Origin: Acidobacteria bacterium RIFCSPLOWO2_12_FULL_68_19
Lineage (GTDB): Bacteria > Acidobacteriota > Vicinamibacteria > Vicinamibacterales > UBA2999
Reading direction: 5' to 3'
NCBI GenBank assembly: GCA_001767525.1
Contig: MELF01000025.1
Span: forward strand, 1-64,000
Length of the DNA stretch: 64,000 nucleotides
This document shows positions 1 to 64,000 of the stretch, piece after piece. The position numbers were made by a program, and so were the translations under genes. The notes beneath the pieces were generated by a model. The model was not told where the DNA came from and searched no databases. It saw only the letters and a list, made by a program, of their open reading frames with translations. Every line of letters begins with the position of its first letter. Position 1 is the first letter of the stretch.

Positions 1-327
1 CCTGGAATTCGCCCACGGACCTCGGATAGTGGGTGCCGGCGCGAGGGTGATCCACCGCGGCAGTCTACACCGTTACTCCGGTTAAATGGATACCCCCATA
101 GTGCCTTTTCCGCCCGGTCCGAGCTCAACCGAAGACCGCTCATGCGACCGAAGGGCCCACGATGCCAGAATTTACAGCCCGCATCACCCCGCGCACAGTG
201 CGGATGGCCAAGGCACAGCGCGGATGATCGGCCGGTAGTGACCGGCGTGTCAAGAGAATGTCAGGCAAGTCAGGCGAGCGGGCGCACTTCTCCTCTTTCG
301 ACCAGCGGCCGGGTCGTCACGCCACGT
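1..327. other. No recognisable gene
   Basis: I see no convincing gene, RNA or repeat here. Open frames exist on both strands but have the arginine/proline-rich composition of out-of-frame high-GC DNA. The stretch lies just downstream of the IS91-type remnant and may include what is left of that element's 3' flank, but I cannot point to a terminal sequence. Confidence 0.4.
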
Positions 328-560
328 TCACGGGACGGCGAGGTCGTCATCGACAGAGCGATCGACCCGACCCAAGGGCCCGACGGACATCGGTGGCGGA
401 CGCGCGGGATAGGCCGCGGGCACCTCGGTCGGCAGGCCGAGATGGCCCAGAACGGGGTGGCTCGCACGCGCCTCCTCGATGAGCGCGATCAGCCGCAGAC
501 GCCCCCCGCATCGCGGGCAGGCCAGGACGTACCCTCTGCCGTTTGGCCCGTGACGCCTAG
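328..560 (-). pseudogene. IS91-family transposase C-terminal remnant
   Basis: Read on the minus strand from about 560 to the stop at 330-328, this gives a C-terminal tail with a zinc-finger CPRCGG motif, then RLRLIALIEEAR, then GLPTEVPAA and a run of prolines. That order matches the C-terminus of IS91/ISCR-type rolling-circle transposases (Y2 family). The catalytic part, which should lie upstream (higher coordinates), is missing. Beyond about 560 the reading frame no longer resembles a transposase and runs into short tandem repeats. This is therefore a decayed insertion-sequence fragment. Assignment is from motif recognition only. Confidence 0.62.
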
Positions 561-639
561 GACGGCTACACTACCGGGAGACATCCGGTTCGAGGCTTCG
601 ACGATGACCCACGTAGACGTGACGCGGATGCGTGTCTTC

Positions 640-742
640 GAGACATGGGTGATCGGTGGTGGGCGATCGGCGATGCGATCTCCGACTGCAGATTGGCAAT
701 CGGCGATTGCCGATTCAATCACCGGTCACCGATCGCCAATCG
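640..742. repeat. Heptamer-type imperfect tandem/inverted repeat
   Basis: The stretch is built of imperfect 7-bp units of the CGATCGG / TCGCCAA kind. The left half reads GGCGATCGGCGAT and GATTGGC; the right half reads ACCGATC and GCCAATC, so the two halves are partly inverted. It supplies the last codons (LRLAIGDR) of the broken minus-strand gene that ends at 719. Confidence 0.6.
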
Positions 743-905
743 CAGGTCCTGCGTCTTCTTCTCTCCCTCACCCGGCGTGATCTTCAGCGCGCTTGCGGAG
801 ACCTGCTCCAGAAATGACGTGTCGCCGAGGTCGCGCTGATCGACTTCGGTGAGCGCCGCGATGAAGTAGTCGCCGGGCGGAACGCCCGTGAAGTCGTGTT
901 GAACG
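719..905 (-). pseudogene. C-terminal fragment of a carboxypeptidase-regulatory-like domain protein
   Basis: On the minus strand the frame reads FTGVPPGDYFIAALTEVD, then FLEQVSASALKITPGEGEKKTQDLRL and a stop. This is the usual C-terminal strand pattern of the carboxypeptidase-regulatory-like (Ig-like) domains common in acidobacterial secreted proteins. The match begins abruptly near 905; upstream of it the frame overlaps the haem motif of the cytochrome fragment on the other strand and loses similarity. The 5' part of the gene is gone. See the cytochrome entry for the shared breakpoint. Confidence 0.55.
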
Positions 906-1183
906 CGTTCGGCCGCGCGACGGCCTGCACCACGTGCCACGGGCCGGATCTCAGGGGCATGGGGCCGGACATCCCGCCGCTGGCGGGCCGGTCGCCCAGC
1001 TATCTCGCGCGCGAGATCTTCGACATCCAGCAGGGGACGCGCGCCGGCTCGTACCCGCTGATGCCGCTGATGAAGAAGGCGGTCGAGAAGCTGACCGCGG
1101 AGGGCATCATCGACATCACGGCGTACCTGGCGTCGCTACCGGTCGACGGCCCGGCCCCGGGCGTGATGCTCACTCGCCGGTAG
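896..1183 (+). pseudogene. 5'-truncated class I c-type cytochrome
   Basis: The frame begins almost at a haem-binding CTTCH motif and continues HGPDLRG, IPPLAGRSPSYLAREI, LMPLMKKAVEKLT and IDITAYLASLPV. This is a complete cytochrome c domain from the CxxCH onward, resembling c4/c553-type single-haem proteins. No signal peptide precedes it, and a c-type cytochrome cannot be matured without export. The nearest start (896) lies inside the truncated minus-strand neighbour. Both genes are cut at about 900, which fits one deletion that removed the divergent 5' ends of two genes. Confidence 0.62.
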
Positions 1184-1352
1184 GCGCGCCGCGAGCCGGG
1201 CCAGCCACCACACGACTGCTCCAATCATCGCGAGCGGCAGAAGTGTGAGCATCGCCGTCAGAACGCAGACCCCGTGGGATGTGCACTGGCGCGAGATCGT
1301 GACGAGGATCGCCCCGGGCTGCCTCGTGAACTCCGGCGCGCCGTTGCGCCAA

Positions 1353-1694
1353 TTATCGACGACCACCTCGCAGGAGGTCAGTGACTGCTTCGACGACCTG
1401 CTTCAGTGTTCGAGGATTGAGTGTGGCAACCTCTGCTGTGATGAGGTCGCGGCTGGCTGTGAAGAGCTTCCCGGGATGGGCGAAACTGGTGATCCGCAGC
1501 GAACCTTTCGCGAGATCGGCGTCTTCGAGCCTGACGGCTCGACGGTCGCCGTACGCCTTGCTGGTGACCTGACACAGCACGTAGTCGCCGCGGCCGGCAT
1601 CCGCGAGGACCACGGCCGGCCGTAACTTCGTCCGTGACAGGTCGGAGAACGGGAACTGGACGAGAACTATCGCACCTGCTGCAGGTGCGCCCAC
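1353..1694 (-). CDS. MazF/PemK-family endoribonuclease toxin
   Basis: The product is 113 aa, the usual size of this family. It starts with a beta-strand region IVLVQFPFSDLSRTKLRPAVVL, in which the PF and RPAVVL segments are typical of PemK/MazF/CcdB-fold toxins that cut mRNA. A conserved arginine lies in KLRPA and a Ser/Thr-rich segment follows (QVTSKAYGD, SLRITSF). The gene overlaps the 3' end of the upstream antitoxin by 28 bp, the common antitoxin-first arrangement. The C-terminus (TDLLRGGRR) is intact. The cleavage site cannot be inferred from the sequence. Confidence 0.85.
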   Translation of the reverse strand: MGAPAAGAIVLVQFPFSDLSRTKLRPAVVLADAGRGDYVLCQVTSKAYGDRRAVRLEDADLAKGSLRITSFAHPGKLFTASRDLITAEVATLNPRTLKQVVEAVTDLLRGGRR

Positions 1695-1888
1695 GCCTCG
1701 TCCTCCTCAGGCCGGCTCCAATCCTGGGCGAGAGCCGCCTCACTGAGCAACGCCGTCTCGGAAACGTGCGTCGTGGGTTGTTCGTCCAGGATGGTGACGA
1801 GCGCCCGTCGAGCCCTGGACGGCTGAATCGGTTCGAGCAGGCGGACACTCCCGTCTTCGTCGATGACCGCTTCTACCGTTCTGATCAT
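1667..1888 (-). CDS. Antitoxin partner of the MazF-like toxin
   Basis: A 73-aa acidic protein beginning MIRTVEAVIDEDGSVRLLEP, the N-terminal strand pattern of the small DUF2281-like antitoxins that precede MazF/PemK or VapC genes. The C-terminal half (ALLSEAALAQDWSRPEEDEAWAHLQ) is typical of the segment that wraps the toxin. It lies upstream of and overlaps the toxin gene, so translation is probably coupled. Autoregulation of the shared promoter (just above 1888) is usual for such pairs but no clear operator was identified. Confidence 0.75.
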   Translation of the reverse strand: MIRTVEAVIDEDGSVRLLEPIQPSRARRALVTILDEQPTTHVSETALLSEAALAQDWSRPEEDEAWAHLQQVR

Positions 1889-1950
1889 GGTGGCCTCTCG
1901 TCAGTGTACACCGGGCGTGCTATGCACACGCACGTCGCGACCGTCGGCAG

Positions 1951-2650
1951 CTACGGTGAAATCTTCACATAGACGGCGAACCAGCTGCTGTCGCCGGCTG
2001 GGCGTTCACGCTTGAAGACACCCATCAGCGCATAGGCGCTCGGCGCCGCGGGTGGCGTGGCCGTCGGCCCGGACAGTGGCAGCAGGATTGCGGACCCCAC
2101 TGGAACATACGCGTCCGATCCCGCGGGGCCCTGCGGACCTGTCGGGCCCCCTGGTCCTTGCAGACCGACAGGGCCCTGTTCGCCCTGAATCCCTTGCGAA
2201 CCCATCGGTCCCTCTGGACCCTGGGGCCCGGTCGCACCTGTGGGACCGGGCACACCCTGTGGACCTTGCAGCCCGGCTGGACCCTGCGGACCGACGAGAT
2301 CCGCGGCGGCACACCCGAAATCCGTTACGGCGGAGCCAACCGGAGTGACCGGGCAGAGATCGCCCGCGCCTGTCACACCGTCCAAGTCGGCGTCAGGCGA
2401 ATAGACCACCACCGAATGCGCCTGGCCTCCAGCGATCTGTAGCACCATGCCGCCTACATTGACGCTCCCGGCGGCGGCGGGGGTCTCGTCGTCGCCAATG
2501 CGACTCGTGTTCCCGTACCCCAGCTGACCCCAACTCCTTGGCCCCAGCAGCGCACGGCGCCTGCGTCCAGCAGCGCACACGTGTGTTGGATGCCACCAGT
2601 GAGCTGGACCACGCGACCGCCCACATCGACGGCGGCGGCCGTCACCGGAC
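1951..2650 (-). pseudogene. RCC1-repeat / thrombospondin-3-like / collagen-like protein, 5'-truncated and frameshifted
   Basis: Three modules are readable on the minus strand. First, RCC1 propeller repeats: [20 protein letters not shown] then GAVRCWGQ in one frame, continuing as [18 protein letters not shown] and GQAHSVVV in another frame, so there is a frameshift near 2545. Second, [15 protein letters not shown] with TPVG and GC, like thrombospondin type 3 / calcium-binding repeats. Third, about 19 collagen-like Gly-X-Y triplets (about 2119-2292), followed by a C-terminal domain ending at 1951. Nothing RCC1-like is left upstream of about 2650. An intact relative would be a long secreted or surface protein. 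Confidence 0.68.
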
Positions 2651-2726
2651 ACCTGTGAATGGTTCGTTGGCGATCTGTTCCTGAGCGCACGTGAGTCGCC
2701 CTCTTCCGCCTGAAGCCGGGTCGGAC

Positions 2727-2754
2727 GCACCCTCGCACCCTCGCACCCTCGCAC
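2727..2754. repeat. Octamer tandem repeat (GCACCCTC)
   Basis: Three and a half perfect copies of the 8-bp unit GCACCCTC lie between the 3' end of lolD and the broken RCC1/collagen gene. The same unit family recurs at 3438-3618 and 46048-46105. Confidence 0.85.
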
Positions 2755-2756
2755 GT

Positions 2757-3431
2757 CTAGATAGGGTGTAGTGTTCCCTGCTCCAGCCGCAGCACCCGGT
2801 CGCACGCGGCGGCGAGGCGCGGATTGTGCGTGGCGATGATCGACGTGAGCCCGTGCTCGGCGTGCATCTCCCGCAGCAGCCGATGGAGCGCGTCGGCGGT
2901 GTTCTCGTCGAGATCGCCCGTCGGCTCGTCGGCCAGCAGCAGCGCCGGTTGCATGACGAGCGCCCGCGCCACGGCGACGCGCTGCTGCTCTCCGCCCGAC
3001 ATCATCGCCGGCCGGTGCGCCAGCCGCTCACCGAGCCCCACGCGGACGAGCAGCTCGGTGGCCCGCCGCTCGGCCGTCTCGCGCGACACTCGGGCAATCC
3101 GCATCGGCATCGCGACGTTCTCGGACGCGTCGAATTCCGGCAGCAGATGGTGGAACTGGAACACGAAGCCGATGTTCCGGTTCCGAAACTCGACGAGCGC
3201 CGCGTCGGGCATCGCCGTCAGATCGGCGTCACCAACCCGGACCGCGCCGGCGTCGGAGCGGTCGAGGCCGCCGAGCAGGTGGAGGAGCGTGCTCTTGCCG
3301 ACGCCCGACGCGCCGACGATCGCCAGCATCTCCCCCGTCACGACCTCGAGGTCGAGGTCGCGCAGCACGTGAATCCGCTGGCTGCCCACGGAGTACGACT
3401 TGTTCAGCCCGCGAACGGTGACGAACGCCAT
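2757..3431 (-). CDS. lolD: Lipoprotein-releasing ABC transporter ATP-binding subunit LolD
   Basis: A 224-aa ABC ATPase. It has a Walker A motif GASGVGKST, a Q-loop region [12 protein letters not shown], the signature [15 protein letters not shown], and Walker [12 protein letters not shown] followed by the H-loop ATHN. Length and the FHHLLPEF segment fit LolD, which powers release of outer-membrane lipoproteins from the inner membrane with LolC/E. It is the last gene of the lysS-lolC-lolD run and follows the permease, but 188 bp of repeats separate the two. MacB-type ATPases are close relatives, so part of the certainty comes from the neighbouring permease. Confidence 0.9.
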
Positions 3432-3437
3432 GCTTCA

Positions 3438-3618
3438 GGTGCGACGGTGTCGATGGTGCGACGGTGCGATGGTGCGTCCGACGGTGCAATGGTACGAGGG
3501 TGCGGTGGTGCGTTCGAGGGTGCACTGCGCACCCGCCGTCGCACCGTCGCACCGTCGCACCGTCGGACGCACCGTCGCACCGTCGGACGCACCATCGCAC
3601 CGTCGCATCATCGCACCT
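3438..3618. repeat. Inverted pair of octamer repeat arrays between lolC/E and lolD
   Basis: The left arm (3438 to about 3527) is a run of GGTGCGAC-type units; the right arm (about 3528-3618) is its reverse complement, a run of GCACCGTC units. Both 8-bp units and 12-bp variants (GCACCGTCGGAC) occur. The whole gap between the stop of the permease and the start of lolD is filled. Transcribed RNA could fold into a long imperfect hairpin. No promoter or gene is visible inside. Confidence 0.85.
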
Positions 3619-3619
3619 C

Positions 3620-4843
3620 CTATTCGAACCTGAGGGCCTGGACGGGATCGAGCCGGGACGCCTGCCGCGACGGATAGATCGTCGCCAGGAAGCAGATGAG
3701 CACCGCCGACACGATGACCACGGCAAAATCGAGCGGCTGCACGACGAAGGGAACGTAGGCGATCTGATAGACGTCCATGGGGATGCGAATCAGACGGTAG
3801 CGGTCGAGCACCCAGCACAGCGCCACACCGGCCGAGGCGCCGACAGCGGTCCCGACAACCCCGATGGCGAGGCCCTGCAGCATGAAGATCGTCATGACGC
3901 GCCGCGACGAGGTCCCCATCGTCTTGAGAATGGCGATATCGCGCCCCTTCTCCATCACCAGGAGGATGAGCGAGGCGACGATATTGAGCGCCGCCACCAT
4001 GACGATCAGACCGATCGTGATCGAGATGGCCATCTTCTCGAGCCACAGCGCCGAGAAGAGCGCCTGGTTCATGTCGGCCCAGTCCTGGCTCACGTAGCCG
4101 CCGCCGAGCGCCTCGGGAATCGCCGCCGAGACGGCCGGCGCCGCCTCGATGTCGTCGACGCGCAGCTCGATCAGGTCGGGCGCGGCCTTCCCCAGCAGCC
4201 GCTCCGCGAAGGCGAGCGACACGAACCCGTACGCCGCGTCGAACTCGTACAGGCCGAGCACGTAGATGCCGGCGACCCGCACGCGGCGCGTCCGGGGAAT
4301 CATGCCCATCGGCGACAAGGTGCCCTGCGGCGTGAGGAGCGACGCGGTGTCGCCCACGTCGACGCCGAGCTGCTCGGCCAGGGCACGGCCGACGAGGATG
4401 CCGGGCAGCGCCTCCTCGGTCTTGGATTCGAGCCCCGCGATGCTGCCGCGTTCAATCGCGCGGCCGATGTCGGTCACGCTCGGCTCGAGCTCCGGATCGA
4501 CGCCCTTGAGGGAGATGAACGCATCGGCGCGAGCGGTCGAGATGAGCGCCTTGCCGAGGATGGCCGGACCGGCGCCCACCACGCCGTCGAGCTGTCGTAT
4601 CCGATCCACTTCGGCCCGGTAGTCGTCGATGCCGCCCGTCTTCCAGACGTAGACGTGGGCGGTCGATCCGAGGATGCGGTCGCGCAGCTCTCCCTGCAGT
4701 CCCGTCATCAGCGCCAGCGCGATGACGAGCGCCATGACGCCGACGGCGACGCCAATCGTGGAGATGAGCGAGATGACGGAGATGAACGCCTGCTTCCGGC
4801 GCGCCAGGAGGTAGCGGAGGGCGACGAACAGCTCGAACGTCAT
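3620..4843 (-). CDS. lolC: Lipoprotein-releasing system permease LolC/LolE
   Basis: A 407-aa FtsX/MacB-like permease. The N-terminus MTFELFVALRYLLARRKQAFISVISLISTIGVAVGVMAL is typical of LolC/E, with the first transmembrane helix followed by a large periplasmic domain. Three further helices are visible (about residues 270-300, 320-350 and 370-395) and the C-terminus PSRQASRLDPVQALRFE is the family signature. The protein extracts mature lipoproteins for transfer to the periplasmic carrier. Only one permease gene is present, so it may act as a homodimer (LolF-like). It is separated from lysS by 34 bp of TACCGGC-type repeats. Confidence 0.9.
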   Translation of the reverse strand: MTFELFVALRYLLARRKQAFISVISLISTIGVAVGVMALVIALALMTGLQGELRDRILGSTAHVYVWKTGGIDDYRAEVDRIRQLDGVVGAGPAILGKALISTARADAFISLKGVDPELEPSVTDIGRAIERGSIAGLESKTEEALPGILVGRALAEQLGVDVGDTASLLTPQGTLSPMGMIPRTRRVRVAGIYVLGLYEFDAAYGFVSLAFAERLLGKAAPDLIELRVDDIEAAPAVSAAIPEALGGGYVSQDWADMNQALFSALWLEKMAISITIGLIVMVAALNIVASLILLVMEKGRDIAILKTMGTSSRRVMTIFMLQGLAIGVVGTAVGASAGVALCWVLDRYRLIRIPMDVYQIAYVPFVVQPLDFAVVIVSAVLICFLATIYPSRQASRLDPVQALRFE

Positions 4844-4877
4844 GGCTACAGGCTACCGGCTACCGGCTACCACCTAC
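4844..4877. repeat. Heptamer tandem repeat (GGCTACC)
   Basis: Four to five copies of the 7-bp unit GGCTACC fill the gap between the lysS stop and the lolC/E start. On the coding (minus) strand the unit reads GGTAGCC. It is the same family as the long array at 27605-27721. Confidence 0.85.
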
Positions 4878-6376
4878 CTCGGCCTCATCAGCGGAAACAG
4901 GATTACGTCGCGAATCGAGTGGCTGTTGGTCAGCAGCATCACGAGCCGATCGATCCCGATTCCCGCTCCGGCCGCCGGGGGCATGCCGTACTCGAGGGCG
5001 CGAACGTAGTCCTCGTCGAGCGCGTGGGTCTGCTCCTGCCCGGCCGCCCGCGCGCTGAGCTGCGCTTCGAACCGCCGCCGCTGCTCCGCCGGGTCGTTCA
5101 GCTCGCTGAAGGCGTTGGCGATCTCCATCCCCGCCACGTACAGCTCGAACCGCTCGACCGTCTCCGGGTCGTCCTGCGTCTGCTTCGACAGCGGCGACAC
5201 CTCGGTCGGAAAGTCGTGCACGAAGGTCGGCTGGACGAGCTCGTCCTCGCACAGGCGCTCGAAGATGTCGACGGTAATGGCGCCCGCCTCCATGCCGGGC
5301 GTCACCTCGATCCCGAGCCGCGCCGCCAGCGCCGCCGCGCGGTCCCGCGCGCGCAGATCGCCCTCGGCGACCTCCACGCCCAGACGCCTCGAGGCCGCCG
5401 CCCGCACGGCCTCCCGCAGCCGCAGCCGCCGGAACGGCGCCTTCAGCGAGATGGCCCGATCGCCGTACTGCAGCTCGTCGGCGCCGAGCGCCTGTCGCGC
5501 CACGTCCACCAGCAGGTCCTCGGTGAGCGACATCAGGTCCGTGTAGTCGGCGTACGACCAGTAGAACTCCAGCATCGTGAACTCGGGATTGTGCTGCGCC
5601 GACATCCCTTCGTTGCGGAAGTTCCGATTGATCTCGAAGACGCGCTCGATGCCGCCGACGACCAGCCGCTTCAGGTACAGCTCGGGTGCGACGCGCATGT
5701 AGAGCGGGACGTCGAGCGCGTTGTGATGCGTCACGAACGGCCGCGCCAGCGCGCCGCCCGGGAGCGACTGCAGCATCGGCGTCTCGACCTCGAGGAACCC
5801 CCGCGCCACGAGGAACTCGCGAATCGCCGTCACCGCCCGGCTGCGCAGCTCGAACAACTGCCGCGCCTCCGGGTTGACGATCAGGTCGAGATAGCGCTGC
5901 CGGAAGCGAATCTCCACGTCGGTCAGGCCGTGCCACTTCTCCGGCAGCGGCAGCAGGCACTTGGCCAGGAACTCGAGCCGGGAGGCCCAGACCGTGAACT
6001 CCCTGGTCTTGGTGCGGAAGAGCCGCCCCTCGACGCCGACCCAGTCGCCGAAATCGAGCAGCTTGAAGATCCGGAAGTCGCGGGCGGGGAGCGAGTCCTC
6101 GCGGATGTACACCTGGATGCGCGCCTGCCCGTCGCCGAGCACCAGGAAGTTCGCCTTGCCGAAGCTGCGAATCGCGAGAATCCGGCCGGCGGTCCGAGTC
6201 GTGATGCGCGCGGCGTCGAGCTCCTCGGCCGACTTGCCGCCGTGCGCGGAGACGATCTCGGCGACCGTCGCCTGACGGTCGAAGCGGTTCGGGTAGGGCG
6301 CCACGCCGAGCCGGCGCAGCTCCTCGAGGTTGGCCCGCCGCTGGAGAACCTGATCGGAGTCCTCGGTCGTCGTCAT
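4874..6376 (-). CDS. lysS: Lysyl-tRNA synthetase, class II
   Basis: The 500-aa product charges tRNA-Lys. The N-terminal OB fold (about residues 50-150) contains TAGRILAIRSFGKANFLVL. The class II catalytic core shows motif 1 around FLEVETPMLQ, motif 2 RVFEINRNFRNEGMS with HNPEFTMLEFYW, and motif 3 GAGIGIDRLVMLLTN near the C-terminus. I chose the ATG at 6376-6374 because it overlaps the nusB stop as ATGA. Longer frames upstream are simply nusB read in another frame. The gene sits in a ribH-nusB-lysS-lolC-lolD transcription unit. Confidence 0.96.
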   Translation of the reverse strand: MTTTEDSDQVLQRRANLEELRRLGVAPYPNRFDRQATVAEIVSAHGGKSAEELDAARITTRTAGRILAIRSFGKANFLVLGDGQARIQVYIREDSLPARDFRIFKLLDFGDWVGVEGRLFRTKTREFTVWASRLEFLAKCLLPLPEKWHGLTDVEIRFRQRYLDLIVNPEARQLFELRSRAVTAIREFLVARGFLEVETPMLQSLPGGALARPFVTHHNALDVPLYMRVAPELYLKRLVVGGIERVFEINRNFRNEGMSAQHNPEFTMLEFYWSYADYTDLMSLTEDLLVDVARQALGADELQYGDRAISLKAPFRRLRLREAVRAAASRRLGVEVAEGDLRARDRAAALAARLGIEVTPGMEAGAITVDIFERLCEDELVQPTFVHDFPTEVSPLSKQTQDDPETVERFELYVAGMEIANAFSELNDPAEQRRRFEAQLSARAAGQEQTHALDEDYVRALEYGMPPAAGAGIGIDRLVMLLTNSHSIRDVILFPLMRPR

Positions 6377-6840
6377 TCGCGTTCCAGCCGGCGGCGGATG
6401 GCGTCGAGCAGCCCGTTGATGAACCGCACCGCATCGTCGGTGCTGAACGTGCGGGCGAGCTCGAGCGCCTCGTTGATGACGACCCGCGACGGCGTGTCGC
6501 GCTCGTGCAGGAACTCGTACACGGCCAGCCGCAGGATGAGGCGGTCCATCACGTTCATCCGCTCGAGACGCCAGTGCTCGGCCGCCTCGGCGATGATCGG
6601 ATCGAGGCCGCCGACATGGCCCGCCACGCCCGTGGCGAGCGCTTCCGCAAACGCCCGGTGGTCGGGCGCGAGCTCGCTCGCCGGCGGCTCGTCGTGCAGC
6701 CAGAACGTCCGCAGGACGTCCGCCATCGAGGCGCGGCCCACCTCCCACTGGTAGAGCATCTGCAGGGCCGCCTCGCGCGCGTGATGGCGCGCCTGTTTCG
6801 TGGTCCGAGGGGCCGGCCGACGCTCCGTCCTCGTCGTCAT
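6373..6840 (-). CDS. nusB: Transcription antitermination factor NusB
   Basis: A 155-aa, all-helical RNA-binding protein of rRNA antitermination and processing. Recognisable segments are HHAREAALQMLYQWEVG at the N-terminus, LERMNVMDRLILRLAVYEFL in the middle, and TPSRVVINEALELARTFSTDDAVRFINGLLDAI near the end, the best conserved NusB stretch. The start at 6840 overlaps the ribH stop (ATGA) and its own stop overlaps the lysS start, so the three genes are translationally linked. ribH-nusB adjacency is very common in bacteria. Confidence 0.96.
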   Translation of the reverse strand: MTTRTERRPAPRTTKQARHHAREAALQMLYQWEVGRASMADVLRTFWLHDEPPASELAPDHRAFAEALATGVAGHVGGLDPIIAEAAEHWRLERMNVMDRLILRLAVYEFLHERDTPSRVVINEALELARTFSTDDAVRFINGLLDAIRRRLERE

Positions 6841-7313
6841 CCGCCCGCACCCTGGTGCAGCCGCCGGAAGAGCGTCGCCATCTCGACGGCTGCCCGCGCC
6901 GCCTCGCGCCCCTTGTTCCCGGGGCCGTCGGCGGCACGCGCGTGCGCCTGCTCCTCGGTCAGCGTCGTCAGTATGCCGAGCGCCATCGGCACGCCGGTGG
7001 CGAGGGCGGCATCGGCAATCCCGCGGCACGCCGCCTCCGCGATGTACTCGAAATGCATCGTCTCGCCCTTGATCACGCAGCCGAGACAGATCACGGCGTC
7101 GAAGCGGCCCGTCTTCGCCGCGCGGAGGGCCGCCACAGGAATCTCGAACGAGCCGGGCACGCGCACGATCGTGATGTCCTCGTCCCGCACGGCCGCGTCG
7201 GCGAGCGCCCGGCGGGCGCCCGCGAGCAGGCCACCGGTGACCTCCTCGTTGAAGCGGGACACGATGACGGCGAAGCGACACCCGGCGGCGGTACTCGTGC
7301 CTGCGAGCTCCAT
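6837..7313 (-). CDS. ribH: 6,7-dimethyl-8-ribityllumazine synthase
   Basis: A 158-aa enzyme of riboflavin biosynthesis that joins 5-amino-6-ribitylaminouracil to dihydroxybutanone phosphate. The characteristic segments are IVSRFNEEVTGGLL, VPGSFEIPVAA, ICLGCVIKGETMHFEYIAEAA (with the catalytic-site histidine) and PMALGILTTLTEEQA. The C-terminus contains the NKGREAARAAVEM helix. The start at 7313 lies 8 bp downstream of the enoyl-CoA hydratase stop. The stop overlaps nusB. No FMN riboswitch was seen upstream, so expression is probably tied to the operon. Confidence 0.96.
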   Translation of the reverse strand: MELAGTSTAAGCRFAVIVSRFNEEVTGGLLAGARRALADAAVRDEDITIVRVPGSFEIPVAALRAAKTGRFDAVICLGCVIKGETMHFEYIAEAACRGIADAALATGVPMALGILTTLTEEQAHARAADGPGNKGREAARAAVEMATLFRRLHQGAGG

Positions 7314-7321
7314 GCCTCCGC

Positions 7322-8093
<772 letters not shown>

Positions 8094-8104
<11 letters not shown>

Positions 8105-8471
8105 CGCGCGAGGTTGGCGCGATTATACCCCACGCCCAGCACGCCGCCGTGCCCGCACACACGCCGGCCGTGTCGGCGATCAGGTCGAAGACGTCGGCCG
8201 TGCGGCCGGGCACGAACATCTGATGGAACTCGTCGCTGACGGCGTACGCCACGGCGACCGCGACCGCCAGCCCCGCCGAGCGCAGACGCAGCCGCCGCGG
8301 CAGACCGCCGGCCACCGCGCGCGCGGTCACGACCGCCAGGCCGGCATAGGCGAACGCGTGCCAGGGCTTGTCGCCGCCGGCGGGAACCGGGGGCTGCGGC
8401 AAGGATGACACATAGAAGATCGCCGCCATGTAGAGAGCGACAGGGCCCCAGAGCTGAAGCGTGCGGCCCAC
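8094..8471 (-). CDS. VanZ-like family membrane protein
   Basis: A 125-aa protein with about four hydrophobic segments. The family hallmarks are the N-terminal WGPVALYMAAIFYVSSLP, the KPWHAFAYAGLA segment, and the SDEFHQMFVPGRTADVFDLIADTAG motif, which is nearly invariant in VanZ-like proteins. Function is not established; some relatives confer teicoplanin resistance, but most are of unknown role. The start is GTG at 8471, immediately after the stop of the small upstream gene. Confidence 0.88.
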
Positions 8472-8645
8472 TCAGAACGGGAGCGGATAGAGAAGCCACC
8501 CGGCCAGGATGCCGCCGGCGACCAGCCCGCCGAACAGCCGGAGGCCGAACCGCAGCTGCTCCCGCGGCTCATCGCGCATCAACGCGGCGAACACCACGGA
8601 CACGAAGACCGCGAAGACGACCATCGCCGCCAGGTGCGAGCTCAC
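8472..8645 (-). CDS. Small two-helix membrane protein, unknown function
   Basis: A 57-aa product starting at a GTG (8645-8643) that overlaps the stop of the upstream gene as GTGA. It has two predicted membrane helices (about residues 5-22 and 35-54) separated by a charged stretch MRDEPREQLRFG. I do not recognise a family. The start is chosen from the stop-start overlap, a pattern repeated at several junctions in this window. Confidence 0.65.
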   Translation of the reverse strand: MSSHLAAMVVFAVFVSVVFAALMRDEPREQLRFGLRLFGGLVAGGILAGWLLYPLPF

Positions 8646-9037
8646 TTGCGCCCCTGCGCCACGTCGAATGCGTCGAGGACGACGAGCATGTTGAGAAGGC
8701 CGGCAACGATGAGGAAGGCGTTGCCGTACTCGAAGGTCGCCGCGACGGCGCGGCCGCCCCCCCGGCCCGTCGCCGCGGCCACGAAATACGGGACGCCGAC
8801 GCCGACATCGGCGAAGGCCGCGAGCGCCACGAGCGGCTGCGTCAGCTCGAACGGGAACAGGCGCCCTTCGAGCCACAGCCCGCAGGCGAACATCAGCGGG
8901 AGCGCGATCAGGAAGATCAGCCCTTTCTGACGGCGCCCGAGCCACAGATGTCCCGCGCCGGGCAGCGCCCAGGCGGCCGCGCAGATCAGATAGGTCGTCG
9001 GGAGGGAGCGGGTCTCGTCCGCCGCCGCGATCGGCAT
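8642..9037 (-). CDS. Multi-pass membrane protein (DUF6677-like)
   Basis: A 131-aa protein with about four hydrophobic segments. LICAAAWALPGAGHLWLGRRQKGLIFLIALP resembles the conserved GxGHxxLGRxxxG motif of DUF6677/TM2-like membrane proteins. The C-terminal half (FEYGNAFLIVAGLLNMLVVLDAFDVAQGRK) is also membrane-like. Function is unknown. It is flanked by other small membrane proteins, all on the minus strand and closely packed. The family name is from memory and unverified. Confidence 0.72.
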   Translation of the reverse strand: MPIAAADETRSLPTTYLICAAAWALPGAGHLWLGRRQKGLIFLIALPLMFACGLWLEGRLFPFELTQPLVALAAFADVGVGVPYFVAAATGRGGGRAVAATFEYGNAFLIVAGLLNMLVVLDAFDVAQGRK

Positions 9038-9048
9038 CGCTCGTAAGT

Positions 9049-9486
9049 CTACTGTACGACTTCCGCGCGCCAGGGTCGCAGCACGTGGGCGACGGCGAAC
9101 CCCACGGCCGCGCCGAGCATGGCGCCGGCGATGGCCCGCACGCCACTCGAGACCTGCCAGACATCGATCCGTTCGACGGCAACGGTCGCCCCATTGAAGG
9201 CCAGCGCCAGAATCGCCACGTGGCGTACCCAGACGGGGCTCCGCGCCGCGCGGCCAGGCCGGCTCCGCAGACCCGGCAGCAGCGCCACGGCCGCGCCCAT
9301 GTAGACGCCCAGACAGCGTGCGCACACGGGAAGCTGAACGCCGTCGAAATGGATCGACCGCTCCGCGATCTGGTGACAGAGGCGCGACCCGAACAGGTAC
9401 ACGATTCCCGCCGCCGGCACGGGCAACCAGGGCGTGAGCAGGATCACCGCCACCCACCCGACGGCGGCGGCGGTCAGGATCGTCAC
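9049..9486 (-). CDS. DUF2085-like membrane protein
   Basis: A 145-aa protein starting at GTG 9486-9484. The diagnostic stretch is LFGSRLCHQIAERSIHFDGVQLPVCARCLGVYMG: a CHQ motif followed by CARCLG, as in DUF2085 proteins, where the cysteines and histidine may bind metal. Four hydrophobic helices surround it. Function is unknown. It begins the minus-strand run that continues through lysS and lolD, and is divergent from the spermidine-synthase-like gene. Confidence 0.8.
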   Translation of the reverse strand: MTILTAAAVGWVAVILLTPWLPVPAAGIVYLFGSRLCHQIAERSIHFDGVQLPVCARCLGVYMGAAVALLPGLRSRPGRAARSPVWVRHVAILALAFNGATVAVERIDVWQVSSGVRAIAGAMLGAAVGFAVAHVLRPWRAEVVQ

Positions 9487-9572
9487 GCCGGAATTATCCG
9501 CCAGCAACGGGCGTCGCGCGATCGTCGGCGATCGACCCCGCCTCCGCACGCAGTGCGTCGCCGCGGCAGGCC

Positions 9573-9581
9573 TGTTAGACT
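9573..9581 (+). promoter_or_regulatory. Extended -10 promoter box, possibly leaderless
   Basis: TGTTAGACT fits an extended -10 (TGN followed by TAGACT). Its end is 7 bp before the ATG at 9589, so transcription would start at or next to the start codon. No Shine-Dalgarno sequence lies in between. No good -35 is visible. Confidence 0.5.
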
Positions 9582-9588
9582 CCGGTCG

Positions 9589-11964
9589 ATGTCCCACCGG
9601 GTGTGTCCAGCACGTGCCGATTCGCGCACCGTGGCGGGGGTCGGGGCGGTATCGGCCGCGATCCTGATGACCGAGCTCGCGCTGACGCGCATCTTCTCGG
9701 TCACGATGTATTACCACTTCGCGTTCCTCGCCATTTCGATCGCCCTCTTCGGCCTGAGCGCCAGCGGCGTCTTCGTCTACGTCCTGCGCCGGCGGCTGGC
9801 GCCCGTCGGCACCGAGGACCTCCTGACCGGCGCGGCGCTCGTCCACGCCATCGGCACGGTCGTCGCGCTCGCGTGTCTGGTGCGCATTCGCGTCGGCCTG
9901 AACTACTCGCCGTCCAATCTTGCCCTCATGCTCGTCGTGTACGGCCTGGCGGCCTTGCCGTTCTTCACGGGCGGCGCCGTGATCGCCATCGCCTTTACCC
10001 GCCTGGCGTCCCGCTTCAACGTGGTCTATGGGGCGGATCTGGTAGGTGCAGCGGGCGGCTGCCTGGCGCTGATTCCGCTGCTCAACCAGCTCGGCGCCCC
10101 CGGCGTCGTGCTGACCGCGGCAGGGCTCGCGCTCGCCGCCGCCGTCTGCTTTGCGCCCCCTGTCCGCCGCGGCCGCGTGCTCGCTGCCGTTGTCGCGCTC
10201 TTCGGCGTACCGGCGGCCGCGCAGGCGACGGGCGTCGCGCCCTTCGACGTCGTGGACACCAAGGGGCACGAAGGCGACCGGATCCTGTTCAGCAAGTGGA
10301 ATTCGTTCTCCCGCGTCGCCGTCTACGACCGCGCCCACGGCGACTGGTCGCTCAGCCCGGCCTTCAGCGGTGTCCGCGGCAAGTCGTTGTTCATGGACAT
10401 CGACTCGGCTGCGTCGACGCCCATTCTCGGGGGAACGACCCCCGCCGACGCCGCGTACCTGCGCTACGAGCTGACCGCGCTCGGCTACCACCTGGTCGAG
10501 CGTCCCGGCGGCTTCACCGCGCTCGTCATCGGACCGGGCGGCGGGCGCGACCTCGTGTCGGCGCTCCTGTTCGGGGCACGCCGGGTCGACGGCGTCGAGA
10601 TCAATCCCATCATCGTCGGCGACGTGATGCTCGGCCGGTTCCGCGACTACTCGGGCGGCATCTACGCCGACCCGCGCGTCCGCATTCACGTCGATGACGG
10701 CCGCAGCTTCGTGCGTCGGAGCGCCTCGAGCTACGACGTGATTCAGGCGTCGCTCGTCGATACCTGGGCGGCAACGGCCGCAGGCGCCTACACGCTCACG
10801 GAGAACTCGCTGTACACGACCGAAGCCTTCGGCGACTACCTCGATCATCTGAACGACGAGGGGCTGCTCACGATCACGCGCTGGGTGTTCGACGGCCTTC
10901 GCCTCGTCTCGCTCGCCCAGGAGGCGTGCGCCGCCCGCGGCCTCGATGCGGCGCAGCATCTGGCGATCGTCCGCCACGGCCGCGTGGCGACCTTCCTGCT
11001 CAAGAAACGGCCGTTCACCCGCGCCGAGACAGCCAGGCTCCTGGAGATCACCGACCGGCTCGGCTTCAGCGTGCTCTACGCGCCCGGGATGAGGCCGCCG
11101 ACGACGGCTGAGAGTCCCGTGGAGATGACGCGCACCGGAACGAGCGTGACCGACTACGCGCGTCTCATCCTGGCGGGCAACCGCCAGCGATTTCTCGAGA
11201 CGTATCCGCTCGACATCTCGCCCACCACCGACGATCGGCCGTTCTTCTTTCACACGACGCGGCTCGGCGACCAGTTCAACGTCGCATTCGGGCGGTCGAT
11301 GCTGTTCGGGAACGGGCTGAGCGCGCTACTGACGCTGATGGGCATCTCGGCGCTCGTCGTGGCGCTGTTCGTCATCGGACCGCTCGTCGCCGGCCGGGAG
11401 CGGCCGGACCCTGGCTGGGGCCGCTGGCTCCTGTACTTCGGCGCGCTCGGCGCCGGATTCATGCTGCTCGAAGTCGCGCTCCTGCAGCGGTTCGTGCTCC
11501 TGCTCGGACACCCGGTCTATTCGCTGGCCGTCACGCTCTGCTCCCTGTTGCTGGGCACCGGCCTCGGCAGCCTGGTCAGCCGCCGGATCGCGGAGGACCG
11601 GCTCCGGGCGGCCGCGCGTCGTGCGCTCGCGACCTCTGTCGGCATCGCGCTCGTCAGCGCCGCGCTCCTCACCGGAGTGGTCGACGTCGCGATTGCGTGG
11701 CCCCTCCCGCTCCGCATTACGGCCGCGGCCGCTCTGCTCGTCCCGGTCGGCATCGTGCTCGGGATCCCACTGCCGGCCGGCATGCGGCTCGTCGCCGCGT
11801 CGCGCCCCGCACTCATCCCCTGGGGCTGGGGGTTGAACGGCGCGCTGTCAGTCGTTGGAGCGACGCTTGCCGTGTTTCTCGCGATGAACTGGGGATTCTC
11901 GGTCACTTTATCGACTGCGGCGCTGGCCTACGGTGTCGCGTCTACAGCCGTTCTCAAAGCGTAA
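9589..11964 (+). CDS. Membrane-embedded spermine/spermidine synthase-like protein
   Basis: A 791-aa protein. Residues 1-220 form about seven membrane helices, the middle (about 230-580) is a SAM-binding Rossmann domain, and residues about 580-790 form another set of helices. The Rossmann segment reads FTALVIGPGGGRDLVSALLFGARRVDGVEINP, followed by YDVIQASLVDTW and LTENSLYTTEAFGDYLDHLN, the pattern of aminopropyltransferase-like domains. Many fused membrane relatives are not proven polyamine synthases, so the substrate is uncertain. The ATG at 9589 follows an extended -10 box by 7 bp. The gene is monocistronic and divergent from the DUF2085-like gene. Confidence 0.85.
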   Translation: MSHRVCPARADSRTVAGVGAVSAAILMTELALTRIFSVTMYYHFAFLAISIALFGLSASGVFVYVLRRRLAPVGTEDLLTGAALVHAIGTVVALACLVRIRVGLNYSPSNLALMLVVYGLAALPFFTGGAVIAIAFTRLASRFNVVYGADLVGAAGGCLALIPLLNQLGAPGVVLTAAGLALAAAVCFAPPVRRGRVLAAVVALFGVPAAAQATGVAPFDVVDTKGHEGDRILFSKWNSFSRVAVYDRAHGDWSLSPAFSGVRGKSLFMDIDSAASTPILGGTTPADAAYLRYELTALGYHLVERPGGFTALVIGPGGGRDLVSALLFGARRVDGVEINPIIVGDVMLGRFRDYSGGIYADPRVRIHVDDGRSFVRRSASSYDVIQASLVDTWAATAAGAYTLTENSLYTTEAFGDYLDHLNDEGLLTITRWVFDGLRLVSLAQEACAARGLDAAQHLAIVRHGRVATFLLKKRPFTRAETARLLEITDRLGFSVLYAPGMRPPTTAESPVEMTRTGTSVTDYARLILAGNRQRFLETYPLDISPTTDDRPFFFHTTRLGDQFNVAFGRSMLFGNGLSALLTLMGISALVVALFVIGPLVAGRERPDPGWGRWLLYFGALGAGFMLLEVALLQRFVLLLGHPVYSLAVTLCSLLLGTGLGSLVSRRIAEDRLRAAARRALATSVGIALVSAALLTGVVDVAIAWPLPLRITAAAALLVPVGIVLGIPLPAGMRLVAASRPALIPWGWGLNGALSVVGATLAVFLAMNWGFSVTLSTAALAYGVASTAVLKA

Positions 11965-12044
11965 TATCCAACAGGTCAATAACTTAACGAGACCGTCGCT
12001 TGGCTGAATACGGGCGGACGACTTGCCCGTGATCGCTGTGATCC

Positions 12045-12091
12045 TAACGCCATTAGATTTTTGAACATCGTTCGATCCATGATTGGCGTTA
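12045..12091 (+). promoter_or_regulatory. Putative TetR operator region
   Basis: Two nested inverted repeats lie just upstream of the TetR gene: outer arms TAACGCCA (12045-12052) and TGGCGTTA (12084-12091), and an inner GAAC-ATC-GTTC (12063-12073). Short palindromes of the inner kind are usual operators for TetR/AcrR repressors that control adjacent efflux pumps. Binding is inferred from position and symmetry only. Confidence 0.5.
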
Positions 12092-12092
12092 G

Positions 12093-12785
12093 ATGGGTAC
12101 ACGAGAGCGACAGCAACGCGACCGCGACCGCACGCGTGACGCGATCCTGACCGCCGCACGCGGGTTGTTCGTCACCGACGGCTACCACAACGTTTCGATG
12201 CGCAAGATCGCCGAGCGCATCGAGTACAGCCCCGCGGCGATTTACAGTTACTTCCCGAGCAAGGACGACATCTTCTTCGCGCTCGCCGAAGAGGGATTTC
12301 GCAGCCTGGCCGGTCATCTGCTGGGCGCAATCGAGGGGGTCGCGGATCCGCTCGACCGGCTGCGCCGGGGACTCTGGGCGTTCTACGAGTTCTCCAAGCT
12401 GAACCCCGAGTATTTCGGGCTGATGTTCATCGACCGCTCCGTCCCAAGCCTTGGGCAGGACTTCCAGCGGTTCGAATTCTTCCAACACGTGACGACCGCA
12501 GCGGAAGCCGACATCCAGGCCTGCATCGAACGGGGGCAGTTCTCGAAAGAGCTGAATCCCGCGGCCGCTCTGCACGTCTGCTGGGTCGGCATGCTCGGCG
12601 CCGCCACCATCGGCCTGGCACAGCGGCTCGCGCCCGGCGAAGACCCCGACGCGCTCGCTCGCGATCTGCTCGATGCGATGCTGGCTGGCTTCACCACGCC
12701 GGTCCGCACCACGTTCGTGGCTTCGCCATGCCCATTTCACCTGCCGGACACCGCTCCTTCGACCGTCGGACACAACCATGCGTAG
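12093..12785 (+). CDS. TetR/AcrR-family transcriptional regulator
   Basis: A 230-aa repressor. The N-terminal helix-turn-helix reads RDRTRDAILTAARGLFVTDGYHNVSMRKIAERIEYSPAAIYSYFPSKDDIFFAL, the classic TetR pattern ending in YxYFPSKD. The C-terminal ligand-binding part is variable (residues about 70-220). The gene overlaps the start of the membrane fusion protein by 8 bp, so regulator, adaptor and pump form one operon. It probably represses the operon through the palindromes just upstream. Inducer unknown. Confidence 0.92.
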   Translation: MGTRERQQRDRDRTRDAILTAARGLFVTDGYHNVSMRKIAERIEYSPAAIYSYFPSKDDIFFALAEEGFRSLAGHLLGAIEGVADPLDRLRRGLWAFYEFSKLNPEYFGLMFIDRSVPSLGQDFQRFEFFQHVTTAAEADIQACIERGQFSKELNPAAALHVCWVGMLGAATIGLAQRLAPGEDPDALARDLLDAMLAGFTTPVRTTFVASPCPFHLPDTAPSTVGHNHA

Positions 12786-13914
12786 ATCTCTCCTTGCTTC
12801 CGTGCTCTGCCTCCTCGCGGCCGCCGCGGCGGCGTGCCGCCAATCGGAGGCGCCGGCTGCCGCCGCCGCCCCGCCCGCCGTCGAGCACCACACCGACGTC
12901 GCGGCCGTCAAGGTCGACGTCACGGATCTCGAGTCGACGCTGCACATCTCGGGCAATCTGATGCCCGAGACGCGCGTGGCCATCATGTCCAAGCTCCCGG
13001 GCACCCTCTCCCGTGTCATGGTCGACATCGGCGACCGTGTCCGCGCCGGACAGGCGGTGGCGCTCCTCGACCGGCGTGAAATCGACGCGCAGGTGGATGC
13101 CGCCGCCGCAGCCGTCGGCGTGGCGGAGGCCGGCCTGGAAGCGGCGGAAGCGGCGCTGGCGAACGCATCACTCGAACACGAACGAGCGCAGAAGCTCTTC
13201 GAGCGCGGCGCGCTGCCGCGGCAGCGGCTCGATGCCTCCGACACCGCCCGGCGCGCGGGCGCGGCGCAGCGCGATCTGGCCCGGGCGGCGCTCGCGCAGG
13301 CGCAGGCGTCGCTCCGCCGCGCGCAGGAAGTGCGGCGCGACGCCACGCTCACCTCCCCGATCGACGGCGTCATCGTCGAGCGGCACTACGACGCCGGCAG
13401 CCTGGTTGGGCAGGGAGACACGCCGGTGGTCGTGGTGGCCGATCTCCGCGTGATGAAGCTCGAAGCCGGGGTGTCGGAGCTCGACGCGGGACGGCTCCGG
13501 GTCGGCATGCCGGCGCGGGTGGCGGCGCAGGCCCGGGCCGACGAGGTCTTCGAGGGCCGCCTGACCGCCATCGCGCCGGAAGTCGACGCCCGGAACCGCC
13601 ATTTCCGAATCGAAGTACGGGTCCCCAACCGGAACGGCGCGCTGCTGTCCGGGATGTACGGAGCGGCCACCATCCCGCTCGAGCGCGCGCCCCAGGCCCT
13701 CGCCGTTCCCCGCGAAGCGATCACGACCCGCGACGGGACACGCGTCGCGCTGCGGATCGATGGCGACATCGTGACGGCCGTGCCGGTGAGGGAAGGGATC
13801 ACCGACGGGCGCCTCGTTCAGATTGCCGCCGGCCTCCAGCCGGGCGACATCGTCGTCTCGGACGCGCGTCAGGACGTCGGCGCCGGCGCGAAGGTAACCC
13901 CGATCTTCAAGTGA
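12778..13914 (+). CDS. RND efflux periplasmic adaptor (membrane fusion protein), lipoprotein
   Basis: A 378-aa HlyD/AcrA-type adaptor. The N-terminus MRRSLLASVLCLLAAAAAAC is a lipoprotein signal ending at a lipobox cysteine. It is followed by the barrel-sandwich half GTLSRVMVDIGDRVRAGQAVALLD, a long alpha-helical hairpin rich in Ala/Glu/Arg (about residues 95-180), and the second half TSPIDGVIVERHYDAGSLVGQG. The beta-barrel and membrane-proximal domains follow to IFK. It should link the inner-membrane RND pump to the outer-membrane channel. It lies 33 bp upstream of the fused pump gene and overlaps the TetR gene. Confidence 0.92.
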   Translation: MRRSLLASVLCLLAAAAAACRQSEAPAAAAAPPAVEHHTDVAAVKVDVTDLESTLHISGNLMPETRVAIMSKLPGTLSRVMVDIGDRVRAGQAVALLDRREIDAQVDAAAAAVGVAEAGLEAAEAALANASLEHERAQKLFERGALPRQRLDASDTARRAGAAQRDLARAALAQAQASLRRAQEVRRDATLTSPIDGVIVERHYDAGSLVGQGDTPVVVVADLRVMKLEAGVSELDAGRLRVGMPARVAAQARADEVFEGRLTAIAPEVDARNRHFRIEVRVPNRNGALLSGMYGAATIPLERAPQALAVPREAITTRDGTRVALRIDGDIVTAVPVREGITDGRLVQIAAGLQPGDIVVSDARQDVGAGAKVTPIFK

Positions 13915-13947
13915 GCCGGGCCCTTCCGGGCCCGGCGGAGAACGACC

Positions 13948-16900
13948 ATGTGGATCTCCGACGTCTCCATTCGCCGTCCTGTGTTCGCCACGATGGTCAT
14001 CATGAGCTTCATGGTGCTCGGCGTGGTGTCGATGACGCGGCTCGGCATCGACCTCTTTCCCGAGGTCAATTTTCCATTCGTCAACATCACGGTCGTCTAT
14101 CCCGGCGCCTCGCCCGAGGAGGTCGAGACGCTGGTGACCCAGCCGATCGAGGACGCCGTCGCCGGGATCAACGGCGTCAAGCGCGTGGTCTCGAGCTCGA
14201 CCGAGTCGGTCTCGCGCGTGGGGCTGGAGCTGCGCCTCGAGATCGATCCCCAGGCGGCGGCGGCCGAGGTGCGGGAAAAGGTCGCCGCGATCCGGAGCCG
14301 GCTGCCGGCGGAGATCGAGGACCCGACGATCGTCCGTTTCGACGTCGCCGCGCTGCCGATCATGACGTTCGCCGTCGGCTCGTCGCAGCGCTCGGACGTC
14401 ACGCGTCGGCAGGTCGAAGACGACGTGAAGCCGCTGCTCGAGCAGATCGACGGCGTCGCCGCCGTCGAAGTGAACGGCGGCGAGGTGCGGGAAATCCAGG
14501 TGGAGCTCGATCCGGGCCGGCTCGAGGCGGTGAACCTGCCGCTCTCGCTGGTGGCCGAGAAGCTCGGCGCGGAGAACCTCGACCTGCCGGGCGGCACGCT
14601 CGAACAGCCCGGAAGGACGGTGTCGCTGCGCACCAAAGGCGAGTTCACGACGGTCGAGGAGATCGAAGAGGTCATCCTTCGATCCGACGGCGGCTCGACC
14701 CTTAGCGTCGGCGACGTGGGGCGCGTCATCGACGGCTTCGAGGAGCGCACGTCCACGACCCGGCTCGACGGCGCCGACGCCGTGTCGTTCTCGATCAAGA
14801 AGCAATCGGGAGCGAACACCGCCGCGATCGCCGAGCGCGTCCGCGCGGCGCTCGAACGGGTCCGCGCGACGTTCCCCCAGCTCGAGGTCAGGCCGGTGCA
14901 CGACGATTCGGAGTTCATCCGGCAGAACGTCGCGGAAGTCCGCGAATCGATCGTCTTCGGCGCGCTGATGGCGGTGCTGGTGATCTTCGTCTTCATGCGC
15001 GATTGGCGCTCCACGCTCATCACCGCGCTCGCGCTGCCGACCTCGGTCATCGCCACCTTCTTCTTCATCTGGATCGCCGGCTTCACGATCAACATGATGA
15101 CGCTGATGGCGCTGTCGCTCGTCATCGGCATCCTCATCGACGACGCCGTGGTCGTGCGCGAGAACATCTACCGGCACATGGAGCACGGGGAGGACCGGGT
15201 GACGGCCGCGCGCCGGGGCACCTCCGAAATCGGCCTCGCCGTCATGGCGACGACGTTCACGATCCTGGCGGTGTTCCTCCCGGTCGGCTTCATGACCGGC
15301 ATCGTCGGCCAGTTCTTCAAGTCGTTCGCGCTCACGATCGCGTTCGCGGTGGCGATGTCGCTGTTCGTGGCGTTCACGCTCGACCCGATGCTCTCGTCAC
15401 GCTTCGTCCGCTACATCCCGCCGGACGCGCGGATGCGGACCTGGACGGGCCGGATGTTCGAAGCGTGGGGGCGCGCCTACGACCGGCTCGACCGGGCGTA
15501 CCACCGCGTGCTCGCCGCGGCGCTCGGCCATCCGTGGACGACGCTGGCCGCGGCGGCGGCGGTGTTGGTCGCGAGCCTGAGCACGACGGCGGTCATGGGC
15601 ACCGAGTTCGTTCCCGTGGAGGACCGGGGCGAGTTCCAGGCGATCGTGGAGCTGCCGCCGGGCACGTCCTTCGCGGAGAGCGTCGCGACGGTGGCGCGAG
15701 TGGAGCGCGAGATCCGCGGGATTCCCGAGGTGACGCAGATCTTCAGCACCGTCGGCGTCAACGGCCAGGTCCGCGCCTCGAACCTGCGCGTCCGCCTGAC
15801 CAAGAAGACCGAGCGGGAGCGCGGCGTCGGCGAGATCAAGGCGCAGGTCCGGGCGTTCCTGGCGGACATGCCGTTTGTCGACGGCAAGGTCGCCGATCCA
15901 GAGTTCATGCAGGGAGCGCCCTACGAGCCGCCGATCAACGTGTTCGTCCGGGGCGACGACCTCGCGGCGCTGCAGCGCGTCACCGGCGAGATCCAGGCGC
16001 GCGTGCGGACGGTGCCGGGCACCGTCGACGTCAGCAGCAATCTCGAGAGCGGGCAGCCGGAGATCGTCGCGCGGATCAATCGCTCGCTCGCCGCCGATCT
16101 CGGCTTCAGCGTCGGCGGCATCGCGACCCAGCTGCGCGGCATGGTCGAAGGGATCGTGCCCACCCGTTTTCGCGAGGGCGACCGCGAGTACGACATCCGC
16201 GTGCGGCTGGCGCCGGCGTTCCGGAACGATCCGGCCGCGATCCTGCGCACCCCGCTCTATTCCCCGGCGGGCACCGCCGTTCGGACCGGCGAGGTCGTCG
16301 ACCTGGCGCCTGCCGTCGGCCCCGCCAGCATCGACCGCGAGCAGCGGCGGCGTCAGGCGACCATCGGCATCGACCTGGCGCCCGGCTACGCGCTCGGTGA
16401 CGTCACCGCCGAGATCGAACGGGCCGTCGCCACCGTGTCGATGCCGCCGACCTTCGAGTGGGGCTTCGCAGGCGACGTCGAGCTGATGCAGGAATCGGCC
16501 GCGGCGATGGGGCTCGCGCTCGTGCTCGCCGTCGCGTTCATCTACATCGTGCTCGCCTCCCAGTTCGAGTCGTTCCTGCAGCCGGCCATCATCATGCTCT
16601 CGCTGCCGCTGGCGCTGGTCGGCGCCCTCCTGCTCCTGCTCGTGACGGGCAAGAACCTCGGCATGCCCGCCATGATCGGCGTCGTCATGCTCATGGGGCT
16701 TGTGACGAAGAACGCCATCCTGCTCGTCGACTACACGAACCAGCTGCGCCGCGAAGGACGGCCGCTCGACGATGCCCTGCTCCACGCCGGGCCCGTGCGG
16801 CTGCGGCCGATCGTCATGACAACGGTGGCGATGATCCTCGGCATGCTGCCGTCGGCCATCAAGACAGGCGACGGGAGCGAGTTCCGCTCGCCGATCGCGA

Positions 16901-18363
16901 TTGCGACCATCGGCGGTCTCATCACCTCGACGATGCTGACGCTTGTCGTCGTGCCGGTGGCGTACCTGCTGCTCGAGCGGGCCGTCGCGCGGTTCAGGGC
17001 GTGGCGGCAGGCGCCGCTCCCGGCGAGCGTGCAGACCGCCGGACGGATCGCGGGCGTCCTGATCCTGCTGGCGCTCGTGGGTGCGTTCCTGACCGTCGCG
17101 TCTGCCTGGGCGCAATCGCCGCCGCCGGCCCTCACCATCGACCGGGCGCTGGAGCTGGCGGTCACGCGCAACGAGGGCCTCAAGGCCACGCGCGAGCGGC
17201 TTCGCGAGAGCCAGGCGAACGTGGCCGGGGCGCGCGCCGCCTTCCTGCCTTCGGTCGACCTGAATTTCCTCTACACGCCGACCCAGGCGTCGCCGCTCCT
17301 GAAGATTCCGGCGGGAGTGTTCGGGCCCACCGAGCAGAACTTCCGCGCGAAGATGGTCCGGGAGAACGTGGTGCGCGTCGACATCTCGCAACCCCTTTAC
17401 ACGGGTGGACGACTGACGCACGCCTACGGCGCCCAGGCCGCCAGCGAGGAAGGGAGCCGCCTGGAGCTGGAGCGCGCGCAGCAGGCGCTCACGCTGCGCG
17501 TCTACGAGACGTTCTATGCCGCGCTCATGGCCGATCAGGGCGTGGGTACGACAGACGAGGGGGTTCGAATCGCGGAACGGCATCTCGAGCTCTCGCGGGC
17601 GCGCTTCGAGGCCGGCTCCGCCGCCAGGCTCGACGTACTGCGCGCGGAAGTGGAGCTGGCGAACGCCCGCGCCCGCCTCATCCGCGCGCGCAGCAGCGCC
17701 GAGGTCTCGCACCAGGCCCTCAGAACCGTTCTGTCGCTGCCACCTGACGCGCCGCTGCAGCTGGCGGGAACGCTCGACGACGTCCCGCCGCTGCCGGCAG
17801 GCGCTGACTTGCGGAAGGCGCTCGGCGTGCGACCCGATATCCGCGCCATCGCCCAGCAGCGGGAGGCGGCCGAACGCCTCGTCGCGCTCGCCAACGCCGA
17901 ACTCAAGCCAACCGTGGCGCTGGCGGGCAACTTTCAGTACCAGGAGGACGGCGTCGACCAGTTGTTCAACAACACCAACCGGAGCTATCAGTTCGGCTTG
18001 GCGCTCCGGGTTCCGCTGTTTGCGGCGCCGACGGTTGCCGCCAGGCGCGCGGCGGCGACCGCGCGGGTGCGGCAGGCGCAGTACACGGGGACCGCGGCGC
18101 TCGACCTCGCGCGGCTGGAGCTGGCGACGGCCTCGACCGAGCTCGAAGCGGCGCGCGAGATCGTGGCCACGCAGCGGATAGCGCTCGAGCTCGCCCGGGA
18201 GAGCCTCGACATCGCCGAGGTGTCCTACGAGAACGGCGTCATCACCGCGGCCGAGCTGAACGACGCGCGGCTGTCGCTCGTCGAAACGGAGTGGGAGCTG
18301 ACACAGGCGAAGTACGCGCAGATCGTGGCCGCCGCGAAGACGCGGTTCGCGGCGGGGCTGTAA
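13948..18363 (+). CDS. RND efflux permease fused to TolC-like outer-membrane factor
   Basis: One uninterrupted frame of 1,471 aa. Residues 1 to about 1015 are a complete AcrB/MdtB-type permease: N-terminal helix [18 protein letters not shown], porter domains, the [13 protein letters not shown] helix with the proton-relay Asp pair, and the last helices ending [13 protein letters not shown]. After a basic linker comes a hydrophobic segment (about 1036-1052) ending ASAWA before QSPPP, which looks like a signal peptide with an AxA cleavage site. Residues about 1060-1471 are a TolC/CusC-like protein with two OEP repeats ([11 protein letters not shown] and [12 protein letters not shown]-type strands, and long helices). 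The permease C-terminus is cytoplasmic, so the internal segment could export the second half. Confidence 0.9.
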
Positions 18364-18385
18364 TCGCGGCGGCCTTCACCGCCGT

Positions 18386-18444
18386 GAACACCGCGACGCC
18401 GAGACGCCTTCCACCTGTCTCGGCGCCTCGAGGCCTCGGTGTTC
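18386..18444. repeat. Inverted repeat after the efflux operon
   Basis: Two nested stems: GCCGAGAC (18398-18405) pairs with GTCTCGGC (18417-18424), and GAACACCG (18386-18393) with CGGTGTTC (18437-18444). It lies 22 bp after the efflux stop codon and could act as a transcription or mRNA-stability barrier, though there is no T tract. The sequence resembles the 7-bp GAGGCGC/CGAGACG units also seen around 32222-32281. Confidence 0.6.
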
Positions 18445-18477
18445 CGTGATCGGTGGCAGGCGCGGTAACCTGTGCCT

Positions 18478-19962
18478 ATGTCCGCCCTCTTCGAGCTCGT
18501 CCGCGGCTGCACCTTCGACGACTTCCTCTTCACGCCCCAGTACAGCGTTGTCGAACGCCGGGACCCGACGCTCATCGACCTGACGTCGCGCTTCTCCCGC
18601 GGCCTCCTCCTGAAGCGGCCGATCGTCTCGGCCAACATGGATACGGTGACGCGGTCCGAGATGGCCATTGCCGTCGCCGAAGAAGGCGGCCTCGGTGTCA
18701 TCGACCGGGGCTTCCGCAGCGGCGAGATCGAACCGCAGGTGCGCGAGGTCCAGATCGTCAAGCGCAAGCAGCACGGCATCATCGGCGATCCGTACACCAT
18801 CGGACCGGGCGCGAGCCTGACCGAGGCCGACGCGCGGATGCGCGCGACCGGTGTCGGCACGCTCGTCGTGGTCGACGAGCGGCGCCGCGTCCAGGGGCTG
18901 CTGACAGCGCGGGATCTGCGCTTTGCCACCCTCGCCGGCGCCGTCGCCTCGCGGATGACGCCGCGCGAGCGCCTGACGGTGCACACCGGTGAGCTGGAGC
19001 CGGCCGGGGCGGAGGAGCTGATGCGAGGGCACAAGATCAAGAAGCTGCCGCTCCTCAACGCCGACGGCACGCTGCGCGGCCTGATTACGGCCAAGGATCT
19101 GATCGTGCACCGGCAGCTTCCCTTCGCCACCCGCGACAGCCAGGGACGGCTGCGCGTCGGCGCCGCCATCGGCGCCACGGGCGACTTCCTCGAGCGGGCC
19201 GCCGAGCTGCTCCGGGCCGAGGTCGATGCGATCGTCATCGACATCGCCCACGGCCATTCGGTCGTGATGGCGCGCGCGATCGAGGCGTTCCGGAGGCGCT
19301 TCGGCGACGTGCAGCTCGTCGCCGGCAACGTGGCCACCGCCGAGGGCGCGCGGTTCCTGCTCGAACGCGGCGTCGACGCCGTCAAGGTGGGGATCGGGCC
19401 CGGCGGCGGATGCACGACGCGCCTCAACACCAACTACGGCGTGCCGCAGGTGCAGGCGCTCGTCGAGTGCCGCGCCGCCGCCGACGGAGGCGTGCCGCTC
19501 ATCGCCGATGGCGGCGTCCGGCGCCACGGCGCCTTCGTACAGGCGCTCACCTTCGGCGGCGACACGGTCATGCTCGGCGGCATGCTCGCCGGCACGGCCG
19601 AGACCCCGGGCGAAACCGTGCAGAAGCCGGTCCTGCTGCCCGACTCCAACCGAACGGTGCACGTCCCGTTCAAGGTGTTCCGCGGCATGGCGTCGCTCCA
19701 GGCGATTGTCGACCGGCTGGACGTGGAGGACGCCGAGGCGGCCGACGTCGAAGCGCTCGGGGAAGAAGGGATGGAAGTGAGCGTCCCCGCGCGCGGCTCG
19801 GTCCGTCCGCTGCTGCGGGACCTCGTCAAGCATCTCTGCTCCGCGATCAGCTACAGCGGCGCCGCGAGCCTGGCGGAGATGCAGGAGATGTTCCGGACAC
19901 ACCCGGAGCGCTACGTGATCAAGTTGTCCGAGTCGGGCCGCCGCGAGTCGTTCGACCGCTGA
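18478..19962 (+). CDS. guaB: IMP dehydrogenase (GuaB-like), unusual catalytic loop
   Basis: A 494-aa TIM-barrel protein with an inserted CBS pair (about residues 95-215). Family marks are TFDDFLFTPQYS, SANMDTVTRSEMAIAVAEEGGLGVI, AVKVGIGPG before the loop, LIADGGVR, and GSVRPLLRDLVKHLCSAISYSGA. It would oxidise IMP to XMP in GTP synthesis. The catalytic Cys (about residue 312) lies in GPGGGCTTR instead of the usual GPGSICTTR, and the Arg-Tyr of the mobile flap is not obvious. ATG 18478 is preferred over an in-frame GTG at 18472, because a TAACCT -10-like box ends 6 bp upstream. The 3' end overlaps the convergent kinase by 44 bp. Confidence 0.88.
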   Translation: MSALFELVRGCTFDDFLFTPQYSVVERRDPTLIDLTSRFSRGLLLKRPIVSANMDTVTRSEMAIAVAEEGGLGVIDRGFRSGEIEPQVREVQIVKRKQHGIIGDPYTIGPGASLTEADARMRATGVGTLVVVDERRRVQGLLTARDLRFATLAGAVASRMTPRERLTVHTGELEPAGAEELMRGHKIKKLPLLNADGTLRGLITAKDLIVHRQLPFATRDSQGRLRVGAAIGATGDFLERAAELLRAEVDAIVIDIAHGHSVVMARAIEAFRRRFGDVQLVAGNVATAEGARFLLERGVDAVKVGIGPGGGCTTRLNTNYGVPQVQALVECRAAADGGVPLIADGGVRRHGAFVQALTFGGDTVMLGGMLAGTAETPGETVQKPVLLPDSNRTVHVPFKVFRGMASLQAIVDRLDVEDAEAADVEALGEEGMEVSVPARGSVRPLLRDLVKHLCSAISYSGAASLAEMQEMFRTHPERYVIKLSESGRRESFDR

Positions 19963-20947
19963 GCACCCCGGCCGCGAGCGCCCGCACGTCGGATTCCGGC
20001 CTGGCCCCATAGTGGCCGATGACTTCGGCGGCCATCACGCCCCCCATCCGCCCACAGGTGGCGAGATCGCACCCCTGGATGTACGCGTACAGGAAGCCGG
20101 CGGCGTATGCATCGCCGGCGCCCGTCGTGTCGACGACACGGACTCCGGGTTCGGCATCGATCACGTGCACCTCGTCGCCGCTCAGGACCACGGACCCCAA
20201 TGCGCTTCGCGTCAGCGCGGCCACCTCGCAGTGAGGGCGTACGCGCTGCAGCGCCTCGTCGAACGTCTGCGCCTGGTACAGCGACAGGATCTCGGCTTCA
20301 TTGGCGAAGAGGAGATCGACATGGTGCTCCACCAACTCGAGGAACTCGTCACGAAATCGGTCGACACAGAACGCGTCGGAGAGCGTGAGGGAGACCTTCA
20401 CGCCCGAGGCCTGCGCCCGCAGCGCCGCGTCTCGCATCGCCTTCTTCGCGCGCGGCTGGTCCCACAGATACCCTTCCAGGTACACGATCCGCGACCTGGC
20501 GATGTAGTCCATGTTCACGTCCTCTGGACCGAGCCGCGTCGTTGCGCCGAGGAACGTCTGCATCGTCCGGTGGGCGTCGGGCGTCACGAAGATCAGGCAC
20601 CTGGCGGTTGACAGCCCTTCATTCAGCGGCGGCGTGTCGTAGGTGACACCGGTGGCGCGGATGTCGTGGGTGAACACGTCGCCGAGCTGATCGTCGGCGA
20701 CCTTGCCGATATAGGCGGCGCGGCCGCCCAGCGCGGCAATCCATGCCACCGTGTTGGCCGCGGACCCGCCGGACGTCTCGCGCCCCGGTCCCATGATCCG
20801 GTAGAGCCGCTCGGCCTCGGCGGCGTCGACGAGCGACATCGCCCCTTTCCGGAGCCTGTGCTCGAGGAGCAGCGCCTCGTCCGCTGACGCGATCACGTCC
20901 ACGATCGCGTTGCCGATGGCCGTGACGTCGAAGCGGCGATCGCTCAC
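19919..20947 (-). CDS. PfkB-family nucleoside kinase, probably adenosine kinase
   Basis: A 342-aa ribokinase-fold enzyme. The N-terminus FDVTAIGNAIVDVIASADEALL and the GGSAANTVAWIAALGGRAAYIGKVADDQLG motif define the substrate pocket; DTTGAGDAYAAGFLYAYIQG is PfkB signature 2 with the catalytic Asp. The overall pattern fits the bacterial adenosine-kinase subgroup. The start is a GTG (20947-20945) that overlaps the MTA phosphorylase stop (GTGA). With that neighbour it suggests adenosine/MTA salvage. Substrate could also be another nucleoside. Confidence 0.85.
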   Translation of the reverse strand: MSDRRFDVTAIGNAIVDVIASADEALLLEHRLRKGAMSLVDAAEAERLYRIMGPGRETSGGSAANTVAWIAALGGRAAYIGKVADDQLGDVFTHDIRATGVTYDTPPLNEGLSTARCLIFVTPDAHRTMQTFLGATTRLGPEDVNMDYIARSRIVYLEGYLWDQPRAKKAMRDAALRAQASGVKVSLTLSDAFCVDRFRDEFLELVEHHVDLLFANEAEILSLYQAQTFDEALQRVRPHCEVAALTRSALGSVVLSGDEVHVIDAEPGVRVVDTTGAGDAYAAGFLYAYIQGCDLATCGRMGGVMAAEVIGHYGARPESDVRALAAGVLSGRTTRGGPTRTT

Positions 20948-21825
20948 GCCTGCGGCTCCGTGACCGACAAGTACTTGCCGACGATCGGCGCCAGATCCTG
21001 CCTGATCTGGACGGGAATCACGTCCGGGCGCGTCACGAGCGCGTATTTCAGCGCCGCGGCGCACTCGCAAGTCCGTTCGTACGGCAGCCGGGCCACGGCG
21101 CCCGCAATGATCTGCTCGGCTGTCTTCGCGTTCTGTGTCAGGTTGGCGATGATCATGTCGACGGTGACCGAGTCGTGCTCGGGATGCCAGCAGTCGTAGT
21201 CGGTGACCAGCGCGATCGTCGTGTAGCAGATCTCCGCCTCGCGGGCGAGTTTGGCTTCCTGCAGGTTGGTCATCCCGATGATGTCCATCCCCCACGAGCG
21301 GTACAGCTTCGACTCGGCCAGCGTCGAGAACTGCGGGCCCTCCATGCAGACGTACGTCCCGCCCTGGTGGATCGTCGCGCCGGAGGCGCGGCCGCTCTCG
21401 AACGCAACGCCGCTGAGGATCCTGCAGAACGGGTGGGCGAAGGCCACGTGCGCTGCCAGCCCACGGCCGAAGAAGGTGCTCGCCCGTCCCTTCGTCCGGT
21501 CGAAGAACTGATCGGGAATGACGATGTCGAGCGGCTTGTACTCCTCTTTGAGGCTGCCGACCGCGCTGGCCGACAGGATGTACTCGACGCCGAGCAGCTT
21601 CATCCCGAAGATGTTGGCGCGAAAGTTGATCTCCGACGGCAGGATCCGGTGCCCCGGCGCGTGCCGCGCCAGGAACGCCACGCGCCGGCCGCGCAGGGTG
21701 CCGATGACGTACGGGCCGGACGGGTCGCCGAACGGCGTGCTGAGCGTCACGTCCTTGCGGTCGGTGACGCCGGCCATGTCGTACAGGCCGCTGCCGCCGA
21801 TGATGCCGATGTGCACTGAGTCCAT
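20944..21825 (-). CDS. mtnP: S-methyl-5'-thioadenosine phosphorylase
   Basis: A 293-aa PNP-family phosphorylase that splits methylthioadenosine into adenine and methylthioribose-1-phosphate. Key segments are IGIIGGSGLYDM, STPFGDPSGPYVIG, FLARHAPGHRILPSEINFRANIFGMK, ICMEGPQFST-type (here VCMEGPQFSTLAES) and GMTNLQEAKLAREAEICYTTIALVTDYDCWH. The last two are typical of MTAP rather than PNP (Asp in TDYDCWH). It overlaps the downstream adenosine-kinase-like gene. The start is followed upstream by a run of GGTAGTT repeats. Confidence 0.95.
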   Translation of the reverse strand: MDSVHIGIIGGSGLYDMAGVTDRKDVTLSTPFGDPSGPYVIGTLRGRRVAFLARHAPGHRILPSEINFRANIFGMKLLGVEYILSASAVGSLKEEYKPLDIVIPDQFFDRTKGRASTFFGRGLAAHVAFAHPFCRILSGVAFESGRASGATIHQGGTYVCMEGPQFSTLAESKLYRSWGMDIIGMTNLQEAKLAREAEICYTTIALVTDYDCWHPEHDSVTVDMIIANLTQNAKTAEQIIAGAVARLPYERTCECAAALKYALVTRPDVIPVQIRQDLAPIVGKYLSVTEPQA

Positions 21826-21827
21826 GA

Positions 21828-21852
21828 TTGGTAGTTGGTAGTTGGTAGTTGG
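21828..21852. repeat. Heptamer tandem repeat (TTGGTAG)
   Basis: Three and a half exact copies of the 7-bp unit TTGGTAG begin 3 bp upstream of the mtnP start codon. The unit is close to the GGTAGCC family seen at 4844-4877 and 27605-27721. Confidence 0.85.
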
Positions 21853-21866
21853 AGGCTGGCTCCCGT

Positions 21867-22025
21867 TTACAATGCGCTCCGGCCGATGCCCACCCGCTTC
21901 CGCAGGAAGTTCGTACGGCGCTCCGGCGCGAGCGCCAGCCGGCGCCTGATCAGCTCGAGGACGGCGCGCTCACTTTCGCATCGGACGGCCGCCAGACGCG
22001 CCTTGCGACTTCGTCGCTTCCTCAC
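21867..22025 (-). CDS. Small Arg-rich protein overlapping a nucleotidyltransferase gene
   Basis: A 52-aa protein from a GTG at 22025, beginning RKRRSRKARLAAVRCESERAV and continuing LELIRRRLALAPERRTNFLRKR. The LIRRRLALxPERRTxFLR pattern is one I associate with small proteins encoded next to, and overlapping, minimal nucleotidyltransferase genes. It overlaps the 3' end of the broken nucleotidyltransferase by 56 bp in another frame. It might be the partner of a toxin-antitoxin-like pair, but this is only a guess. The frame is intact although its neighbour is not. Confidence 0.5.
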   Translation of the reverse strand: MRKRRSRKARLAAVRCESERAVLELIRRRLALAPERRTNFLRKRVGIGRSAL

Positions 22026-22208
22026 GGGTCTTCTCCAGAACGTCCAGCACGGCCAGGTCGCGGGGTCGCCGCGCCCGCGCTTGCTCTTGATGATATCGTC
22101 GAGCGCCGCCACCGGCAGCGCCGCCGCCGCATTGCCGATCAGTACCGCATCGAGGCGGGCATCGTTCAACCGGCGCGCCACCTCCGCCAGCAGCGGGCGT
22201 GCGTCCAT
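21970..22208 (-). pseudogene. Nucleotidyltransferase-fold protein, internally deleted and frameshifted
   Basis: The start at 22208 gives MDARPLLAEVARRLNDARLDAVLIGNAAAA, the N-terminus of nucleotidyltransferase-fold (DUF6036/AbiEii-like) proteins. Normally a GA-rich catalytic block and about 100 residues follow, but here the frame jumps straight to ALDDIIKSKR, which belongs near the C-terminus. A 1-nt frameshift then moves the sequence to RPRDLAVLDVLEKTREEATK in the next frame, which stops at 21972-21970. Catalytic residues are missing, so it cannot be active. It directly follows the 3' end of the group II intron. Confidence 0.62.
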
Positions 22209-22263
22209 TGGTAGATCCTACTTGTCTCCAGTCAGTGACTGAGTGTCAGCAAGACCCCCGTTC

Positions 22264-22296
22264 AAACCGTGCGTGCGGATTTCCCGCACACGGCTT
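22264..22296 (-). ncRNA. Group II intron domain V
   Basis: Thirty-three nucleotides fold into the catalytic hairpin. It carries an AGC triad near the 5' side, an 8-bp lower stem, a 2-nt bulge (CG) on the 3' side, a 5-bp upper stem and a GAAA-containing loop. This is the diagnostic structure of group II introns. It lies 26 bp downstream of the maturase stop. Confidence 0.85.
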
Positions 22297-22321
22297 ACCA
22301 GGTGGTCTTTGAATCGCCGCA

Positions 22322-23662
22322 TTACGCTGCTCCCGGATACTGAATCGTTCCGCGCAGCCGGCAGAGGCCCAATGTCTCGAAGAAGGGGCGATCCCATCGC
22401 ACGATCTGACCCGCCGCACACCGGCCGTTGGCGCGCTTGAGCCGCAAGCCGCGCAGCCGGCGTTCGACGTAGGCGTCAAGGTCGGTGAAGTGGTCCGCCG
22501 CGTTGCCTGTACGGAAATACTGTCCCCAGCCACGCAGCACCGGGTTGAGGTCCGCAATTACGAGGCGGAGGTCCTCATGGCACCGACGCCGCAGCGTGAG
22601 ATCTCGCACACGCTGGCGCACCCGACGCATCGCGCGCTGAGACGGCCATCGCTGCAGGTAGTAGACACGTTGTCGTGCCCGCTCCCAGATGGGTCCGCTC
22701 ATGCGCTTACGCAGGTGACACCCGAGAAAGTCGAAACCCTCACGGCCCCGTGAGAGATCAACGAGTCTCGTCTTCTCCGGATGTAGCTCAAGCCCGAGTC
22801 GCGTGAGCACGTGCTCGACGCGGCGGCGGGCTTCCTCGACCTGCGCGCGCGTGTCACACATCACCACGAAGTCATCGGCGTAGCGGACGAGCGTGCCCAC
22901 CCGCGCACACTTGTCCCCCCACACCCGGTCGAGGACATGCAGGTAGATGTTGGACAGCAACGGGGAGATCACGCCGCCTTGCGGTGTACCGGCACGCGTC
23001 TCGCGCCGCTGGCCATCCTCCATCACCCCGGCCGTGAGCCACTGCCGCAGCAGCTTCAGCACCCGCCGGTCCGAAATCCGCAGGCCGACCAGCTTGAGCA
23101 GCTTCGTCTGGTCGATGCTGCCGAAGTAGTCACGGATGTCCGCGTCCAGCACATGGTTGCCACCGCGCGCGCCGTGCACGCGCAGCGTTTCCAGTGCCTG
23201 GGTCGCACTGCGCTTGGGTCGGAAGCCGTACGATGACGCGCGGAAATCCGCTTCAAAGATCGGCTCCAGCACCAGCGTCGTCGCCATCGGCGCGACGCGA
23301 TCTCGTACCGTCGGAATACCGAGTGGCCGCTGACGGCCATCAGGCTTCGGGATGTACCGCCGCAAGACCGGAGGCGGCCGGTACGTGCCCGCTTGCAACA
23401 CGGCCTGAAGCTCGTCGAGCATGCGCTCCACGCCGTAGTGCTCGAGTGCGCCGAGCGTCTCGCGATCGACGCCCGCCGCGCCGCGGTTCGCCTTCACCCG
23501 CCGCCACGCCTCCTGGAGGACGTCACGCCTCCAGATCCGATCCATTAGCGCGTGGAAGCGGCGCTCCGGGGATCGCTTGGCCGCGACCCAGAGGTGGCGT
23601 TGCAATTGGCGCACTTTGTCGATGGGCGGACGCCCACCGGGGTGATTGGACCTCGCGGTCAT
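22322..23662 (-). CDS. ltrA: Group II intron reverse transcriptase/maturase
   Basis: A 446-aa protein. RT blocks are visible in order: VKANRGAAGVDRETL (RT0/1), RRYIPKPDGRQRPLGIPTVRDRV (RT2), SSYGFRPKRSATQALE, DADIRDYFGSID (RT3), GTPQGGVISPLLSNIYLHVLD (RT4), and LVRYADDFVVMC with the catalytic YADD (RT5). The maturase domain X follows: VLRGWGQYFRTGNAADHFTDLDAYVERRLRGLRLKR. The protein ends soon after, without an HNH endonuclease. I chose the ATG at 23662; the frame stays open to 24643, but that part is intron domains I-III and is not protein-like. It should be active by motif content. Confidence 0.92.
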   Translation of the reverse strand: MTARSNHPGGRPPIDKVRQLQRHLWVAAKRSPERRFHALMDRIWRRDVLQEAWRRVKANRGAAGVDRETLGALEHYGVERMLDELQAVLQAGTYRPPPVLRRYIPKPDGRQRPLGIPTVRDRVAPMATTLVLEPIFEADFRASSYGFRPKRSATQALETLRVHGARGGNHVLDADIRDYFGSIDQTKLLKLVGLRISDRRVLKLLRQWLTAGVMEDGQRRETRAGTPQGGVISPLLSNIYLHVLDRVWGDKCARVGTLVRYADDFVVMCDTRAQVEEARRRVEHVLTRLGLELHPEKTRLVDLSRGREGFDFLGCHLRKRMSGPIWERARQRVYYLQRWPSQRAMRRVRQRVRDLTLRRRCHEDLRLVIADLNPVLRGWGQYFRTGNAADHFTDLDAYVERRLRGLRLKRANGRCAAGQIVRWDRPFFETLGLCRLRGTIQYPGAA

Positions 23663-24225
23663 GCCCTTGCGCGTGCTTGCTCGACCACCATGACCACCGC
23701 AGGGACCCTTTGCTCCCCTCGCGTTGTTCGTCGCGAGGCTCGGCACTACTACGGTCCCCTCGGACGCCCGCTGCACCGCGCTCGACTTCGCCGTCGGCTT
23801 ATACGAGCCACGTCGCCCCGACCCGGGCTGTGCAGACGGGCCTCTCGTGTTCCGTTCCGCTCCATGTCCACGTGCTGCGCCCTGTACCCCGCCGAGACCT
23901 CCCGCGCGTGTTCCTCCGGACTGAGGCGCGGGAGACGTGGCCTTCGCCGAGACATGAGCGGCTCGGCTCTCGGGTTGTAACTGTGTCGAGGCTGCAGGCT
24001 TCACTTGATGTTGCGGCCCGCGGACTGGCTCCCTCCGAAGAGGCTCTTGACACCCCGCTCGGGCCACCGGGATTTCTCCCGACGCCTGGGGTCTGCTACT
24101 CGGCGCTCCGGCGCTTACCGAGGCGGGACTTGCACCCGCTGGAGAGGAACAGCGTGAAGCAGACGATCTGCTGTCTACTTCGTCACGACGCGACATGTCC
24201 GGCAGTATAGACCGCAGCGCGGGCC

Positions 24226-25488
24226 TCACAGCACCGCGTCCACGTAGCGGCGTCCGTCCCGTTCGCGGATGTAGCCGGCGGCAACGAGCGGATCGTGCTC
24301 GAAGAAGATCAGGTACTCGCCTTCGATCGCCTCTCGGATGAACCGCTGCTTGAACGCCAGCGTCTCCATGGGAAAGAGGTCGTATCCCATGACCCATGCG
24401 TCTCGGATGTGGGCCGTCGTTGGAATCAAATCGGCGACGAACGCCGCCGTCCGTCCCTTCGATTCGATGAGTACGATCTGGTGCTGGCCGGTATGGCCGC
24501 CGGTCCGCACGACCCGGACGTTGGGCCGGACGACGCGATCCTCCTCGAAGTAGTCGACCACGCCGGCCTCCTGCAGCGGGAGGAAGTCGTCCGGGAGGTA
24601 GCTGGCACGGTTGCGGTCGTGCGTGTGCGTCGCGTCGTGCCATTCCGCCGCGCGGACCAGGTACCGCGCCCGCCGGAACCGCGGCTCGAGCGCCCCGTCG
24701 CGCCGCGTGGTCGCGCCGCCGAAGTGGTCCCAGTGCAGGTGCGTCGGCAGGACCAGATCGATCGCCTCGGCCGCCAGCCCGACATCGGCCAGCGCATGGT
24801 CGAGGTGCCGCCGCCGATCGAGCGCGTAGATGTCGCGCTGCCGGGCTGGCATCTTGTCACCCGCGCCACAATCGATGATGAGGCGTCCCCACGACGCGTC
24901 CACCACGAGCGGGCGCATCGCGAGCAGAATCCGGTTCCGCTCGTCCGGTGGCGCCTGGGCCTCCCACAGCGCCCGCGGCACCACGCCGAACATCGCGCCG
25001 CCGTCCAGTCCGAACAGACCGTCGTGCACGGAGACGAGCTCGACATCGCCCCAGGAGAGCCGCTTCGGCACGAGCGCCGATGCCGGCCGCGCCGGCTGCT
25101 TCAGCTCCACGAGCACGCCGTGCGCGGCCGACGGATGCACGAACGCCACGAGCGCCCCTCCTGCGCCCGGGCGCGCCTCCGCATCGATGAGGCGCGCACC
25201 GCGGGCGCGCAGCTGCTCCAGGGCGGCCGCGATGTCGTCCACCCGCAGCGTGATGTGATGAAGCCCCGCGCCGCGCCTGGCGAGAAAGCGCGCGATCGGC
25301 GAATCGGGACGCGTCGCCTCGAGCAGCTCGATGGCGGACGACCCCATTGGCAGGACGTGCGCCCGCACGCCCTCGGTCGCCACCTCTTCCGGCGCCTCGA
25401 CCTCCAGCCCGAGCGCGTCGCGGTAAAAGGCGAGCGCCTCGTCGAGGTCCTGCACCGCGATCCCGACGTGATCGAGAACCGCTTTCAT
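24226..25488 (-). CDS. Methylmalonyl-CoA epimerase fused to a metallo-beta-lactamase-fold hydrolase
   Basis: The 420-aa product has two domains. Residues 1-135 are a VOC-fold methylmalonyl-CoA epimerase: LDHVGIAVQDLDEALAFYRDALG, RRGAGLHHITLRVDDI with metal-binding His, and VFVELKQ-type ending (here VLVELKQ). Residues about 140-420 are an MBL-fold hydrolase with LPTHLHWDHFGG (HxHxDH), an Asp/His further on, and RTGGHTGQHQIVLIESKG with a later metal-binding His. The ATG at 25488 overlaps the meaB stop (ATGA). The meaB and acyl-CoA dehydrogenase neighbours support the epimerase role in propionate/branched-chain metabolism. The MBL substrate is unknown (quorum lactone or thioester hydrolases are relatives). 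Confidence 0.9.
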   Translation of the reverse strand: MKAVLDHVGIAVQDLDEALAFYRDALGLEVEAPEEVATEGVRAHVLPMGSSAIELLEATRPDSPIARFLARRGAGLHHITLRVDDIAAALEQLRARGARLIDAEARPGAGGALVAFVHPSAAHGVLVELKQPARPASALVPKRLSWGDVELVSVHDGLFGLDGGAMFGVVPRALWEAQAPPDERNRILLAMRPLVVDASWGRLIIDCGAGDKMPARQRDIYALDRRRHLDHALADVGLAAEAIDLVLPTHLHWDHFGGATTRRDGALEPRFRRARYLVRAAEWHDATHTHDRNRASYLPDDFLPLQEAGVVDYFEEDRVVRPNVRVVRTGGHTGQHQIVLIESKGRTAAFVADLIPTTAHIRDAWVMGYDLFPMETLAFKQRFIREAIEGEYLIFFEHDPLVAAGYIRERDGRRYVDAVL

Positions 25489-26465
25489 GGGCGGGATCCG
25501 GGATCCTGGGTCCGGGATCCCGAGGGCGCGACGACCCGCTGCATCAGTTCGTGTGCCGCCGAGTAGGGATCGATCGCCCCCGCCGCGATGCGCCCGACCA
25601 CGCGCGCGAGCTCTCCAGGAGGCAGCGTGCGCTCGAGATGCGTGAGCAACGCCCGCGACAGCAGCTCGTGCAACTGCTGCTCGTATCGTGCCCGGCGCCG
25701 CCCGTCGCCCGAGGCTGCATGCATCCGGTACTGCGTAATCGATCCCCACAGCTCCGGCACGCCCTCACCGGTCGTCGCCACGGTCTTCAGAATCGGCGGC
25801 CGCCACTGGTCGGGCGCGTACGCCTGCAGCGCCTGATTGGCGGCAACGGTCTGCACCAGCCGGTCCGCGCCCTCCCGATCGGCCTGGTTGACGACGAAGA
25901 CATCCGCGATCTCCATGATGCCCGCCTTGAGCGCCTGCACCTCGTCGCCGCTGCCGGGCACCAGGACGACAACCGTGACGTCGGCGGTCCGGGCGATATC
26001 GACCTCGTCCTGGCCGACCCCCACCGTCTCGATGAAGATGAATTCCTTGCCGGCCGCATCGAGGATGAGCGCCAGATCGCTCGTCGCGCGCGCCACGCCG
26101 CCCAGGTGGCCGCGCGTGGCCATGCTGCGGATGAACACGCCGGCATCGGACGCATGCCGTCCCATCCGTACGCGGTCGCCGAGGACGGCTCCGCCGCTGA
26201 AGGGGCTCGTGGGGTCGACGGCAATCACCCCCACTGCCTTGCCCTCTTCGCGCGCCCGTCTCGTCAGCCGATCGACGAGCGTGCTCTTTCCCGCCCCGGG
26301 CGGGCCGGTGACACCGACGAGGAACGCGCGGCCCGTCCGCCCGAAGAGCGCACGCAGCAGTTCGGCTCCAGCGGGCGATTCGTCCTCGACGAGTGACATG
26401 GCGCGCGCAATGGCGCGTGGGTCGCCCGCCAGCACGCCGGCCGTCAGAGAGGAATCAGGCGGCAA
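25485..26465 (-). CDS. meaB: Methylmalonyl-CoA mutase-associated GTPase MeaB (ArgK/G3E)
   Basis: A 326-aa G3E GTPase. It has a P-loop [16 protein letters not shown], the [22 protein letters not shown] switch region, [19 protein letters not shown], and the NKAD-like [12 protein letters not shown] for guanine. MeaB protects B12-dependent methylmalonyl-CoA mutase and helps load its cofactor. The mutase itself is not in this window. The gene overlaps the acyl-CoA dehydrogenase stop by 11 bp and the epimerase start by 4 bp. Its last residues ([14 protein letters not shown]) are encoded by GGGATCC-type repeats, so the tail is probably not conserved. Confidence 0.94.
25493..25520. repeat. Heptamer tandem repeat (GGGATCC)
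   Basis: Four units of 7 bp: GGGATCC, GGGATCC, TGGGTCC, GGGATCC. They encode the C-terminal end of MeaB and end 5 bp before the next start codon. Confidence 0.8.
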
Positions 26466-27597
26466 GGAGTTGACGCGCGATGACCAGGCGCTGGATCTCG
26501 CTGGTCCCCTCGCCGATGGTGGTGAGCTTCACGTCACGGAAGAACTTCTCCGCCGGGTAGTCCTTCACGAAGCCGTAGCCGCCGTGGATCTGCACGCCGT
26601 CCTCCGCCACCCGAACGGCCGTCTCGCTCGAATAGAGCTTCGCCATGGCCGCCTCGAGGGTCGTACGCCGCCCGGCCTGGCGCATCGAAGCGGCGCGATA
26701 CGTCAGCAGGCGGGCCGCCTCGATCCGCGCCGCATCGTCGACGAGCTTGGCGCGGATGCTCTGGAAGGCGCCGATCGGCTGCCCGAACTGCCGGCGCGCG
26801 AACGCATACTCGCGCGCCGCGTCGTAGGCGCCCTGCGCCAGCCCGACCGCGAGCGCCGCGATGCCGATTCGTCCCGCGTCGAGCACCTGCATGGCGTTGA
26901 CGAATCCCTGCCCCTCGGCGCCGAGCATCTGCGACGCCGGCACGCGGCAGTTGTCGAAGAGGACTTCGCTCGTCTCGCTGGCGCGCATGCCGAGCTTATC
27001 CTCCTTCCTGCCGGCGCGGAACCCCGCGGTGCCGCGCTCGACGATGAAGGCGGAGATACCGCGGCTTCCCTTCCCGCGGCTCGTCACCGCCATGACCACG
27101 ATGAGGTCGCCGGAGCGACCGTGCGTGATGAACTGCTTCGAGCCGTTGATGACCCAGCCGCTCCCATCCCGCATCGCCGTCGTCCGGATGGCCGCGGCGT
27201 CGCTCCCGGCGGACGCTTCCGTGAGCGCCCAGGCCGCCAGCTTCTCCCCGCGAGCGAGCGGCGCGAGGTACGTGCGCTTCTGCTCGTCGGTGCCGAATGC
27301 CGCGATGTGGGCGGCGCCAAGGCCGTTGTGCGCCGCCACCGACAGACAGATCGACGGATCGACCCTGGCGAGTTCTTCGATGCAGATGCAGTAGTCGACC
27401 GTTGACATCGCGGCGCCGCCGTACTCCTGGGGAACCTGAATCCCCATGAGGCCCAACGCGGCGAGCTTCGGCAGCAACTCGGGCGGGAAGTGCTGAGCCT
27501 CGTCCCAGCCGCGCACGTGCGGCCGGATCTCGCTCTCGGCAAACTCGCGGACGGCCCGCCGCAGCAGCTCTTGATCCTCGGTGAACCGCAGATCCAT
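26455..27597 (-). CDS. Acyl-CoA dehydrogenase
   Basis: A 380-aa flavoprotein of normal length. It has an N-terminal helical domain ([21 protein letters not shown]), the FAD/substrate-binding signature [19 protein letters not shown], and the C-terminal [43 protein letters not shown]. The latter includes the region where isovaleryl/short-chain enzymes carry the catalytic Glu. Substrate cannot be set by sequence alone; linkage to meaB and the epimerase suggests branched-chain amino-acid or short-chain acid oxidation. Upstream lies a long TACCGGC repeat array. Confidence 0.94.
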
Positions 27598-27604
27598 CGT
27601 TGCG

Positions 27605-27721
27605 ACCAGCTACCGGCCACCAGCGACCGGCCACCGGCTACCGGCCACCACCTACCGGCCACCACCTACCGGCTACCGGCTACCGGCTACCGGCTACCGG
27701 CTACCGGCTACCGGCTACCGA
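27605..27721. repeat. Long heptamer tandem array (TACCGGC)
   Basis: About 16 copies of a 7-bp unit, mostly TACCGGC with variants CACCGGC, CACCACC and GACCGGC. The last seven copies before 27721 are nearly identical. The array fills the gap between the acyl-CoA dehydrogenase start and the divergent barrel-like gene, so both promoters must lie in or beside it. Confidence 0.92.
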
Positions 27722-27739
27722 CTGATCGTATCATTCGGT

Positions 27740-28216
27740 ATGCTTCGCACCGTCGTTGCCGCAGCCGCGCTGCTGCTCGTGACCGCCGCACCCGCGCTGG
27801 CCGATGCGACACTCTTCATCGGCAGCACAACCACTCCGGCCAACCGCCCGGCGAAAGGGTTGGCGCTCGGCGTCAGCCTGCTCGTCGTCGGCTTCGAGTT
27901 CGAGTTCGCCGACACGAGCGAGTCGGTCGAGGACGCCGCACCGTCGCTCCGCACCGGCATGGGGAACGTGCTGCTGCAGACGCCGGTCCCGGTTGCCGGC
28001 ATCCAGTTCTACCTGACCACCGGCGCAGGTCTCTATCGGGAGCGGCTGGGCATGCGGCAGGAGACGCACGCCGGCTTCAATACCGGCGGCGGCGCCAAGA
28101 TTTCGCTGCTCGGTCCGGTTGGGGTCCGACTGGACTACCGGATATTCAATCTGCGCGGCGAGCCGCTCCACTCAACGCTCCACCGCGTGTACGCCGGGCT
28201 GAACGTCGCGTTCTGA
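27740..28216 (+). CDS. Small secreted/outer-membrane beta-barrel-like protein
   Basis: A 158-aa protein with a signal peptide MLRTVVAAAALLLVTAAPALA, followed by alternating beta-strand segments (LALGVSLLVVGFEFEFAD, VAGIQFYLTTGAGLYRERL, GAKISLLGPVGVRLDYRIF) and a C-terminal aromatic residue (YAGLNVAF). This resembles an OmpW/OmpX-like small barrel. No closer family is recognised. The ATG at 27740 is 5 bp after a TATCAT box, right at the edge of the heptamer array. Confidence 0.75.
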   Translation: MLRTVVAAAALLLVTAAPALADATLFIGSTTTPANRPAKGLALGVSLLVVGFEFEFADTSESVEDAAPSLRTGMGNVLLQTPVPVAGIQFYLTTGAGLYRERLGMRQETHAGFNTGGGAKISLLGPVGVRLDYRIFNLRGEPLHSTLHRVYAGLNVAF

Positions 28217-28259
28217 GGACACGCCGAGCGCGAAGGGCGCCCGGCGGCATGGCCCCGAT

Positions 28260-28973
28260 CTACTGCACCGCCGGCGGCAACTCGGGCGGACCCGATGGCG
28301 TCTGGGGGGGCAGCGCGCCGCCAGGGGGCGCCCCTGGCGTGACAGCGGGCGGCGGTGGCGTCGCACCCGGCAACGGCACCGGGGCCCCGGCCGGCGGCAG
28401 CGGCGGCGGCTCGACCGGCGTCAGATTCAACAGGCTCTGACTCCCGGGACCGGCCAGCGCACCCTGATACAGCTTCCAGATCTGCTCAATCTGATCCGGG
28501 TATGCATCGCTCAGGATCGGTCCGAGCGCGTAGTCGGCCCCCGGGCGCGCCGGATCGAGCAGGAACACGTAGAGAACGGTGTTGTTCGGCCCAGGCTCGG
28601 TTGCCTTGAACATGCGCCACCCTTCGCCCTGCGCGCGCAGCTGCGCACCCGCCGACTTGACGAGCGCCGCCTGCAGGTACCCGATGACGAGCTCGAAATC
28701 GACGACACGCTCCGCCCGCACGGCGTTCAGGATCATGCCGGTCGGTGCGAGGAACGTTCGCGCCCCGGCCGGCGCCACCGGTGCCGGCACTGTCGGCGCC
28801 GGGACGATCGGCGGTGCCGTGCTCCCCGCCGGCTGCTGAGGCTGAGGAGGCGCCCCGGCCGGCGGCGGAGCTTGTGGAGGAGCGGACGCGGCCGGCGGCA
28901 CCTGGGCGGACACGCCGGCGGCGAGGCTCGCGGCGATTGCCGCGGCGGCAAACAGGGTGCGTGCAATGCGCAT
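28260..28973 (-). CDS. Secreted Pro-rich protein, paralogue of the next gene
   Basis: A 237-aa protein. It has a signal peptide (MRIARTLFAAAAIAASLAAGVSAQ), a Pro/Ala-rich stretch (about residues 25-70), a compact domain (about 75-195) and a Pro/Gly-rich tail. The domain has ERVVDFELVIGYLQAALVKS, GWRMFKATEPGPNNTVLYVFLLDP and ADYALGPILSDAYPDQIEQIWKLYQGAL. The same order of segments occurs in the upstream 155-aa protein, so the two are tandem paralogues. I recognise no named family. A TATAGA box sits 9 bp upstream of the ATG (28973). Confidence 0.78.
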   Translation of the reverse strand: MRIARTLFAAAAIAASLAAGVSAQVPPAASAPPQAPPPAGAPPQPQQPAGSTAPPIVPAPTVPAPVAPAGARTFLAPTGMILNAVRAERVVDFELVIGYLQAALVKSAGAQLRAQGEGWRMFKATEPGPNNTVLYVFLLDPARPGADYALGPILSDAYPDQIEQIWKLYQGALAGPGSQSLLNLTPVEPPPLPPAGAPVPLPGATPPPPAVTPGAPPGGALPPQTPSGPPELPPAVQ

Positions 28974-29029
28974 GAGCCCTACTCTATAGCACCCCAACGC
29001 GCAAAATCCGCGCGTCGGGGACCCCGATC

Positions 29030-29068
29030 TACAAGAAAAGCCACGGACAGCGGCCGCTGTCCGTGGCT
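29030..29068 (-). terminator. Rho-independent terminator with 15-bp perfect stem
   Basis: A perfect 30-bp palindrome at 29039-29068 (arms AGCCACGGACAGCGG and its complement), followed on the minus strand by TTTTCTTGT (29038-29030). It lies 26 bp after the stop of the 155-aa protein gene. It is one of the few strong intrinsic terminators in this window. Confidence 0.9.
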
Positions 29069-29094
29069 CGGCATTCCGGGCGCGTCGCGCGCCG

Positions 29095-29562
29095 CTACTG
29101 CTTCGCGAGATCGACGACGACGGTGCCGGCGCTGGCGCCCAGATTCGCGCTGAACGCGCCCCGGTACAGTTCGTACAGGTTCCGCTGCTCGGCAGGATCG
29201 GGGTTGCCCTCGTACAGGATCGCCATGATCGTATAGTCGGCACCCTTCACCACCGGGTGAATGAGATGCGTGTAGACGATGCTGCCGTCCTTGAGCGGCG
29301 TGGCGCCCTTGACGACCTTCCACCCCCCTGCCTGCTGTTTCCGTTCAGCCTTGTCCGATTTCATCAGCGCCTCACGCACCTTCGACATGACTTGCTCGAA
29401 GTCGGCGGTCTTGTCCGCCTTGATGGAGACCGACCAGAGCGCCGTGTCGCCATCGAAGGTCAGCGCCTGCGCCGCCTGCGCGTAGGCGGCACCATGGCCC
29501 TGCGAGAACGCCGGCAGCAGCATCAGCGCGCCAGCTACGAGTAACCCGGACAGTCGTCGCAT
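29095..29562 (-). CDS. Secreted protein of unknown function, paralogue of the downstream gene
   Basis: A 155-aa protein from the ATG at 29562, preceded by a strong AGGAGG. It has a signal peptide (MRRLSGLLVAGALMLLPAFSQGHGAAYAQ) and a domain with ALWSVSIKADKTADFEQVMSKVREALMKSD, GWKVVKGA, GSIVYTHLIHPVVKGADYTIM and AEQRNLYELYRGAFS. The DFEQVMxxVREAL and YxLYxGA segments match the neighbour at 28260-28973. Function is unknown; a periplasmic role is likely. It ends at a strong intrinsic terminator. Confidence 0.8.
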   Translation of the reverse strand: MRRLSGLLVAGALMLLPAFSQGHGAAYAQAAQALTFDGDTALWSVSIKADKTADFEQVMSKVREALMKSDKAERKQQAGGWKVVKGATPLKDGSIVYTHLIHPVVKGADYTIMAILYEGNPDPAEQRNLYELYRGAFSANLGASAGTVVVDLAKQ

Positions 29563-29612
29563 CTTCAAGCCTCCTGGAAAAGGCGGGAAAGGCGGATACT
29601 CTACCGCAAAGT

Positions 29613-30734
29613 TCACCGTATGAAAACGGTCATTACTTCGTGCGCTACAAGCATTCCCGTCCTCGTCAACCCGAGGGCGCGGCCATCATAGTGCAGAATC
29701 CCTTGATCCACGAAGGGATGGAGTTCGGCGCCGTACCGCGCCCACACGTCCACGCCGTAGCGGGTATGGACGGCCCGCACGTCGAGGCCGGCGCTCAACC
29801 GAAGCCCCATGAACAGCGCCTCTTCGAGCCGAGCCTCGGCCGAAAGCGTCCGCCGGTCGATCGCGGCCGACCGTCCGGCTGCCACTGCCGAAACGTATTC
29901 CTCGGTCGACGCGAGGTTCCGCCAGCGGGCATCGTTTCGCGTCGAATGGGCGCCGCAGCCGAATCCAAGCCACTCGCCGTCGGTCCAGTATTTCAGGTTG
30001 TGCCGGGACTCACGGCCTCGACGCGCTAGGTTCGAGATCTCATACTGCACATATCCAGCCCTGTCCATCCTGTCGAGACCGGACAGGTACATTCCGGCGG
30101 CCTCATCCTCGGGCGTCACCGACCAGTGGCCGATCGCCATGGCCTCGCGGAGCGGGGCGTTCGGATAGATCTCCAGCAGGTACAGGGAGGCATGCTCGGG
30201 GCCGAGGTCAATCAACGCCTCGACCGACTCGAGCCACTCCGCTTCGTTCTGCTGCGGCAGCCCCATCATCAGGTCGAGCGAGATGTTTGAGAATCCAGCG
30301 GTGCGCGCCATGTGGAACGCCTCGGTCGCCCGCGCCGCCGAATGGAGCCGGCTCAACCGACCGAGTTCCTCGTCCCGGAACGACTGCACGCCGACACTGA
30401 GTCGATTCACGCCGGAGGCCCGGAACCCGGCCAGCCGCTCGGAGGTGACCGTTTCCGGGTTTGCCTCGAGGGTGATCTCCGAATCGGAGGCGAGCGCCCA
30501 CGACCGCGCGCACCGCTCGATGATGGCGGCAATCTCCCCTGGGTCGAGCAGGGAGGGCGTGCCCCCGCCGAAATAAACCGTGTCCACCGGCGAACCGTCC
30601 GCCGCCCGTTCGAGCTCGGCGAGGAGCGCCGCCACGTACCGGTCCTTCAGCCCGGCGTCGAACAGGCCACGGTTGAAGTTGCAGTAGTTGCAGATCGCCG
30701 CGCAGAACGGGACATGAATGTAGAGGCCGAGCAC
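29613..30734 (-). CDS. hemW: Radical SAM haem chaperone HemW / coproporphyrinogen oxidase-like
   Basis: A 373-aa radical SAM protein. The N-terminus LGLYIHVPFCAAICNYCNF has the CxxxCxxC cluster motif with an extra Cys-Asn-Phe, and VDTVYFGGGTPSLL is the usual second motif. SEITLEANPETVT, RLSVGVQSF and SLDLMMGLPQQ follow, and the C-terminal HemW-type domain ends with MLVAHEVMTVFI. HemW delivers haem; relatives named HemN are oxidases, and this short form fits HemW. The start is a GTG at 30734, directly downstream of the repeats at 30750-30812. Confidence 0.92.
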   Translation of the reverse strand: MLGLYIHVPFCAAICNYCNFNRGLFDAGLKDRYVAALLAELERAADGSPVDTVYFGGGTPSLLDPGEIAAIIERCARSWALASDSEITLEANPETVTSERLAGFRASGVNRLSVGVQSFRDEELGRLSRLHSAARATEAFHMARTAGFSNISLDLMMGLPQQNEAEWLESVEALIDLGPEHASLYLLEIYPNAPLREAMAIGHWSVTPEDEAAGMYLSGLDRMDRAGYVQYEISNLARRGRESRHNLKYWTDGEWLGFGCGAHSTRNDARWRNLASTEEYVSAVAAGRSAAIDRRTLSAEARLEEALFMGLRLSAGLDVRAVHTRYGVDVWARYGAELHPFVDQGILHYDGRALGLTRTGMLVAHEVMTVFIR

Positions 30735-30749
30735 GCTGCTCAGTGTAAG

Positions 30750-30812
30750 GCGTTGGTGTTGGGTGTTGGGCGTTGGGCCTTGGACGTTGGGCCTTGGGTC
30801 TTGGGTGTTGAG
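30750..30812. repeat. Heptamer tandem repeat (GTTGGGC / CTTGGGC)
   Basis: About nine imperfect 7-bp units, such as TGTTGGG, CGTTGGG, CCTTGGG and TCTTGGG. They fill the whole gap between the DnaC-like gene stop and the hemW start. Confidence 0.87.
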
Positions 30813-30813
30813 A

Positions 30814-31671
30814 TCAGGATCCCGCCCGTCCACCCGACCACTTGAGGTCGGTGCGGGCATCGGGCTTCTCCCGGTCGCGGAGCGGGGCGCGCGCCTGGCT
30901 GGCCGAGCGTGACGGGAGCGACGCCTTGCGCGAGGCTTTCGTACGCAGCTTCCACAACGTGACCAGATCGTCGACGCCCCCGTTGGGCGGCAGCTCGCGG
31001 TAGTCGGCGCCATCGAGGTCGACGAACTCGCACATCTCGTGCAGGCGCGACCGCATCCGGTACCCGATGCGGAACAGGAGCGAGTCGGGGTCGGTCGTGT
31101 CGGGCTTGTCCTCGTAGTTCGACGTAAAGATCGTGGTGCGCTGGGCGCTGTACCGGGCGTTGACAATCAGGTTCAGCGTCTCATCGACCCATTCGGATGT
31201 CTTCTCGGCGCCGAGGTCGTCGAGGACGAGCAGGTCCGCCTCCATCACCGGCCTGAGCACGTCCATTTCGGCGGTCTGATTCACCGGGTTGTAGGTGCTG
31301 CGGATGACGCGCAGCAGATCGCGCGTGTCGTAGAAGAGGCCGCGCGCGCCACGCCCGCCAATGACCTGCCGCAGCACGGCCACTGCCAGGTGGGTCTTGC
31401 CGACGCCTGGCGGGCCGAGCAGGAACAGCCCGCGCTCGACGACCGGAAACCCGTCGGCCAGACGCGTTGCGTGTTGCAGCGCCTTGGTGAGCTGCTCGTT
31501 GTACGCGATGTAGTTGGAGAAATCGCAGTGCTGGTAGCGGCGCGGAATCCGCGCCTCGGCCACGAGCGTCGCCGCCGCCGCCTCGCGCCGGCACTCGCAC
31601 CGCGCGACCCGCGTGACACCGTCGATCTCGACCGTCTTCCAGCCGGTGTCGTCGCAGAACGAGCAGGCCAC
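30814..31671 (-). CDS. DnaC/IstB-like ATP-binding protein
   Basis: A 285-aa protein. The N-terminal part has a zinc-ribbon-like pattern CSFCDDTGWK and RCECR. The AAA+ core has Walker A GLFLLGPPGVGKTHLAVAVLR, Walker B LLVLDDLGAEK, and a sensor/arginine region TTIFTSNYE and RIGYRMRSRLHEMCEFV. This is the DnaC/DnaI helicase-loader type seen beside non-IS genes. No istA or transposon ends are near, so it is probably a housekeeping loader. GTG at 31671 is preferred, as a TAGGAT box ends 5 bp upstream. Confidence 0.88.
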   Translation of the reverse strand: MACSFCDDTGWKTVEIDGVTRVARCECRREAAAATLVAEARIPRRYQHCDFSNYIAYNEQLTKALQHATRLADGFPVVERGLFLLGPPGVGKTHLAVAVLRQVIGGRGARGLFYDTRDLLRVIRSTYNPVNQTAEMDVLRPVMEADLLVLDDLGAEKTSEWVDETLNLIVNARYSAQRTTIFTSNYEDKPDTTDPDSLLFRIGYRMRSRLHEMCEFVDLDGADYRELPPNGGVDDLVTLWKLRTKASRKASLPSRSASQARAPLRDREKPDARTDLKWSGGRAGS

Positions 31672-31759
31672 GACCTATCCTAGCCCAAAACGCAGCGCGC
31701 ACAGCTCGAAAACACGGACCGCGACGTGCGTGCCGGACGGCGCACACGTGAACCCGGAA

Positions 31760-32203
31760 CTACTTCTGCGTCTTGAGTCTCGAGCGTTGGGCCGACTCGG
31801 CGCCAGCGGTGTTGGGCGTGTGCCTTACCAGATCCGTCGGCGACGACTTGACGAGCGCGGTGCTCAGGCGCTGCTCCCAGTCGTCGATGCCGCGGGCGAG
31901 CTCACGCTTGACATAGTCCATGAACTCGTTCACCTCGCGCTGCATCTGCTCGATCTTGCGGCGCATGTTCAGGATGATCTCCACGCCGGCGAGGTTCACG
32001 CCGAGGTCGCGCGTGAGCGTGAGGATCGTCTCGAGCTGTTCGAGATCCTCCTCCGAGTACAGTCGTGTGTTTCCGTCGGTTCGCGACGGTTTCAACAGGC
32101 CTTCGCGCTCGTACAGCCGCAGTGTCTGCGGATGGATGTCGTACTTCTGCGACACCGCGCTGATCATGTAGTACGCCTTCCCGCGCTCAGCCCGCTTCGC
32201 CAT
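31760..32203 (-). CDS. hspR: Heat-shock repressor HspR (MerR family)
   Basis: A 147-aa MerR-type regulator. The helix-turn-helix is AVSQKYDIHPQTLRLYEREGLLKPSRTDGNTRLYSEEDLEQLETILTLTRDLGVNLAGVEIIL, and QTLRLYEREGLL is the HspR hallmark. A coiled-coil dimer helix follows (about residues 75-115). In HspR-type species the protein uses DnaK as co-repressor at HAIR operators; one such site is seen upstream of dnaK. The last residues (RHTPNTAGAESAQRSRLKTQK) come from GTTGGGC-type repeat DNA and look non-conserved. The gene is third in dnaK-dnaJ-hspR. Confidence 0.93.
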   Translation of the reverse strand: MAKRAERGKAYYMISAVSQKYDIHPQTLRLYEREGLLKPSRTDGNTRLYSEEDLEQLETILTLTRDLGVNLAGVEIILNMRRKIEQMQREVNEFMDYVKRELARGIDDWEQRLSTALVKSSPTDLVRHTPNTAGAESAQRSRLKTQK

Positions 32204-32221
32204 CGCCTACCCCCACCGGCC

Positions 32222-32281
32222 GCCGAGACGCTGCGGCGCAGAGCCGACCCGTGTCATCTCGGTGTCTCCGTGCCTTTGTGG
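32222..32281. repeat. Imperfect 7-bp repeat (TCTCGGTG/TCTCCGTG)
   Basis: The stretch shows units CTCGGTG, TCTCCGT and CCTTTGTGG plus GCCGAGACG at the left end. It supplies the last codons of DnaJ (GHKGTETPR) and fills the gap to hspR. The related motif GCCGAGAC also occurs at 18398-18405. Confidence 0.6.
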
Positions 32282-33363
32282 CCCGTCTCGCCGAACGGCT
32301 CGCGCACGTTCTCACCGTTGATGCGGCCGAACTCCCGCAGCAACTCCTTCGAGCGCTCGTCCAGCACCTTCGGCAGCATCAGGCGCGCCTCGATGACCAG
32401 GTCGCCGCGCCGGAGGTCGCGCGTCGACGCCGCGCCGCGCTCGCGCAGCCGGAACCGCTGTCCCGATTGCGTGCCCGGCGGGACGCGCAGTCGCGCGAAT
32501 CCGCCGTCGGGCGTCGGCACGTCGATCCGGGCGCCGAGCGCCGCCTCGTGAATGGCAATCGGCAGGACCATGTGCAGGTCGTCGCCCTCGCGCCGAAAGA
32601 GGGGATGCGGCGCCACCTGCGCGGTGATGTACAGGTCGCCCGGCGACCCGCCGCCAGATCCCGCGTTCCCCTTGCCCGGCACCCGGACGCGCTCGCCGTC
32701 GTTGGTCCCCGCCGGAATCCGTACCTGGACCGTCTCGCTCCGCGTCTCCTGTCCCGTCCCACCGCACGGCTCGCACGGGCGCGGGCGCTGCTGACCCGTC
32801 CCGCCGCAGGTGGGACAGCTGCGCGTGAAGATCATGTGCCCCCGAACCGACCGCACCGAGCCGGATCCCTGACACGCGAGGCACGGGCCCGGGCTCACCC
32901 GCGTCCGACCGGTGCCTGCGCACGTCCGGCACGTTTCGCGGCGCGTCACCGTGACGGCTCGGGTCGCGCCCGAGAACGCCTCCTCGAAGGCGAGCGGCAC
33001 GGTCTGATGCAGGTCCACGCCGCGCTCGGGCGGCCGCCGCCGCGCACCGCAACCTGTCAGCACGTCGGCGAACAGGTCGCCGAAGGTGGCCGACTGATCC
33101 GTGCCGCGCGATGAAAAGTCGAACCCCTCGAAGCCGCTCGCCGGAGGGGACTCCTCGGTGACGAGACCGGCGTCGTAGCGCGACCGGCGCTCGGGATCGA
33201 TCAGCGTCTCGTACGCCTCGAGGATCTGCCGGAATCGCGCCACCGCCATCCGGTCGCCCGGATTGATATCCGGGTGGTACCGTCGCGCCAGGCGCCGGTA
33301 GGCGCGCTTGATCTCCGTCTCGGAGGCGGCGTGCGAAACGCCGAGCACGACGTAGAGGTCCAT
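32254..33363 (-). CDS. dnaJ: Chaperone DnaJ
   Basis: A 369-aa type I J-protein. The J domain (residues 1-65) carries the HPD tripeptide in RYHPDINPGD. A short Gly/Phe-like linker with GFEGFDFSS follows. Four CxxCxGxG zinc motifs follow (CRTCAGTG, CLACQGSG, CPTCGGTG, CEPCGGTG), then the substrate-binding C-terminal domains with PAGTNDGERVRVPGKGN and PPGTQSGQRFRLRERG. It activates DnaK ATPase. It lies 86 bp after dnaK and 50 bp before hspR on the same strand. No grpE lies between. Confidence 0.95.
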   Translation of the reverse strand: MDLYVVLGVSHAASETEIKRAYRRLARRYHPDINPGDRMAVARFRQILEAYETLIDPERRSRYDAGLVTEESPPASGFEGFDFSSRGTDQSATFGDLFADVLTGCGARRRPPERGVDLHQTVPLAFEEAFSGATRAVTVTRRETCRTCAGTGRTRVSPGPCLACQGSGSVRSVRGHMIFTRSCPTCGGTGQQRPRPCEPCGGTGQETRSETVQVRIPAGTNDGERVRVPGKGNAGSGGGSPGDLYITAQVAPHPLFRREGDDLHMVLPIAIHEAALGARIDVPTPDGGFARLRVPPGTQSGQRFRLRERGAASTRDLRRGDLVIEARLMLPKVLDERSKELLREFGRINGENVREPFGETGHKGTETPR

Positions 33364-33370
33364 ACCCCGA

Positions 33371-33450
33371 CGTCAACGCCCAATCGCCACCGCCCAACGC
33401 CCAAGAGCGATTCGGGCATTGGGAGTTGGAAGTTGGGACTTGGGAGTTGT
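33371..33450. repeat. Heptamer repeats in both orientations (GCCCAAC and AGTTGGG)
   Basis: The left half has GCCCAAC/GCCCAAG units, the right half GAGTTGG/ACTTGGG units, so the two halves are roughly inverted. It fills the dnaK-dnaJ gap and could form an RNA hairpin in the operon transcript. Confidence 0.8.
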
Positions 33451-35372
33451 CATTTCTTCTCCTCGTCCACGACTTCCGCGTCGATGACCTCGCCCTGGGC
33501 GCCCGCCGTACCGCCGGCGGCTCCCGTGCCGGCGCCGGCACCGGCATCACCGCCGGCACCGGTGCCGGCGGCGCCAGCCTGACGGTAGAGCGCCTCGGCC
33601 GCGCGATGCTGTGCCTGCGTCAGCTGCTCCATGGCGCGGGTCATCGCCGCGGTGTCGTTGGCCGACAGGGCGCTCTTCAGCGCCTCGATGGCCGACTCGA
33701 CCGCCGACTTGTCGGTCGGCGCCAGCTTGCCGCCCATCTCCTGCAGCATCTTCTCCGCGGCGTACACGGCCTGGTCGGCGCGGTTGCGCGTCTCGATCTC
33801 CTCGCGCCGCTTCTTGTCCTCCTCGGTATGCGCCTCGGCGTCCTTCATCATGCGCTCGACCTCGTCCTTGTTGAGGCCGCTTGACGCCGTAATCGTGATC
33901 TTCTGCTCCTTGCCGGTTCCCATGTCCTTGGCGGAGACGTTCACGATGCCGTTGGCGTCGATGTCGAAGGTCACCTCGATCTGCGGCACGCCGCGGGGCG
34001 CCGACGGAATCCCGACGAGCTGGAAGCGGCCGAGCGTCCGGTTGTCGCGGGCCAGCGGCCGCTCGCCCTGCAGGACGTGCACCTCGACGCTCGTCTGGTT
34101 GTCCGCGGCCGTCGAGAACACCTCGCTCTTTCGCGTCGGAATGGTCGTATTGCGGGGAATCAGCGTCGTCATCACGCCGCCGAGCGTCTCGATGCCGAGC
34201 GAGAGCGGCGTCACGTCGAGCAGCAGCAAGTCCTTCACCTCGCCGGCGAGCACCCCTGCCTGGATGGCGGCGCCCACGGCGACCACTTCGTCCGGGTTGA
34301 CGCCCTTGTGCGGCTCCTTGCCGAACATCTCGCGGACGATCTGCTGCACGCGCGGAATCCGGGTCGATCCGCCGACCAGCACCACCTCGTCGATCTTGCG
34401 GGGATCGACGCCGGCGTCGGCCAGCGCCTGCTTGGTCGGACCGACCGTCTTCTGCAGCAGGTCCTCGACGAGCTGCTCGAACCGGGCGCGCGTCAGCTTC
34501 ATCTGCAGGTGCTTCGGTCCGCTCTGATCGGCGGTGACGAACGGCAGGTTGATGTCGGTCTCCATCACCGTGGAGAGTTCCATCTTGGCCTTTTCGGCGG
34601 CCTCCTTCAGGCGCTGGAGCGCCATCCGGTCCTTGCTCAGGTCGATCCCGTCGCTCTTCTTGAACTCCGCGACAATCCAGTCGATGATCCGATGGTCGAG
34701 GTTGTCGCCGCCGAGGTGCGTGTCGCCGTTGGTCGCCTTCACCTCGACCACCCCTTCGCCCACTTCGAGAATCGAGATGTCGAACGTGCCGCCGCCGAAG
34801 TCATAGACGGCAATCGTCTCGTCCTTCTTCTTGTCGAGACCGTAGGCGAGCGCCGCCGCAGTCGGCTCGTTGACGATCCGCATCACCTCGAGCCCGGCGA
34901 TCTGGCCCGCTTCCTTGGTGGCCTGCCGCTGCGCGTCGTTGAAGTACGCCGGGACGGTGATGACCGCCTTCGCAACCGGCTGACCCAGGTACTCCTCGGC
35001 AGCCTGCTTGAGCTTCTGCAGCACCATCGCCGAGATCTGCGGCGGCGCCAGCTCCTGGTCGCCAATCTTGATCCGCACGTCTCCGTTCGGCGCCGACACG
35101 ACCCGGTACGGCACCATCTTCATCTCCTCGGTGACTTCGTCGTAGCGCCGACCCATGAAGCGCTTGATCGAGAAGACGGTGTTCTCGGGGTTGGTCACCG
35201 CCTGCCGCTTGGCGACCTGACCGACGAGCCGTTCCCCGGTCTTGGTGAACGCCACGACGGATGGGGTGAGGCGACTGCCCTCCGGATTGGTGATGACCGT
35301 CGGCTCGCCGCCCTCCATCACAGCCACCACGGAGTTGGTCGTGCCGAGATCGATGCCGATGATTTTGCTCAT
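33450..35372 (-). CDS. dnaK: Chaperone DnaK (Hsp70)
   Basis: A 640-aa Hsp70 of normal length. It starts [22 protein letters not shown] and contains the [14 protein letters not shown] phosphate loop, [28 protein letters not shown], the [14 protein letters not shown] linker end and substrate-binding domain, a helical lid, and the C-terminal Gly/Ala-rich tail ending [15 protein letters not shown]-driven folding and, with HspR, heat-shock control are expected. The start at 35372 is chosen because a HAIR-like operator lies upstream at 35439-35459; the frame runs open to 35507 without similarity. Confidence 0.97.
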
Positions 35373-35438
35373 GTCGTCGCGTCCTTCGCGCGCGGTACGG
35401 GAGAAACCCAGCCGATTTAGCTGACTGTTATTATCAAA

Positions 35439-35459
35439 CCTGAGTGTGATGCAGTCAAT
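35439..35459 (-). promoter_or_regulatory. HAIR-like HspR operator upstream of dnaK
   Basis: On the plus strand CCTGAGT, a 7-bp spacer GTGATGC, then AGTCAAT. The HspR-associated inverted repeat consensus is CTTGAGT-N7-ACTCAAG; 11 of 14 positions fit and the spacer is exact. It lies 67 bp upstream of the dnaK ATG, with hspR in the same operon. Binding is inferred. Confidence 0.7.
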
Positions 35460-35520
35460 TTCCGCGGCGCCAACCAATCGAATGTGTACCGTAAGGCTCG
35501 ACCGCACAACCAGTTGGCGC

Positions 35521-35529
35521 TGTTATACT
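35521..35529 (+). promoter_or_regulatory. Extended -10 box for the PBP1A gene
   Basis: TGTTATACT matches an extended -10 (TGN plus TATACT). It lies 14 bp upstream of the chosen ATG 35544 and downstream of an earlier in-frame ATG at 35484, which argues for the shorter protein. No clear -35 is seen. Confidence 0.5.
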
Positions 35530-35543
35530 TGGCCGGGAACACG

Positions 35544-37865
35544 ATGAACCAAGCCGCCACCTCCACCTCGCCTCCGCGGCGTCGCGTCGTGATCCAGGTG
35601 GCCCGACAGGCGGGCCTCATCGCCCTGTTCCTGATGGCCGCGCTCGGCGGCACCCTCAGCGGCGTGCTGTTCGCCTACATGGACGACCTGCCGCAGATCA
35701 GCGCACTCGACAGCTACCAGCCGAGCACCATCACGCGGCTCGCCGCGCGCGACGGTCAGGTCATCGCCGAGTTCGCCGTCGAACGCCGCGTCGTCGTCGA
35801 CTACGACGCCATCGCGCCCGTCCTGCGCCAGGCGCTCATCGCGAGCGAGGACGCCGATTTCGAGCAGCACTTCGGCCTGAGCGCGTCGCGCATCGTGATC
35901 ACCGCGGTCAAGGACATCCTCTACGGCCAGCGGTTCGGCGCCAGCACGATCACCCAGCAGGTCGCGCGCATGCTCTTCTTGTCGAACTACATGCGGGGCG
36001 GCATCTTCGAGCGCTCTTTCGAGCGGAAGATCAAGGAGGCGATCGTCGCCGTCCAGCTGGAGAAGCGCTATACCAAGCGCGAGATCTTCGCCTTCTACGC
36101 CAATCACGTGACCATGGGGCACGGCGCGTACGGCGTGGAAGCCGGCGCCAGGCTGTACTTCGAGAAGTCGGCGAAGGAGGTCTCGCTGGAGGAAGCGGCC
36201 ACACTGGCCGCTATCGTCCAAACGCCCGCCCGCCTCAGCCCCTTCGTCAACGCCGAGCAGGCGCGCGCGCGCCGCGACAACTACGTGCTCCCGCGCATGG
36301 CTGACGAGGCGTACATCACGCGCGAAGAGGCCGCCGCGGCGGCGGCCCGACCGCTGGTCGTCCGCGGACGGCCGACGCCCGATCCGTCGATTGCGCCGTA
36401 CTTCGCCGAAGACATCCGCAAGACGCTCGAGCAGCGGTACACCGCCGACGCGCTCTACCACGCCGGCCTGCGGGTGAACACGACGCTCGACGTCGACCTC
36501 CAGCGCGCCGCGAACATGGCCGTCGATCGGGGGCTGCGCCGCATCGACAAACGCCGGAGCGGCTACCGGCGGCCAGCGCGCAACATCGTGGCCGAGGGGC
36601 ACCGGATCGATCGGTTCACGCTGCCGCGCTGGTCCGAGCCCGTGCGGGCCGGCGACATCGTCCCGGCGGTGGTCGTCGCAGTGCCGGCGCGAGGAGCGCC
36701 CGGGAACGCCCGGGTCCGTATCGGGTCACACATAGTGGATCTGCCTCCAAGCGCGTTCGCGTGGACGCGCCGGGCGTCGGCGGCCGATCTCTTCACCGTG
36801 GGCGATCTGATCGAGGTCGACGCGCGCCAGGCACGCGAGGGGGCGCCGCAGGCGGTCGCGCTCGAGCAGCCGCCGGAACTCGAGGGCGCGCTCGTGGCAA
36901 TCGACAACCGGACGGGCGAGATTCGCGCGATGGTCGGCGGATTCAGCTTCGACCGGAGCAAGTTCAATCGGGCCACGCAGGCCCGGCGGCAGCTCGGATC
37001 CGTCTTCAAGCCGATCGTCTATACGACGGCGATCGACCGCGGCTTCACGCCGCTGTCGACGTTCGTCGACGAGCCGATTTCACTCGAAGCCGGGCCCAAC
37101 CAGCCGCGGTACGAGCCGATGAACTACGACCGGACGTTCGAGGGACCGGTCACGCTCCGGCGGGCGCTCGAACAATCGCGCAACATTCCGGCAGTGAAGG
37201 CGCTCGTCGAGGTGGGGCCGCAGCAGGTCGTCAGCTACGCGGCGCGGCTCGGACTTCCCGGCGACATCCCGCCGGTGCTGTCGCTCGCGCTCGGCTCGGT
37301 GGAAGCGACGCTCGTCGACGCGACGGCGGCCTACTCCGTCTTTCCGAATCAGGGCGTCCGCATGACGCCGTACGCCGTCACCACGATCGCCGACCGCGAA
37401 GGCAACATCCTGGAAGAGAATCGGCCGGTGGCGCACGAGGCTATTCGCGCCGACACCGCCTTCGTGATGACGCACCTGCTGCGCGGCGTGGTCCAGCGCG
37501 GCACCGGGGCCGCCGCCGCCGCGCTGAAGTGGCCGCTGGCCGGGAAGACCGGGACGGTGGACGACTACACCGATACGTGGTTCATCGGCTTCGATCCCGA
37601 CATGACGGTCGGCGTGTGGGTGGGCTACGACGAGAAGAAGCCGATCGGCGGGACGAGCAACGGCGAGACGGGCGCGTCGGCGGCGCTCCCGATCTGGATG
37701 GAGTTCATGCGGGCCTACATCGGGACGCGCCCGGACCGCGACATGCCGCCGGACTTCGAGCCGCCGGGCAACATCGCATTCGTGACGCTCGACTCCGGCC
37801 TGACCGAAGCGTTCATCAACGGCACCCAGCCGCAGGGTCTGGCGCCCGTCCCCGCCTCGGAGTAG
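35544..37865 (+). CDS. mrcA: Penicillin-binding protein 1A, bifunctional transglycosylase/transpeptidase
   Basis: A 773-aa inner-membrane enzyme. The N-terminal cytoplasmic tail and one helix (about residues 20-42) precede the GT51 domain: ALIASEDADFEQHFGL with the catalytic Glu, GASTITQQVARMLFL, and KRYTKREIFAFYANHVTMGHGAYGVEAGARLYF. The transpeptidase has the SxxK motif in RRQLGSVFKP, SxN in EQSRNIPA, and KTG in LAGKTGTVDDYTDTWFIG. It makes and crosslinks peptidoglycan. It is monocistronic, divergent from dnaK. A TGTTATACT promoter-like box supports the start at 35544. Confidence 0.94.
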   Translation: MNQAATSTSPPRRRVVIQVARQAGLIALFLMAALGGTLSGVLFAYMDDLPQISALDSYQPSTITRLAARDGQVIAEFAVERRVVVDYDAIAPVLRQALIASEDADFEQHFGLSASRIVITAVKDILYGQRFGASTITQQVARMLFLSNYMRGGIFERSFERKIKEAIVAVQLEKRYTKREIFAFYANHVTMGHGAYGVEAGARLYFEKSAKEVSLEEAATLAAIVQTPARLSPFVNAEQARARRDNYVLPRMADEAYITREEAAAAAARPLVVRGRPTPDPSIAPYFAEDIRKTLEQRYTADALYHAGLRVNTTLDVDLQRAANMAVDRGLRRIDKRRSGYRRPARNIVAEGHRIDRFTLPRWSEPVRAGDIVPAVVVAVPARGAPGNARVRIGSHIVDLPPSAFAWTRRASAADLFTVGDLIEVDARQAREGAPQAVALEQPPELEGALVAIDNRTGEIRAMVGGFSFDRSKFNRATQARRQLGSVFKPIVYTTAIDRGFTPLSTFVDEPISLEAGPNQPRYEPMNYDRTFEGPVTLRRALEQSRNIPAVKALVEVGPQQVVSYAARLGLPGDIPPVLSLALGSVEATLVDATAAYSVFPNQGVRMTPYAVTTIADREGNILEENRPVAHEAIRADTAFVMTHLLRGVVQRGTGAAAAALKWPLAGKTGTVDDYTDTWFIGFDPDMTVGVWVGYDEKKPIGGTSNGETGASAALPIWMEFMRAYIGTRPDRDMPPDFEPPGNIAFVTLDSGLTEAFINGTQPQGLAPVPASE

Positions 37866-37943
37866 GCCCTGGGTCCTTGCCTACGGGCTTGGCCGAACCC
37901 GATCCCGCCTGACGCCCACAGCCTGAAGACGGAGGCCCGAGCC

Positions 37944-38192
37944 CTACGCGTGCGGCGGCCGCGCATGGAAGATCCGCCGCAGCCCGACCGCCCCGACCGT
38001 CAGGGCCGCCGCGCCCCCCAGGATCATCAGCACGGCCATTGGAAAGAAAAAGACCGCGACGATGAGCGGAATGAACAGAACGCTGTCGAGCGCCAGGATC
38101 CACCACGCGCCGTCCTTGCTGATGTGCTCGTCCCAGAAGTGGAACAGCCCGTGGAGCATCTCCCGAAGGCTGAGTACGCCCTCTCCCGACAT
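37944..38192 (-). CDS. Small membrane protein, unknown
   Basis: An 82-aa protein from the ATG at 38192, with AGGAGG 7 bp upstream. It begins MSGEGVLSLREMLHGLFHFWDEHISKDGAWWILALDS, followed by two hydrophobic helices LFIPLIVAVFFFPMAVLMIL and GAAALTVGAVGL, and a basic end. I recognise no family. It is followed by the convergent PBP1A end and preceded by REP-like hairpins after the amidase gene. Confidence 0.6.
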   Translation of the reverse strand: MSGEGVLSLREMLHGLFHFWDEHISKDGAWWILALDSVLFIPLIVAVFFFPMAVLMILGGAAALTVGAVGLRRIFHARPPHA

Positions 38193-38225
38193 GGTGGTCG
38201 GCCTCCTGTCCACATTAGACGCCCA

Positions 38226-38290
38226 AGCCGGGTCCAAAAAGCAAGACCCGGCCTGCGTACCCCTGTAGGGCGGGTCCTCTTGGACCCGCC
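38226..38290. repeat. Two REP-like hairpins after the amidase gene
   Basis: Hairpin 1 (38269-38290) has a 9-bp stem GGCGGGTCC/GGACCCGCC with loop TCTT and touches the amidase stop codon. Hairpin 2 (about 38226-38251) has an 8-bp stem GCCGGGTC/GACCCGGC and contains TTTTT in its loop on the minus strand. The shared GGGTCC core suggests a repeated palindromic element; it may also stop transcription. Confidence 0.65.
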
Positions 38291-40060
38291 TCAGGGAAAC
38301 AACGCCGGCGGCACGCGCCGCCGCGTCGCCTGCTCGAAGGCGTAGGCCAGCGCGAGCAGCCGCGGCTCGCTGCACGCGGTCCCGGTGAAGCTGACCCCGA
38401 ACGGCGCCGGGCGGGCGTCGAAGCCCGCCGGAAACGGCGGCGTCGGCGCGGTCGGCACGAGGGCGAACGGCACGATGACCGTCGGGTAGCCCGGCCTCGC
38501 CGCCAGCGCCGCGCCGGTCGAACCTGGAAAGAGCAGCGCGTCCAGCCGGTCGGTGCCGAGCGCCTCGTCGATGCCGTGTGCGCCGCCAACCAACAGGTCC
38601 TTTCGCCGGTCGGCCTCGTAGCGCCGCCGGTCGCGTCCGAGGTCGATCTCGTCCGAGACGTCCAGATTCTGCTGTCCGTACTTCAACGTGCCGGCGCCGT
38701 GATGGTCCAGGTTCCACCGGCGGAGTTCGGCGAGCGTCCTGACCGGCGCCGCATGGCCGAGCGAGGCGAGCCATGCGCCGAAGTCGCGCTTCATGCCGTA
38801 CTTGAACACAATCGAGCAGTCCCGATCCCGGCCGCGGGCGTTCTCCACGCCCGAACAGATGCTCCAGGCCAGAAAGTTTCGATCCCGCTCGGGATCGACG
38901 ACGCTGGGGATGTCCGCGGGATCGACGATCGTGGCACCTTCCCGCTTCAGGATGGCGATGGCTTCCTCCATCGCCTCGCGCTGCCCTGGCGTCAGGCCGC
39001 CTCGTCCCTCGACGCTGCCAGGGACGCCCCGAGCGGGCGTCGTGGGGCGCGGCTCGGCCGCGCCGGGCGGCGTCACGCGGTCGTAGAAGAACGCGCGCGG
39101 GATACCGATGCGTGCGCCCTCGAGCGCGCCGCGGTCGAGAAACTGCGTGTAGTCCCCGGCGGGCGGCCGACCGCAGGCGCCTGTGGCCGGATCGTTCGGG
39201 TCGGGCGCGGCTCCCTCCAGCACGCCGAGCAGCACCGCGGCGTCGGCGACCGACCGCGCCATGGGGCCGGCCGTGTCCTGATCCGCGCTGATCGGGATGA
39301 TTCCGTACCGGCTGATCCGCCCTACCGTCGGCTTGATGCCGACAAGCATCGTCTGGTTCGACGGGCTGAGGATCGATCCGGAAGTCTCGGTACCGACGTT
39401 TGCCGCCCAGAAGCTCACGGCGGTCCCGATGCCCGAACTGGATCCGCCGGTCGGGAGGGCCGGACGGCCGTCGCGCGTCGCGACGCGCGGATCGCGCCTC
39501 GGATCGTAGGGATTGAATCCGTATCCGGTCAGGCTGTTGTAGTTGGGCGGCATACCGACCGTCACCCAGTTGGCGAGCTCCGTCATCTGGGTCTTCGCCA
39601 GGAGGACGGCGCCCGCGTCGCGGAGATGCCGCGTCACGGTCGCCTCGTAGGGCGGCACCAGCCCCGCAAACGCCAGCGCGCCGCCGGTGGTCGGCATGTC
39701 CGTGGTGTGGATGTTGTCCTTGAGGGCGATCGGAATGCCGTGAAGCGGCCCACGGAGGCGGCCCGCGGCCCGCTCACGGTCGCGCTCGGCCGCCTCGTCG
39801 AGCGCGCGGCGGTTGACCGTGATGACGGCGTTCAGTTGATCCTCGTAGAGCGCGATGCGCGTCAACGACTCCTGCACCAGCTCGCGCGAGGTGACGCGCC
39901 CCTCCGCCATCGCCCGCTGCATCTCGACGATGCTCGCCTCGACGACGGAGAACGAGGACGTTTGAGCGGACGGCGTGAGCGTCGCCGCGGCGAGAGCCGC
40001 GGCGACAAGGGCCCGAGGCCTGGGGCCTGCGGCCTTGGGCCTGCTAGTACGCCATCGCAT
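38291..40060 (-). CDS. Amidase-signature family hydrolase, secreted
   Basis: A 589-aa amidase. The catalytic Ser-cisSer-Lys residues are visible: GPLHGIPIALKDNIHT (Lys), LPTGGSSSGIGTAVSF (cis-Ser), and GTETSGSILSPSNQ (nucleophile Ser). RYGIIPISADQDTAGPMARSVADAA follows. The N-terminus MRWRTSRPKAAGPRPRALVAAALAAATLTPSAQ reads as a signal peptide, but its first third is encoded by CCTGGGG-type repeats. It would cleave an amide, substrate unknown. It overlaps the gamma-glutamyltransferase stop by 17 bp. Confidence 0.9.
   Translation of the reverse strand: MRWRTSRPKAAGPRPRALVAAALAAATLTPSAQTSSFSVVEASIVEMQRAMAEGRVTSRELVQESLTRIALYEDQLNAVITVNRRALDEAAERDRERAAGRLRGPLHGIPIALKDNIHTTDMPTTGGALAFAGLVPPYEATVTRHLRDAGAVLLAKTQMTELANWVTVGMPPNYNSLTGYGFNPYDPRRDPRVATRDGRPALPTGGSSSGIGTAVSFWAANVGTETSGSILSPSNQTMLVGIKPTVGRISRYGIIPISADQDTAGPMARSVADAAVLLGVLEGAAPDPNDPATGACGRPPAGDYTQFLDRGALEGARIGIPRAFFYDRVTPPGAAEPRPTTPARGVPGSVEGRGGLTPGQREAMEEAIAILKREGATIVDPADIPSVVDPERDRNFLAWSICSGVENARGRDRDCSIVFKYGMKRDFGAWLASLGHAAPVRTLAELRRWNLDHHGAGTLKYGQQNLDVSDEIDLGRDRRRYEADRRKDLLVGGAHGIDEALGTDRLDALLFPGSTGAALAARPGYPTVIVPFALVPTAPTPPFPAGFDARPAPFGVSFTGTACSEPRLLALAYAFEQATRRRVPPALFP
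40010..40044. repeat. Heptamer repeat (CCTGGGG/CCTTGGG)
   Basis: Four to five 7-bp units (CCTGGGG, CCTGCGG, CCTTGGG, CCTGCTA) overlap the amidase 5' end and stop at the end of the gamma-glutamyltransferase gene. They encode part of the amidase signal peptide. Confidence 0.7.
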
Positions 40061-41894
40061 AGCAATCGCGGCGCGGATCCGCGCCGGCGATCCGGTTGCC
40101 GTTCGACGGGTCGACGACGACCGCTGTGGCGCACCCCGACATGCCGTACTTCGGAATCCGCTCCACGTCGTGACCGCGCCGCTTCAGTTCCTCGAAGACC
40201 GCGTCCGGCACGGCCGCTTCGACGTTCAGCTTGTTGAAGCCGGCATCGTGCGGCCAGAAGGAGCCGTAGAAATGCAGCGTCTGGACCCGGGGCCACTCGA
40301 ATGCCTCGTGCAGGTTCGGGTACCACTCGGGCCAGAATTCGACGACGTTGAGCAGCGCCTGCAGGATGGTCTGGTCCTGGTTGTCGCCGCCGGGCGTGCC
40401 GAGCGCCATGAACGGTTCCCCGTTCCGCAGCACGATGCTCGGCGTCAGCGTGTAGCGCGGGCGCGACCGGGGCCGGAGCTGCGCGGCGCGCTGCGGGTCG
40501 AGCCAGAACTGCTCGCCCCGCACGCTCATCCCGATGCCGGTCTCGCCGAGGATCACCGCGCCGCCGATCCAGCCGCCGCTCGGCGTGCTGTCGAAGACGT
40601 TGCCGTCCTTGTCGACGACCGCGATGTGCGTCGTGTCCTTCATCGTCCCGCGGATCGGCTCGGCCTGGGGCGAGGTCGCGCCGGGCTGCACGGCGTCGGC
40701 CATGTTCGCAACCCAGAACCGCCACGCCTTCACCCGGGAGTCGAACGGCAGCGGGTTGCCGGCGATGAACGCCCGCGAGGCGCGGTGCGGGTCGACGAGC
40801 GCCGCACGCTCCCGGGCGTAGGCCTTCGAGAGCAGCCCTTCGCCCGGCACCTCGACGAACGCCGGATCGGCGTAGTAGCTGTCGCGATCGGCGTAGGCGA
40901 GCTTCAGCGTCTCGACGACCGTATGCAGGTAGTCGGCGCTGTTGTGCTTCATCGAGCGGAGATCGAACTGCTCGAGGACGTTCAGCGCCTGCAGCAGGAC
41001 CGGTCCCTGGCTGCCGAACGAGTGCTTGTAGACCTCGTACCCGCGGTAGGTCGTCCTGGCCGGCTCCTCGACCTTGGCGAAGAACTCGGCGAAATCCGCC
41101 AGCTCGTACGGCGCCTGGTGCTGCCGGAGGAACGCCACCATCTCGGCGGCGATGTCGCCCTTGTAGAAGCGGTCGCGAGCGGCGGCCACGGCCGCGGCCC
41201 GGCCGCGCGAGCGGGCGGCGCGTTCGGCCTCGACCATGCGGCGCAGCGTACGGGCCAGCGTCGGCAGCGTGATCGTCTCGCCCGCCGCCGGGGCGGACCC
41301 GTCCGGCTTCAGCCAGTACTTCTGGTTCTGCGGCCACCCCTCGAAGAAGTCGAGATTGCCCTTGATCGCCTGCGCCGTCAGCGGCCGCAGCGCAAATCCG
41401 TTGGCGGAATAGTCAATCGCCCGCGCCGACACCTGCTCGAAGCTCATCGTCCCCCAGCGTTCGAGCACGGTGAGCGCGGCGTGCAGCGCGCCGGGAATCA
41501 CCGCCGGATTGAGGCCGGCGCCGGCGAGCGTCTTGCCCTGCGCGACGTACGACTCGAGCGTGGCGCCCTTGGGCGCCCATCCCTGGCCGACGACCGAGAC
41601 GACCTTCCTGGTGGTGCGCGGATAGACGAGCACGAGCGCCTCGCCTCCCAGGCTGTAGAGGTCCTGCTCGACAACGCCGCCGACGAGCAGCGCGGCGACG
41701 CCGGCGTCGAAGGCGTTCCCCCCTTTGTGCAGGATCTCGATGGCGGCGGCCGTCGTCAGCGGGTGCCCGGCGGACGCGCCGGCATTCCGGCCGATGACCG
41801 GGGGGCGGTCCGTCGCGCGGCCCCTCACCCCCAGGCCGCACGCGACGGCAAGGGCGACAGCAACGGTGCATGACAGTCGGTGACGGGTGCGCAT
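40044..41894 (-). CDS. ggt: Gamma-glutamyltransferase
   Basis: A 616-aa Ntn-hydrolase precursor with a signal peptide (MRTRHRLSCTVAVALAVACGLGVRG). The large-subunit start HPLTTAAAIEILHKGGNAFDAGVAALLVGGVVEQ is typical. The autoprocessing site is DTTHIAVVDKDGNVFDSTPSGGW, where the Thr becomes the new N-terminal nucleophile. FMALGTPGGDNQDQTILQALLNVV completes the small subunit. It cleaves gamma-glutamyl bonds such as in glutathione. It lies 4 bp after the Abhydrolase_10-type gene and overlaps the amidase start. Confidence 0.93.
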   Translation of the reverse strand: MRTRHRLSCTVAVALAVACGLGVRGRATDRPPVIGRNAGASAGHPLTTAAAIEILHKGGNAFDAGVAALLVGGVVEQDLYSLGGEALVLVYPRTTRKVVSVVGQGWAPKGATLESYVAQGKTLAGAGLNPAVIPGALHAALTVLERWGTMSFEQVSARAIDYSANGFALRPLTAQAIKGNLDFFEGWPQNQKYWLKPDGSAPAAGETITLPTLARTLRRMVEAERAARSRGRAAAVAAARDRFYKGDIAAEMVAFLRQHQAPYELADFAEFFAKVEEPARTTYRGYEVYKHSFGSQGPVLLQALNVLEQFDLRSMKHNSADYLHTVVETLKLAYADRDSYYADPAFVEVPGEGLLSKAYARERAALVDPHRASRAFIAGNPLPFDSRVKAWRFWVANMADAVQPGATSPQAEPIRGTMKDTTHIAVVDKDGNVFDSTPSGGWIGGAVILGETGIGMSVRGEQFWLDPQRAAQLRPRSRPRYTLTPSIVLRNGEPFMALGTPGGDNQDQTILQALLNVVEFWPEWYPNLHEAFEWPRVQTLHFYGSFWPHDAGFNKLNVEAAVPDAVFEELKRRGHDVERIPKYGMSGCATAVVVDPSNGNRIAGADPRRDCYAMAY

Positions 41895-41898
41895 CTCT

Positions 41899-43845
41899 CT
41901 ACCTCGCGCTGGCAGAAGTCGTTGTCGTGCGCGTCAGGAGCTCCCAGTGCTCGTACCCGCGGTTGACCACCGTGTCGACGTCCTCCGCGAGCACGTACCG
42001 ATCGCGCACGAGCGCGTCGGTCACCTCGCGCACCTTGGCGAGATACGCGCCGCGGCTCGGGTACCGCTCCTCGATCGACGGTCGCGGATCGCGGCGGGCG
42101 TCGCGCTCGGCCTGCGTGCGAGCGAACGGAATATAGGAACCGGTGTTGCCCACCAGACGGGCGGTTCCGCCGATCTCCGGGTTCCGGAAATTCCAGCCGG
42201 TGTAGGTGGCGAGCGGCACGGCGACTTCCGACAGGCGAATTCCGGCCACTTCGTTGCCGTCGGCGTCGGTCTGCGACACCAGGAGCGGCTGGACCGCGCC
42301 TTCCCCACCGCTCGCCGGCAGCAGCCCATTGAAGGCGCGGCGGCCCGGCGCGACCGCGCGCGGCGACTGAACGCCCGGGATCGCCGGAAACGCCAGATCC
42401 TGCGCCCGGACGAGCGTCCGGTCGGCCAGCCGCGGATGCCGGCTCGGCGGCGGCGCCGTGCCCTCCCTCACCCAGCGGTCGAGCGCAACGAGCAGCGCGC
42501 GCAGCGACAGCGTGTAATCGAGCGGGTTCGCCCGCTGCTGGCCACGGCCGGCGGCCGGGGGCGGGAACGGCCCCGGCGTATGCTGGGCGCCCGCGAAGAG
42601 ATACGCCCGCACGTTGTCGCCGAGCGCCGCGTCGCGCATGCCGTCGGGCGTCGTGTGGACGAGGGCCGCGGCGCGGCCGGTATCGATCCAGTACTCGACG
42701 CTGCTGTTGGTCAGGAAGAGCTTCGGCTGGTGGCGGCGCGCCCGGTCGTTCTCGAGCAGCCCCTCGGTGGCGCCGGTGACCGCATCCCGGTCGGCGCGAT
42801 CGGCGAACGGGAACGTGCCGACAAAGGCGTTGCCGGCGGTCGGCGTCGAGCCGCGGCGGTTGATATCGATCCGGGCGGCGCCGGCAATGTGCGCGATCAC
42901 GCCGTCGAAGACGAGCCGCTCGCGCTCGTCGGCGTTGAAGCCGAGATAGAGGAACTCGCGCAGGAATCGCCCCGTCTGCGACTGCCCGAACGCATAGACG
43001 TACTTCGCGGGCGTCACGGCGTCGGCGGAGTGCTTGGCCCAGCTCGCAATGTCCCGGACTGCGGCCAGACCGAGCCCGGCGATCGGCGGATTGGCCACCT
43101 CATAGGCGGCCTCATAGACACGTCCGGGCTCGAACCCCCCGTCGAGTGAGACGGCGTCGCCGGCGATCCGCCACTGGCTGCGCGGAATCGTCTGCGGCGC
43201 GTCCGACAGGCGGTCGCGCACGGTCAGCACGCTGTCGGGGCCGTCGGGATCGGACGGCGCATAGGCCGGCACGTCGTCGGCGAGCCGGTAGGTCGGCGCG
43301 CGGCGGTCCACTTCGATCAACGTCCGGACGATCCCGGTAACGCCCTGCGCCGCCGGCGCCTGAATGCGCAGCCCGCCTCCGCCCGCGGGCAGGTCGAACT
43401 CCCAGCCGACAGCGATCACCGTGAAGCCGCGCCGCAGCAGGAACCCATCGCCAACGTCGGGATCGCTCCCGGCCGTCACGCGGTTGAACATCCGCGTGAC
43501 CCTGTTGCCACGGTTCACGACGTCCACGATGGCGACGCCGTTGCCGCCGGTCTTCGGCCGCAGCGCGTAGAAGTCGGCCGAGAACTCCACGCGTCCCTGG
43601 GCGTTCGGCGGCGCGGCGTCGAGGTCGACGATGACCGCGTTGCGCCGGCCGGCCGGATCGACGGCGAAATAGACGCGCCCCTCGAGCTTCTCGTATCCCG
43701 CATACGAGAGGTCGCTCCGCTTCAGGACCTCGACGCGCGTCACCTCGGCGTGGGCGGCGGCGGCGAACGCGAACAGGAGCACCGGAACGCCGAACCGGAC
43801 CGGAACACGAACCCGGAACCGAGAACCCGGAAGCGTGAACGACAT
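41899..43845 (-). CDS. Secreted alpha/beta hydrolase (Abhydrolase_10-like)
   Basis: A 648-aa protein from the ATG at 43845; an ATG 9 bp upstream (43854) also overlaps the M20 stop as ATGA. A basic leader (MSFTLPGSRFRVRVPVRFG) and hydrophobic stretch ending AAAAHA form a signal peptide. A beta-rich N-terminal part (about residues 30-240) precedes an alpha/beta hydrolase domain with the nucleophile elbow YAFGQSQTGRFLREFLYLGFN. FDGVIAHIAGAARIDINRRGS and TNSSVEYW follow. Similar proteins are common in Acidobacteriota; the substrate is unknown. It lies in the M20-Abhydrolase-GGT-amidase run. Confidence 0.85.
   Translation of the reverse strand: MSFTLPGSRFRVRVPVRFGVPVLLFAFAAAAHAEVTRVEVLKRSDLSYAGYEKLEGRVYFAVDPAGRRNAVIVDLDAAPPNAQGRVEFSADFYALRPKTGGNGVAIVDVVNRGNRVTRMFNRVTAGSDPDVGDGFLLRRGFTVIAVGWEFDLPAGGGGLRIQAPAAQGVTGIVRTLIEVDRRAPTYRLADDVPAYAPSDPDGPDSVLTVRDRLSDAPQTIPRSQWRIAGDAVSLDGGFEPGRVYEAAYEVANPPIAGLGLAAVRDIASWAKHSADAVTPAKYVYAFGQSQTGRFLREFLYLGFNADERERLVFDGVIAHIAGAARIDINRRGSTPTAGNAFVGTFPFADRADRDAVTGATEGLLENDRARRHQPKLFLTNSSVEYWIDTGRAAALVHTTPDGMRDAALGDNVRAYLFAGAQHTPGPFPPPAAGRGQQRANPLDYTLSLRALLVALDRWVREGTAPPPSRHPRLADRTLVRAQDLAFPAIPGVQSPRAVAPGRRAFNGLLPASGGEGAVQPLLVSQTDADGNEVAGIRLSEVAVPLATYTGWNFRNPEIGGTARLVGNTGSYIPFARTQAERDARRDPRPSIEERYPSRGAYLAKVREVTDALVRDRYVLAEDVDTVVNRGYEHWELLTRTTTTSASAR
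43782..43840. repeat. Heptamer-type repeat (CGGAACC/ACCCGGA)
   Basis: Imperfect 7-bp units (CCGGAAC, GCCGAAC, CCGGAAC, CGAGAAC, CCCGGAA) lie inside the signal-peptide region of the Abhydrolase gene, so the leader sequence is partly repeat DNA. Confidence 0.6.
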
Positions 43846-43850
43846 GGTCC

Positions 43851-45272
43851 TCATCTCCTCGCTGCGAGTTGCACGACGACGTCCCACGTGAAGCGAACGA
43901 ACCGATAGAGCTCGCTCTCGAGGATCCGTTCCTGGTCGCTGTGAGAGCCGAAGCCTTTCGGCGCGTCCTCGGCGTCGACCGCCGGGCCGATGCCGTAGCA
44001 CTGCACCCCCTTGGCACGGAGGTAGGCCATGTCGGTCGCCCCGGTGCTCATGATGGGCAGCGTCGGGGCGCCGTAATGGCGGCGCACCGCGTCCTCGAGC
44101 GCCGTGAACGCCTCGGTCTCGAGGCGCGAGGTGCCTCCGGGCCGGACATCGCGCGGCGCGAACGCCACCTCGACCGACGGGTCGTTCACCGTCTTTCGGA
44201 CGCCGTCGAGCACGGCCGCCGGATCGTCATCCGGCAGAATGCGGAGGTCCAGGCGCGCCACGGCTTCCGAAGGAATCACGTTCAGCCGGTAGCCGCCGTC
44301 GATGATTGTCGGCGACGCGGTCGCGTGCAGCAGGGCCGCCTTGGCCGGATCGTTCGCATGGAAGTAGCGATCCACGCCTGCCGCCTTCTCCGGATCGAGC
44401 ACGTCGCGGTACCGCTGCGCTTCCGCGCCAGACGAGATCTCGGCGAGCCGCGCGAAGTACGTCCGGGTGGTCTCGTTCAGGCGGATCGTCGAGTGCCAGT
44501 CGCCGACGCGCGCGACCGCTGCCGCCAGGTGCACGACGGGATTGCCGACGAGCGGGACCGAGCCGTGGCCCGAGACGCCGCGGGCGGTCAGGTCGATGGC
44601 GCGGGGGATCTTCTCCAGCGTCTGCACGGTGCCGTACCGCACCTCGCCGCGCTCGCGAACCATGCCTCCCGTTTCCGCGAGGCAGTACTCCGCCTCGATC
44701 TCGCGGAGATGCCGGTCGACCATGAACTGGATGCCGACGCGCGTATTCCCCTCTTCGCCCGCTTCCGCCAGGAAGATGACGTCGCGGTCGAGCGGGACGT
44801 CGAGCCGCTTCAGCAGCAGCATGATCATCAGCCCCGTCGTCACGCTGTCCTTGTCGTCGAGCGTGCCGCGGCCGTAGATGTAGCCTCCCTCGCGGGCGGC
44901 GCTGAACGGCGGGTGCGTCCATTTCGCCGGGTCGACGTTGACGACGTCGGTATGGCCCATGAGGAGGAGCGGCCGCTTGCTCCCGTTCCCCTTCAGCCGG
45001 GCCACGACGTTGGGCCGGTTCGGCTCGAGCGTGAAGATCTGGACCGGAATCCCCTCGTGTTCGAGCGTCTGGCGCAGATAGGCGGCCGCCGGCGTCTCGT
45101 TGCCCGGCGGGTCGGCCGTGTCGAACCGCACGAGCGTCTGGAAATGGCGCAGGATTTCGCCCTCGGCCGCCGCCCAGTCGGGCCCGTGGCGCTGCCGGCC
45201 CGATGCCGCAACGGAAAGGCCCAGCACGACCGCCACACAGGCGGCAGCCAGGCGCGTGGGTACGTGCTTCAT
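43851..45272 (-). CDS. Secreted M20-family metallopeptidase
   Basis: A 473-aa dizinc peptidase. A signal peptide (MKHVPTRLAAACVAVVLGLSVAASG) is followed by the catalytic domain: RPLLLMGHTDVVNVDP (first His/Asp), YGRGTLDDKDSVTTGL (bridging Asp), FLAEAGEEGNTRVG (catalytic Glu-Glu), then a dimerisation insert beginning around AIDLTARGVSGHGSVP and the last metal His in GFGSHSDQERI. It probably cleaves peptides or acyl-amino acids in the periplasm. A TATACT box sits 8 bp upstream of ATG 45272. First of the secreted-hydrolase group. Confidence 0.92.
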   Translation of the reverse strand: MKHVPTRLAAACVAVVLGLSVAASGRQRHGPDWAAAEGEILRHFQTLVRFDTADPPGNETPAAAYLRQTLEHEGIPVQIFTLEPNRPNVVARLKGNGSKRPLLLMGHTDVVNVDPAKWTHPPFSAAREGGYIYGRGTLDDKDSVTTGLMIMLLLKRLDVPLDRDVIFLAEAGEEGNTRVGIQFMVDRHLREIEAEYCLAETGGMVRERGEVRYGTVQTLEKIPRAIDLTARGVSGHGSVPLVGNPVVHLAAAVARVGDWHSTIRLNETTRTYFARLAEISSGAEAQRYRDVLDPEKAAGVDRYFHANDPAKAALLHATASPTIIDGGYRLNVIPSEAVARLDLRILPDDDPAAVLDGVRKTVNDPSVEVAFAPRDVRPGGTSRLETEAFTALEDAVRRHYGAPTLPIMSTGATDMAYLRAKGVQCYGIGPAVDAEDAPKGFGSHSDQERILESELYRFVRFTWDVVVQLAARR

Positions 45273-45280
45273 GGAGTCGG

Positions 45281-45286
45281 AGTATA
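45281..45286 (-). promoter_or_regulatory. -10 box (TATACT), possibly leaderless start
   Basis: TATACT on the minus strand ends 8 bp before the M20 peptidase ATG (45272), so transcription likely begins within 1-2 nt of the start codon and no Shine-Dalgarno fits between. Confidence 0.5.
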
Positions 45287-45359
45287 GCGCGCGGGCAGAC
45301 ACAGGTACGTGGACAGATTCGAGTACGGAGTGTCCGGATCGAGCCCGATCTGGCAACGG

Positions 45360-45773
45360 CTAGAGCGGCTGGGAGCGGGCAATCTGAAGGGCGAGACCCA
45401 CGAGCGCCAGAAGGACGCCGACCAACACGCCAACCAGCCACATGAAATGGCGGTCCATCTTCTGGTCCAGGCGGCGCACGTCCGACCGCAGTTCGCTCAT
45501 GTCGGCGCACATCTCAGACCGCAGCCCGCGCATATCCGTGCGCAGCTCCGACCGCAGACCGCCCATCTCTCCGCGCAACTGCCCCATCTCCGCACGCAAC
45601 TGGCCCATCTCCGTGCGTAACTGGCCCGTTTCGGTGCGCAGATCAGACCGCAGTTGGCCCAGTCCGGCGCGGATGCCTCTGACATCGACTCGGAGATCGG
45701 CCACGAGCGCCGTGTGTACCTCCATCCGGCGTTCCAGGTACGCGACCCGCTCGTCCAGGCTCTCCACGCCCAC
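45360..45773 (-). CDS. Coiled-coil protein with C-terminal membrane helix
   Basis: A 137-aa protein. Residues about 5-105 form a long coiled coil whose middle is a run of near-identical heptads (GQLRTEMGQLRAEMGQLRGEMG), with DNA repeating at 21 bp. The C-terminus DRHFMWLVGVLVGVLLALVGLALQIA is a membrane anchor. This DUF1640/CCDC90-like arrangement is widespread; function unknown. The heptad count could vary between strains because of the repeated DNA. A GAGGAGG lies just upstream, with an inverted repeat beside it. Confidence 0.82.
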   Translation of the reverse strand: MGVESLDERVAYLERRMEVHTALVADLRVDVRGIRAGLGQLRSDLRTETGQLRTEMGQLRAEMGQLRGEMGGLRSELRTDMRGLRSEMCADMSELRSDVRRLDQKMDRHFMWLVGVLVGVLLALVGLALQIARSQPL

Positions 45774-45783
45774 AGCCTCCTCG

Positions 45784-45803
45784 ATCGGGCCGTCCGGCCC
45801 GAT
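45784..45803 (-). promoter_or_regulatory. Inverted repeat upstream of the coiled-coil gene
   Basis: ATCGGGCCG and its complement, separated by 2 bp, lie between a TAGAAT -10-like box and the GAGGAGG ribosome site on the minus strand. It could be a protein operator or a leader hairpin. Confidence 0.45.
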
Positions 45804-46047
45804 TCTACATCGTCACCAGCACCCCCTCGCGGGCGCGACGGGGACGCCGCGGTCACGAGCACGAGCTGTGCCATGCGCCGGGGCGACCGCCCTCAGCCGG
45901 TTTCCCTCAAGAATTCCCGCCGCGCAGCCCCAGGGTTTCGATAGACGTGTTCATTTCTGCCGCCGCCGGATGCGGCCTGCGTGGAGGCGGTGCGCAAGAT
46001 GTCCGGCTTCCCCGCATAGCGGTCCAGGCACATGAAGTGGCGGTCGC
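45804..46047. other. Gap without a recognisable gene
   Basis: No convincing gene. A short minus-strand frame contains DRHFM, also found at the membrane end of the neighbouring coiled-coil gene, which may be a trace of local duplication, but the match is only five residues. Confidence 0.35.
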
Positions 46048-46105
46048 GCACCGTCGCACCCTCGCACTCTCGGACGCACCATCGCACCCTCGCACCCTCG
46101 CACCG
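46048..46105. repeat. Octamer tandem repeat (GCACCCTC)
   Basis: Six or seven units: GCACCGTC, GCACCCTC, a 12-bp variant with CGGAC, GCACCATC, GCACCCTC twice and GCACCGTT. They end exactly at the prfB stop codon. Same unit family and same 8/12-bp pattern as 3438-3618. Confidence 0.87.
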
Positions 46106-47243
46106 TTATTCCTCCTCCACCAGCGCCGCCGCCCCCAGCGTCCCGCTCGCCTTCTGCATCAGATACGTTTTGATGAACGGATCGAGGTCGCCGTCGAGCA
46201 CGCGGTTGACGTCGCCCACCTCCACCTTCGTGCGGTGGTCCTTAATCATCTGGTACGGCTGCAGCACGTAGCTCCGGATCTGGCTGCCGAAGCCGATCTC
46301 CTTCTTCGCTCCGGCAATCTGTTCGAGTTTCTGCTGCTGCTCCTTCGTCCTCAGGTCGTAGAGCCGCGCCCGCAGCACCTTCATCGCCGACGAGCGGTTC
46401 TTGTGCTGCGATCGCTCGTTCTGGCACGAGACGACGATCCCGGTGGGCAGATGGGTGATGCGCACCGCCGAGTCGGTCACGTTGACGTGCTGGCCCCCGG
46501 CGCCGCTCGACCGGTAGGTGTCGATGCGGAGGTCCTTGTCCTCGATCTCGACGTCGACGTCCTCGGGCAGCTCGGGCCAGACGAACACCGACGCGAAGGA
46601 GGTGTGGCGCCGCGCCGCCTGATCGAAGGGGGAGATCCGGACGAGCCGGTGCACGCCCGCCTCCGCCGACATGAGGCCGAACGCGTACTCGCCCGTCAAG
46701 GTGAAGGTCGCGCTCTTGATCCCGGCTTCCTCGCCAGGCTGGTAATCGATCACGTCGCGCCGGAAGCCGCGACGCTCGGCCCATTTCAGGTACATCCGGA
46801 GCAGCATCTCGGCCCAGTCCTGCGATTCGGTGCCGCCGGCGCCGGGATGGATGGTCACGATGGCGTTGGCCCGGTCGTGCTCGCCGCCGAGCATCTTCTT
46901 CGTTTCCGCCGCCTCGACTTCCGCCTGGAGCTCGTCGAGACTGCGCACCAGGTCGGCGCCAATGTCCTCGCCCGCGTTCGCCCACTCGACGAGCACGCCG
47001 AGGTCGTCGGCGCGCCGCACGAGCGACCGCCGGAGCGTCTGGTCCTCCTCGAGGCGCCGCCGGCGCTGCATCATCTTCTGCGCGTCGGCCTGGTTGGTCC
47101 AGAAGCCCGGCTCGGCGATCCGCTTCTCTATCTCCGCGAGCTGTTCTTCGAGGCGGGCCCCCTCAAAGATGCCTCCGCAATTCCGCAGCCCGGCTGCTCA
47201 GGTCGTCGTACCGTCGTATCAGATCGTCGATTTCGACTGCCAA
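46106..47243 (-). CDS. prfB: Peptide chain release factor 2 (programmed +1 frameshift)
   Basis: The product is 378 aa after frameshifting. Frame 1 starts at a TTG (47243-47241) preceded by GGAGG with 5 bp spacing, and reads AVEIDDLIRRYDDLSSRAAELRRHL to a TGA at 47165-47163. A +1 shift on CTT-TGA continues as EGARLEEQLAEIEKRIAEPGFW and on through IHPGAGGTESQDWAEML, the GGQ motif in YRSSGAGGQHVNVTDSAVRITHLPTGIVV, and the end VEEE. RF2 releases at UGA/UAA and controls itself by this shift. Its start overlaps the lnt stop by 25 bp. Confidence 0.95.
47163..47174 (-). other. RF2 programmed frameshift site
   Basis: On the minus strand the site reads AGG CAT CTT TGA G. An AGG three nucleotides upstream of CTT can pair with the ribosome's anti-SD, and slow decoding of the in-frame UGA lets the ribosome shift by +1. 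This is the well-known prfB arrangement. Confidence 0.92.
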
Positions 47244-48772
47244 ACACGCCTCCGTTCCCGAATCGTCACGAGCGCCACCGTGGTGACCGCGATCGCCAGG
47301 TAGGCGGCCAGGTCGCCAATCCGCGCATACATCGTACGCCCACTCAGCACCCGCGCCTCCTCGACCAGGCCGACCTGTTCGAAAATGGCGGACCGCCGCA
47401 CGACGCGCCCGTACGGATCGACGACGCCGCTGATGCCGGTGTTGGCGGCGCGGGCGAGGTAGCGTCCCTGCTCGATCGCCCGCATCGACGCCAGCTCGAA
47501 GTGCTGGTACGGCGCCGACGAAGATCCGTACCAGGCGTCGTTGGTGATCGTCGTCAGGAGCTGGCTGCCGGCGGCGACCGCGTCGCGGATGAGCGAGGGA
47601 TAGACCACCTCGTAGCAAATCGCCGTCGTGACGAGGTGCGGCCCCACCGGCAGCAGCACGGCCGAGGTTCCCGGCGCGAACTCCGCCAGCCGCTCGACCA
47701 GGGGCGACACGAAGTACAGCCACTCCTTGAACGGGATGTACTCGCCGAAGGGCACCAGGTGGATCTTGCGGTACACCGCGCCCGTCTCGCCCCGAGGCGT
47801 CACCAGGAAGGCGGCGTTGTAGAGGCGAACGGCGGCGGCGCCGCGATCCACCTCATCGCTCCCGAAGAGAATCGGGACCTGGACTTCGCGCGCCAGCGCC
47901 CGGAGCGCCTCGGCGCCGGCCGGGTCTTCCTCGAACATGAACGGCGTGGAGGATTCCGGCCAGATGACGAACTGGGCGCCCCGGCGTACGGCGTCCCGGG
48001 TCATGGCGATGTAGGTGGTGAAGATCCGCCGCGCCTCGCCCGGATTCCACTTGTCGTCCTGGGCGATGTTCCCCTGGATGAGGCCGATGCGAACCGGCGT
48101 CCCCTCGCGCACGAGCGCGCCGTCGGCGACCCGCCACACCCCCCAGCCGCCGACCGCGGTAAGCGCGGCGAAGGCGGCAGCCACCGCCGCCACGCGCGCC
48201 CGGCCGCCCGTGACAAGGGCATAGGCCAGCGAGCCGTTCACGTAGGCGACGAGCGCCGACAGGCCGTACACGCCGAGCACGCTGGCGAGCTGCGCCACCG
48301 GCAGCACCGTGACCTGGCTGTTGCCGAGCGGCACCCACGGAAACCCGCCAAACAAGGACCCGCGCAGGTACTCCGTCGCCACCCACACGGCCGGGGCGAT
48401 GAGGAGCGCCCGCGCGCCCGCGCCGCGCGCCAGCCGGCTCATGACGAGCGCCGCGAGCGCCGGAAAGAGCGCGAGGTACAACGCCAGCAGGAGCATGGCG
48501 AGTGCCGCCAGCGGCGCCGCCAGGCCACCGAAGGTTCGCAGCACCGCCCCGGTCCAGTAGATCGTGCCGACGAAGTACACGAGGCCGGCGACCAGGCCGA
48601 GCGTGAACGCCCGCAGCGCGCTCATCGGCCGCCCGGCACGCAGCCGTCCGCCGGCAGCCAGCAGCAGCGGGACGAGCGCAATCCAGGCGAACGCGGGGTG
48701 ACCGAACCGGGGAAAGCTCAGCGCGAGCAGTGCGCCCGACAGCAGCGCGAGGAAGTAGTCCAACACCGTCAT
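47219..48772 (-). CDS. lnt: Apolipoprotein N-acyltransferase
   Basis: A 517-aa inner-membrane enzyme adding the third acyl chain to lipoproteins. The first about 220 residues form six or more helices. The nitrilase-fold domain carries the catalytic triad in context: VIWPESSTPFMF (Glu), VYRKIHLVPFGEYIP (Lys) and TTAICYEVVYPSLIRD (Cys). TNDAWYGSSSAPYQHFELASMRAIEQGRYLARAANTG is also typical. The ATG at 48772 fits the usual start TVLDYFLALLSG. It precedes prfB and overlaps it. Fits the lipoprotein theme with lolC/lolD elsewhere in the window. Confidence 0.94.
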   Translation of the reverse strand: MTVLDYFLALLSGALLALSFPRFGHPAFAWIALVPLLLAAGGRLRAGRPMSALRAFTLGLVAGLVYFVGTIYWTGAVLRTFGGLAAPLAALAMLLLALYLALFPALAALVMSRLARGAGARALLIAPAVWVATEYLRGSLFGGFPWVPLGNSQVTVLPVAQLASVLGVYGLSALVAYVNGSLAYALVTGGRARVAAVAAAFAALTAVGGWGVWRVADGALVREGTPVRIGLIQGNIAQDDKWNPGEARRIFTTYIAMTRDAVRRGAQFVIWPESSTPFMFEEDPAGAEALRALAREVQVPILFGSDEVDRGAAAVRLYNAAFLVTPRGETGAVYRKIHLVPFGEYIPFKEWLYFVSPLVERLAEFAPGTSAVLLPVGPHLVTTAICYEVVYPSLIRDAVAAGSQLLTTITNDAWYGSSSAPYQHFELASMRAIEQGRYLARAANTGISGVVDPYGRVVRRSAIFEQVGLVEEARVLSGRTMYARIGDLAAYLAIAVTTVALVTIRERRRVWQSKSTI

Positions 48773-48790
48773 TGTCACCTGAACCCTCGA

Positions 48791-48820
48791 TTGACGGCAC
48801 CTCCTGCCGGGGGCTAGACT
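48791..48820 (+). promoter_or_regulatory. Sigma70-type promoter for the beta-propeller operon
   Basis: TTGACG (48791-48796), an 18-bp spacer, and TAGACT (48815-48820). It lies about 65 bp upstream of the first propeller gene, which has its own CAGGAG ribosome site. This is the best -35/-10 pair I could find in the window. Confidence 0.65.
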
Positions 48821-48885
48821 CCGCGACGACCCTCTGTTCATACCGTGTGACCGACGTTTCGGGACTGATTCAGGAGAAATCTGTC

Positions 48886-50187
48886 ATGACGAGAACCGGG
48901 CGAAAGACGTGGCCGGCGGCACTGCTGCCCGCCGCAGGCGTGGCCGCGATGGTGTGGTACCTGGCCGCGGGGGCGTTCGCGCAGAGCGCGCCGCGCTTCC
49001 TGTTCGATCCGGCGTGGCCCAAACCGCTGCCGAGCAAGTGGAAGATGGGCGGCGTCACGGGCCTCGCCGTCGACCGCAACGACGACGTGTGGGTCCACAA
49101 CCGGCCGAACGACCTGACCGACATCGAGCTCCACGCCGAGCTCACCCCGCCGCTCGCCGACTGCTGCGTGCGGGCGCCGTCGATGATCCATATCAGCAAG
49201 ACCGGCGACGTGATCGGATCCTTCGACGCGCCCCAGGGACACGGCATGGACGTCGACAGCAAGGGATTCGTCTACATCGGCCAGGATACCGTCCGCAAGT
49301 ACGACTCGAAGTCGGGTAAGCTCGTGGCCGAGATCGCCCGGACGCCCGAGCGCGAGGGCGGCGGCGAGGGCGGCCGCGGCGCGGCCGCGCGCGTTCCCGG
49401 GCGCGGAAGCATGGGACCGGTCGCCGGCTTCCTCACGCCGCCAGGCGGCCGCGGGCAGCCGAATCCGGAGGCAGCCGCCAGGGCTGCGGCGGCACGCGCC
49501 GAGTTCCGCAAGAAGTACCCGCCGAGCACGCCGATGGTTGTCGGCGGCCTCGAAGAGATCCGGATCATGGAGGCCGACAACGAGGTCTACGTGGCCGACA
49601 ACTACCTCGGCGGGCGCGTGATGGTCTTCGACCTGACCACTCTCGCGTTCAAGCGCGGCTGGGGCGCCTACGGCAAGCCGCTGGCGCAGGTCAGCACCGA
49701 GGACGCGGACCGCGCCTACACGCCCGGCGGGCCGATGCCGAAGGAGTTCCGCGGACACCTCACGATCAACGTCTCGAACGACGGCCTCGTGTACGCCGCC
49801 GACCGCAACGCCAACCGCATCCATGTCACCACGAAGGACGGCAAGTTCCTCAAGGAGTTCATCGTCGCGCCGACGACCGGCGTCGGCGGCTCCACGGGCG
49901 GTGTCGCCTTCTCGCCCGACAAGGAGCAGCGCTTCCTCTACATCTCCGACCTGACCAACAACAAGATCTGGTTCCTCAACCGGCAGGACGGCCGGATCGT
50001 CGGCCAGATGGGCCAGATGGGCGACAACGGCGGTCTCTGGTACGGCCTGCACATGATTGCCGTCGATTCGCGCGGCACCATCTACACGGGCGAAGTATTC
50101 GCGGGCGAGCGCGTCCAGCGGTTCGTCCCCGCCGAGAGCCCCCGGGGCAAGGTGCTGGAGCAGTTGGCGAAGACGCCGCTCTTCTGA
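48886..50187 (+). CDS. Secreted NHL-type beta-propeller protein (first of a tandem pair)
   Basis: A 433-aa protein with a signal peptide (about 1-32, ending AFAQ). Propeller blades are recognisable as repeated strands: MGGVTGLAVDRNDDVWVHNRP, GHGMDVDSKGFVYIGQDTVRKYD, VYVADNYLGGRVMVFDLTTL, LTINVSNDGLVYAADRNANRIHV, LYISDLTNNKIWFLNRQDG and GTIYTGEVFAGERVQRF. A conserved ADCC and a Gly/Arg-rich insert interrupt the blades. The pattern resembles NHL-repeat / peptidyl-hydroxyglycine lyase-like propellers. The role is unknown. It shares an operon with a paralogue and an amidohydrolase. Confidence 0.85.
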   Translation: MTRTGRKTWPAALLPAAGVAAMVWYLAAGAFAQSAPRFLFDPAWPKPLPSKWKMGGVTGLAVDRNDDVWVHNRPNDLTDIELHAELTPPLADCCVRAPSMIHISKTGDVIGSFDAPQGHGMDVDSKGFVYIGQDTVRKYDSKSGKLVAEIARTPEREGGGEGGRGAAARVPGRGSMGPVAGFLTPPGGRGQPNPEAAARAAAARAEFRKKYPPSTPMVVGGLEEIRIMEADNEVYVADNYLGGRVMVFDLTTLAFKRGWGAYGKPLAQVSTEDADRAYTPGGPMPKEFRGHLTINVSNDGLVYAADRNANRIHVTTKDGKFLKEFIVAPTTGVGGSTGGVAFSPDKEQRFLYISDLTNNKIWFLNRQDGRIVGQMGQMGDNGGLWYGLHMIAVDSRGTIYTGEVFAGERVQRFVPAESPRGKVLEQLAKTPLF

Positions 50188-50194
50188 GGCCGAG

Positions 50195-51487
50195 ATGAAC
50201 GCCCTTCGACCTATCGGGCTCGCGCTCGCCGCCGCGGCGGCCGCGGCGGCGGTCATCGCCACCACCAACCACGACGCGCTCGCGCAGGCATCGGCCGCGC
50301 CGCGATATCTGTTCGACCCGACGTGGCCGAAGCCGCTGCCGAACAAATGGAAGATGGGCGGCGTCACCGGCCTCGCCGTGGACAGCGACGACAACGTCTG
50401 GGTGCTGAACCGCCCGAACGACCTGCGCGACGTCGAGCTGCAGGCGGAGCTGACGCCGCCGGTCGCCGACTGCTGCACCCGTCCGCCGTCGATGATCCAC
50501 TTCGACAAGGCGGGCAACGTCATCGGCTCCTTCGACGCGCCGCAGGGACACGGCATGGACGTCGACTCCCAGGGGTTCGTCTACATCGGCCAGGACACCG
50601 TCCGGAAGTACGACCCGAAGACCGGCATGCAGGTCGGCGAAGTCGCCCGCGCGCCCGAGACCGAAGGGGGGCGCGGCGGCGGCGGACGCGGTCAGGCGGC
50701 GCGCGTGCCGGGCCGCGGCAGCCCGGGGCCGACCGGCACCGTCCCGCAGCAGGGCCGCGGGACGCCGGATCCGGCCGCCCAGGAGAAGCAGCGCGCGGCG
50801 GTCTCGGCCTTCCGCGCCAAGTACCCGCCGTCCTCGCCGATGATCCTCGGTCAGAGCGAGGAAATCCGCATCATCGAATCGGACGGCGAGATGTACGTGG
50901 CCGACAGCTACCTGGGCGGACGCGTCATGGTCTACGACCTGAAGACGCTGGCGTTCAAGCGCGGCTGGGGCGCGTACGGCAAGCCGCTCTCCGAGATCAG
51001 CATCAACGACGCCGACCACGACTACACGCCGAACGGGCCGATGCCGAAGGACTTCGCCGGCCACCTGACGCTGAACGTCTCGAGCGACGGGCTCGTCTAC
51101 GCGGCCGACCGCAACGCCAACCGCATCCACGTCACCGACAAGAACGGCAAGTTCCTGAAGGAGTTCGTCGTGGCGCCGCAGACCGGGGCGGGCGGCTCGA
51201 CCGGCGGCGTGGCGTTCTCGCCCGACAAGGAGCAGCGGTTCCTGTTCATCTCGGACTTGACGAACGACAAGATCTGGTTCCTCAACCGTACCGACGGGAA
51301 GGTGATCGGCAACATGGGGAACCGCGGCGAGAACGGAGGCCAGTGGTTCGGGCTCCATATGATCGCCGTCGATTCGCAGGGCAACATCTACACGGGCGAG
51401 GTGTACAACGGCGAGCGGGTGCAGCGCTTCGTGCCCTCCGCGAGCGCCCGGGGCAAGCTGCTCACCGAGCTCATCGCGATCCGATGA
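50195..51487 (+). CDS. Secreted NHL-type beta-propeller protein (second of a tandem pair)
   Basis: A 430-aa paralogue of the upstream gene: the same signal-peptide start, WPKPLPNKWKMGGVTGLAVDSDDNVW, ADCCTRPPSMIHFD, GQDTVRKYDPKTG, the GR-rich insert, YVADSYLGGRVMVYD, YAADRNANRIHV and the C-terminal blade YTGEVYNGERVQRF. Most blades are very similar, which indicates a recent tandem duplication. It starts 7 bp after the first copy and its stop overlaps the amidohydrolase start as ATGA. Confidence 0.86.
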   Translation: MNALRPIGLALAAAAAAAAVIATTNHDALAQASAAPRYLFDPTWPKPLPNKWKMGGVTGLAVDSDDNVWVLNRPNDLRDVELQAELTPPVADCCTRPPSMIHFDKAGNVIGSFDAPQGHGMDVDSQGFVYIGQDTVRKYDPKTGMQVGEVARAPETEGGRGGGGRGQAARVPGRGSPGPTGTVPQQGRGTPDPAAQEKQRAAVSAFRAKYPPSSPMILGQSEEIRIIESDGEMYVADSYLGGRVMVYDLKTLAFKRGWGAYGKPLSEISINDADHDYTPNGPMPKDFAGHLTLNVSSDGLVYAADRNANRIHVTDKNGKFLKEFVVAPQTGAGGSTGGVAFSPDKEQRFLFISDLTNDKIWFLNRTDGKVIGNMGNRGENGGQWFGLHMIAVDSQGNIYTGEVYNGERVQRFVPSASARGKLLTELIAIR

Positions 51488-52536
51488 ACCACACGCGGCG
51501 GCGCTTCCTGGCCGGAATGACCGCGCTCGGCGCGGCCGCCGTGGCGTCGCGCCCCCGCTTGCTCGCGCAGGTGGCGGCGGGTCCGGCGGGACCCGCCGCA
51601 GCTCCTGCGCCGCATCGCATCGACGTCCACTGCCACTTCTCGGCGCCGGGATTCATCGCCGCCATCAAGGCGCGGAACACGGGCCAGCTTCCGCTGATGA
51701 ACTGGAGCGTCGCCCGGACGCTCGAAGACATGGACCGGGACGGCGTCGGAACCTCGATCGTCTCGACGAGCGAGCCGGGCGTCTGGTTCGGCGATCACGA
51801 AGCGGCCAGGCGGCTGGCCCGCGAGTGCAACGAGTACGGCGCCAGGCTGATGGCGGACCACCCCGGCCGGTTCGGCGTGTTCGCCACGCTGCCGCTGCCC
51901 GACGTCGAGGGGGCGCTGCGCGAAATCGCGTACGCCTTCGACACGCTGAAGGCGGACGGCGCCTGCTTCCTCAGCAGCTACCAGGGGAAGTACCTCGGCG
52001 ATCCGGCCTTCACGCCGGTCATGGAGGAGCTCAACCGCCGCCGGGCCGTCGTCTACACGCATCCGGTCAGGGCGGAGTGCTGCGCCAACCTGCTGCCGAA
52101 CGGGCGCGCCCTCGGCATCACCTTGTCGACCGAGACCACGCTGACCATTGCCAGCGTGCTGTTCAGCGGCGCCGCCGCCCGGTTCCCGGACATTCGCTTC
52201 ATCTGGTCGCACGGCGGCGGTACCATGCCGTACATCACCGGGCGGTTCGGGGTGAACGCGAACGCGAAGACGCCGGAGCTGCCCAACGGCGTGCTGTACG
52301 AGATCCAGAAGTTCTATTACGACACGGCGCAGGCGTTCAACGAGTACACGCTGCCGACCTTCACGAAGCTCGTGCCGCTTCCGCACATGCTGTTCGGCAC
52401 CGACTATCCATTCGCGCGCGCGGAGACGGTGACCGAGGGGCTCACGAGCTTTCGCTTCAGCGCCCCCGCCCAGCGTGCCATCGAGCGCGACAACGCGCTG
52501 GCGCTCTTCCCGCGGCTGCGGCAGGCCGGCGCGTAG
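51484..52536 (+). CDS. Secreted amidohydrolase (ACMSD/amidohydrolase-2 family)
   Basis: A 350-aa TIM-barrel hydrolase or decarboxylase. The N-terminus NHTRRRFLAGMTALGAAAVAS is a twin-arginine signal. HRIDVHCHFSAPGF holds the first metal-binding HxH; RRRAVVYTHPVR and FPDIRFIWSHGGGTMPYI give further His ligands; HMLFGTDYPFARAE gives the catalytic Asp. Such proteins act on aromatic acids or related substrates. Coupled to two beta-propeller genes by an ATGA overlap, it may act on the same extracytoplasmic substrate. Confidence 0.88.
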   Translation: MNHTRRRFLAGMTALGAAAVASRPRLLAQVAAGPAGPAAAPAPHRIDVHCHFSAPGFIAAIKARNTGQLPLMNWSVARTLEDMDRDGVGTSIVSTSEPGVWFGDHEAARRLARECNEYGARLMADHPGRFGVFATLPLPDVEGALREIAYAFDTLKADGACFLSSYQGKYLGDPAFTPVMEELNRRRAVVYTHPVRAECCANLLPNGRALGITLSTETTLTIASVLFSGAAARFPDIRFIWSHGGGTMPYITGRFGVNANAKTPELPNGVLYEIQKFYYDTAQAFNEYTLPTFTKLVPLPHMLFGTDYPFARAETVTEGLTSFRFSAPAQRAIERDNALALFPRLRQAGA

Positions 52537-52563
52537 CCGCCGCCGAGCCACCTGCCGGGCATC

Positions 52564-53868
52564 GTGAGGAGGGGAACCGCCGCTCGACTGCTGACCGGCC
52601 TCGTCGCCTCCCTGCTCTGCGCCGAGCTGCTGGCGCTGGCGGTCTACTACATCGAGACCGGCGCGCTCTTCTACACGCATCGCCGGACGTATCAGGCGCT
52701 CCTTCCGGCGCCCGAGGACCGGCTCGTCGTGGGCGAAGCGGTGCATCCCTACTTCGGCGTCACCCACCGGCCGGGTGTGCCGTTCGACATTCCGGCGTCG
52801 CTCCGCGCGAACAGCTCGGCGCCGGCCCGGCTGCGCACGAACAACTTCGGGTTCGTCTCACCCCACGCGTACCCGTTCACCGGAACGGGCGACCGGCAGT
52901 TCCTGGTGGGCCTGTTCGGGGGATCGGTCGGGCTGTGGTTCTGCCAGGTGGGCGCGCCGCGGATGGTCGAGCAGCTCGCACGCCATCCCTTCTTCCGCGC
53001 CAGGGAGATCGTGCCGCTCTGCTTCAGCCACGAGGGGTACAAGCAGCCGCAGCAGGCGCTCGTGCTCGCCTACTTCCTGTCGCGCGGCCAGCGACTCGAC
53101 CTCGTCGTCAACCTCGATGGCTTCAACGACGTGGCGCTCGGCGCGCTCAACGACGAGCGCGGCTTCGACGCCTCGATGCCGAGCGTGCAGCACCTCGACC
53201 CGCTCATCGACCTGGTCAACCAGTCCGCGCTGACGCCGCAGAAGCTGGACACGCTCGCGGCGATCTTCGGCGACCGCCGCCGGCTCACCGCGTTGACCGG
53301 CCGGATCGCCGCGAACCGGATCGCCGCGGTGGACTTCGTCCTCGACCGGTACTACCGGTGGCTGCTCGACCGGTACACGCGGGCGCTGGGACGGTTCGCC
53401 ACGCTGCCGTCGAATCCGCCCGAGAACCGTCTCATCCAGGCGACGCCGCCGGTCGCGCCGAAGGACCGCGCCGCGCTCTTCGCGGAGATCGCGGACCTCT
53501 GGGCGCGGTCCTCGACGCTGATGCACGAGATGCTCGAGGCGCGCAGCGCCGTCTACGTGCACGTCCTGCAGCCCAACCAGTACTTCACCGGGCGCCGGTT
53601 CTCCGAAGACGAGACGGCCACGGCGCTGAGCGACGCCTCGCCGTACAAACGAAGCGTCGAAGAGGGCTATCCGCTGCTCGTCGCCGCCGGCGCCTCGGAG
53701 CTGCGGGCGCGGCACGTGAGGTTCTTCGACGCGACGCGCGTGCTGGACGCGGAGCCCGCGCCCGTGTACATGGACAACTGCTGCCACTACACGCTCACCG
53801 GCAACTACGTGCTGGCGGACTTCATCGCAAGGTCGATCGTGAGCACTCCAGGGCCGTGGAAGAACTGA
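52564..53868 (+). CDS. SGNH-hydrolase-like membrane-anchored protein
   Basis: A 434-aa protein from a GTG at 52564. An N-terminal anchor (about residues 6-28, LLTGLVASLLCAELLALAVYYI) is followed by a possible SGNH/GDSL core: QFLVGLFGGSVGLWFCQV could be block I (a GxS motif), LDLVVNLDGFNDVALG resembles the GxND block, and CCHYTLTGNYVLADFIA may contain the DxxH end. The blocks are degenerate, so activity is uncertain. Similar proteins occur in glycan or lipid modification. It follows the amidohydrolase by 27 bp. Confidence 0.68.
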   Translation: MRRGTAARLLTGLVASLLCAELLALAVYYIETGALFYTHRRTYQALLPAPEDRLVVGEAVHPYFGVTHRPGVPFDIPASLRANSSAPARLRTNNFGFVSPHAYPFTGTGDRQFLVGLFGGSVGLWFCQVGAPRMVEQLARHPFFRAREIVPLCFSHEGYKQPQQALVLAYFLSRGQRLDLVVNLDGFNDVALGALNDERGFDASMPSVQHLDPLIDLVNQSALTPQKLDTLAAIFGDRRRLTALTGRIAANRIAAVDFVLDRYYRWLLDRYTRALGRFATLPSNPPENRLIQATPPVAPKDRAALFAEIADLWARSSTLMHEMLEARSAVYVHVLQPNQYFTGRRFSEDETATALSDASPYKRSVEEGYPLLVAAGASELRARHVRFFDATRVLDAEPAPVYMDNCCHYTLTGNYVLADFIARSIVSTPGPWKN

Positions 53869-53871
53869 CCG

Positions 53872-54339
53872 TCACAGCCAACGGTGCACGCGGCGCGTGT
53901 ACTGCTCGTACTCGGTGCCGAAGCGCCGCCGCAGGTAGCGTTCCTCCGGCACGATGACGAACTGCTGCACGCCGGCGACCGCCGGTACGAGCAGCACGAT
54001 GGTCCACCACGTGTTCAGGAACAGGGCAAGACCGGCCGTCAGGAGCGCCAGCGACACGTACATCGGGTTCCGGGTGACGGTGTAGGGGCCGGCGGTCACC
54101 AGCGCCGCGGCCGGCCGGAACGGGATCGGGCTCGTCCGGCTCCGCCAGAACATCCCGAAGGCGCTTCCACCCAGCACGGCCCAGCCCGCCACCAACACCC
54201 ACGCCAGCGCCGTCCGCGCGGCGCCTCCGCCGACCGGCATCGGCCACCGGCCCTCCAGCAGCCAGCCGCCGACCAGAGCCGCCCCATAGAACAGCGGCGG
54301 CGGAAGGTGCACGCCGGCGCTGTCGGGAGGTGACGGCAT
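53872..54339 (-). CDS. Isoprenylcysteine carboxyl methyltransferase-family protein
   Basis: A 155-aa membrane protein with about four helices. The C-terminal motif ALVTAGPYTVTRNPMYVSLALLTAGLALF (RNPMY) and EERYLRRRFGTEYEQYTRRVHRWL are the ICMT/PEMT signatures for SAM binding at the membrane face. Bacterial members methylate lipids or unknown substrates. It ends 3 bp after the convergent SGNH-like gene. Confidence 0.87.
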   Translation of the reverse strand: MPSPPDSAGVHLPPPLFYGAALVGGWLLEGRWPMPVGGGAARTALAWVLVAGWAVLGGSAFGMFWRSRTSPIPFRPAAALVTAGPYTVTRNPMYVSLALLTAGLALFLNTWWTIVLLVPAVAGVQQFVIVPEERYLRRRFGTEYEQYTRRVHRWL

Positions 54340-54509
54340 GGCGGCAATCTTAACCCCTTGCGCGCAGCGATGCCGCCGGCCTTCTGTGCGTCCGTCGCCG
54401 ACACGGTTCGGATCGTGACGGGCGCCGTCGACAGGCGCGCCCCGGGGGAACGCTGGAGATCGTGTACGCTCGTCGGGACAACACGGAATTGGCATTCTTG
54501 GAGGTCTGG

Positions 54510-57440
54510 ATGAAATCTTCTCGGACGGTCGCGTGGCTGCTTGCCGCCGGGGCGCTCCTGGCTCTGCCGTCGGCAGGCCGGGCACAGGAGGCGGTCATTA
54601 CCGGCAGGGTCGCCGATTCGACCGGCGGCGTGCTGCCAGGCGTGACGGTCACCGCGGTGCACGAAGCGACGGGGAACACGTTCCTCGGGGTCAGCGACGA
54701 AACGGGTATCTACCGCATCCCGGTTCGGATCGGCGGCTTCCGCATCACCGCGGAGCTGCAGGGATTTGCCACCGTCACGCGGAGCGGCGTGACGGTGCTG
54801 GTCGGACAAACGGTCACCATCGACGTGCAGATGGTCCCCTCGTCGTTCCAGGAATCGGTGACGGTGACGGCGGAAGCGCCGCTCATCGACACGCGGCAGT
54901 CGACGGTCGGGGCCAACCTGGATTCACGGCAACTGTCGGAAATCCCGCTGTCGGGCCGCAACTGGACCGAGCTCGTCATCCTGATGCCCGGCTCGCGCGC
55001 CAACGAAGTGGGCACCAACGGCACCGGCGGGCCGGTGGCCCGCACCGGCCGCAGCGGCGGCACGCAGGGGACCTACCAGGTGAACATCGACGGCCAGCAG
55101 GTCACGCAGACGGTGGCCGGAACGTTCACCAACCCGAACTTCAGCCGCGAGTCGATCGCCGAGTTCCAGTTCATCTCGAACCGGTTCGACGCCGCGCAGG
55201 GACGTTCCGCGGGCATCCAGGTGAACGCCGTGACCAAGTCGGGCACCAACGCGTTCGAGGGATCGTTCTCCGGATACTTCCGGAACTCGAAGTGGGGTTC
55301 GCCCGACTTCATCCGCCGCACGATTCTGCCCTACTCGAACCAGCAGATCGTCGCCACCTTCGGCGGCCCGATCAAGACAGATCGGCTCCACTTCTTCGGC
55401 CACTACGAGGTCGAGCGGGAGCCGCGCGTCGTGGCGTTCACGACGCCGTGGCCGTCCTTCAACCAGGACCTCCGGGGCAACCGCATGGAGCACAAGGCCG
55501 GCGCGCGGGTCGACTGGGACATGGGCGGACAGCGCCGGCTCGCTGTGAGCAGCAACTTCTGGAGCCAGATGCTGCCGAACCGCTTCGACCTGAACAGCTC
55601 CACGGACCATCCGTCGGCGACCACGCGCGAGCTGGCGCGCATGCAGCGCGTCAACGCGCAGCTGACCCAGGTCCTCAGCAACCGGGCCGTCAACGTCGTC
55701 AACGTCGGCGTCTACCGGCAGACGAGCGACGAGACCTCGTACATCGGCGACGACAAGGTCGGGAAGATTCAGTTCAACAGCGCCCTGTCGGTCGGTCCCG
55801 GTCTGACCGACGTCGGCCGGACGCCGTTCCGGTGGAATCCCACGACCTACACGTTCCGCGACGACGTCACGCTCTCGTTCAACGCCCGGGGCCGCCACGA
55901 CCTGAAGTTCGGGGGAGAGTACCTCTTCAACACGATCAGCGACATGTTCTGGTGCAACTACTGCCGCGGCTGGCTCGACGCGCGCGGCGGGGCGGTGCCG
56001 CGCAACATCGAGCAGATCTTCCCGGTCTGGAACGATCCGTCCACGTGGCGGCTCGACGATATTCCCGGCAGCGTCCTGGTGCGCTACCGCAAGGCGTTCG
56101 GCGATCCGCACATGGAGGAGACCAAGCACATGCCGGGCGTCTGGATCCAGGACGACTGGTCGATCACCTCGAAGCTGACCCTGAACGTGGGCGTCCGCTA
56201 CGACGTGGAGGTCGGCGCCTTCGCCGAGAACCTCGGCCTCGAAGTGCGTCCGTTCCTGCCGCCGAACCGGAAGGCCGACAGAAACAACGTCGCGCCCCGC
56301 GTCGGCTTCGCCTACAGCATGACCGACACGACGGTCGTCCGCGGCGGGTACGGGCGCTTCTACGCGCAGATGTTCGCGCGCGACAGCTTCTACACGCACG
56401 CGCTGATGCAGACGGTCATTCCCGAGATCCGCTACGACGGCCGGCCGAACTTCGCGTCCAACCCGTTCAACGGGCCGGAGCCGACCTACGAGCAGGTCGT
56501 GGCGCGAACGTGCCCGGCCACGAACAACGCGCCCGGCTGCTACCGGCTCGACCTCACGCGTATCAACAGCCCTTCCATGGACATCCCCTACAGCCACCAG
56601 TCGTCGGTCGGCGTCCAGCAGCAGATCGGCACCGAGATCGCCGTGACGGCGGACTTCGTCTACACGGGGCTGAAGAACACCGAGATCATCCGCAACGTCA
56701 ACCTGACGTACAACCCGGCGACCGGCGTCAACTACCCGTTCACCGACCTCAGCCGGCGCGCGTTCCCCGACTGGGGGCTCGCCAACGTCGTCCGGTTCAG
56801 CCAGGACGGCTACATGAACGACTACGCGCTGCAGACCGGGTTCACCAAACGCTTCAGCCGCGGCTACCAGCTCTCGGGCACCTATACGGCGGGCATGGTG
56901 AAGGACGCCGATCCGCCGCCGGTCAGCGCGACGCTCGGGCCCGACGGCTACGTCCGGTACGCGCCGCTGCCGTTCCAGTCGCCGCCCGACTTCGGGGGCC
57001 AGTACACCTACGCCGTCACCGACCAGCGGCACCGGGCGACGCTCAACGGCGTATGGGAACTGCCCTACGACTTCCAGTTGAGCGGGCTGTACTTCTACGG
57101 CTCCGGCATGCGCTTTGCCGCCGCCTTCGGCGGCGACACGCGCAACGTCGGATCGGGTGGATCGAACCGGTTCAATCCGGCCACCGGCGAGATCGTGCCG
57201 CGCAACAGCTTCGTCGGCAAGCCGCTCCACCGCGTCGACACGCGGATCCTGCGGCGGTTCTCCCTCGGCCGCGGCGTGGCCGTCGACGGCATCGTCGAGG
57301 TCTTCAACCTGTTCAACCACCGCAACTACGGCAACTATGTGACGACGATCAACGCCGCCAATTTCGGGGCGCCGGTCGCCCAGGACAACGTCGCGTACAA
57401 ACCACGGCAGTTCCAGCTCGGATTCCGCGCCACCTTCTGA
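54510..57440 (+). CDS. TonB-dependent receptor with carboxypeptidase-regulatory domain (Oar-like)
   Basis: A 976-aa outer-membrane receptor. The start at 54510 follows a GGAGG by 6 bp. A signal peptide ends at AGRAQ. Residues about 24-105 form a regulatory-like Ig domain (ITGRVADSTGGVLPGVTVTAV, GIYRIPVRIGGFRITAELQGF). A plug domain (about 120-230, ESVTVTAEAPLIDTRQSTVGANL and LSEIPLSGRNWTELVILMPG) precedes the barrel, which ends FQLGFRATF with a terminal aromatic. Such Oar-like receptors are very abundant in Acidobacteriota. Ligand unknown; likely glycan or peptide. Confidence 0.93.
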   Translation: MKSSRTVAWLLAAGALLALPSAGRAQEAVITGRVADSTGGVLPGVTVTAVHEATGNTFLGVSDETGIYRIPVRIGGFRITAELQGFATVTRSGVTVLVGQTVTIDVQMVPSSFQESVTVTAEAPLIDTRQSTVGANLDSRQLSEIPLSGRNWTELVILMPGSRANEVGTNGTGGPVARTGRSGGTQGTYQVNIDGQQVTQTVAGTFTNPNFSRESIAEFQFISNRFDAAQGRSAGIQVNAVTKSGTNAFEGSFSGYFRNSKWGSPDFIRRTILPYSNQQIVATFGGPIKTDRLHFFGHYEVEREPRVVAFTTPWPSFNQDLRGNRMEHKAGARVDWDMGGQRRLAVSSNFWSQMLPNRFDLNSSTDHPSATTRELARMQRVNAQLTQVLSNRAVNVVNVGVYRQTSDETSYIGDDKVGKIQFNSALSVGPGLTDVGRTPFRWNPTTYTFRDDVTLSFNARGRHDLKFGGEYLFNTISDMFWCNYCRGWLDARGGAVPRNIEQIFPVWNDPSTWRLDDIPGSVLVRYRKAFGDPHMEETKHMPGVWIQDDWSITSKLTLNVGVRYDVEVGAFAENLGLEVRPFLPPNRKADRNNVAPRVGFAYSMTDTTVVRGGYGRFYAQMFARDSFYTHALMQTVIPEIRYDGRPNFASNPFNGPEPTYEQVVARTCPATNNAPGCYRLDLTRINSPSMDIPYSHQSSVGVQQQIGTEIAVTADFVYTGLKNTEIIRNVNLTYNPATGVNYPFTDLSRRAFPDWGLANVVRFSQDGYMNDYALQTGFTKRFSRGYQLSGTYTAGMVKDADPPPVSATLGPDGYVRYAPLPFQSPPDFGGQYTYAVTDQRHRATLNGVWELPYDFQLSGLYFYGSGMRFAAAFGGDTRNVGSGGSNRFNPATGEIVPRNSFVGKPLHRVDTRILRRFSLGRGVAVDGIVEVFNLFNHRNYGNYVTTINAANFGAPVAQDNVAYKPRQFQLGFRATF

Positions 57441-57495
57441 GCCGGACACCGCACGCCACCGGGCTCGGCGCCGCCGCGTCGGGCCCGGACCAGCG

Positions 57496-58866
57496 ATGAA
57501 GATCGCCATCTGCTCTGCGTTGCTCATCGCCGCCCTGGGGTTCGCCTCGGCCGCGGCGCCCGCATCCAGGGCCGTGACCTACGGCGAGGTCGCCGCCGTC
57601 CTCGACGTCCTCCGAGCCGACCTCCTCCCGCCGGACCTCCGGACCCTCTCGCCGGCCGATCGCGAAGCGGCGTGGCCCGGATGGGTGACACGCCGCGACA
57701 TGGAGATCCGGCGGCGGCTCGAGCGCGGCGACGAGGACTCGGTCGTCACGCTGCTGCTGTTCGGCGTGACCTTCACGAAGCAGCCTCGCTACAGCTTTGC
57801 CGCCTGGGCGGGCGGCAAGGCGCCGCCGGGCCGCGCCGAGGAGATCGTGGCCGCCGATCCGGTCGTGCAGATGCGAGCGCGCGATCTGGCGGCGGCAATG
57901 GCCGCGCCGAGCGGGAACGAGCGGCTCCAGTTCGCGCGCGGCGTCATCGAGCGCAACGGGTTGACGCTGGCGACGGCCGAGGGGCGGCAGGAAGCGGAGC
58001 GGTTCCTCCTCGACGCGCTCCGGCGCATGCTCGCCGAGTACGAGGAGTTCTTCCGCGAGCGCCCGGCCGGCGCGACGCTGTTCCGACAGCGCGGTCTCGC
58101 CTCCGATACGTCGATTCACGCCGCGTTCGCCATCGAGCGCGCCCTTGAGGACCTTGCCGCCAGGAAGTACCTGACGCGCGGCCAGGTGCGGCGGGTCGCC
58201 GTCGTCGGCCCCGGACTCGACTTCGCCGACAAGCAGGAAGGGCTGGACGTCTACCCGATCCAGACCATTCAGCCGTTTGCCGTCATCGACTCGCTGCGGC
58301 GGCTCGATCTCGCCGACCCGCAGGTGCTACGGGTAGCCGCCTACGACCTCAGTCCGCGGGTGAACCGGCACCTCGACGCCGTCGTCCAGGCGGCGCGTGC
58401 CGGACGCACCTACACCCTGCACTTCCCACGCAACGAGGCGCAGCCGTGGACGCCGGAGTTCGTGTCCTACTGGGAACGGATTGGCGCGTGGATCGGCGAG
58501 AGCACCGCTCCGGTGCCGCCCATCCCGGCTCTGCCGGCCGTGCGGATGCGGGCGGTGCGCCTCCGGCCGGACGTCGTGCAGGCCGTCGCGGCCGAGGATC
58601 TCAACGTCGTGCTGCAGCGGCCGGACTTGACGTCCGAGGAGCGGTTCGACCTCGTGATCGCGACCAACATCCTCATCTACTACGACGTGTTCGAGCAGTC
58701 GCTCGCCCTCGGCAACATCGCGGCGATACTGCGGCCGGGCGGCCTGCTCCTGACGAACACTCCGCTGTTCGAGCTGCCGGCCGTTCCGATGCGCCTGGCC
58801 GGCGAAACGCCGGTCGTCTACATGGACGGGGGGCGCGACTGGATCATGTGGTACGAGCGGCAGTGA
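57496..58866 (+). CDS. CheR-like SAM-dependent methyltransferase with signal peptide
   Basis: A 456-aa protein. The N-terminus MKIAICSALLIAALGFASAAAPAS looks like a cleavable signal. A helical part (about residues 25-220) precedes a Rossmann-type methyltransferase: VRRVAVVGPGLDFADK (glycine motif), VLRVAAYDLSPRVN, LNVVLQRPDL, and FDLVIATNILIYYDVFEQSLALGNIAAILRPGGLLLTN, which matches the CheR motif IF..NVLIYFD. SAM is cytoplasmic, so the apparent export signal is puzzling; the segment may instead be a membrane anchor. It follows the TonB receptor on the same strand. Confidence 0.75.
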   Translation: MKIAICSALLIAALGFASAAAPASRAVTYGEVAAVLDVLRADLLPPDLRTLSPADREAAWPGWVTRRDMEIRRRLERGDEDSVVTLLLFGVTFTKQPRYSFAAWAGGKAPPGRAEEIVAADPVVQMRARDLAAAMAAPSGNERLQFARGVIERNGLTLATAEGRQEAERFLLDALRRMLAEYEEFFRERPAGATLFRQRGLASDTSIHAAFAIERALEDLAARKYLTRGQVRRVAVVGPGLDFADKQEGLDVYPIQTIQPFAVIDSLRRLDLADPQVLRVAAYDLSPRVNRHLDAVVQAARAGRTYTLHFPRNEAQPWTPEFVSYWERIGAWIGESTAPVPPIPALPAVRMRAVRLRPDVVQAVAAEDLNVVLQRPDLTSEERFDLVIATNILIYYDVFEQSLALGNIAAILRPGGLLLTNTPLFELPAVPMRLAGETPVVYMDGGRDWIMWYERQ

Positions 58867-58869
58867 AAG

Positions 58870-60921
58870 CTAGCCGGCACGCTGGGCCACCGGCCGAAGG
58901 GAGGCCAATCCGATCAGTCCACCGACGGCGAGCATCTGGGCCATTGTCATCGAACACGCGCGCAAGACGGCGACGGCGTCCGGCACGAATGCAGCGGTCA
59001 CCTGCTGCTGGTCCACCCCGACGAGAGCCAGCAGGCCGCCTGCACTGCGCACCTGGCCAGACGAGGCGCGCCATGCCGGATCGTAGGCCACTGGAAGCAC
59101 CAGCGCCCGCCCGGCGGCGACCACCGGGTCTGCCAGGCGGACGACGATACCGCGCGCATCGATGGCCACCGACGTTCTGGGTAGTGGCGTCAGTGTCGGC
59201 AGCAGCCGGGATTCCGCCGACAATGCCGGCTCATGTGCCAGCGGCCCGTGCAGGCCGGAGGCGGGAAGCGCCCTGACGCGGTCATCCGATTCCAGGGCGA
59301 CACCGATCTCCAGCCAGCCATCGATCGCCAGGCCGGGCAGTCGCGACCAGGGTGCGCACTCGACTCCAGGGGGCAGCAACAAGTAGCGCAGCTGGAGAAA
59401 GTGGACGGCCGCCGCGTCACACAGGATCCGGGACGGCAGGTCGGTGGTCTCATTGAACAGCCACTCGTTGGGTTCGACGAGACCCCGCATCGTCCGCAGT
59501 TTCGTCCAAGCCGTGACGAGCGGGTAGCCTGCGTCGGCGAAATCCGTGCTGGCCCGCCGCCGATCGCGCATCTCGCCGCGCGCGTCCGGCCAGAACGCGA
59601 GGCGCCCGCCTTTCAGTAGTGCACCCGGCGCGAGACCTCGCGTCACCAGGCGCTCCCCGGGCGGCAACAGATCACGATTCCAGCTCCAGCGATTCCCGTC
59701 CTGCCGAACAACCTTCCGGGCAAGGGCCGTCGCGTAGGCAGGACTCTGGAGACTGGCGAGTGCGAGCGCCGCAAGAGCCAAACCGCCTGTCAGCCGACTG
59801 GTCAGGCGTGGCACGCGGAAGACACCGGCCGCACATGCGGCGCTGAACACCGCGAACGCGATTGCCGGGTCTCTCATGGCCCATGTGACGGTCGGCGCGT
59901 AGACCGAGGTACCCGGCGACAACCCCGCCGCACCGGCGCCAAGGACGAGGGAGATGAACGCGCTTCCGAGGATCAGCCTCCGGAGACGAACGTCGCCGGC
60001 TCTCAATCCGAGGACGAGGGACACCAGCGCGAGCGGGAGATACGTGAACGGCAGTCGCGGCGCCACCGGTCCAAACGGGAACGCGTTGGCAGACATGAGG
60101 CCTACGTCCGCGTTCTCCACAATTCGTTTCAACTCACCAGTCGCCGCGGTGTTTGCGGCCTGGAGCTCCCGGATGATGTCTGGAACCTGCAACGCGACCG
60201 GCACCAGCAGGGCGGTGGCCAGCGCAGCCACCGCCGACAATCTCAGTCGGAGTGGGTGCTCGGATCGACACAGGGCCAGCATCGATGCGAGCACGAGCGT
60301 ACCCGCGAGGATCGGCCAGTGTCCCGCATGCGAGACGGCAATGAGCCCCCAGACCGTACCCGCGACCGACAGGGCGGCGATCCACCGAGCCGCTCGGGAC
60401 GGTGCCGAATCCAGGAGCGTCAATAGCGCATGTGGCGCAAACACGCACGCGACGAACGCGCAATAGGTGAGGGCCGTGCCCAGCCAGTCGACGGAGATCG
60501 TGTAGTCGACGATCGGCGCCGACCAGAAGAGGAGCACCGCCGCCAGCCACGACACGGCGCCTCCGCAGAGCGGCGCGAGCGCGTGCCGCGCCACCAGAAC
60601 AGCCGCCCCGATCGAGAACGCCAGCAGAAGCCAGTAGGCGAGCGGCGCCGGGAGAAATGGTGCGAGCAGCGCGCCCGGCGACGAGCCGACGCTCCCCTGC
60701 AGCGGGAGTCGGACCCCGAGTCCCAGCGCCAGGGTATAGACGGGATGACCCATGACACGCACGCTTTCTACCGCCGTTCCACGATCCAGCGAAAAGAACA
60801 CGTGTTCATAGCTCTCCAGGTCGCGACTCCCCAGCAGGGCTGCGATCCCAGCGACGCAACCGCCGAAGGCGAGCGCCGACACGAGCCGGCGCGCCCCGTC
60901 GCGAAGCCAGAAGTGCCGCAT
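58870..60921 (-). CDS. Large multi-pass membrane protein of a glycan locus
   Basis: A 683-aa protein from the ATG at 60921, preferred because a TACACT box lies 6 bp upstream; an in-frame ATG at 60954 would add 11 residues. About 12-13 hydrophobic segments (first residues about 10-30, last near the C-terminus) with a soluble domain around residues 400-640 (ERLVTRGLAPGALLKGG, LFNETTDLPSRILCDAAAVHFLQLRYLLLPP). This layout resembles O-antigen ligase/GT-C-type proteins, but I see no clear catalytic motif. It is divergent from the NeuD-like gene. Confidence 0.65.
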   Translation of the reverse strand: MRHFWLRDGARRLVSALAFGGCVAGIAALLGSRDLESYEHVFFSLDRGTAVESVRVMGHPVYTLALGLGVRLPLQGSVGSSPGALLAPFLPAPLAYWLLLAFSIGAAVLVARHALAPLCGGAVSWLAAVLLFWSAPIVDYTISVDWLGTALTYCAFVACVFAPHALLTLLDSAPSRAARWIAALSVAGTVWGLIAVSHAGHWPILAGTLVLASMLALCRSEHPLRLRLSAVAALATALLVPVALQVPDIIRELQAANTAATGELKRIVENADVGLMSANAFPFGPVAPRLPFTYLPLALVSLVLGLRAGDVRLRRLILGSAFISLVLGAGAAGLSPGTSVYAPTVTWAMRDPAIAFAVFSAACAAGVFRVPRLTSRLTGGLALAALALASLQSPAYATALARKVVRQDGNRWSWNRDLLPPGERLVTRGLAPGALLKGGRLAFWPDARGEMRDRRRASTDFADAGYPLVTAWTKLRTMRGLVEPNEWLFNETTDLPSRILCDAAAVHFLQLRYLLLPPGVECAPWSRLPGLAIDGWLEIGVALESDDRVRALPASGLHGPLAHEPALSAESRLLPTLTPLPRTSVAIDARGIVVRLADPVVAAGRALVLPVAYDPAWRASSGQVRSAGGLLALVGVDQQQVTAAFVPDAVAVLRACSMTMAQMLAVGGLIGLASLRPVAQRAG

Positions 60922-60992
60922 CGCCGCAGTGTAGCGCGATTCTTCTGACATCACCCGGGTGTGCGGTACGATGGATCCCGAGGGTTTCTATC

Positions 60993-61646
60993 GTGTCCGA
61001 CCGAGGCGGAGGGTCAACTCAGGCCGACGGCACCTACATTCTCGGCACAGGAGTGCTGGCGGACGAATTCCTCGCTCTGCTGCGGCATGCTGGAACTCCG
61101 GTCGCGGGGTTTGTCGAGAACCTCGACCGAGGCCGGACGAGAACCCATGCGTCCGGTCTTCCCATCATCTGGGTCGACGACCTGCCGGCCGGCGCGCAAT
61201 GCCTCTGTGCCCTGTCGACGACACATCGGATCCGATTCATCGATCAGGTCCGAAGTCGAGCGTCTTTTCCGACATTCGTCCATCCGAGCAGCGTCGTGCT
61301 CCCGTTCGGCACGATCGGTCCTGGCACGCTGGTATCAACGGGCGTACTCGTGGCAAGTCATGTGACGCTTGGCTCGCACGTGTTCGTGAACAGGGGTGCC
61401 CGGATCGGCCATCACACCCGGATCGGGGACTACGTGACTCTGCAGCCGGGCGTCAACGTGGCGGGAGAAGTGCAGGTTGGCTCCCGCGCCTACATCGGTC
61501 TCGGAGCGATCGTGAGAGAGCGGCTGACGATCGGTGAGGGGGCAATCGTTGCGGCCGGCGCGCTGGTGACCCATGACGTCCCAGCCCACTCGATGGTCGC
61601 CGGTTCCCCCGCCCGGGTCAAACGCCGCGACGTCGAGCCCAAGTGA
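60993..61646 (+). CDS. Sugar O/N-acyltransferase, NeuD/PglD-like
   Basis: A 217-aa left-handed beta-helix acyltransferase. The N-terminal half (YILGTGVLADEFLALLRHAG, VAGFVEN, LCALSTTHRIRFIDQV) binds the nucleotide-sugar. The C-terminal half has hexapeptide repeats (HPSSVVLPFGTIGPGTLVSTGVLVASHVTLGSHVFVNRGARIGHHTRIGDYVTL, ending GSPARV). The His of ARIGHHTRIGDY is the usual catalytic position. It would acetylate an amino sugar, such as the product of the nearby aminotransferase. The start is GTG 60993. Confidence 0.87.
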   Translation: MSDRGGGSTQADGTYILGTGVLADEFLALLRHAGTPVAGFVENLDRGRTRTHASGLPIIWVDDLPAGAQCLCALSTTHRIRFIDQVRSRASFPTFVHPSSVVLPFGTIGPGTLVSTGVLVASHVTLGSHVFVNRGARIGHHTRIGDYVTLQPGVNVAGEVQVGSRAYIGLGAIVRERLTIGEGAIVAAGALVTHDVPAHSMVAGSPARVKRRDVEPK

Positions 61647-61649
61647 TCT

Positions 61650-62378
61650 TCAGCGGCGTCCGCGCCGACGCGATACGCGGCATTCCGCCCAGCACAGCAT
61701 CACGTGCCATGCGAATCGGAGTCTCTTCCACGCCGTGTACGCCGATCGACCCGCCGGCCGCATCACGCGCGACCCCGACACGGTGCAATGAGGCAGCCCC
61801 GAGAGCCCGATCAACCCCGGCAGGTATACGTGAGTCGTCTCGAACGAGAGCAGAACCAGGCGCATCCGGCCGGTGATGGCCAGGAACATGCCAGTCGCGG
61901 CGGGGATGCCGTACAGGAGCGGGTTGACGATCGTCTTGAACATCCGCGACGTCACTGCGCGGCCGAACGCTTCGGCGCGTGAATCGAACCGCGCAAACAC
62001 CGCATCGTAGCCGTCCTCGAGGGCTCGAACGAGTGCGACGAGGGCTTCCGGCGGATCCTGCAGATCCGCATCGATGACAACGATGCGGTCACCACGGGCG
62101 TGAGAGATCCCGATGAGCGCCGCGCGATGCTGTCCCACGTTCTTGGCCAGCCGTACGACGCGCACGGCGGCATCGACCCCGGCAAGCCGCTCGGCCACCT
62201 CGCCAGACCCGCGCGGGCAGGCGTCGTCGATGAGAATGATTTCGGACGGCCAATCCAGTCGAGACACAACTCGCGTCAGGCGTGCGTGCAACTCGGCGAG
62301 CGTTGCAACGCTGCAGAACAGTGGCACGACGACGCTGAGGACGGGTATCGTGGTGTCGGTCGGCTGGTCCTGGATCAT
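61650..62378 (-). CDS. Family 2 glycosyltransferase
   Basis: A 242-aa GT-A fold enzyme. LSVVVPLFCSVATLAELHARL opens the fold, IILIDDACPRGSGE gives the first Asp pair, KNVGQHRAALIGISHARGDRIVVIDADLQDPPEALVALV is close to ArnC/dolichyl-phosphate-mannose synthase-type GT2s. Unlike those, it lacks two C-terminal membrane helices, though one hydrophobic stretch (GMFLAITGRMRLVLL) exists. Probably adds a sugar to a polyprenyl carrier. It is convergent with the acyltransferase and divergent from the aminotransferase. Confidence 0.88.
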   Translation of the reverse strand: MIQDQPTDTTIPVLSVVVPLFCSVATLAELHARLTRVVSRLDWPSEIILIDDACPRGSGEVAERLAGVDAAVRVVRLAKNVGQHRAALIGISHARGDRIVVIDADLQDPPEALVALVRALEDGYDAVFARFDSRAEAFGRAVTSRMFKTIVNPLLYGIPAATGMFLAITGRMRLVLLSFETTHVYLPGLIGLSGLPHCTVSGSRVMRPAGRSAYTAWKRLRFAWHVMLCWAECRVSRRRGRR

Positions 62379-62416
62379 CGACTCCGCGCCCAGCGGAGCT
62401 GTGTTCGTAGGTGAAA

Positions 62417-62425
62417 TGATACACT
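62417..62425 (+). promoter_or_regulatory. Extended -10 box upstream of the aminotransferase gene
   Basis: TGATACACT is an extended -10 (TGN plus TACACT), ending 10 bp before the ATG at 62436. It lies in the divergent gap with the GT2 gene; no convincing -35. Confidence 0.5.
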
Positions 62426-62435
62426 CGCGATTGCG

Positions 62436-63659
62436 ATGAGCGACCTGCGCGTGTCAGACATCGATCTCGCGAACGAACCGCTGGCCATCGAGAATGGCAC
62501 GTCCGTTCGGCGAGATCGCCTCCCGCTTCACCGGCCGTGGATTGGCGAAGAGGAGGTCCGGGCGGTCGCGAACGCAATGTGCAGCGGTCATCTCTCGGGC
62601 CGCGGACCGATCGGGCGAGAAGTCGAGGCGGAACTCTCGGCGATCCTGGGGACGCCGACGCTGTTCGTCTCCTCGTGTACTGCCGCACTCGAAATCTCCC
62701 TCACGCTCTCGGGCGTTGGACGCGGCGATGAGGTGATCTGTCCCAGCTTCGCATTCGTGTCGGCCGCCACGAGCGTTGTCCGGGCCGGCGCCATTCCCGT
62801 CTTCGCCGACATCGAACCCGACACCTTCAACATCGATCCAGCCGACATCGAGTCGCGCATTACCCCCGAGACACGCGCGATCATCGTCGTGCATTACGCC
62901 GGTCACGCATGCGACATGGATCGGATTCTCGAGATCGCCTCCCGTCGCGGCCTGAAGGTCATCGAGGATGCCGCCCACGCCTTTGGCGCATCGGCTGAAG
63001 GACGGCCGCTGGGGACGATCGGCGACTTTGGGTGCTTCAGCTTCCACGGCACCAAGGACATCGTCTGCGGCGAGGGAGGTGCCCTCGTATGCCGTCGGCA
63101 CGACGATGCGCACCGGGCCGAGATCGTGTGCGAGAAAGGGACCAACCGCACCCAGTTCATCAGAGGCGATATCGATCACTACACGTGGGTGGACGAGGGG
63201 AGCAGCTACGCTGCGTCGGACGTGCTCGCGAGCCTGCTTCAGGCTCAGCTTGGGCGCTTCCCGGCCATCCTCGCGCGCAAGCGCGAACTGGCGGAACGCC
63301 TGACGTCCCTGCTCGAGCCCATCCGCGGTCTGGTGCAACTGCCGCGCGAGCGGCCCGGGGTCAGCAGCAGCTGGCATCTTTACGCGATACTCGTCCCGGC
63401 CCAGGTGCGCGATGATGTCATCCGCGCGCTACGACACGAAGGCCTCGACGCGGCGTTCCATTACATCCCGCTCCATTCGTCACCATTCGCGCGCGAGCGC
63501 CTTCGGCGTCCTCTGCCACGCCTTCCACACACCGATCGCGTGAGCACGTCATTGATTCGACTCCCGTTCTTCGCATCGATGTCGGACGACGATCTCGAGG
63601 ACGTCGCGCGCGCAACCATCAAGGTGGTCACGCGGTTCGTCGACCACGGCCGAATGTAG
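62436..63659 (+). CDS. DegT/DnrJ/EryC1-family sugar aminotransferase (WecE-like)
   Basis: A 407-aa PLP enzyme. LPLHRPWIGEEEVRAVANAM and GRGPIGREVEAELS start the fold. LFVSSCTAALEISLTLSGVGRGDEVICPSFAFVSAATSVVRAGAIPVFADI, DAAHAFGAS and FGCFSFHGTKDIVCGEGGALVCRR (PLP-Lys) follow. The CFSFHGTK...CGEGG form is closest to WecE/FdtB dTDP-4-keto-6-deoxyhexose transaminases. It would place an amino group on a deoxy-sugar, which the NeuD-like enzyme could then acylate. Sugar specificity is inferred. Confidence 0.9.
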   Translation: MSDLRVSDIDLANEPLAIENGTSVRRDRLPLHRPWIGEEEVRAVANAMCSGHLSGRGPIGREVEAELSAILGTPTLFVSSCTAALEISLTLSGVGRGDEVICPSFAFVSAATSVVRAGAIPVFADIEPDTFNIDPADIESRITPETRAIIVVHYAGHACDMDRILEIASRRGLKVIEDAAHAFGASAEGRPLGTIGDFGCFSFHGTKDIVCGEGGALVCRRHDDAHRAEIVCEKGTNRTQFIRGDIDHYTWVDEGSSYAASDVLASLLQAQLGRFPAILARKRELAERLTSLLEPIRGLVQLPRERPGVSSSWHLYAILVPAQVRDDVIRALRHEGLDAAFHYIPLHSSPFARERLRRPLPRLPHTDRVSTSLIRLPFFASMSDDDLEDVARATIKVVTRFVDHGRM

Positions 63660-63671
63660 AGGGTAGCGCCG

Positions 63672-64000
63672 CTACCGCGTGATCCAGGGCTTGAACCGCT
63701 CTTCCCGCTCGAGCCGTCCGGCGATCGCCTCGGCGGCGCGGCGATCGTCGTACTTGCCGACGCGGACGCGGAAGTTGGCGCCGGCCGTCGTGACGAAGGT
63801 GGGATAGCCCTTCGCGCTGAGGCGCCGGGCGATCGTTTCCGCCTCGGCGCGCTTACGGACGGCCGCCACCTGGACGACGAACCCGCGGCCGGAAGGCTCG
63901 GCTAGCGAGGAGGCGCCCGCCGCACTCGCTGCGGCCGGCACAGCGGAGGGCGCCGGTGTCGCAGGCTTCGCGGCAGACGCGACGGCGGGCTTGGGCGCGG
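63672..64000 (-). CDS. SPOR-domain protein, partial (runs off the window)
   Basis: The 3' end of a gene whose start lies beyond 64000. The visible part has an Ala/Pro-rich linker (KPAVASAAKPATPAPSAV) and a C-terminal SPOR domain (about 70 residues): RGFVVQVAAVRKRAEAETIARRLSAKGYPTFV, FRVRVGKYDDRRAAEAIAGRLE and FKPWITR. SPOR binds denuded peptidoglycan at the septum; such proteins are anchored cell-division or cell-wall factors. Confidence 0.85.
   Translation of the reverse strand, partial: APKPAVASAAKPATPAPSAVPAAASAAGASSLAEPSGRGFVVQVAAVRKRAEAETIARRLSAKGYPTFVTTAGANFRVRVGKYDDRRAAEAIAGRLEREERFKPWITR

Follow-up and report, generated by a model that had tools for sequence, protein, structure and literature searches.

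Facing octamer arrays in the lolC-lolD gap of an Acidobacteriota genome: a probable copy of a dispersed, mobile-like intergenic repeat

G-rich heptamers (GGGAATC and GGGGA(C/T)T) have been described in Xanthomonas and Nostoc, and it was proposed that they form quadruplexes (Rehm et al., 2015; PMC4692102). As reported there, these heptamers (i) are intergenic and lie mostly between aligned genes, divergent gaps being avoided; (ii) carry their G-rich strand antisense before a start codon or sense after a stop codon, within 50 bp; (iii) prefer four units; and (iv) also occur as convergent pairs, of which 70 and 75 cases were counted in two Xanthomonas genomes. No known function is given for them there. 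Three further systems can be compared with the repeat presented here: REP/BIME/REPIN sequences (PMC3733652, PMC3116915, PMC12306157), the BrickBuilt MITE of Porphyromonas gingivalis (PMC4596501), and the TAACTGA repeats of Beggiatoaceae (PMC4679880).

The repeat was studied in a stretch of 64,000 nucleotides (hereafter, the window) from the 4.2 Mb draft genome (G000, 52 contigs) of a member of the Acidobacteriota. There, 188 bp separate the stop codon of a lolC/E-like gene (3620-3622, minus strand) from the ATG of a lolD-like gene (3429-3431). As the original prediction had it, this gap is made up almost wholly of two opposed arrays of one 8/12-bp unit, which face each other and in which 12-mers (GGTGCGTCCGAN) stand among octamers (Table 1). 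Direct-repeat families with 8-, 12- and 20-base spacing can be distinguished in the gap, and its inverted arms are complementary at 91% over 46 nt and at 82% over 61 nt. The names of both genes are those of their best NCBIfam matches, which score under the curated cut-offs (347.5 bits vs. 362.45 for lolC/E; 265.6 vs. 307.75 for lolD). Just downstream of lolD, the translation of an open reading frame (1951-2805, minus strand) looks, by eye, like RCC1-type repeats with collagen-like GPQGPAG repeats after them.

Table 1. Repeat arrays and the genes next to the lolC-lolD gap, in positions of the window.
Feature	Position	Strand	Basis or remark
First arm, GGTGCGAN octamers and 12-mers	3438..3524	+	Repeat search; outer end 6 bp from lolD start codon
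Second arm, NTCGCACC on the plus strand	3528..3617	-	Repeat search; in lolC sense, begins 2 nt past TAG stop
Gene for LolC/E-like permease, upstream of the gap	3620..4843	-	TIGR02212, under cut-off
Gene for LolD-like ATPase, downstream of the gap	2757..3431	-	TIGR02211, under cut-off
Short octamer array immediately past lolD stop, G-rich strand sense	2726..2754	-	
Further octamer-family copy; outer end 1 bp past TAA stop	46047..46104	-	
Heptamer (GGTAGNN) array in lysS-lolC gap, phased on lysS TAG stop	4844..4878	-	
Longer array of the GGTAGNN heptamer family	27605..27720	-	

The octamer arrays resemble the Xanthomonas and Nostoc heptamers in that both are dispersed tandem G-rich intergenic units with the same placement, with convergent pairs and with four units. 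They differ from them in the unit itself (an octamer with a 12-mer insert), in a longer common outer sequence, in belonging to the Acidobacteriota, in having almost no three-tetrad potential, and in the near-empty sites found in relatives. With REP/BIME/REPIN sequences they share an extragenic position, inverted doublets in one order only and the formation of hairpins; likewise, some REP copies are reported to lie no more than 15 nt from a stop codon. But their arms are octamer arrays and not palindromes of 20-40 bp tagged GTAG or CGTC: the octamer-family 12-mer contains CGTCCGACG, and inspection by eye revealed no palindromic unit with either tag. Besides, no RAYT is linked to the arrays here, and single arrays are not less conserved than doublets. 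The BrickBuilt element, too, has tandem units within a dispersed intergenic element with inverted ends; it is described, however, as holding a 23-nt direct repeat between small inverted ends and as lying 49-591 nt from genes, whereas the octamer inverted arms are the repeats themselves and lie much nearer to genes. Finally, TAACTGA repeats are also dispersed short-unit arrays set by gene ends, some of which overlap stop codons, but they are described as lying mostly in one orientation directly before start codons, with inverted pairs almost absent. All three of these systems are more distant parallels than the G-rich heptamers. In a literature search at the level of titles and abstract openings, covering few subscription journals, no earlier description in Acidobacteria was recognised.

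The octamer array is not special to the lolC-lolD gap, because exact matches to the two-unit pattern CGCACCNTCGCACC number 323 in this genome (the reversed control gave 1) and are spread over about 50 loci. When the arrays were compared with the genome by BLAST, 142 matches were obtained in the 40 scored of 86 candidate places. Defining an octamer array by at least four exact GGTGCG hits, there are 62 arrays in this genome and 12 in two relatives. Of 43 genomes from the same taxonomic family, 12 carry a 22-base pattern, G000 being one of them. A 26-base core, in turn, occurs 60 times here but is absent from 395 further genomes sampled across the phylum, a sample in which three bearers of related arrays (G001, G010, G015) were not represented. 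Plasmids, phages and viral contigs gave no match to the repeat. An unusual density is seen in the first 36 kb of contig C13 (L061 and L062), with 15 octamer arrays of at least four units.

Regarding their anatomy, the arrays have an outer consensus that reads, outward from the neighbouring gene, (GGTGCGAN)4 GGTGCGTCCGAN (GGTGCGAN)2 GGTGC, while their inner parts vary. In 41 of the 74 arrays (62 from this genome and 12 from relatives), the distance from the first GGTGCG to the start of the 12-mer is 31-33 nt. Since the full idealised head is matched exactly in only 3/74, it must be taken as a consensus and not as a fixed sequence. The variable eighth base of GGTGCGAN is C in 179, G in 126, T in 24 and A in 1 of 330 units of this genome. 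An Rfam search matched a group II intron as the sole family; it lies at 22224-24141 of the window (minus strand), with two Rfam matches and a reverse transcriptase domain at 22712-23353.

Opposite octamer arrays that lie at most 700 bp apart have the order GGTGCG> <CGCACC in 17 out of 17 cases, the reversed order being absent, although these facing pairs are not independent trials, since the array copies have a common ancestry. A recount with at most 250 bp between arrays and down to two units gave 12 pairs in this genome and 5 in G015, none of them <>. In every facing pair, the G-rich strand begins next to the gene and runs outward from it. Moreover, arrays lie nearer to a gene end than expected at random: over 23 gaps with at least 60 bp unfilled, the mean fraction was 0.114 vs. 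an expected 0.25, and 0 of 20,000 simulations gave a value as low. In the co-directional gaps of this test, the nearer end was a stop in 10 and a start in 4. Of the single octamer arrays in co-directional gaps, 10 have their outer end by the stop codon and 6 by the start codon, and hence stop-anchoring is weak for the octamer family alone. Gene ends were taken from our own heuristic for open reading frames, with uncertain start codons and approximate distances to starts; 4 of the 35 listed outer-stop junctions of octamer arrays have no true stop codon. A length-weighted null for gap size was set aside, gene calls spanning just 77% of the window. An enrichment of TAG among the stops beside octamer arrays was considered and discarded (14/27 vs. 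24/61, which is not striking).

The same geometry is found in a second family, the GGTAGNN heptamers, which is unrelated to the octamers. With up to one mismatch allowed, the heptamer pattern has 316 matches genome-wide (control, 0), and 53 arrays were read. Facing pairs follow the >< order in 7/7 cases at four units or more, and in 15 cases, none reversed, at two units or more; for single heptamer arrays, the polarity counted as above for single octamer arrays is 18 to 5. Of 30 heptamer outer ends near a predicted stop (3 of these 30 junctions had no true stop), 20 keep the phase of that stop, which then serves as the TAG of a unit, and the first unit is usually CTAGNN. Stops at heptamer arrays are TAG in 19, TGA in 5 and TAA in 3 cases, vs. 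TGA 37, TAG 34 and TAA 8 for other genes. The polarity rule is, however, not universal for short arrays, as 99 other arrays of 6-10 bp units lack a consistent direction of G-skew at stops (13/28); at starts, they show some consistency (28/37). Within the window, heptamer-type arrays with other units are seen at 30749-30810, 33374-33449, 40009-40044 and 43800-43840, and the one at 33374-33449 has the order opposite to that of the octamer pairs (C-rich first).

Three gene junctions were compared among relatives. At the lolC-lolD junction, the stop and start codons overlap in a relative of the same genus (G001, TGATG), as well as in G003 and G005. Among 16 genomes, including the present one, there is an overlap or a gap of at most 9 bp in 6, a gap of 28-42 bp in 3, and one of at least 91 bp in 7. 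Octamers occupy the site in only two of these 16, G000 and G004, the array of the latter being one-sided and in a single orientation. An earlier lolC-lolD set, with genomes partly shared, agrees (of 23 named loci found, the gap could be read in 17). Because lolC and lolD overlap in the same-genus relative, the array is best regarded as an insertion. Longer lolC-lolD gaps in other genera carry other short repeats, such as a GGCATTC-like heptamer in G024. Unrelated short repeats, some of them inverted, are also seen in the gaps of L204, L207 and L209 (G024, G025 and G029; other families of the order).

At argS, octamers are present in one of 14 relatives (G010), as a facing pair after a TAG, and several relatives have 0-15 bp. 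Between ftsW and murG, GGTGCG-type units follow the stop in 6 of 15 genomes (G000, G001, G014, G010, G005, G004); of the remainder, 7 show an overlap or no more than 9 bp, and 2 show other sequence. When the three proteins were placed on a FastTree tree, genomes with filled and with empty sites were intermixed; as several nodes have weak support, recurrent insertion is not distinguishable from recurrent loss. The lolC-lolD, argS and ftsW-murG junctions, which are filled in only some of the relatives, offer natural before-and-after pairs for the study of operon expression.

We read the gap, with reasonable though not full confidence, as holding a single member of a repeat family that is non-coding, intergenic and dispersed, this member having been inserted as a facing pair in an ancestor; the family itself is best seen as a mobile-like repeat that is tolerated in the space from a stop codon to the next start codon. 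Its half-unit, of about 65-75 nt, would typically comprise four GGTGCGAN octamers, then GGTGCGTCCGAN, then two octamers, and would occur singly or in facing pairs. In an ancestor of the species, one such pair would have entered the junction of lolC and lolD, which in relatives is an overlap or measures a few bases, and the pair would have survived because both of its outer ends fall short of the stop and start codons. Copies would spread by a copying process and not arise locally, while the number of units may drift by slippage.

This reading draws on the dispersal of the matches, the common outer sequence, the polarity of the pairs, the near-empty sites in relatives, the position of the arrays close to gene ends, and the parallel geometry published for Xanthomonas and Nostoc. 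Several results bear on the origin of the arrays. Similarity between the arms of a pair does not exceed that between arms taken across loci (0.918 vs. 0.914; permutation p 0.35), which makes a local inverted duplication unlikely, and the same within-pair similarity gives no sign of compensatory pairing between arms. Single arrays are conserved at 0.920 (38 arrays) and pair arms at 0.914 (24). No target-site duplication of at least 3 bp was found in the 16 of 17 pairs usable for this test, which a 2-bp duplication would escape; the mean longest shared k of the flanks was 2.06, vs. 2.42 for shuffled flanks. No transposase dedicated or linked to the octamer arrays was found among the Y1_Tnp and rve genes examined. 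Given these last two results, we infer mobility from the distribution of the arrays; conservation, target duplication and transposases, taken together, favour a mobile-like dispersed repeat.

A less likely possibility is a classical MITE or REPIN, in which the pair would be the replicating unit, the transposase would act in trans, and single arrays would be decayed remnants. The shared outer ends in inverted order do constitute terminal inverted repeats, as expected of a MITE; this order is fixed and the outer ends are conserved; similar palindromic centres are recognised by eye at the array ends of the G015 and G010 copies; and one octamer pair encloses a relic of an rve-domain transposase (L057, 2252-2515). 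Yet the lack of target-site duplications of 3 bp or more speaks against it, as does the conservation of single arrays, which equals that of pair arms, unlike that reported for REPIN singlets (PMC3116915). Furthermore, a second copy of the rve gene does not have arrays on both sides, and the only Y1_Tnp gene in the assembly is flanked by a palindrome that differs from the octamers. This Y1 transposase (L093) has a perfect 24-nt inverted pair, GGGGTCAGACCCGGGGTCTGACCC, at 1215-1238 and 2002-2025, which probably represents the gene's own REP-like ends.

That the arrays are plain simple-sequence repeats, generated by independent polymerase slippage at each locus and polarised by chance or composition, is improbable. 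Unit numbers are indeed variable, and many other arrays of 6-10 bp units exist in these genomes, mostly without consistent polarity at stops; but an identical unit, together with the 12-mer, recurs at about 50 unrelated loci, and reversed-order pairs are absent in two families.

A regulatory hairpin specific to lolCD, acting as an attenuator or stabiliser that sets the ratio of permease to ATPase, is likewise hard to credit, in spite of a very strong predicted fold. The RNA of 3431-3625 folds at -142.4 (minus strand) and -148.3 (plus strand) kcal/mol, vs. shuffle means of -86.5 and -90.1 kcal/mol (z = -12.2 and -12.9, respectively), and 0 of 200 shuffles reach the native energy. The long imperfect hairpin expected just before lolD is thus borne out by the predicted fold, provided that lolC and lolD share a single transcript. 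The accompanying idea, that such a structure is unusual for an export operon, is not supported, since the same family occupies about 50 loci, including the ftsW-murG and argS junctions. As for a conserved inverted layout in relatives, the sequence is not conserved: the gap is an overlap in G001, and octamers are found in it in only 1 of 15 relatives. As a layout, it recurs in part. Among 11 long lolC-lolD gaps (the 805-bp gap of G029 was left out), 5 fold better than shuffles, at z <= -2.7 (G000, G025, G027, L031, L035), and 6 do not. Hairpin-forming inverted gaps therefore occur in a minority of relatives, with sequences unrelated to the octamers; the inverted repeats of G025, G027, L031 and L035 favour a local role, while the six gaps that fold like shuffles weigh against it. 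The stretch 2600-5000 yielded neither a promoter-like pattern nor a terminator-like one (a GC-rich stem with a U run after it), and the lack of the latter is a further point against a hairpin specific to lolCD. A hairpin that holds stop and start close together was also discarded, as 10 of the 11 gaps showed no clear shortening of the exterior path relative to shuffles, G004 standing at p 0.045.

On the reading as a dispersed repeat, an effect on the mRNA is nonetheless plausible by analogy with REPs. In earlier work, REPs located less than 16 nt from a stop codon are reported to have lowered translation (PMC12306157), and here the octamer array begins 2 nt from the lolC stop. If active, the hairpin might behave less as a terminator than as a REP/BIME-like structure after a stop, which would either protect the mRNA upstream of it or uncouple the translation of lolD.

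Very little probability is assigned to another idea, namely, that the outward polarity was left by a single general process in which G-rich units of 7-8 nt are added to DNA 3' ends at gene-junction breaks, anchored to the stop codon by microhomology. Two extended ends would then give a >< pair, in a manner similar to telomere fusion, and one extended end a single array. If true, this would account for the missing target-site duplication and for the geometry common to the octamers, the heptamers and the Xanthomonas and Nostoc units without a common quadruplex potential; however, it is countered by the other arrays of 6-10 bp, given their inconsistent polarity at stops, and by the genome having just two RVT_1 matches, one of them in a group II intron. 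With so few matches, RNA-templated addition of repeats was retained solely as part of this improbable idea.

Hardly credible, lastly, are G-quadruplex elements like the Xanthomonas GGGAATC repeats, in spite of a placement and polarity that agree with those reported (PMC4692102), as four GGG runs with loops of 1-7 occur in only 2 of the 62 octamer arrays, in 0 of the 53 heptamer arrays and in neither arm of the window, counts on which a role for three-tetrad quadruplexes was rejected. A placement rule known from the quadruplex-forming heptamers of Xanthomonas and Nostoc recurs in a further phylum, where it is followed by octamers and heptamers barely able to form the three-tetrad type, which weakens the quadruplex as the cause of the rule and points to insertion or retention. 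A two-tetrad quadruplex is possible in 56 of the 62 octamer arrays and in 52 of the 53 heptamer arrays.
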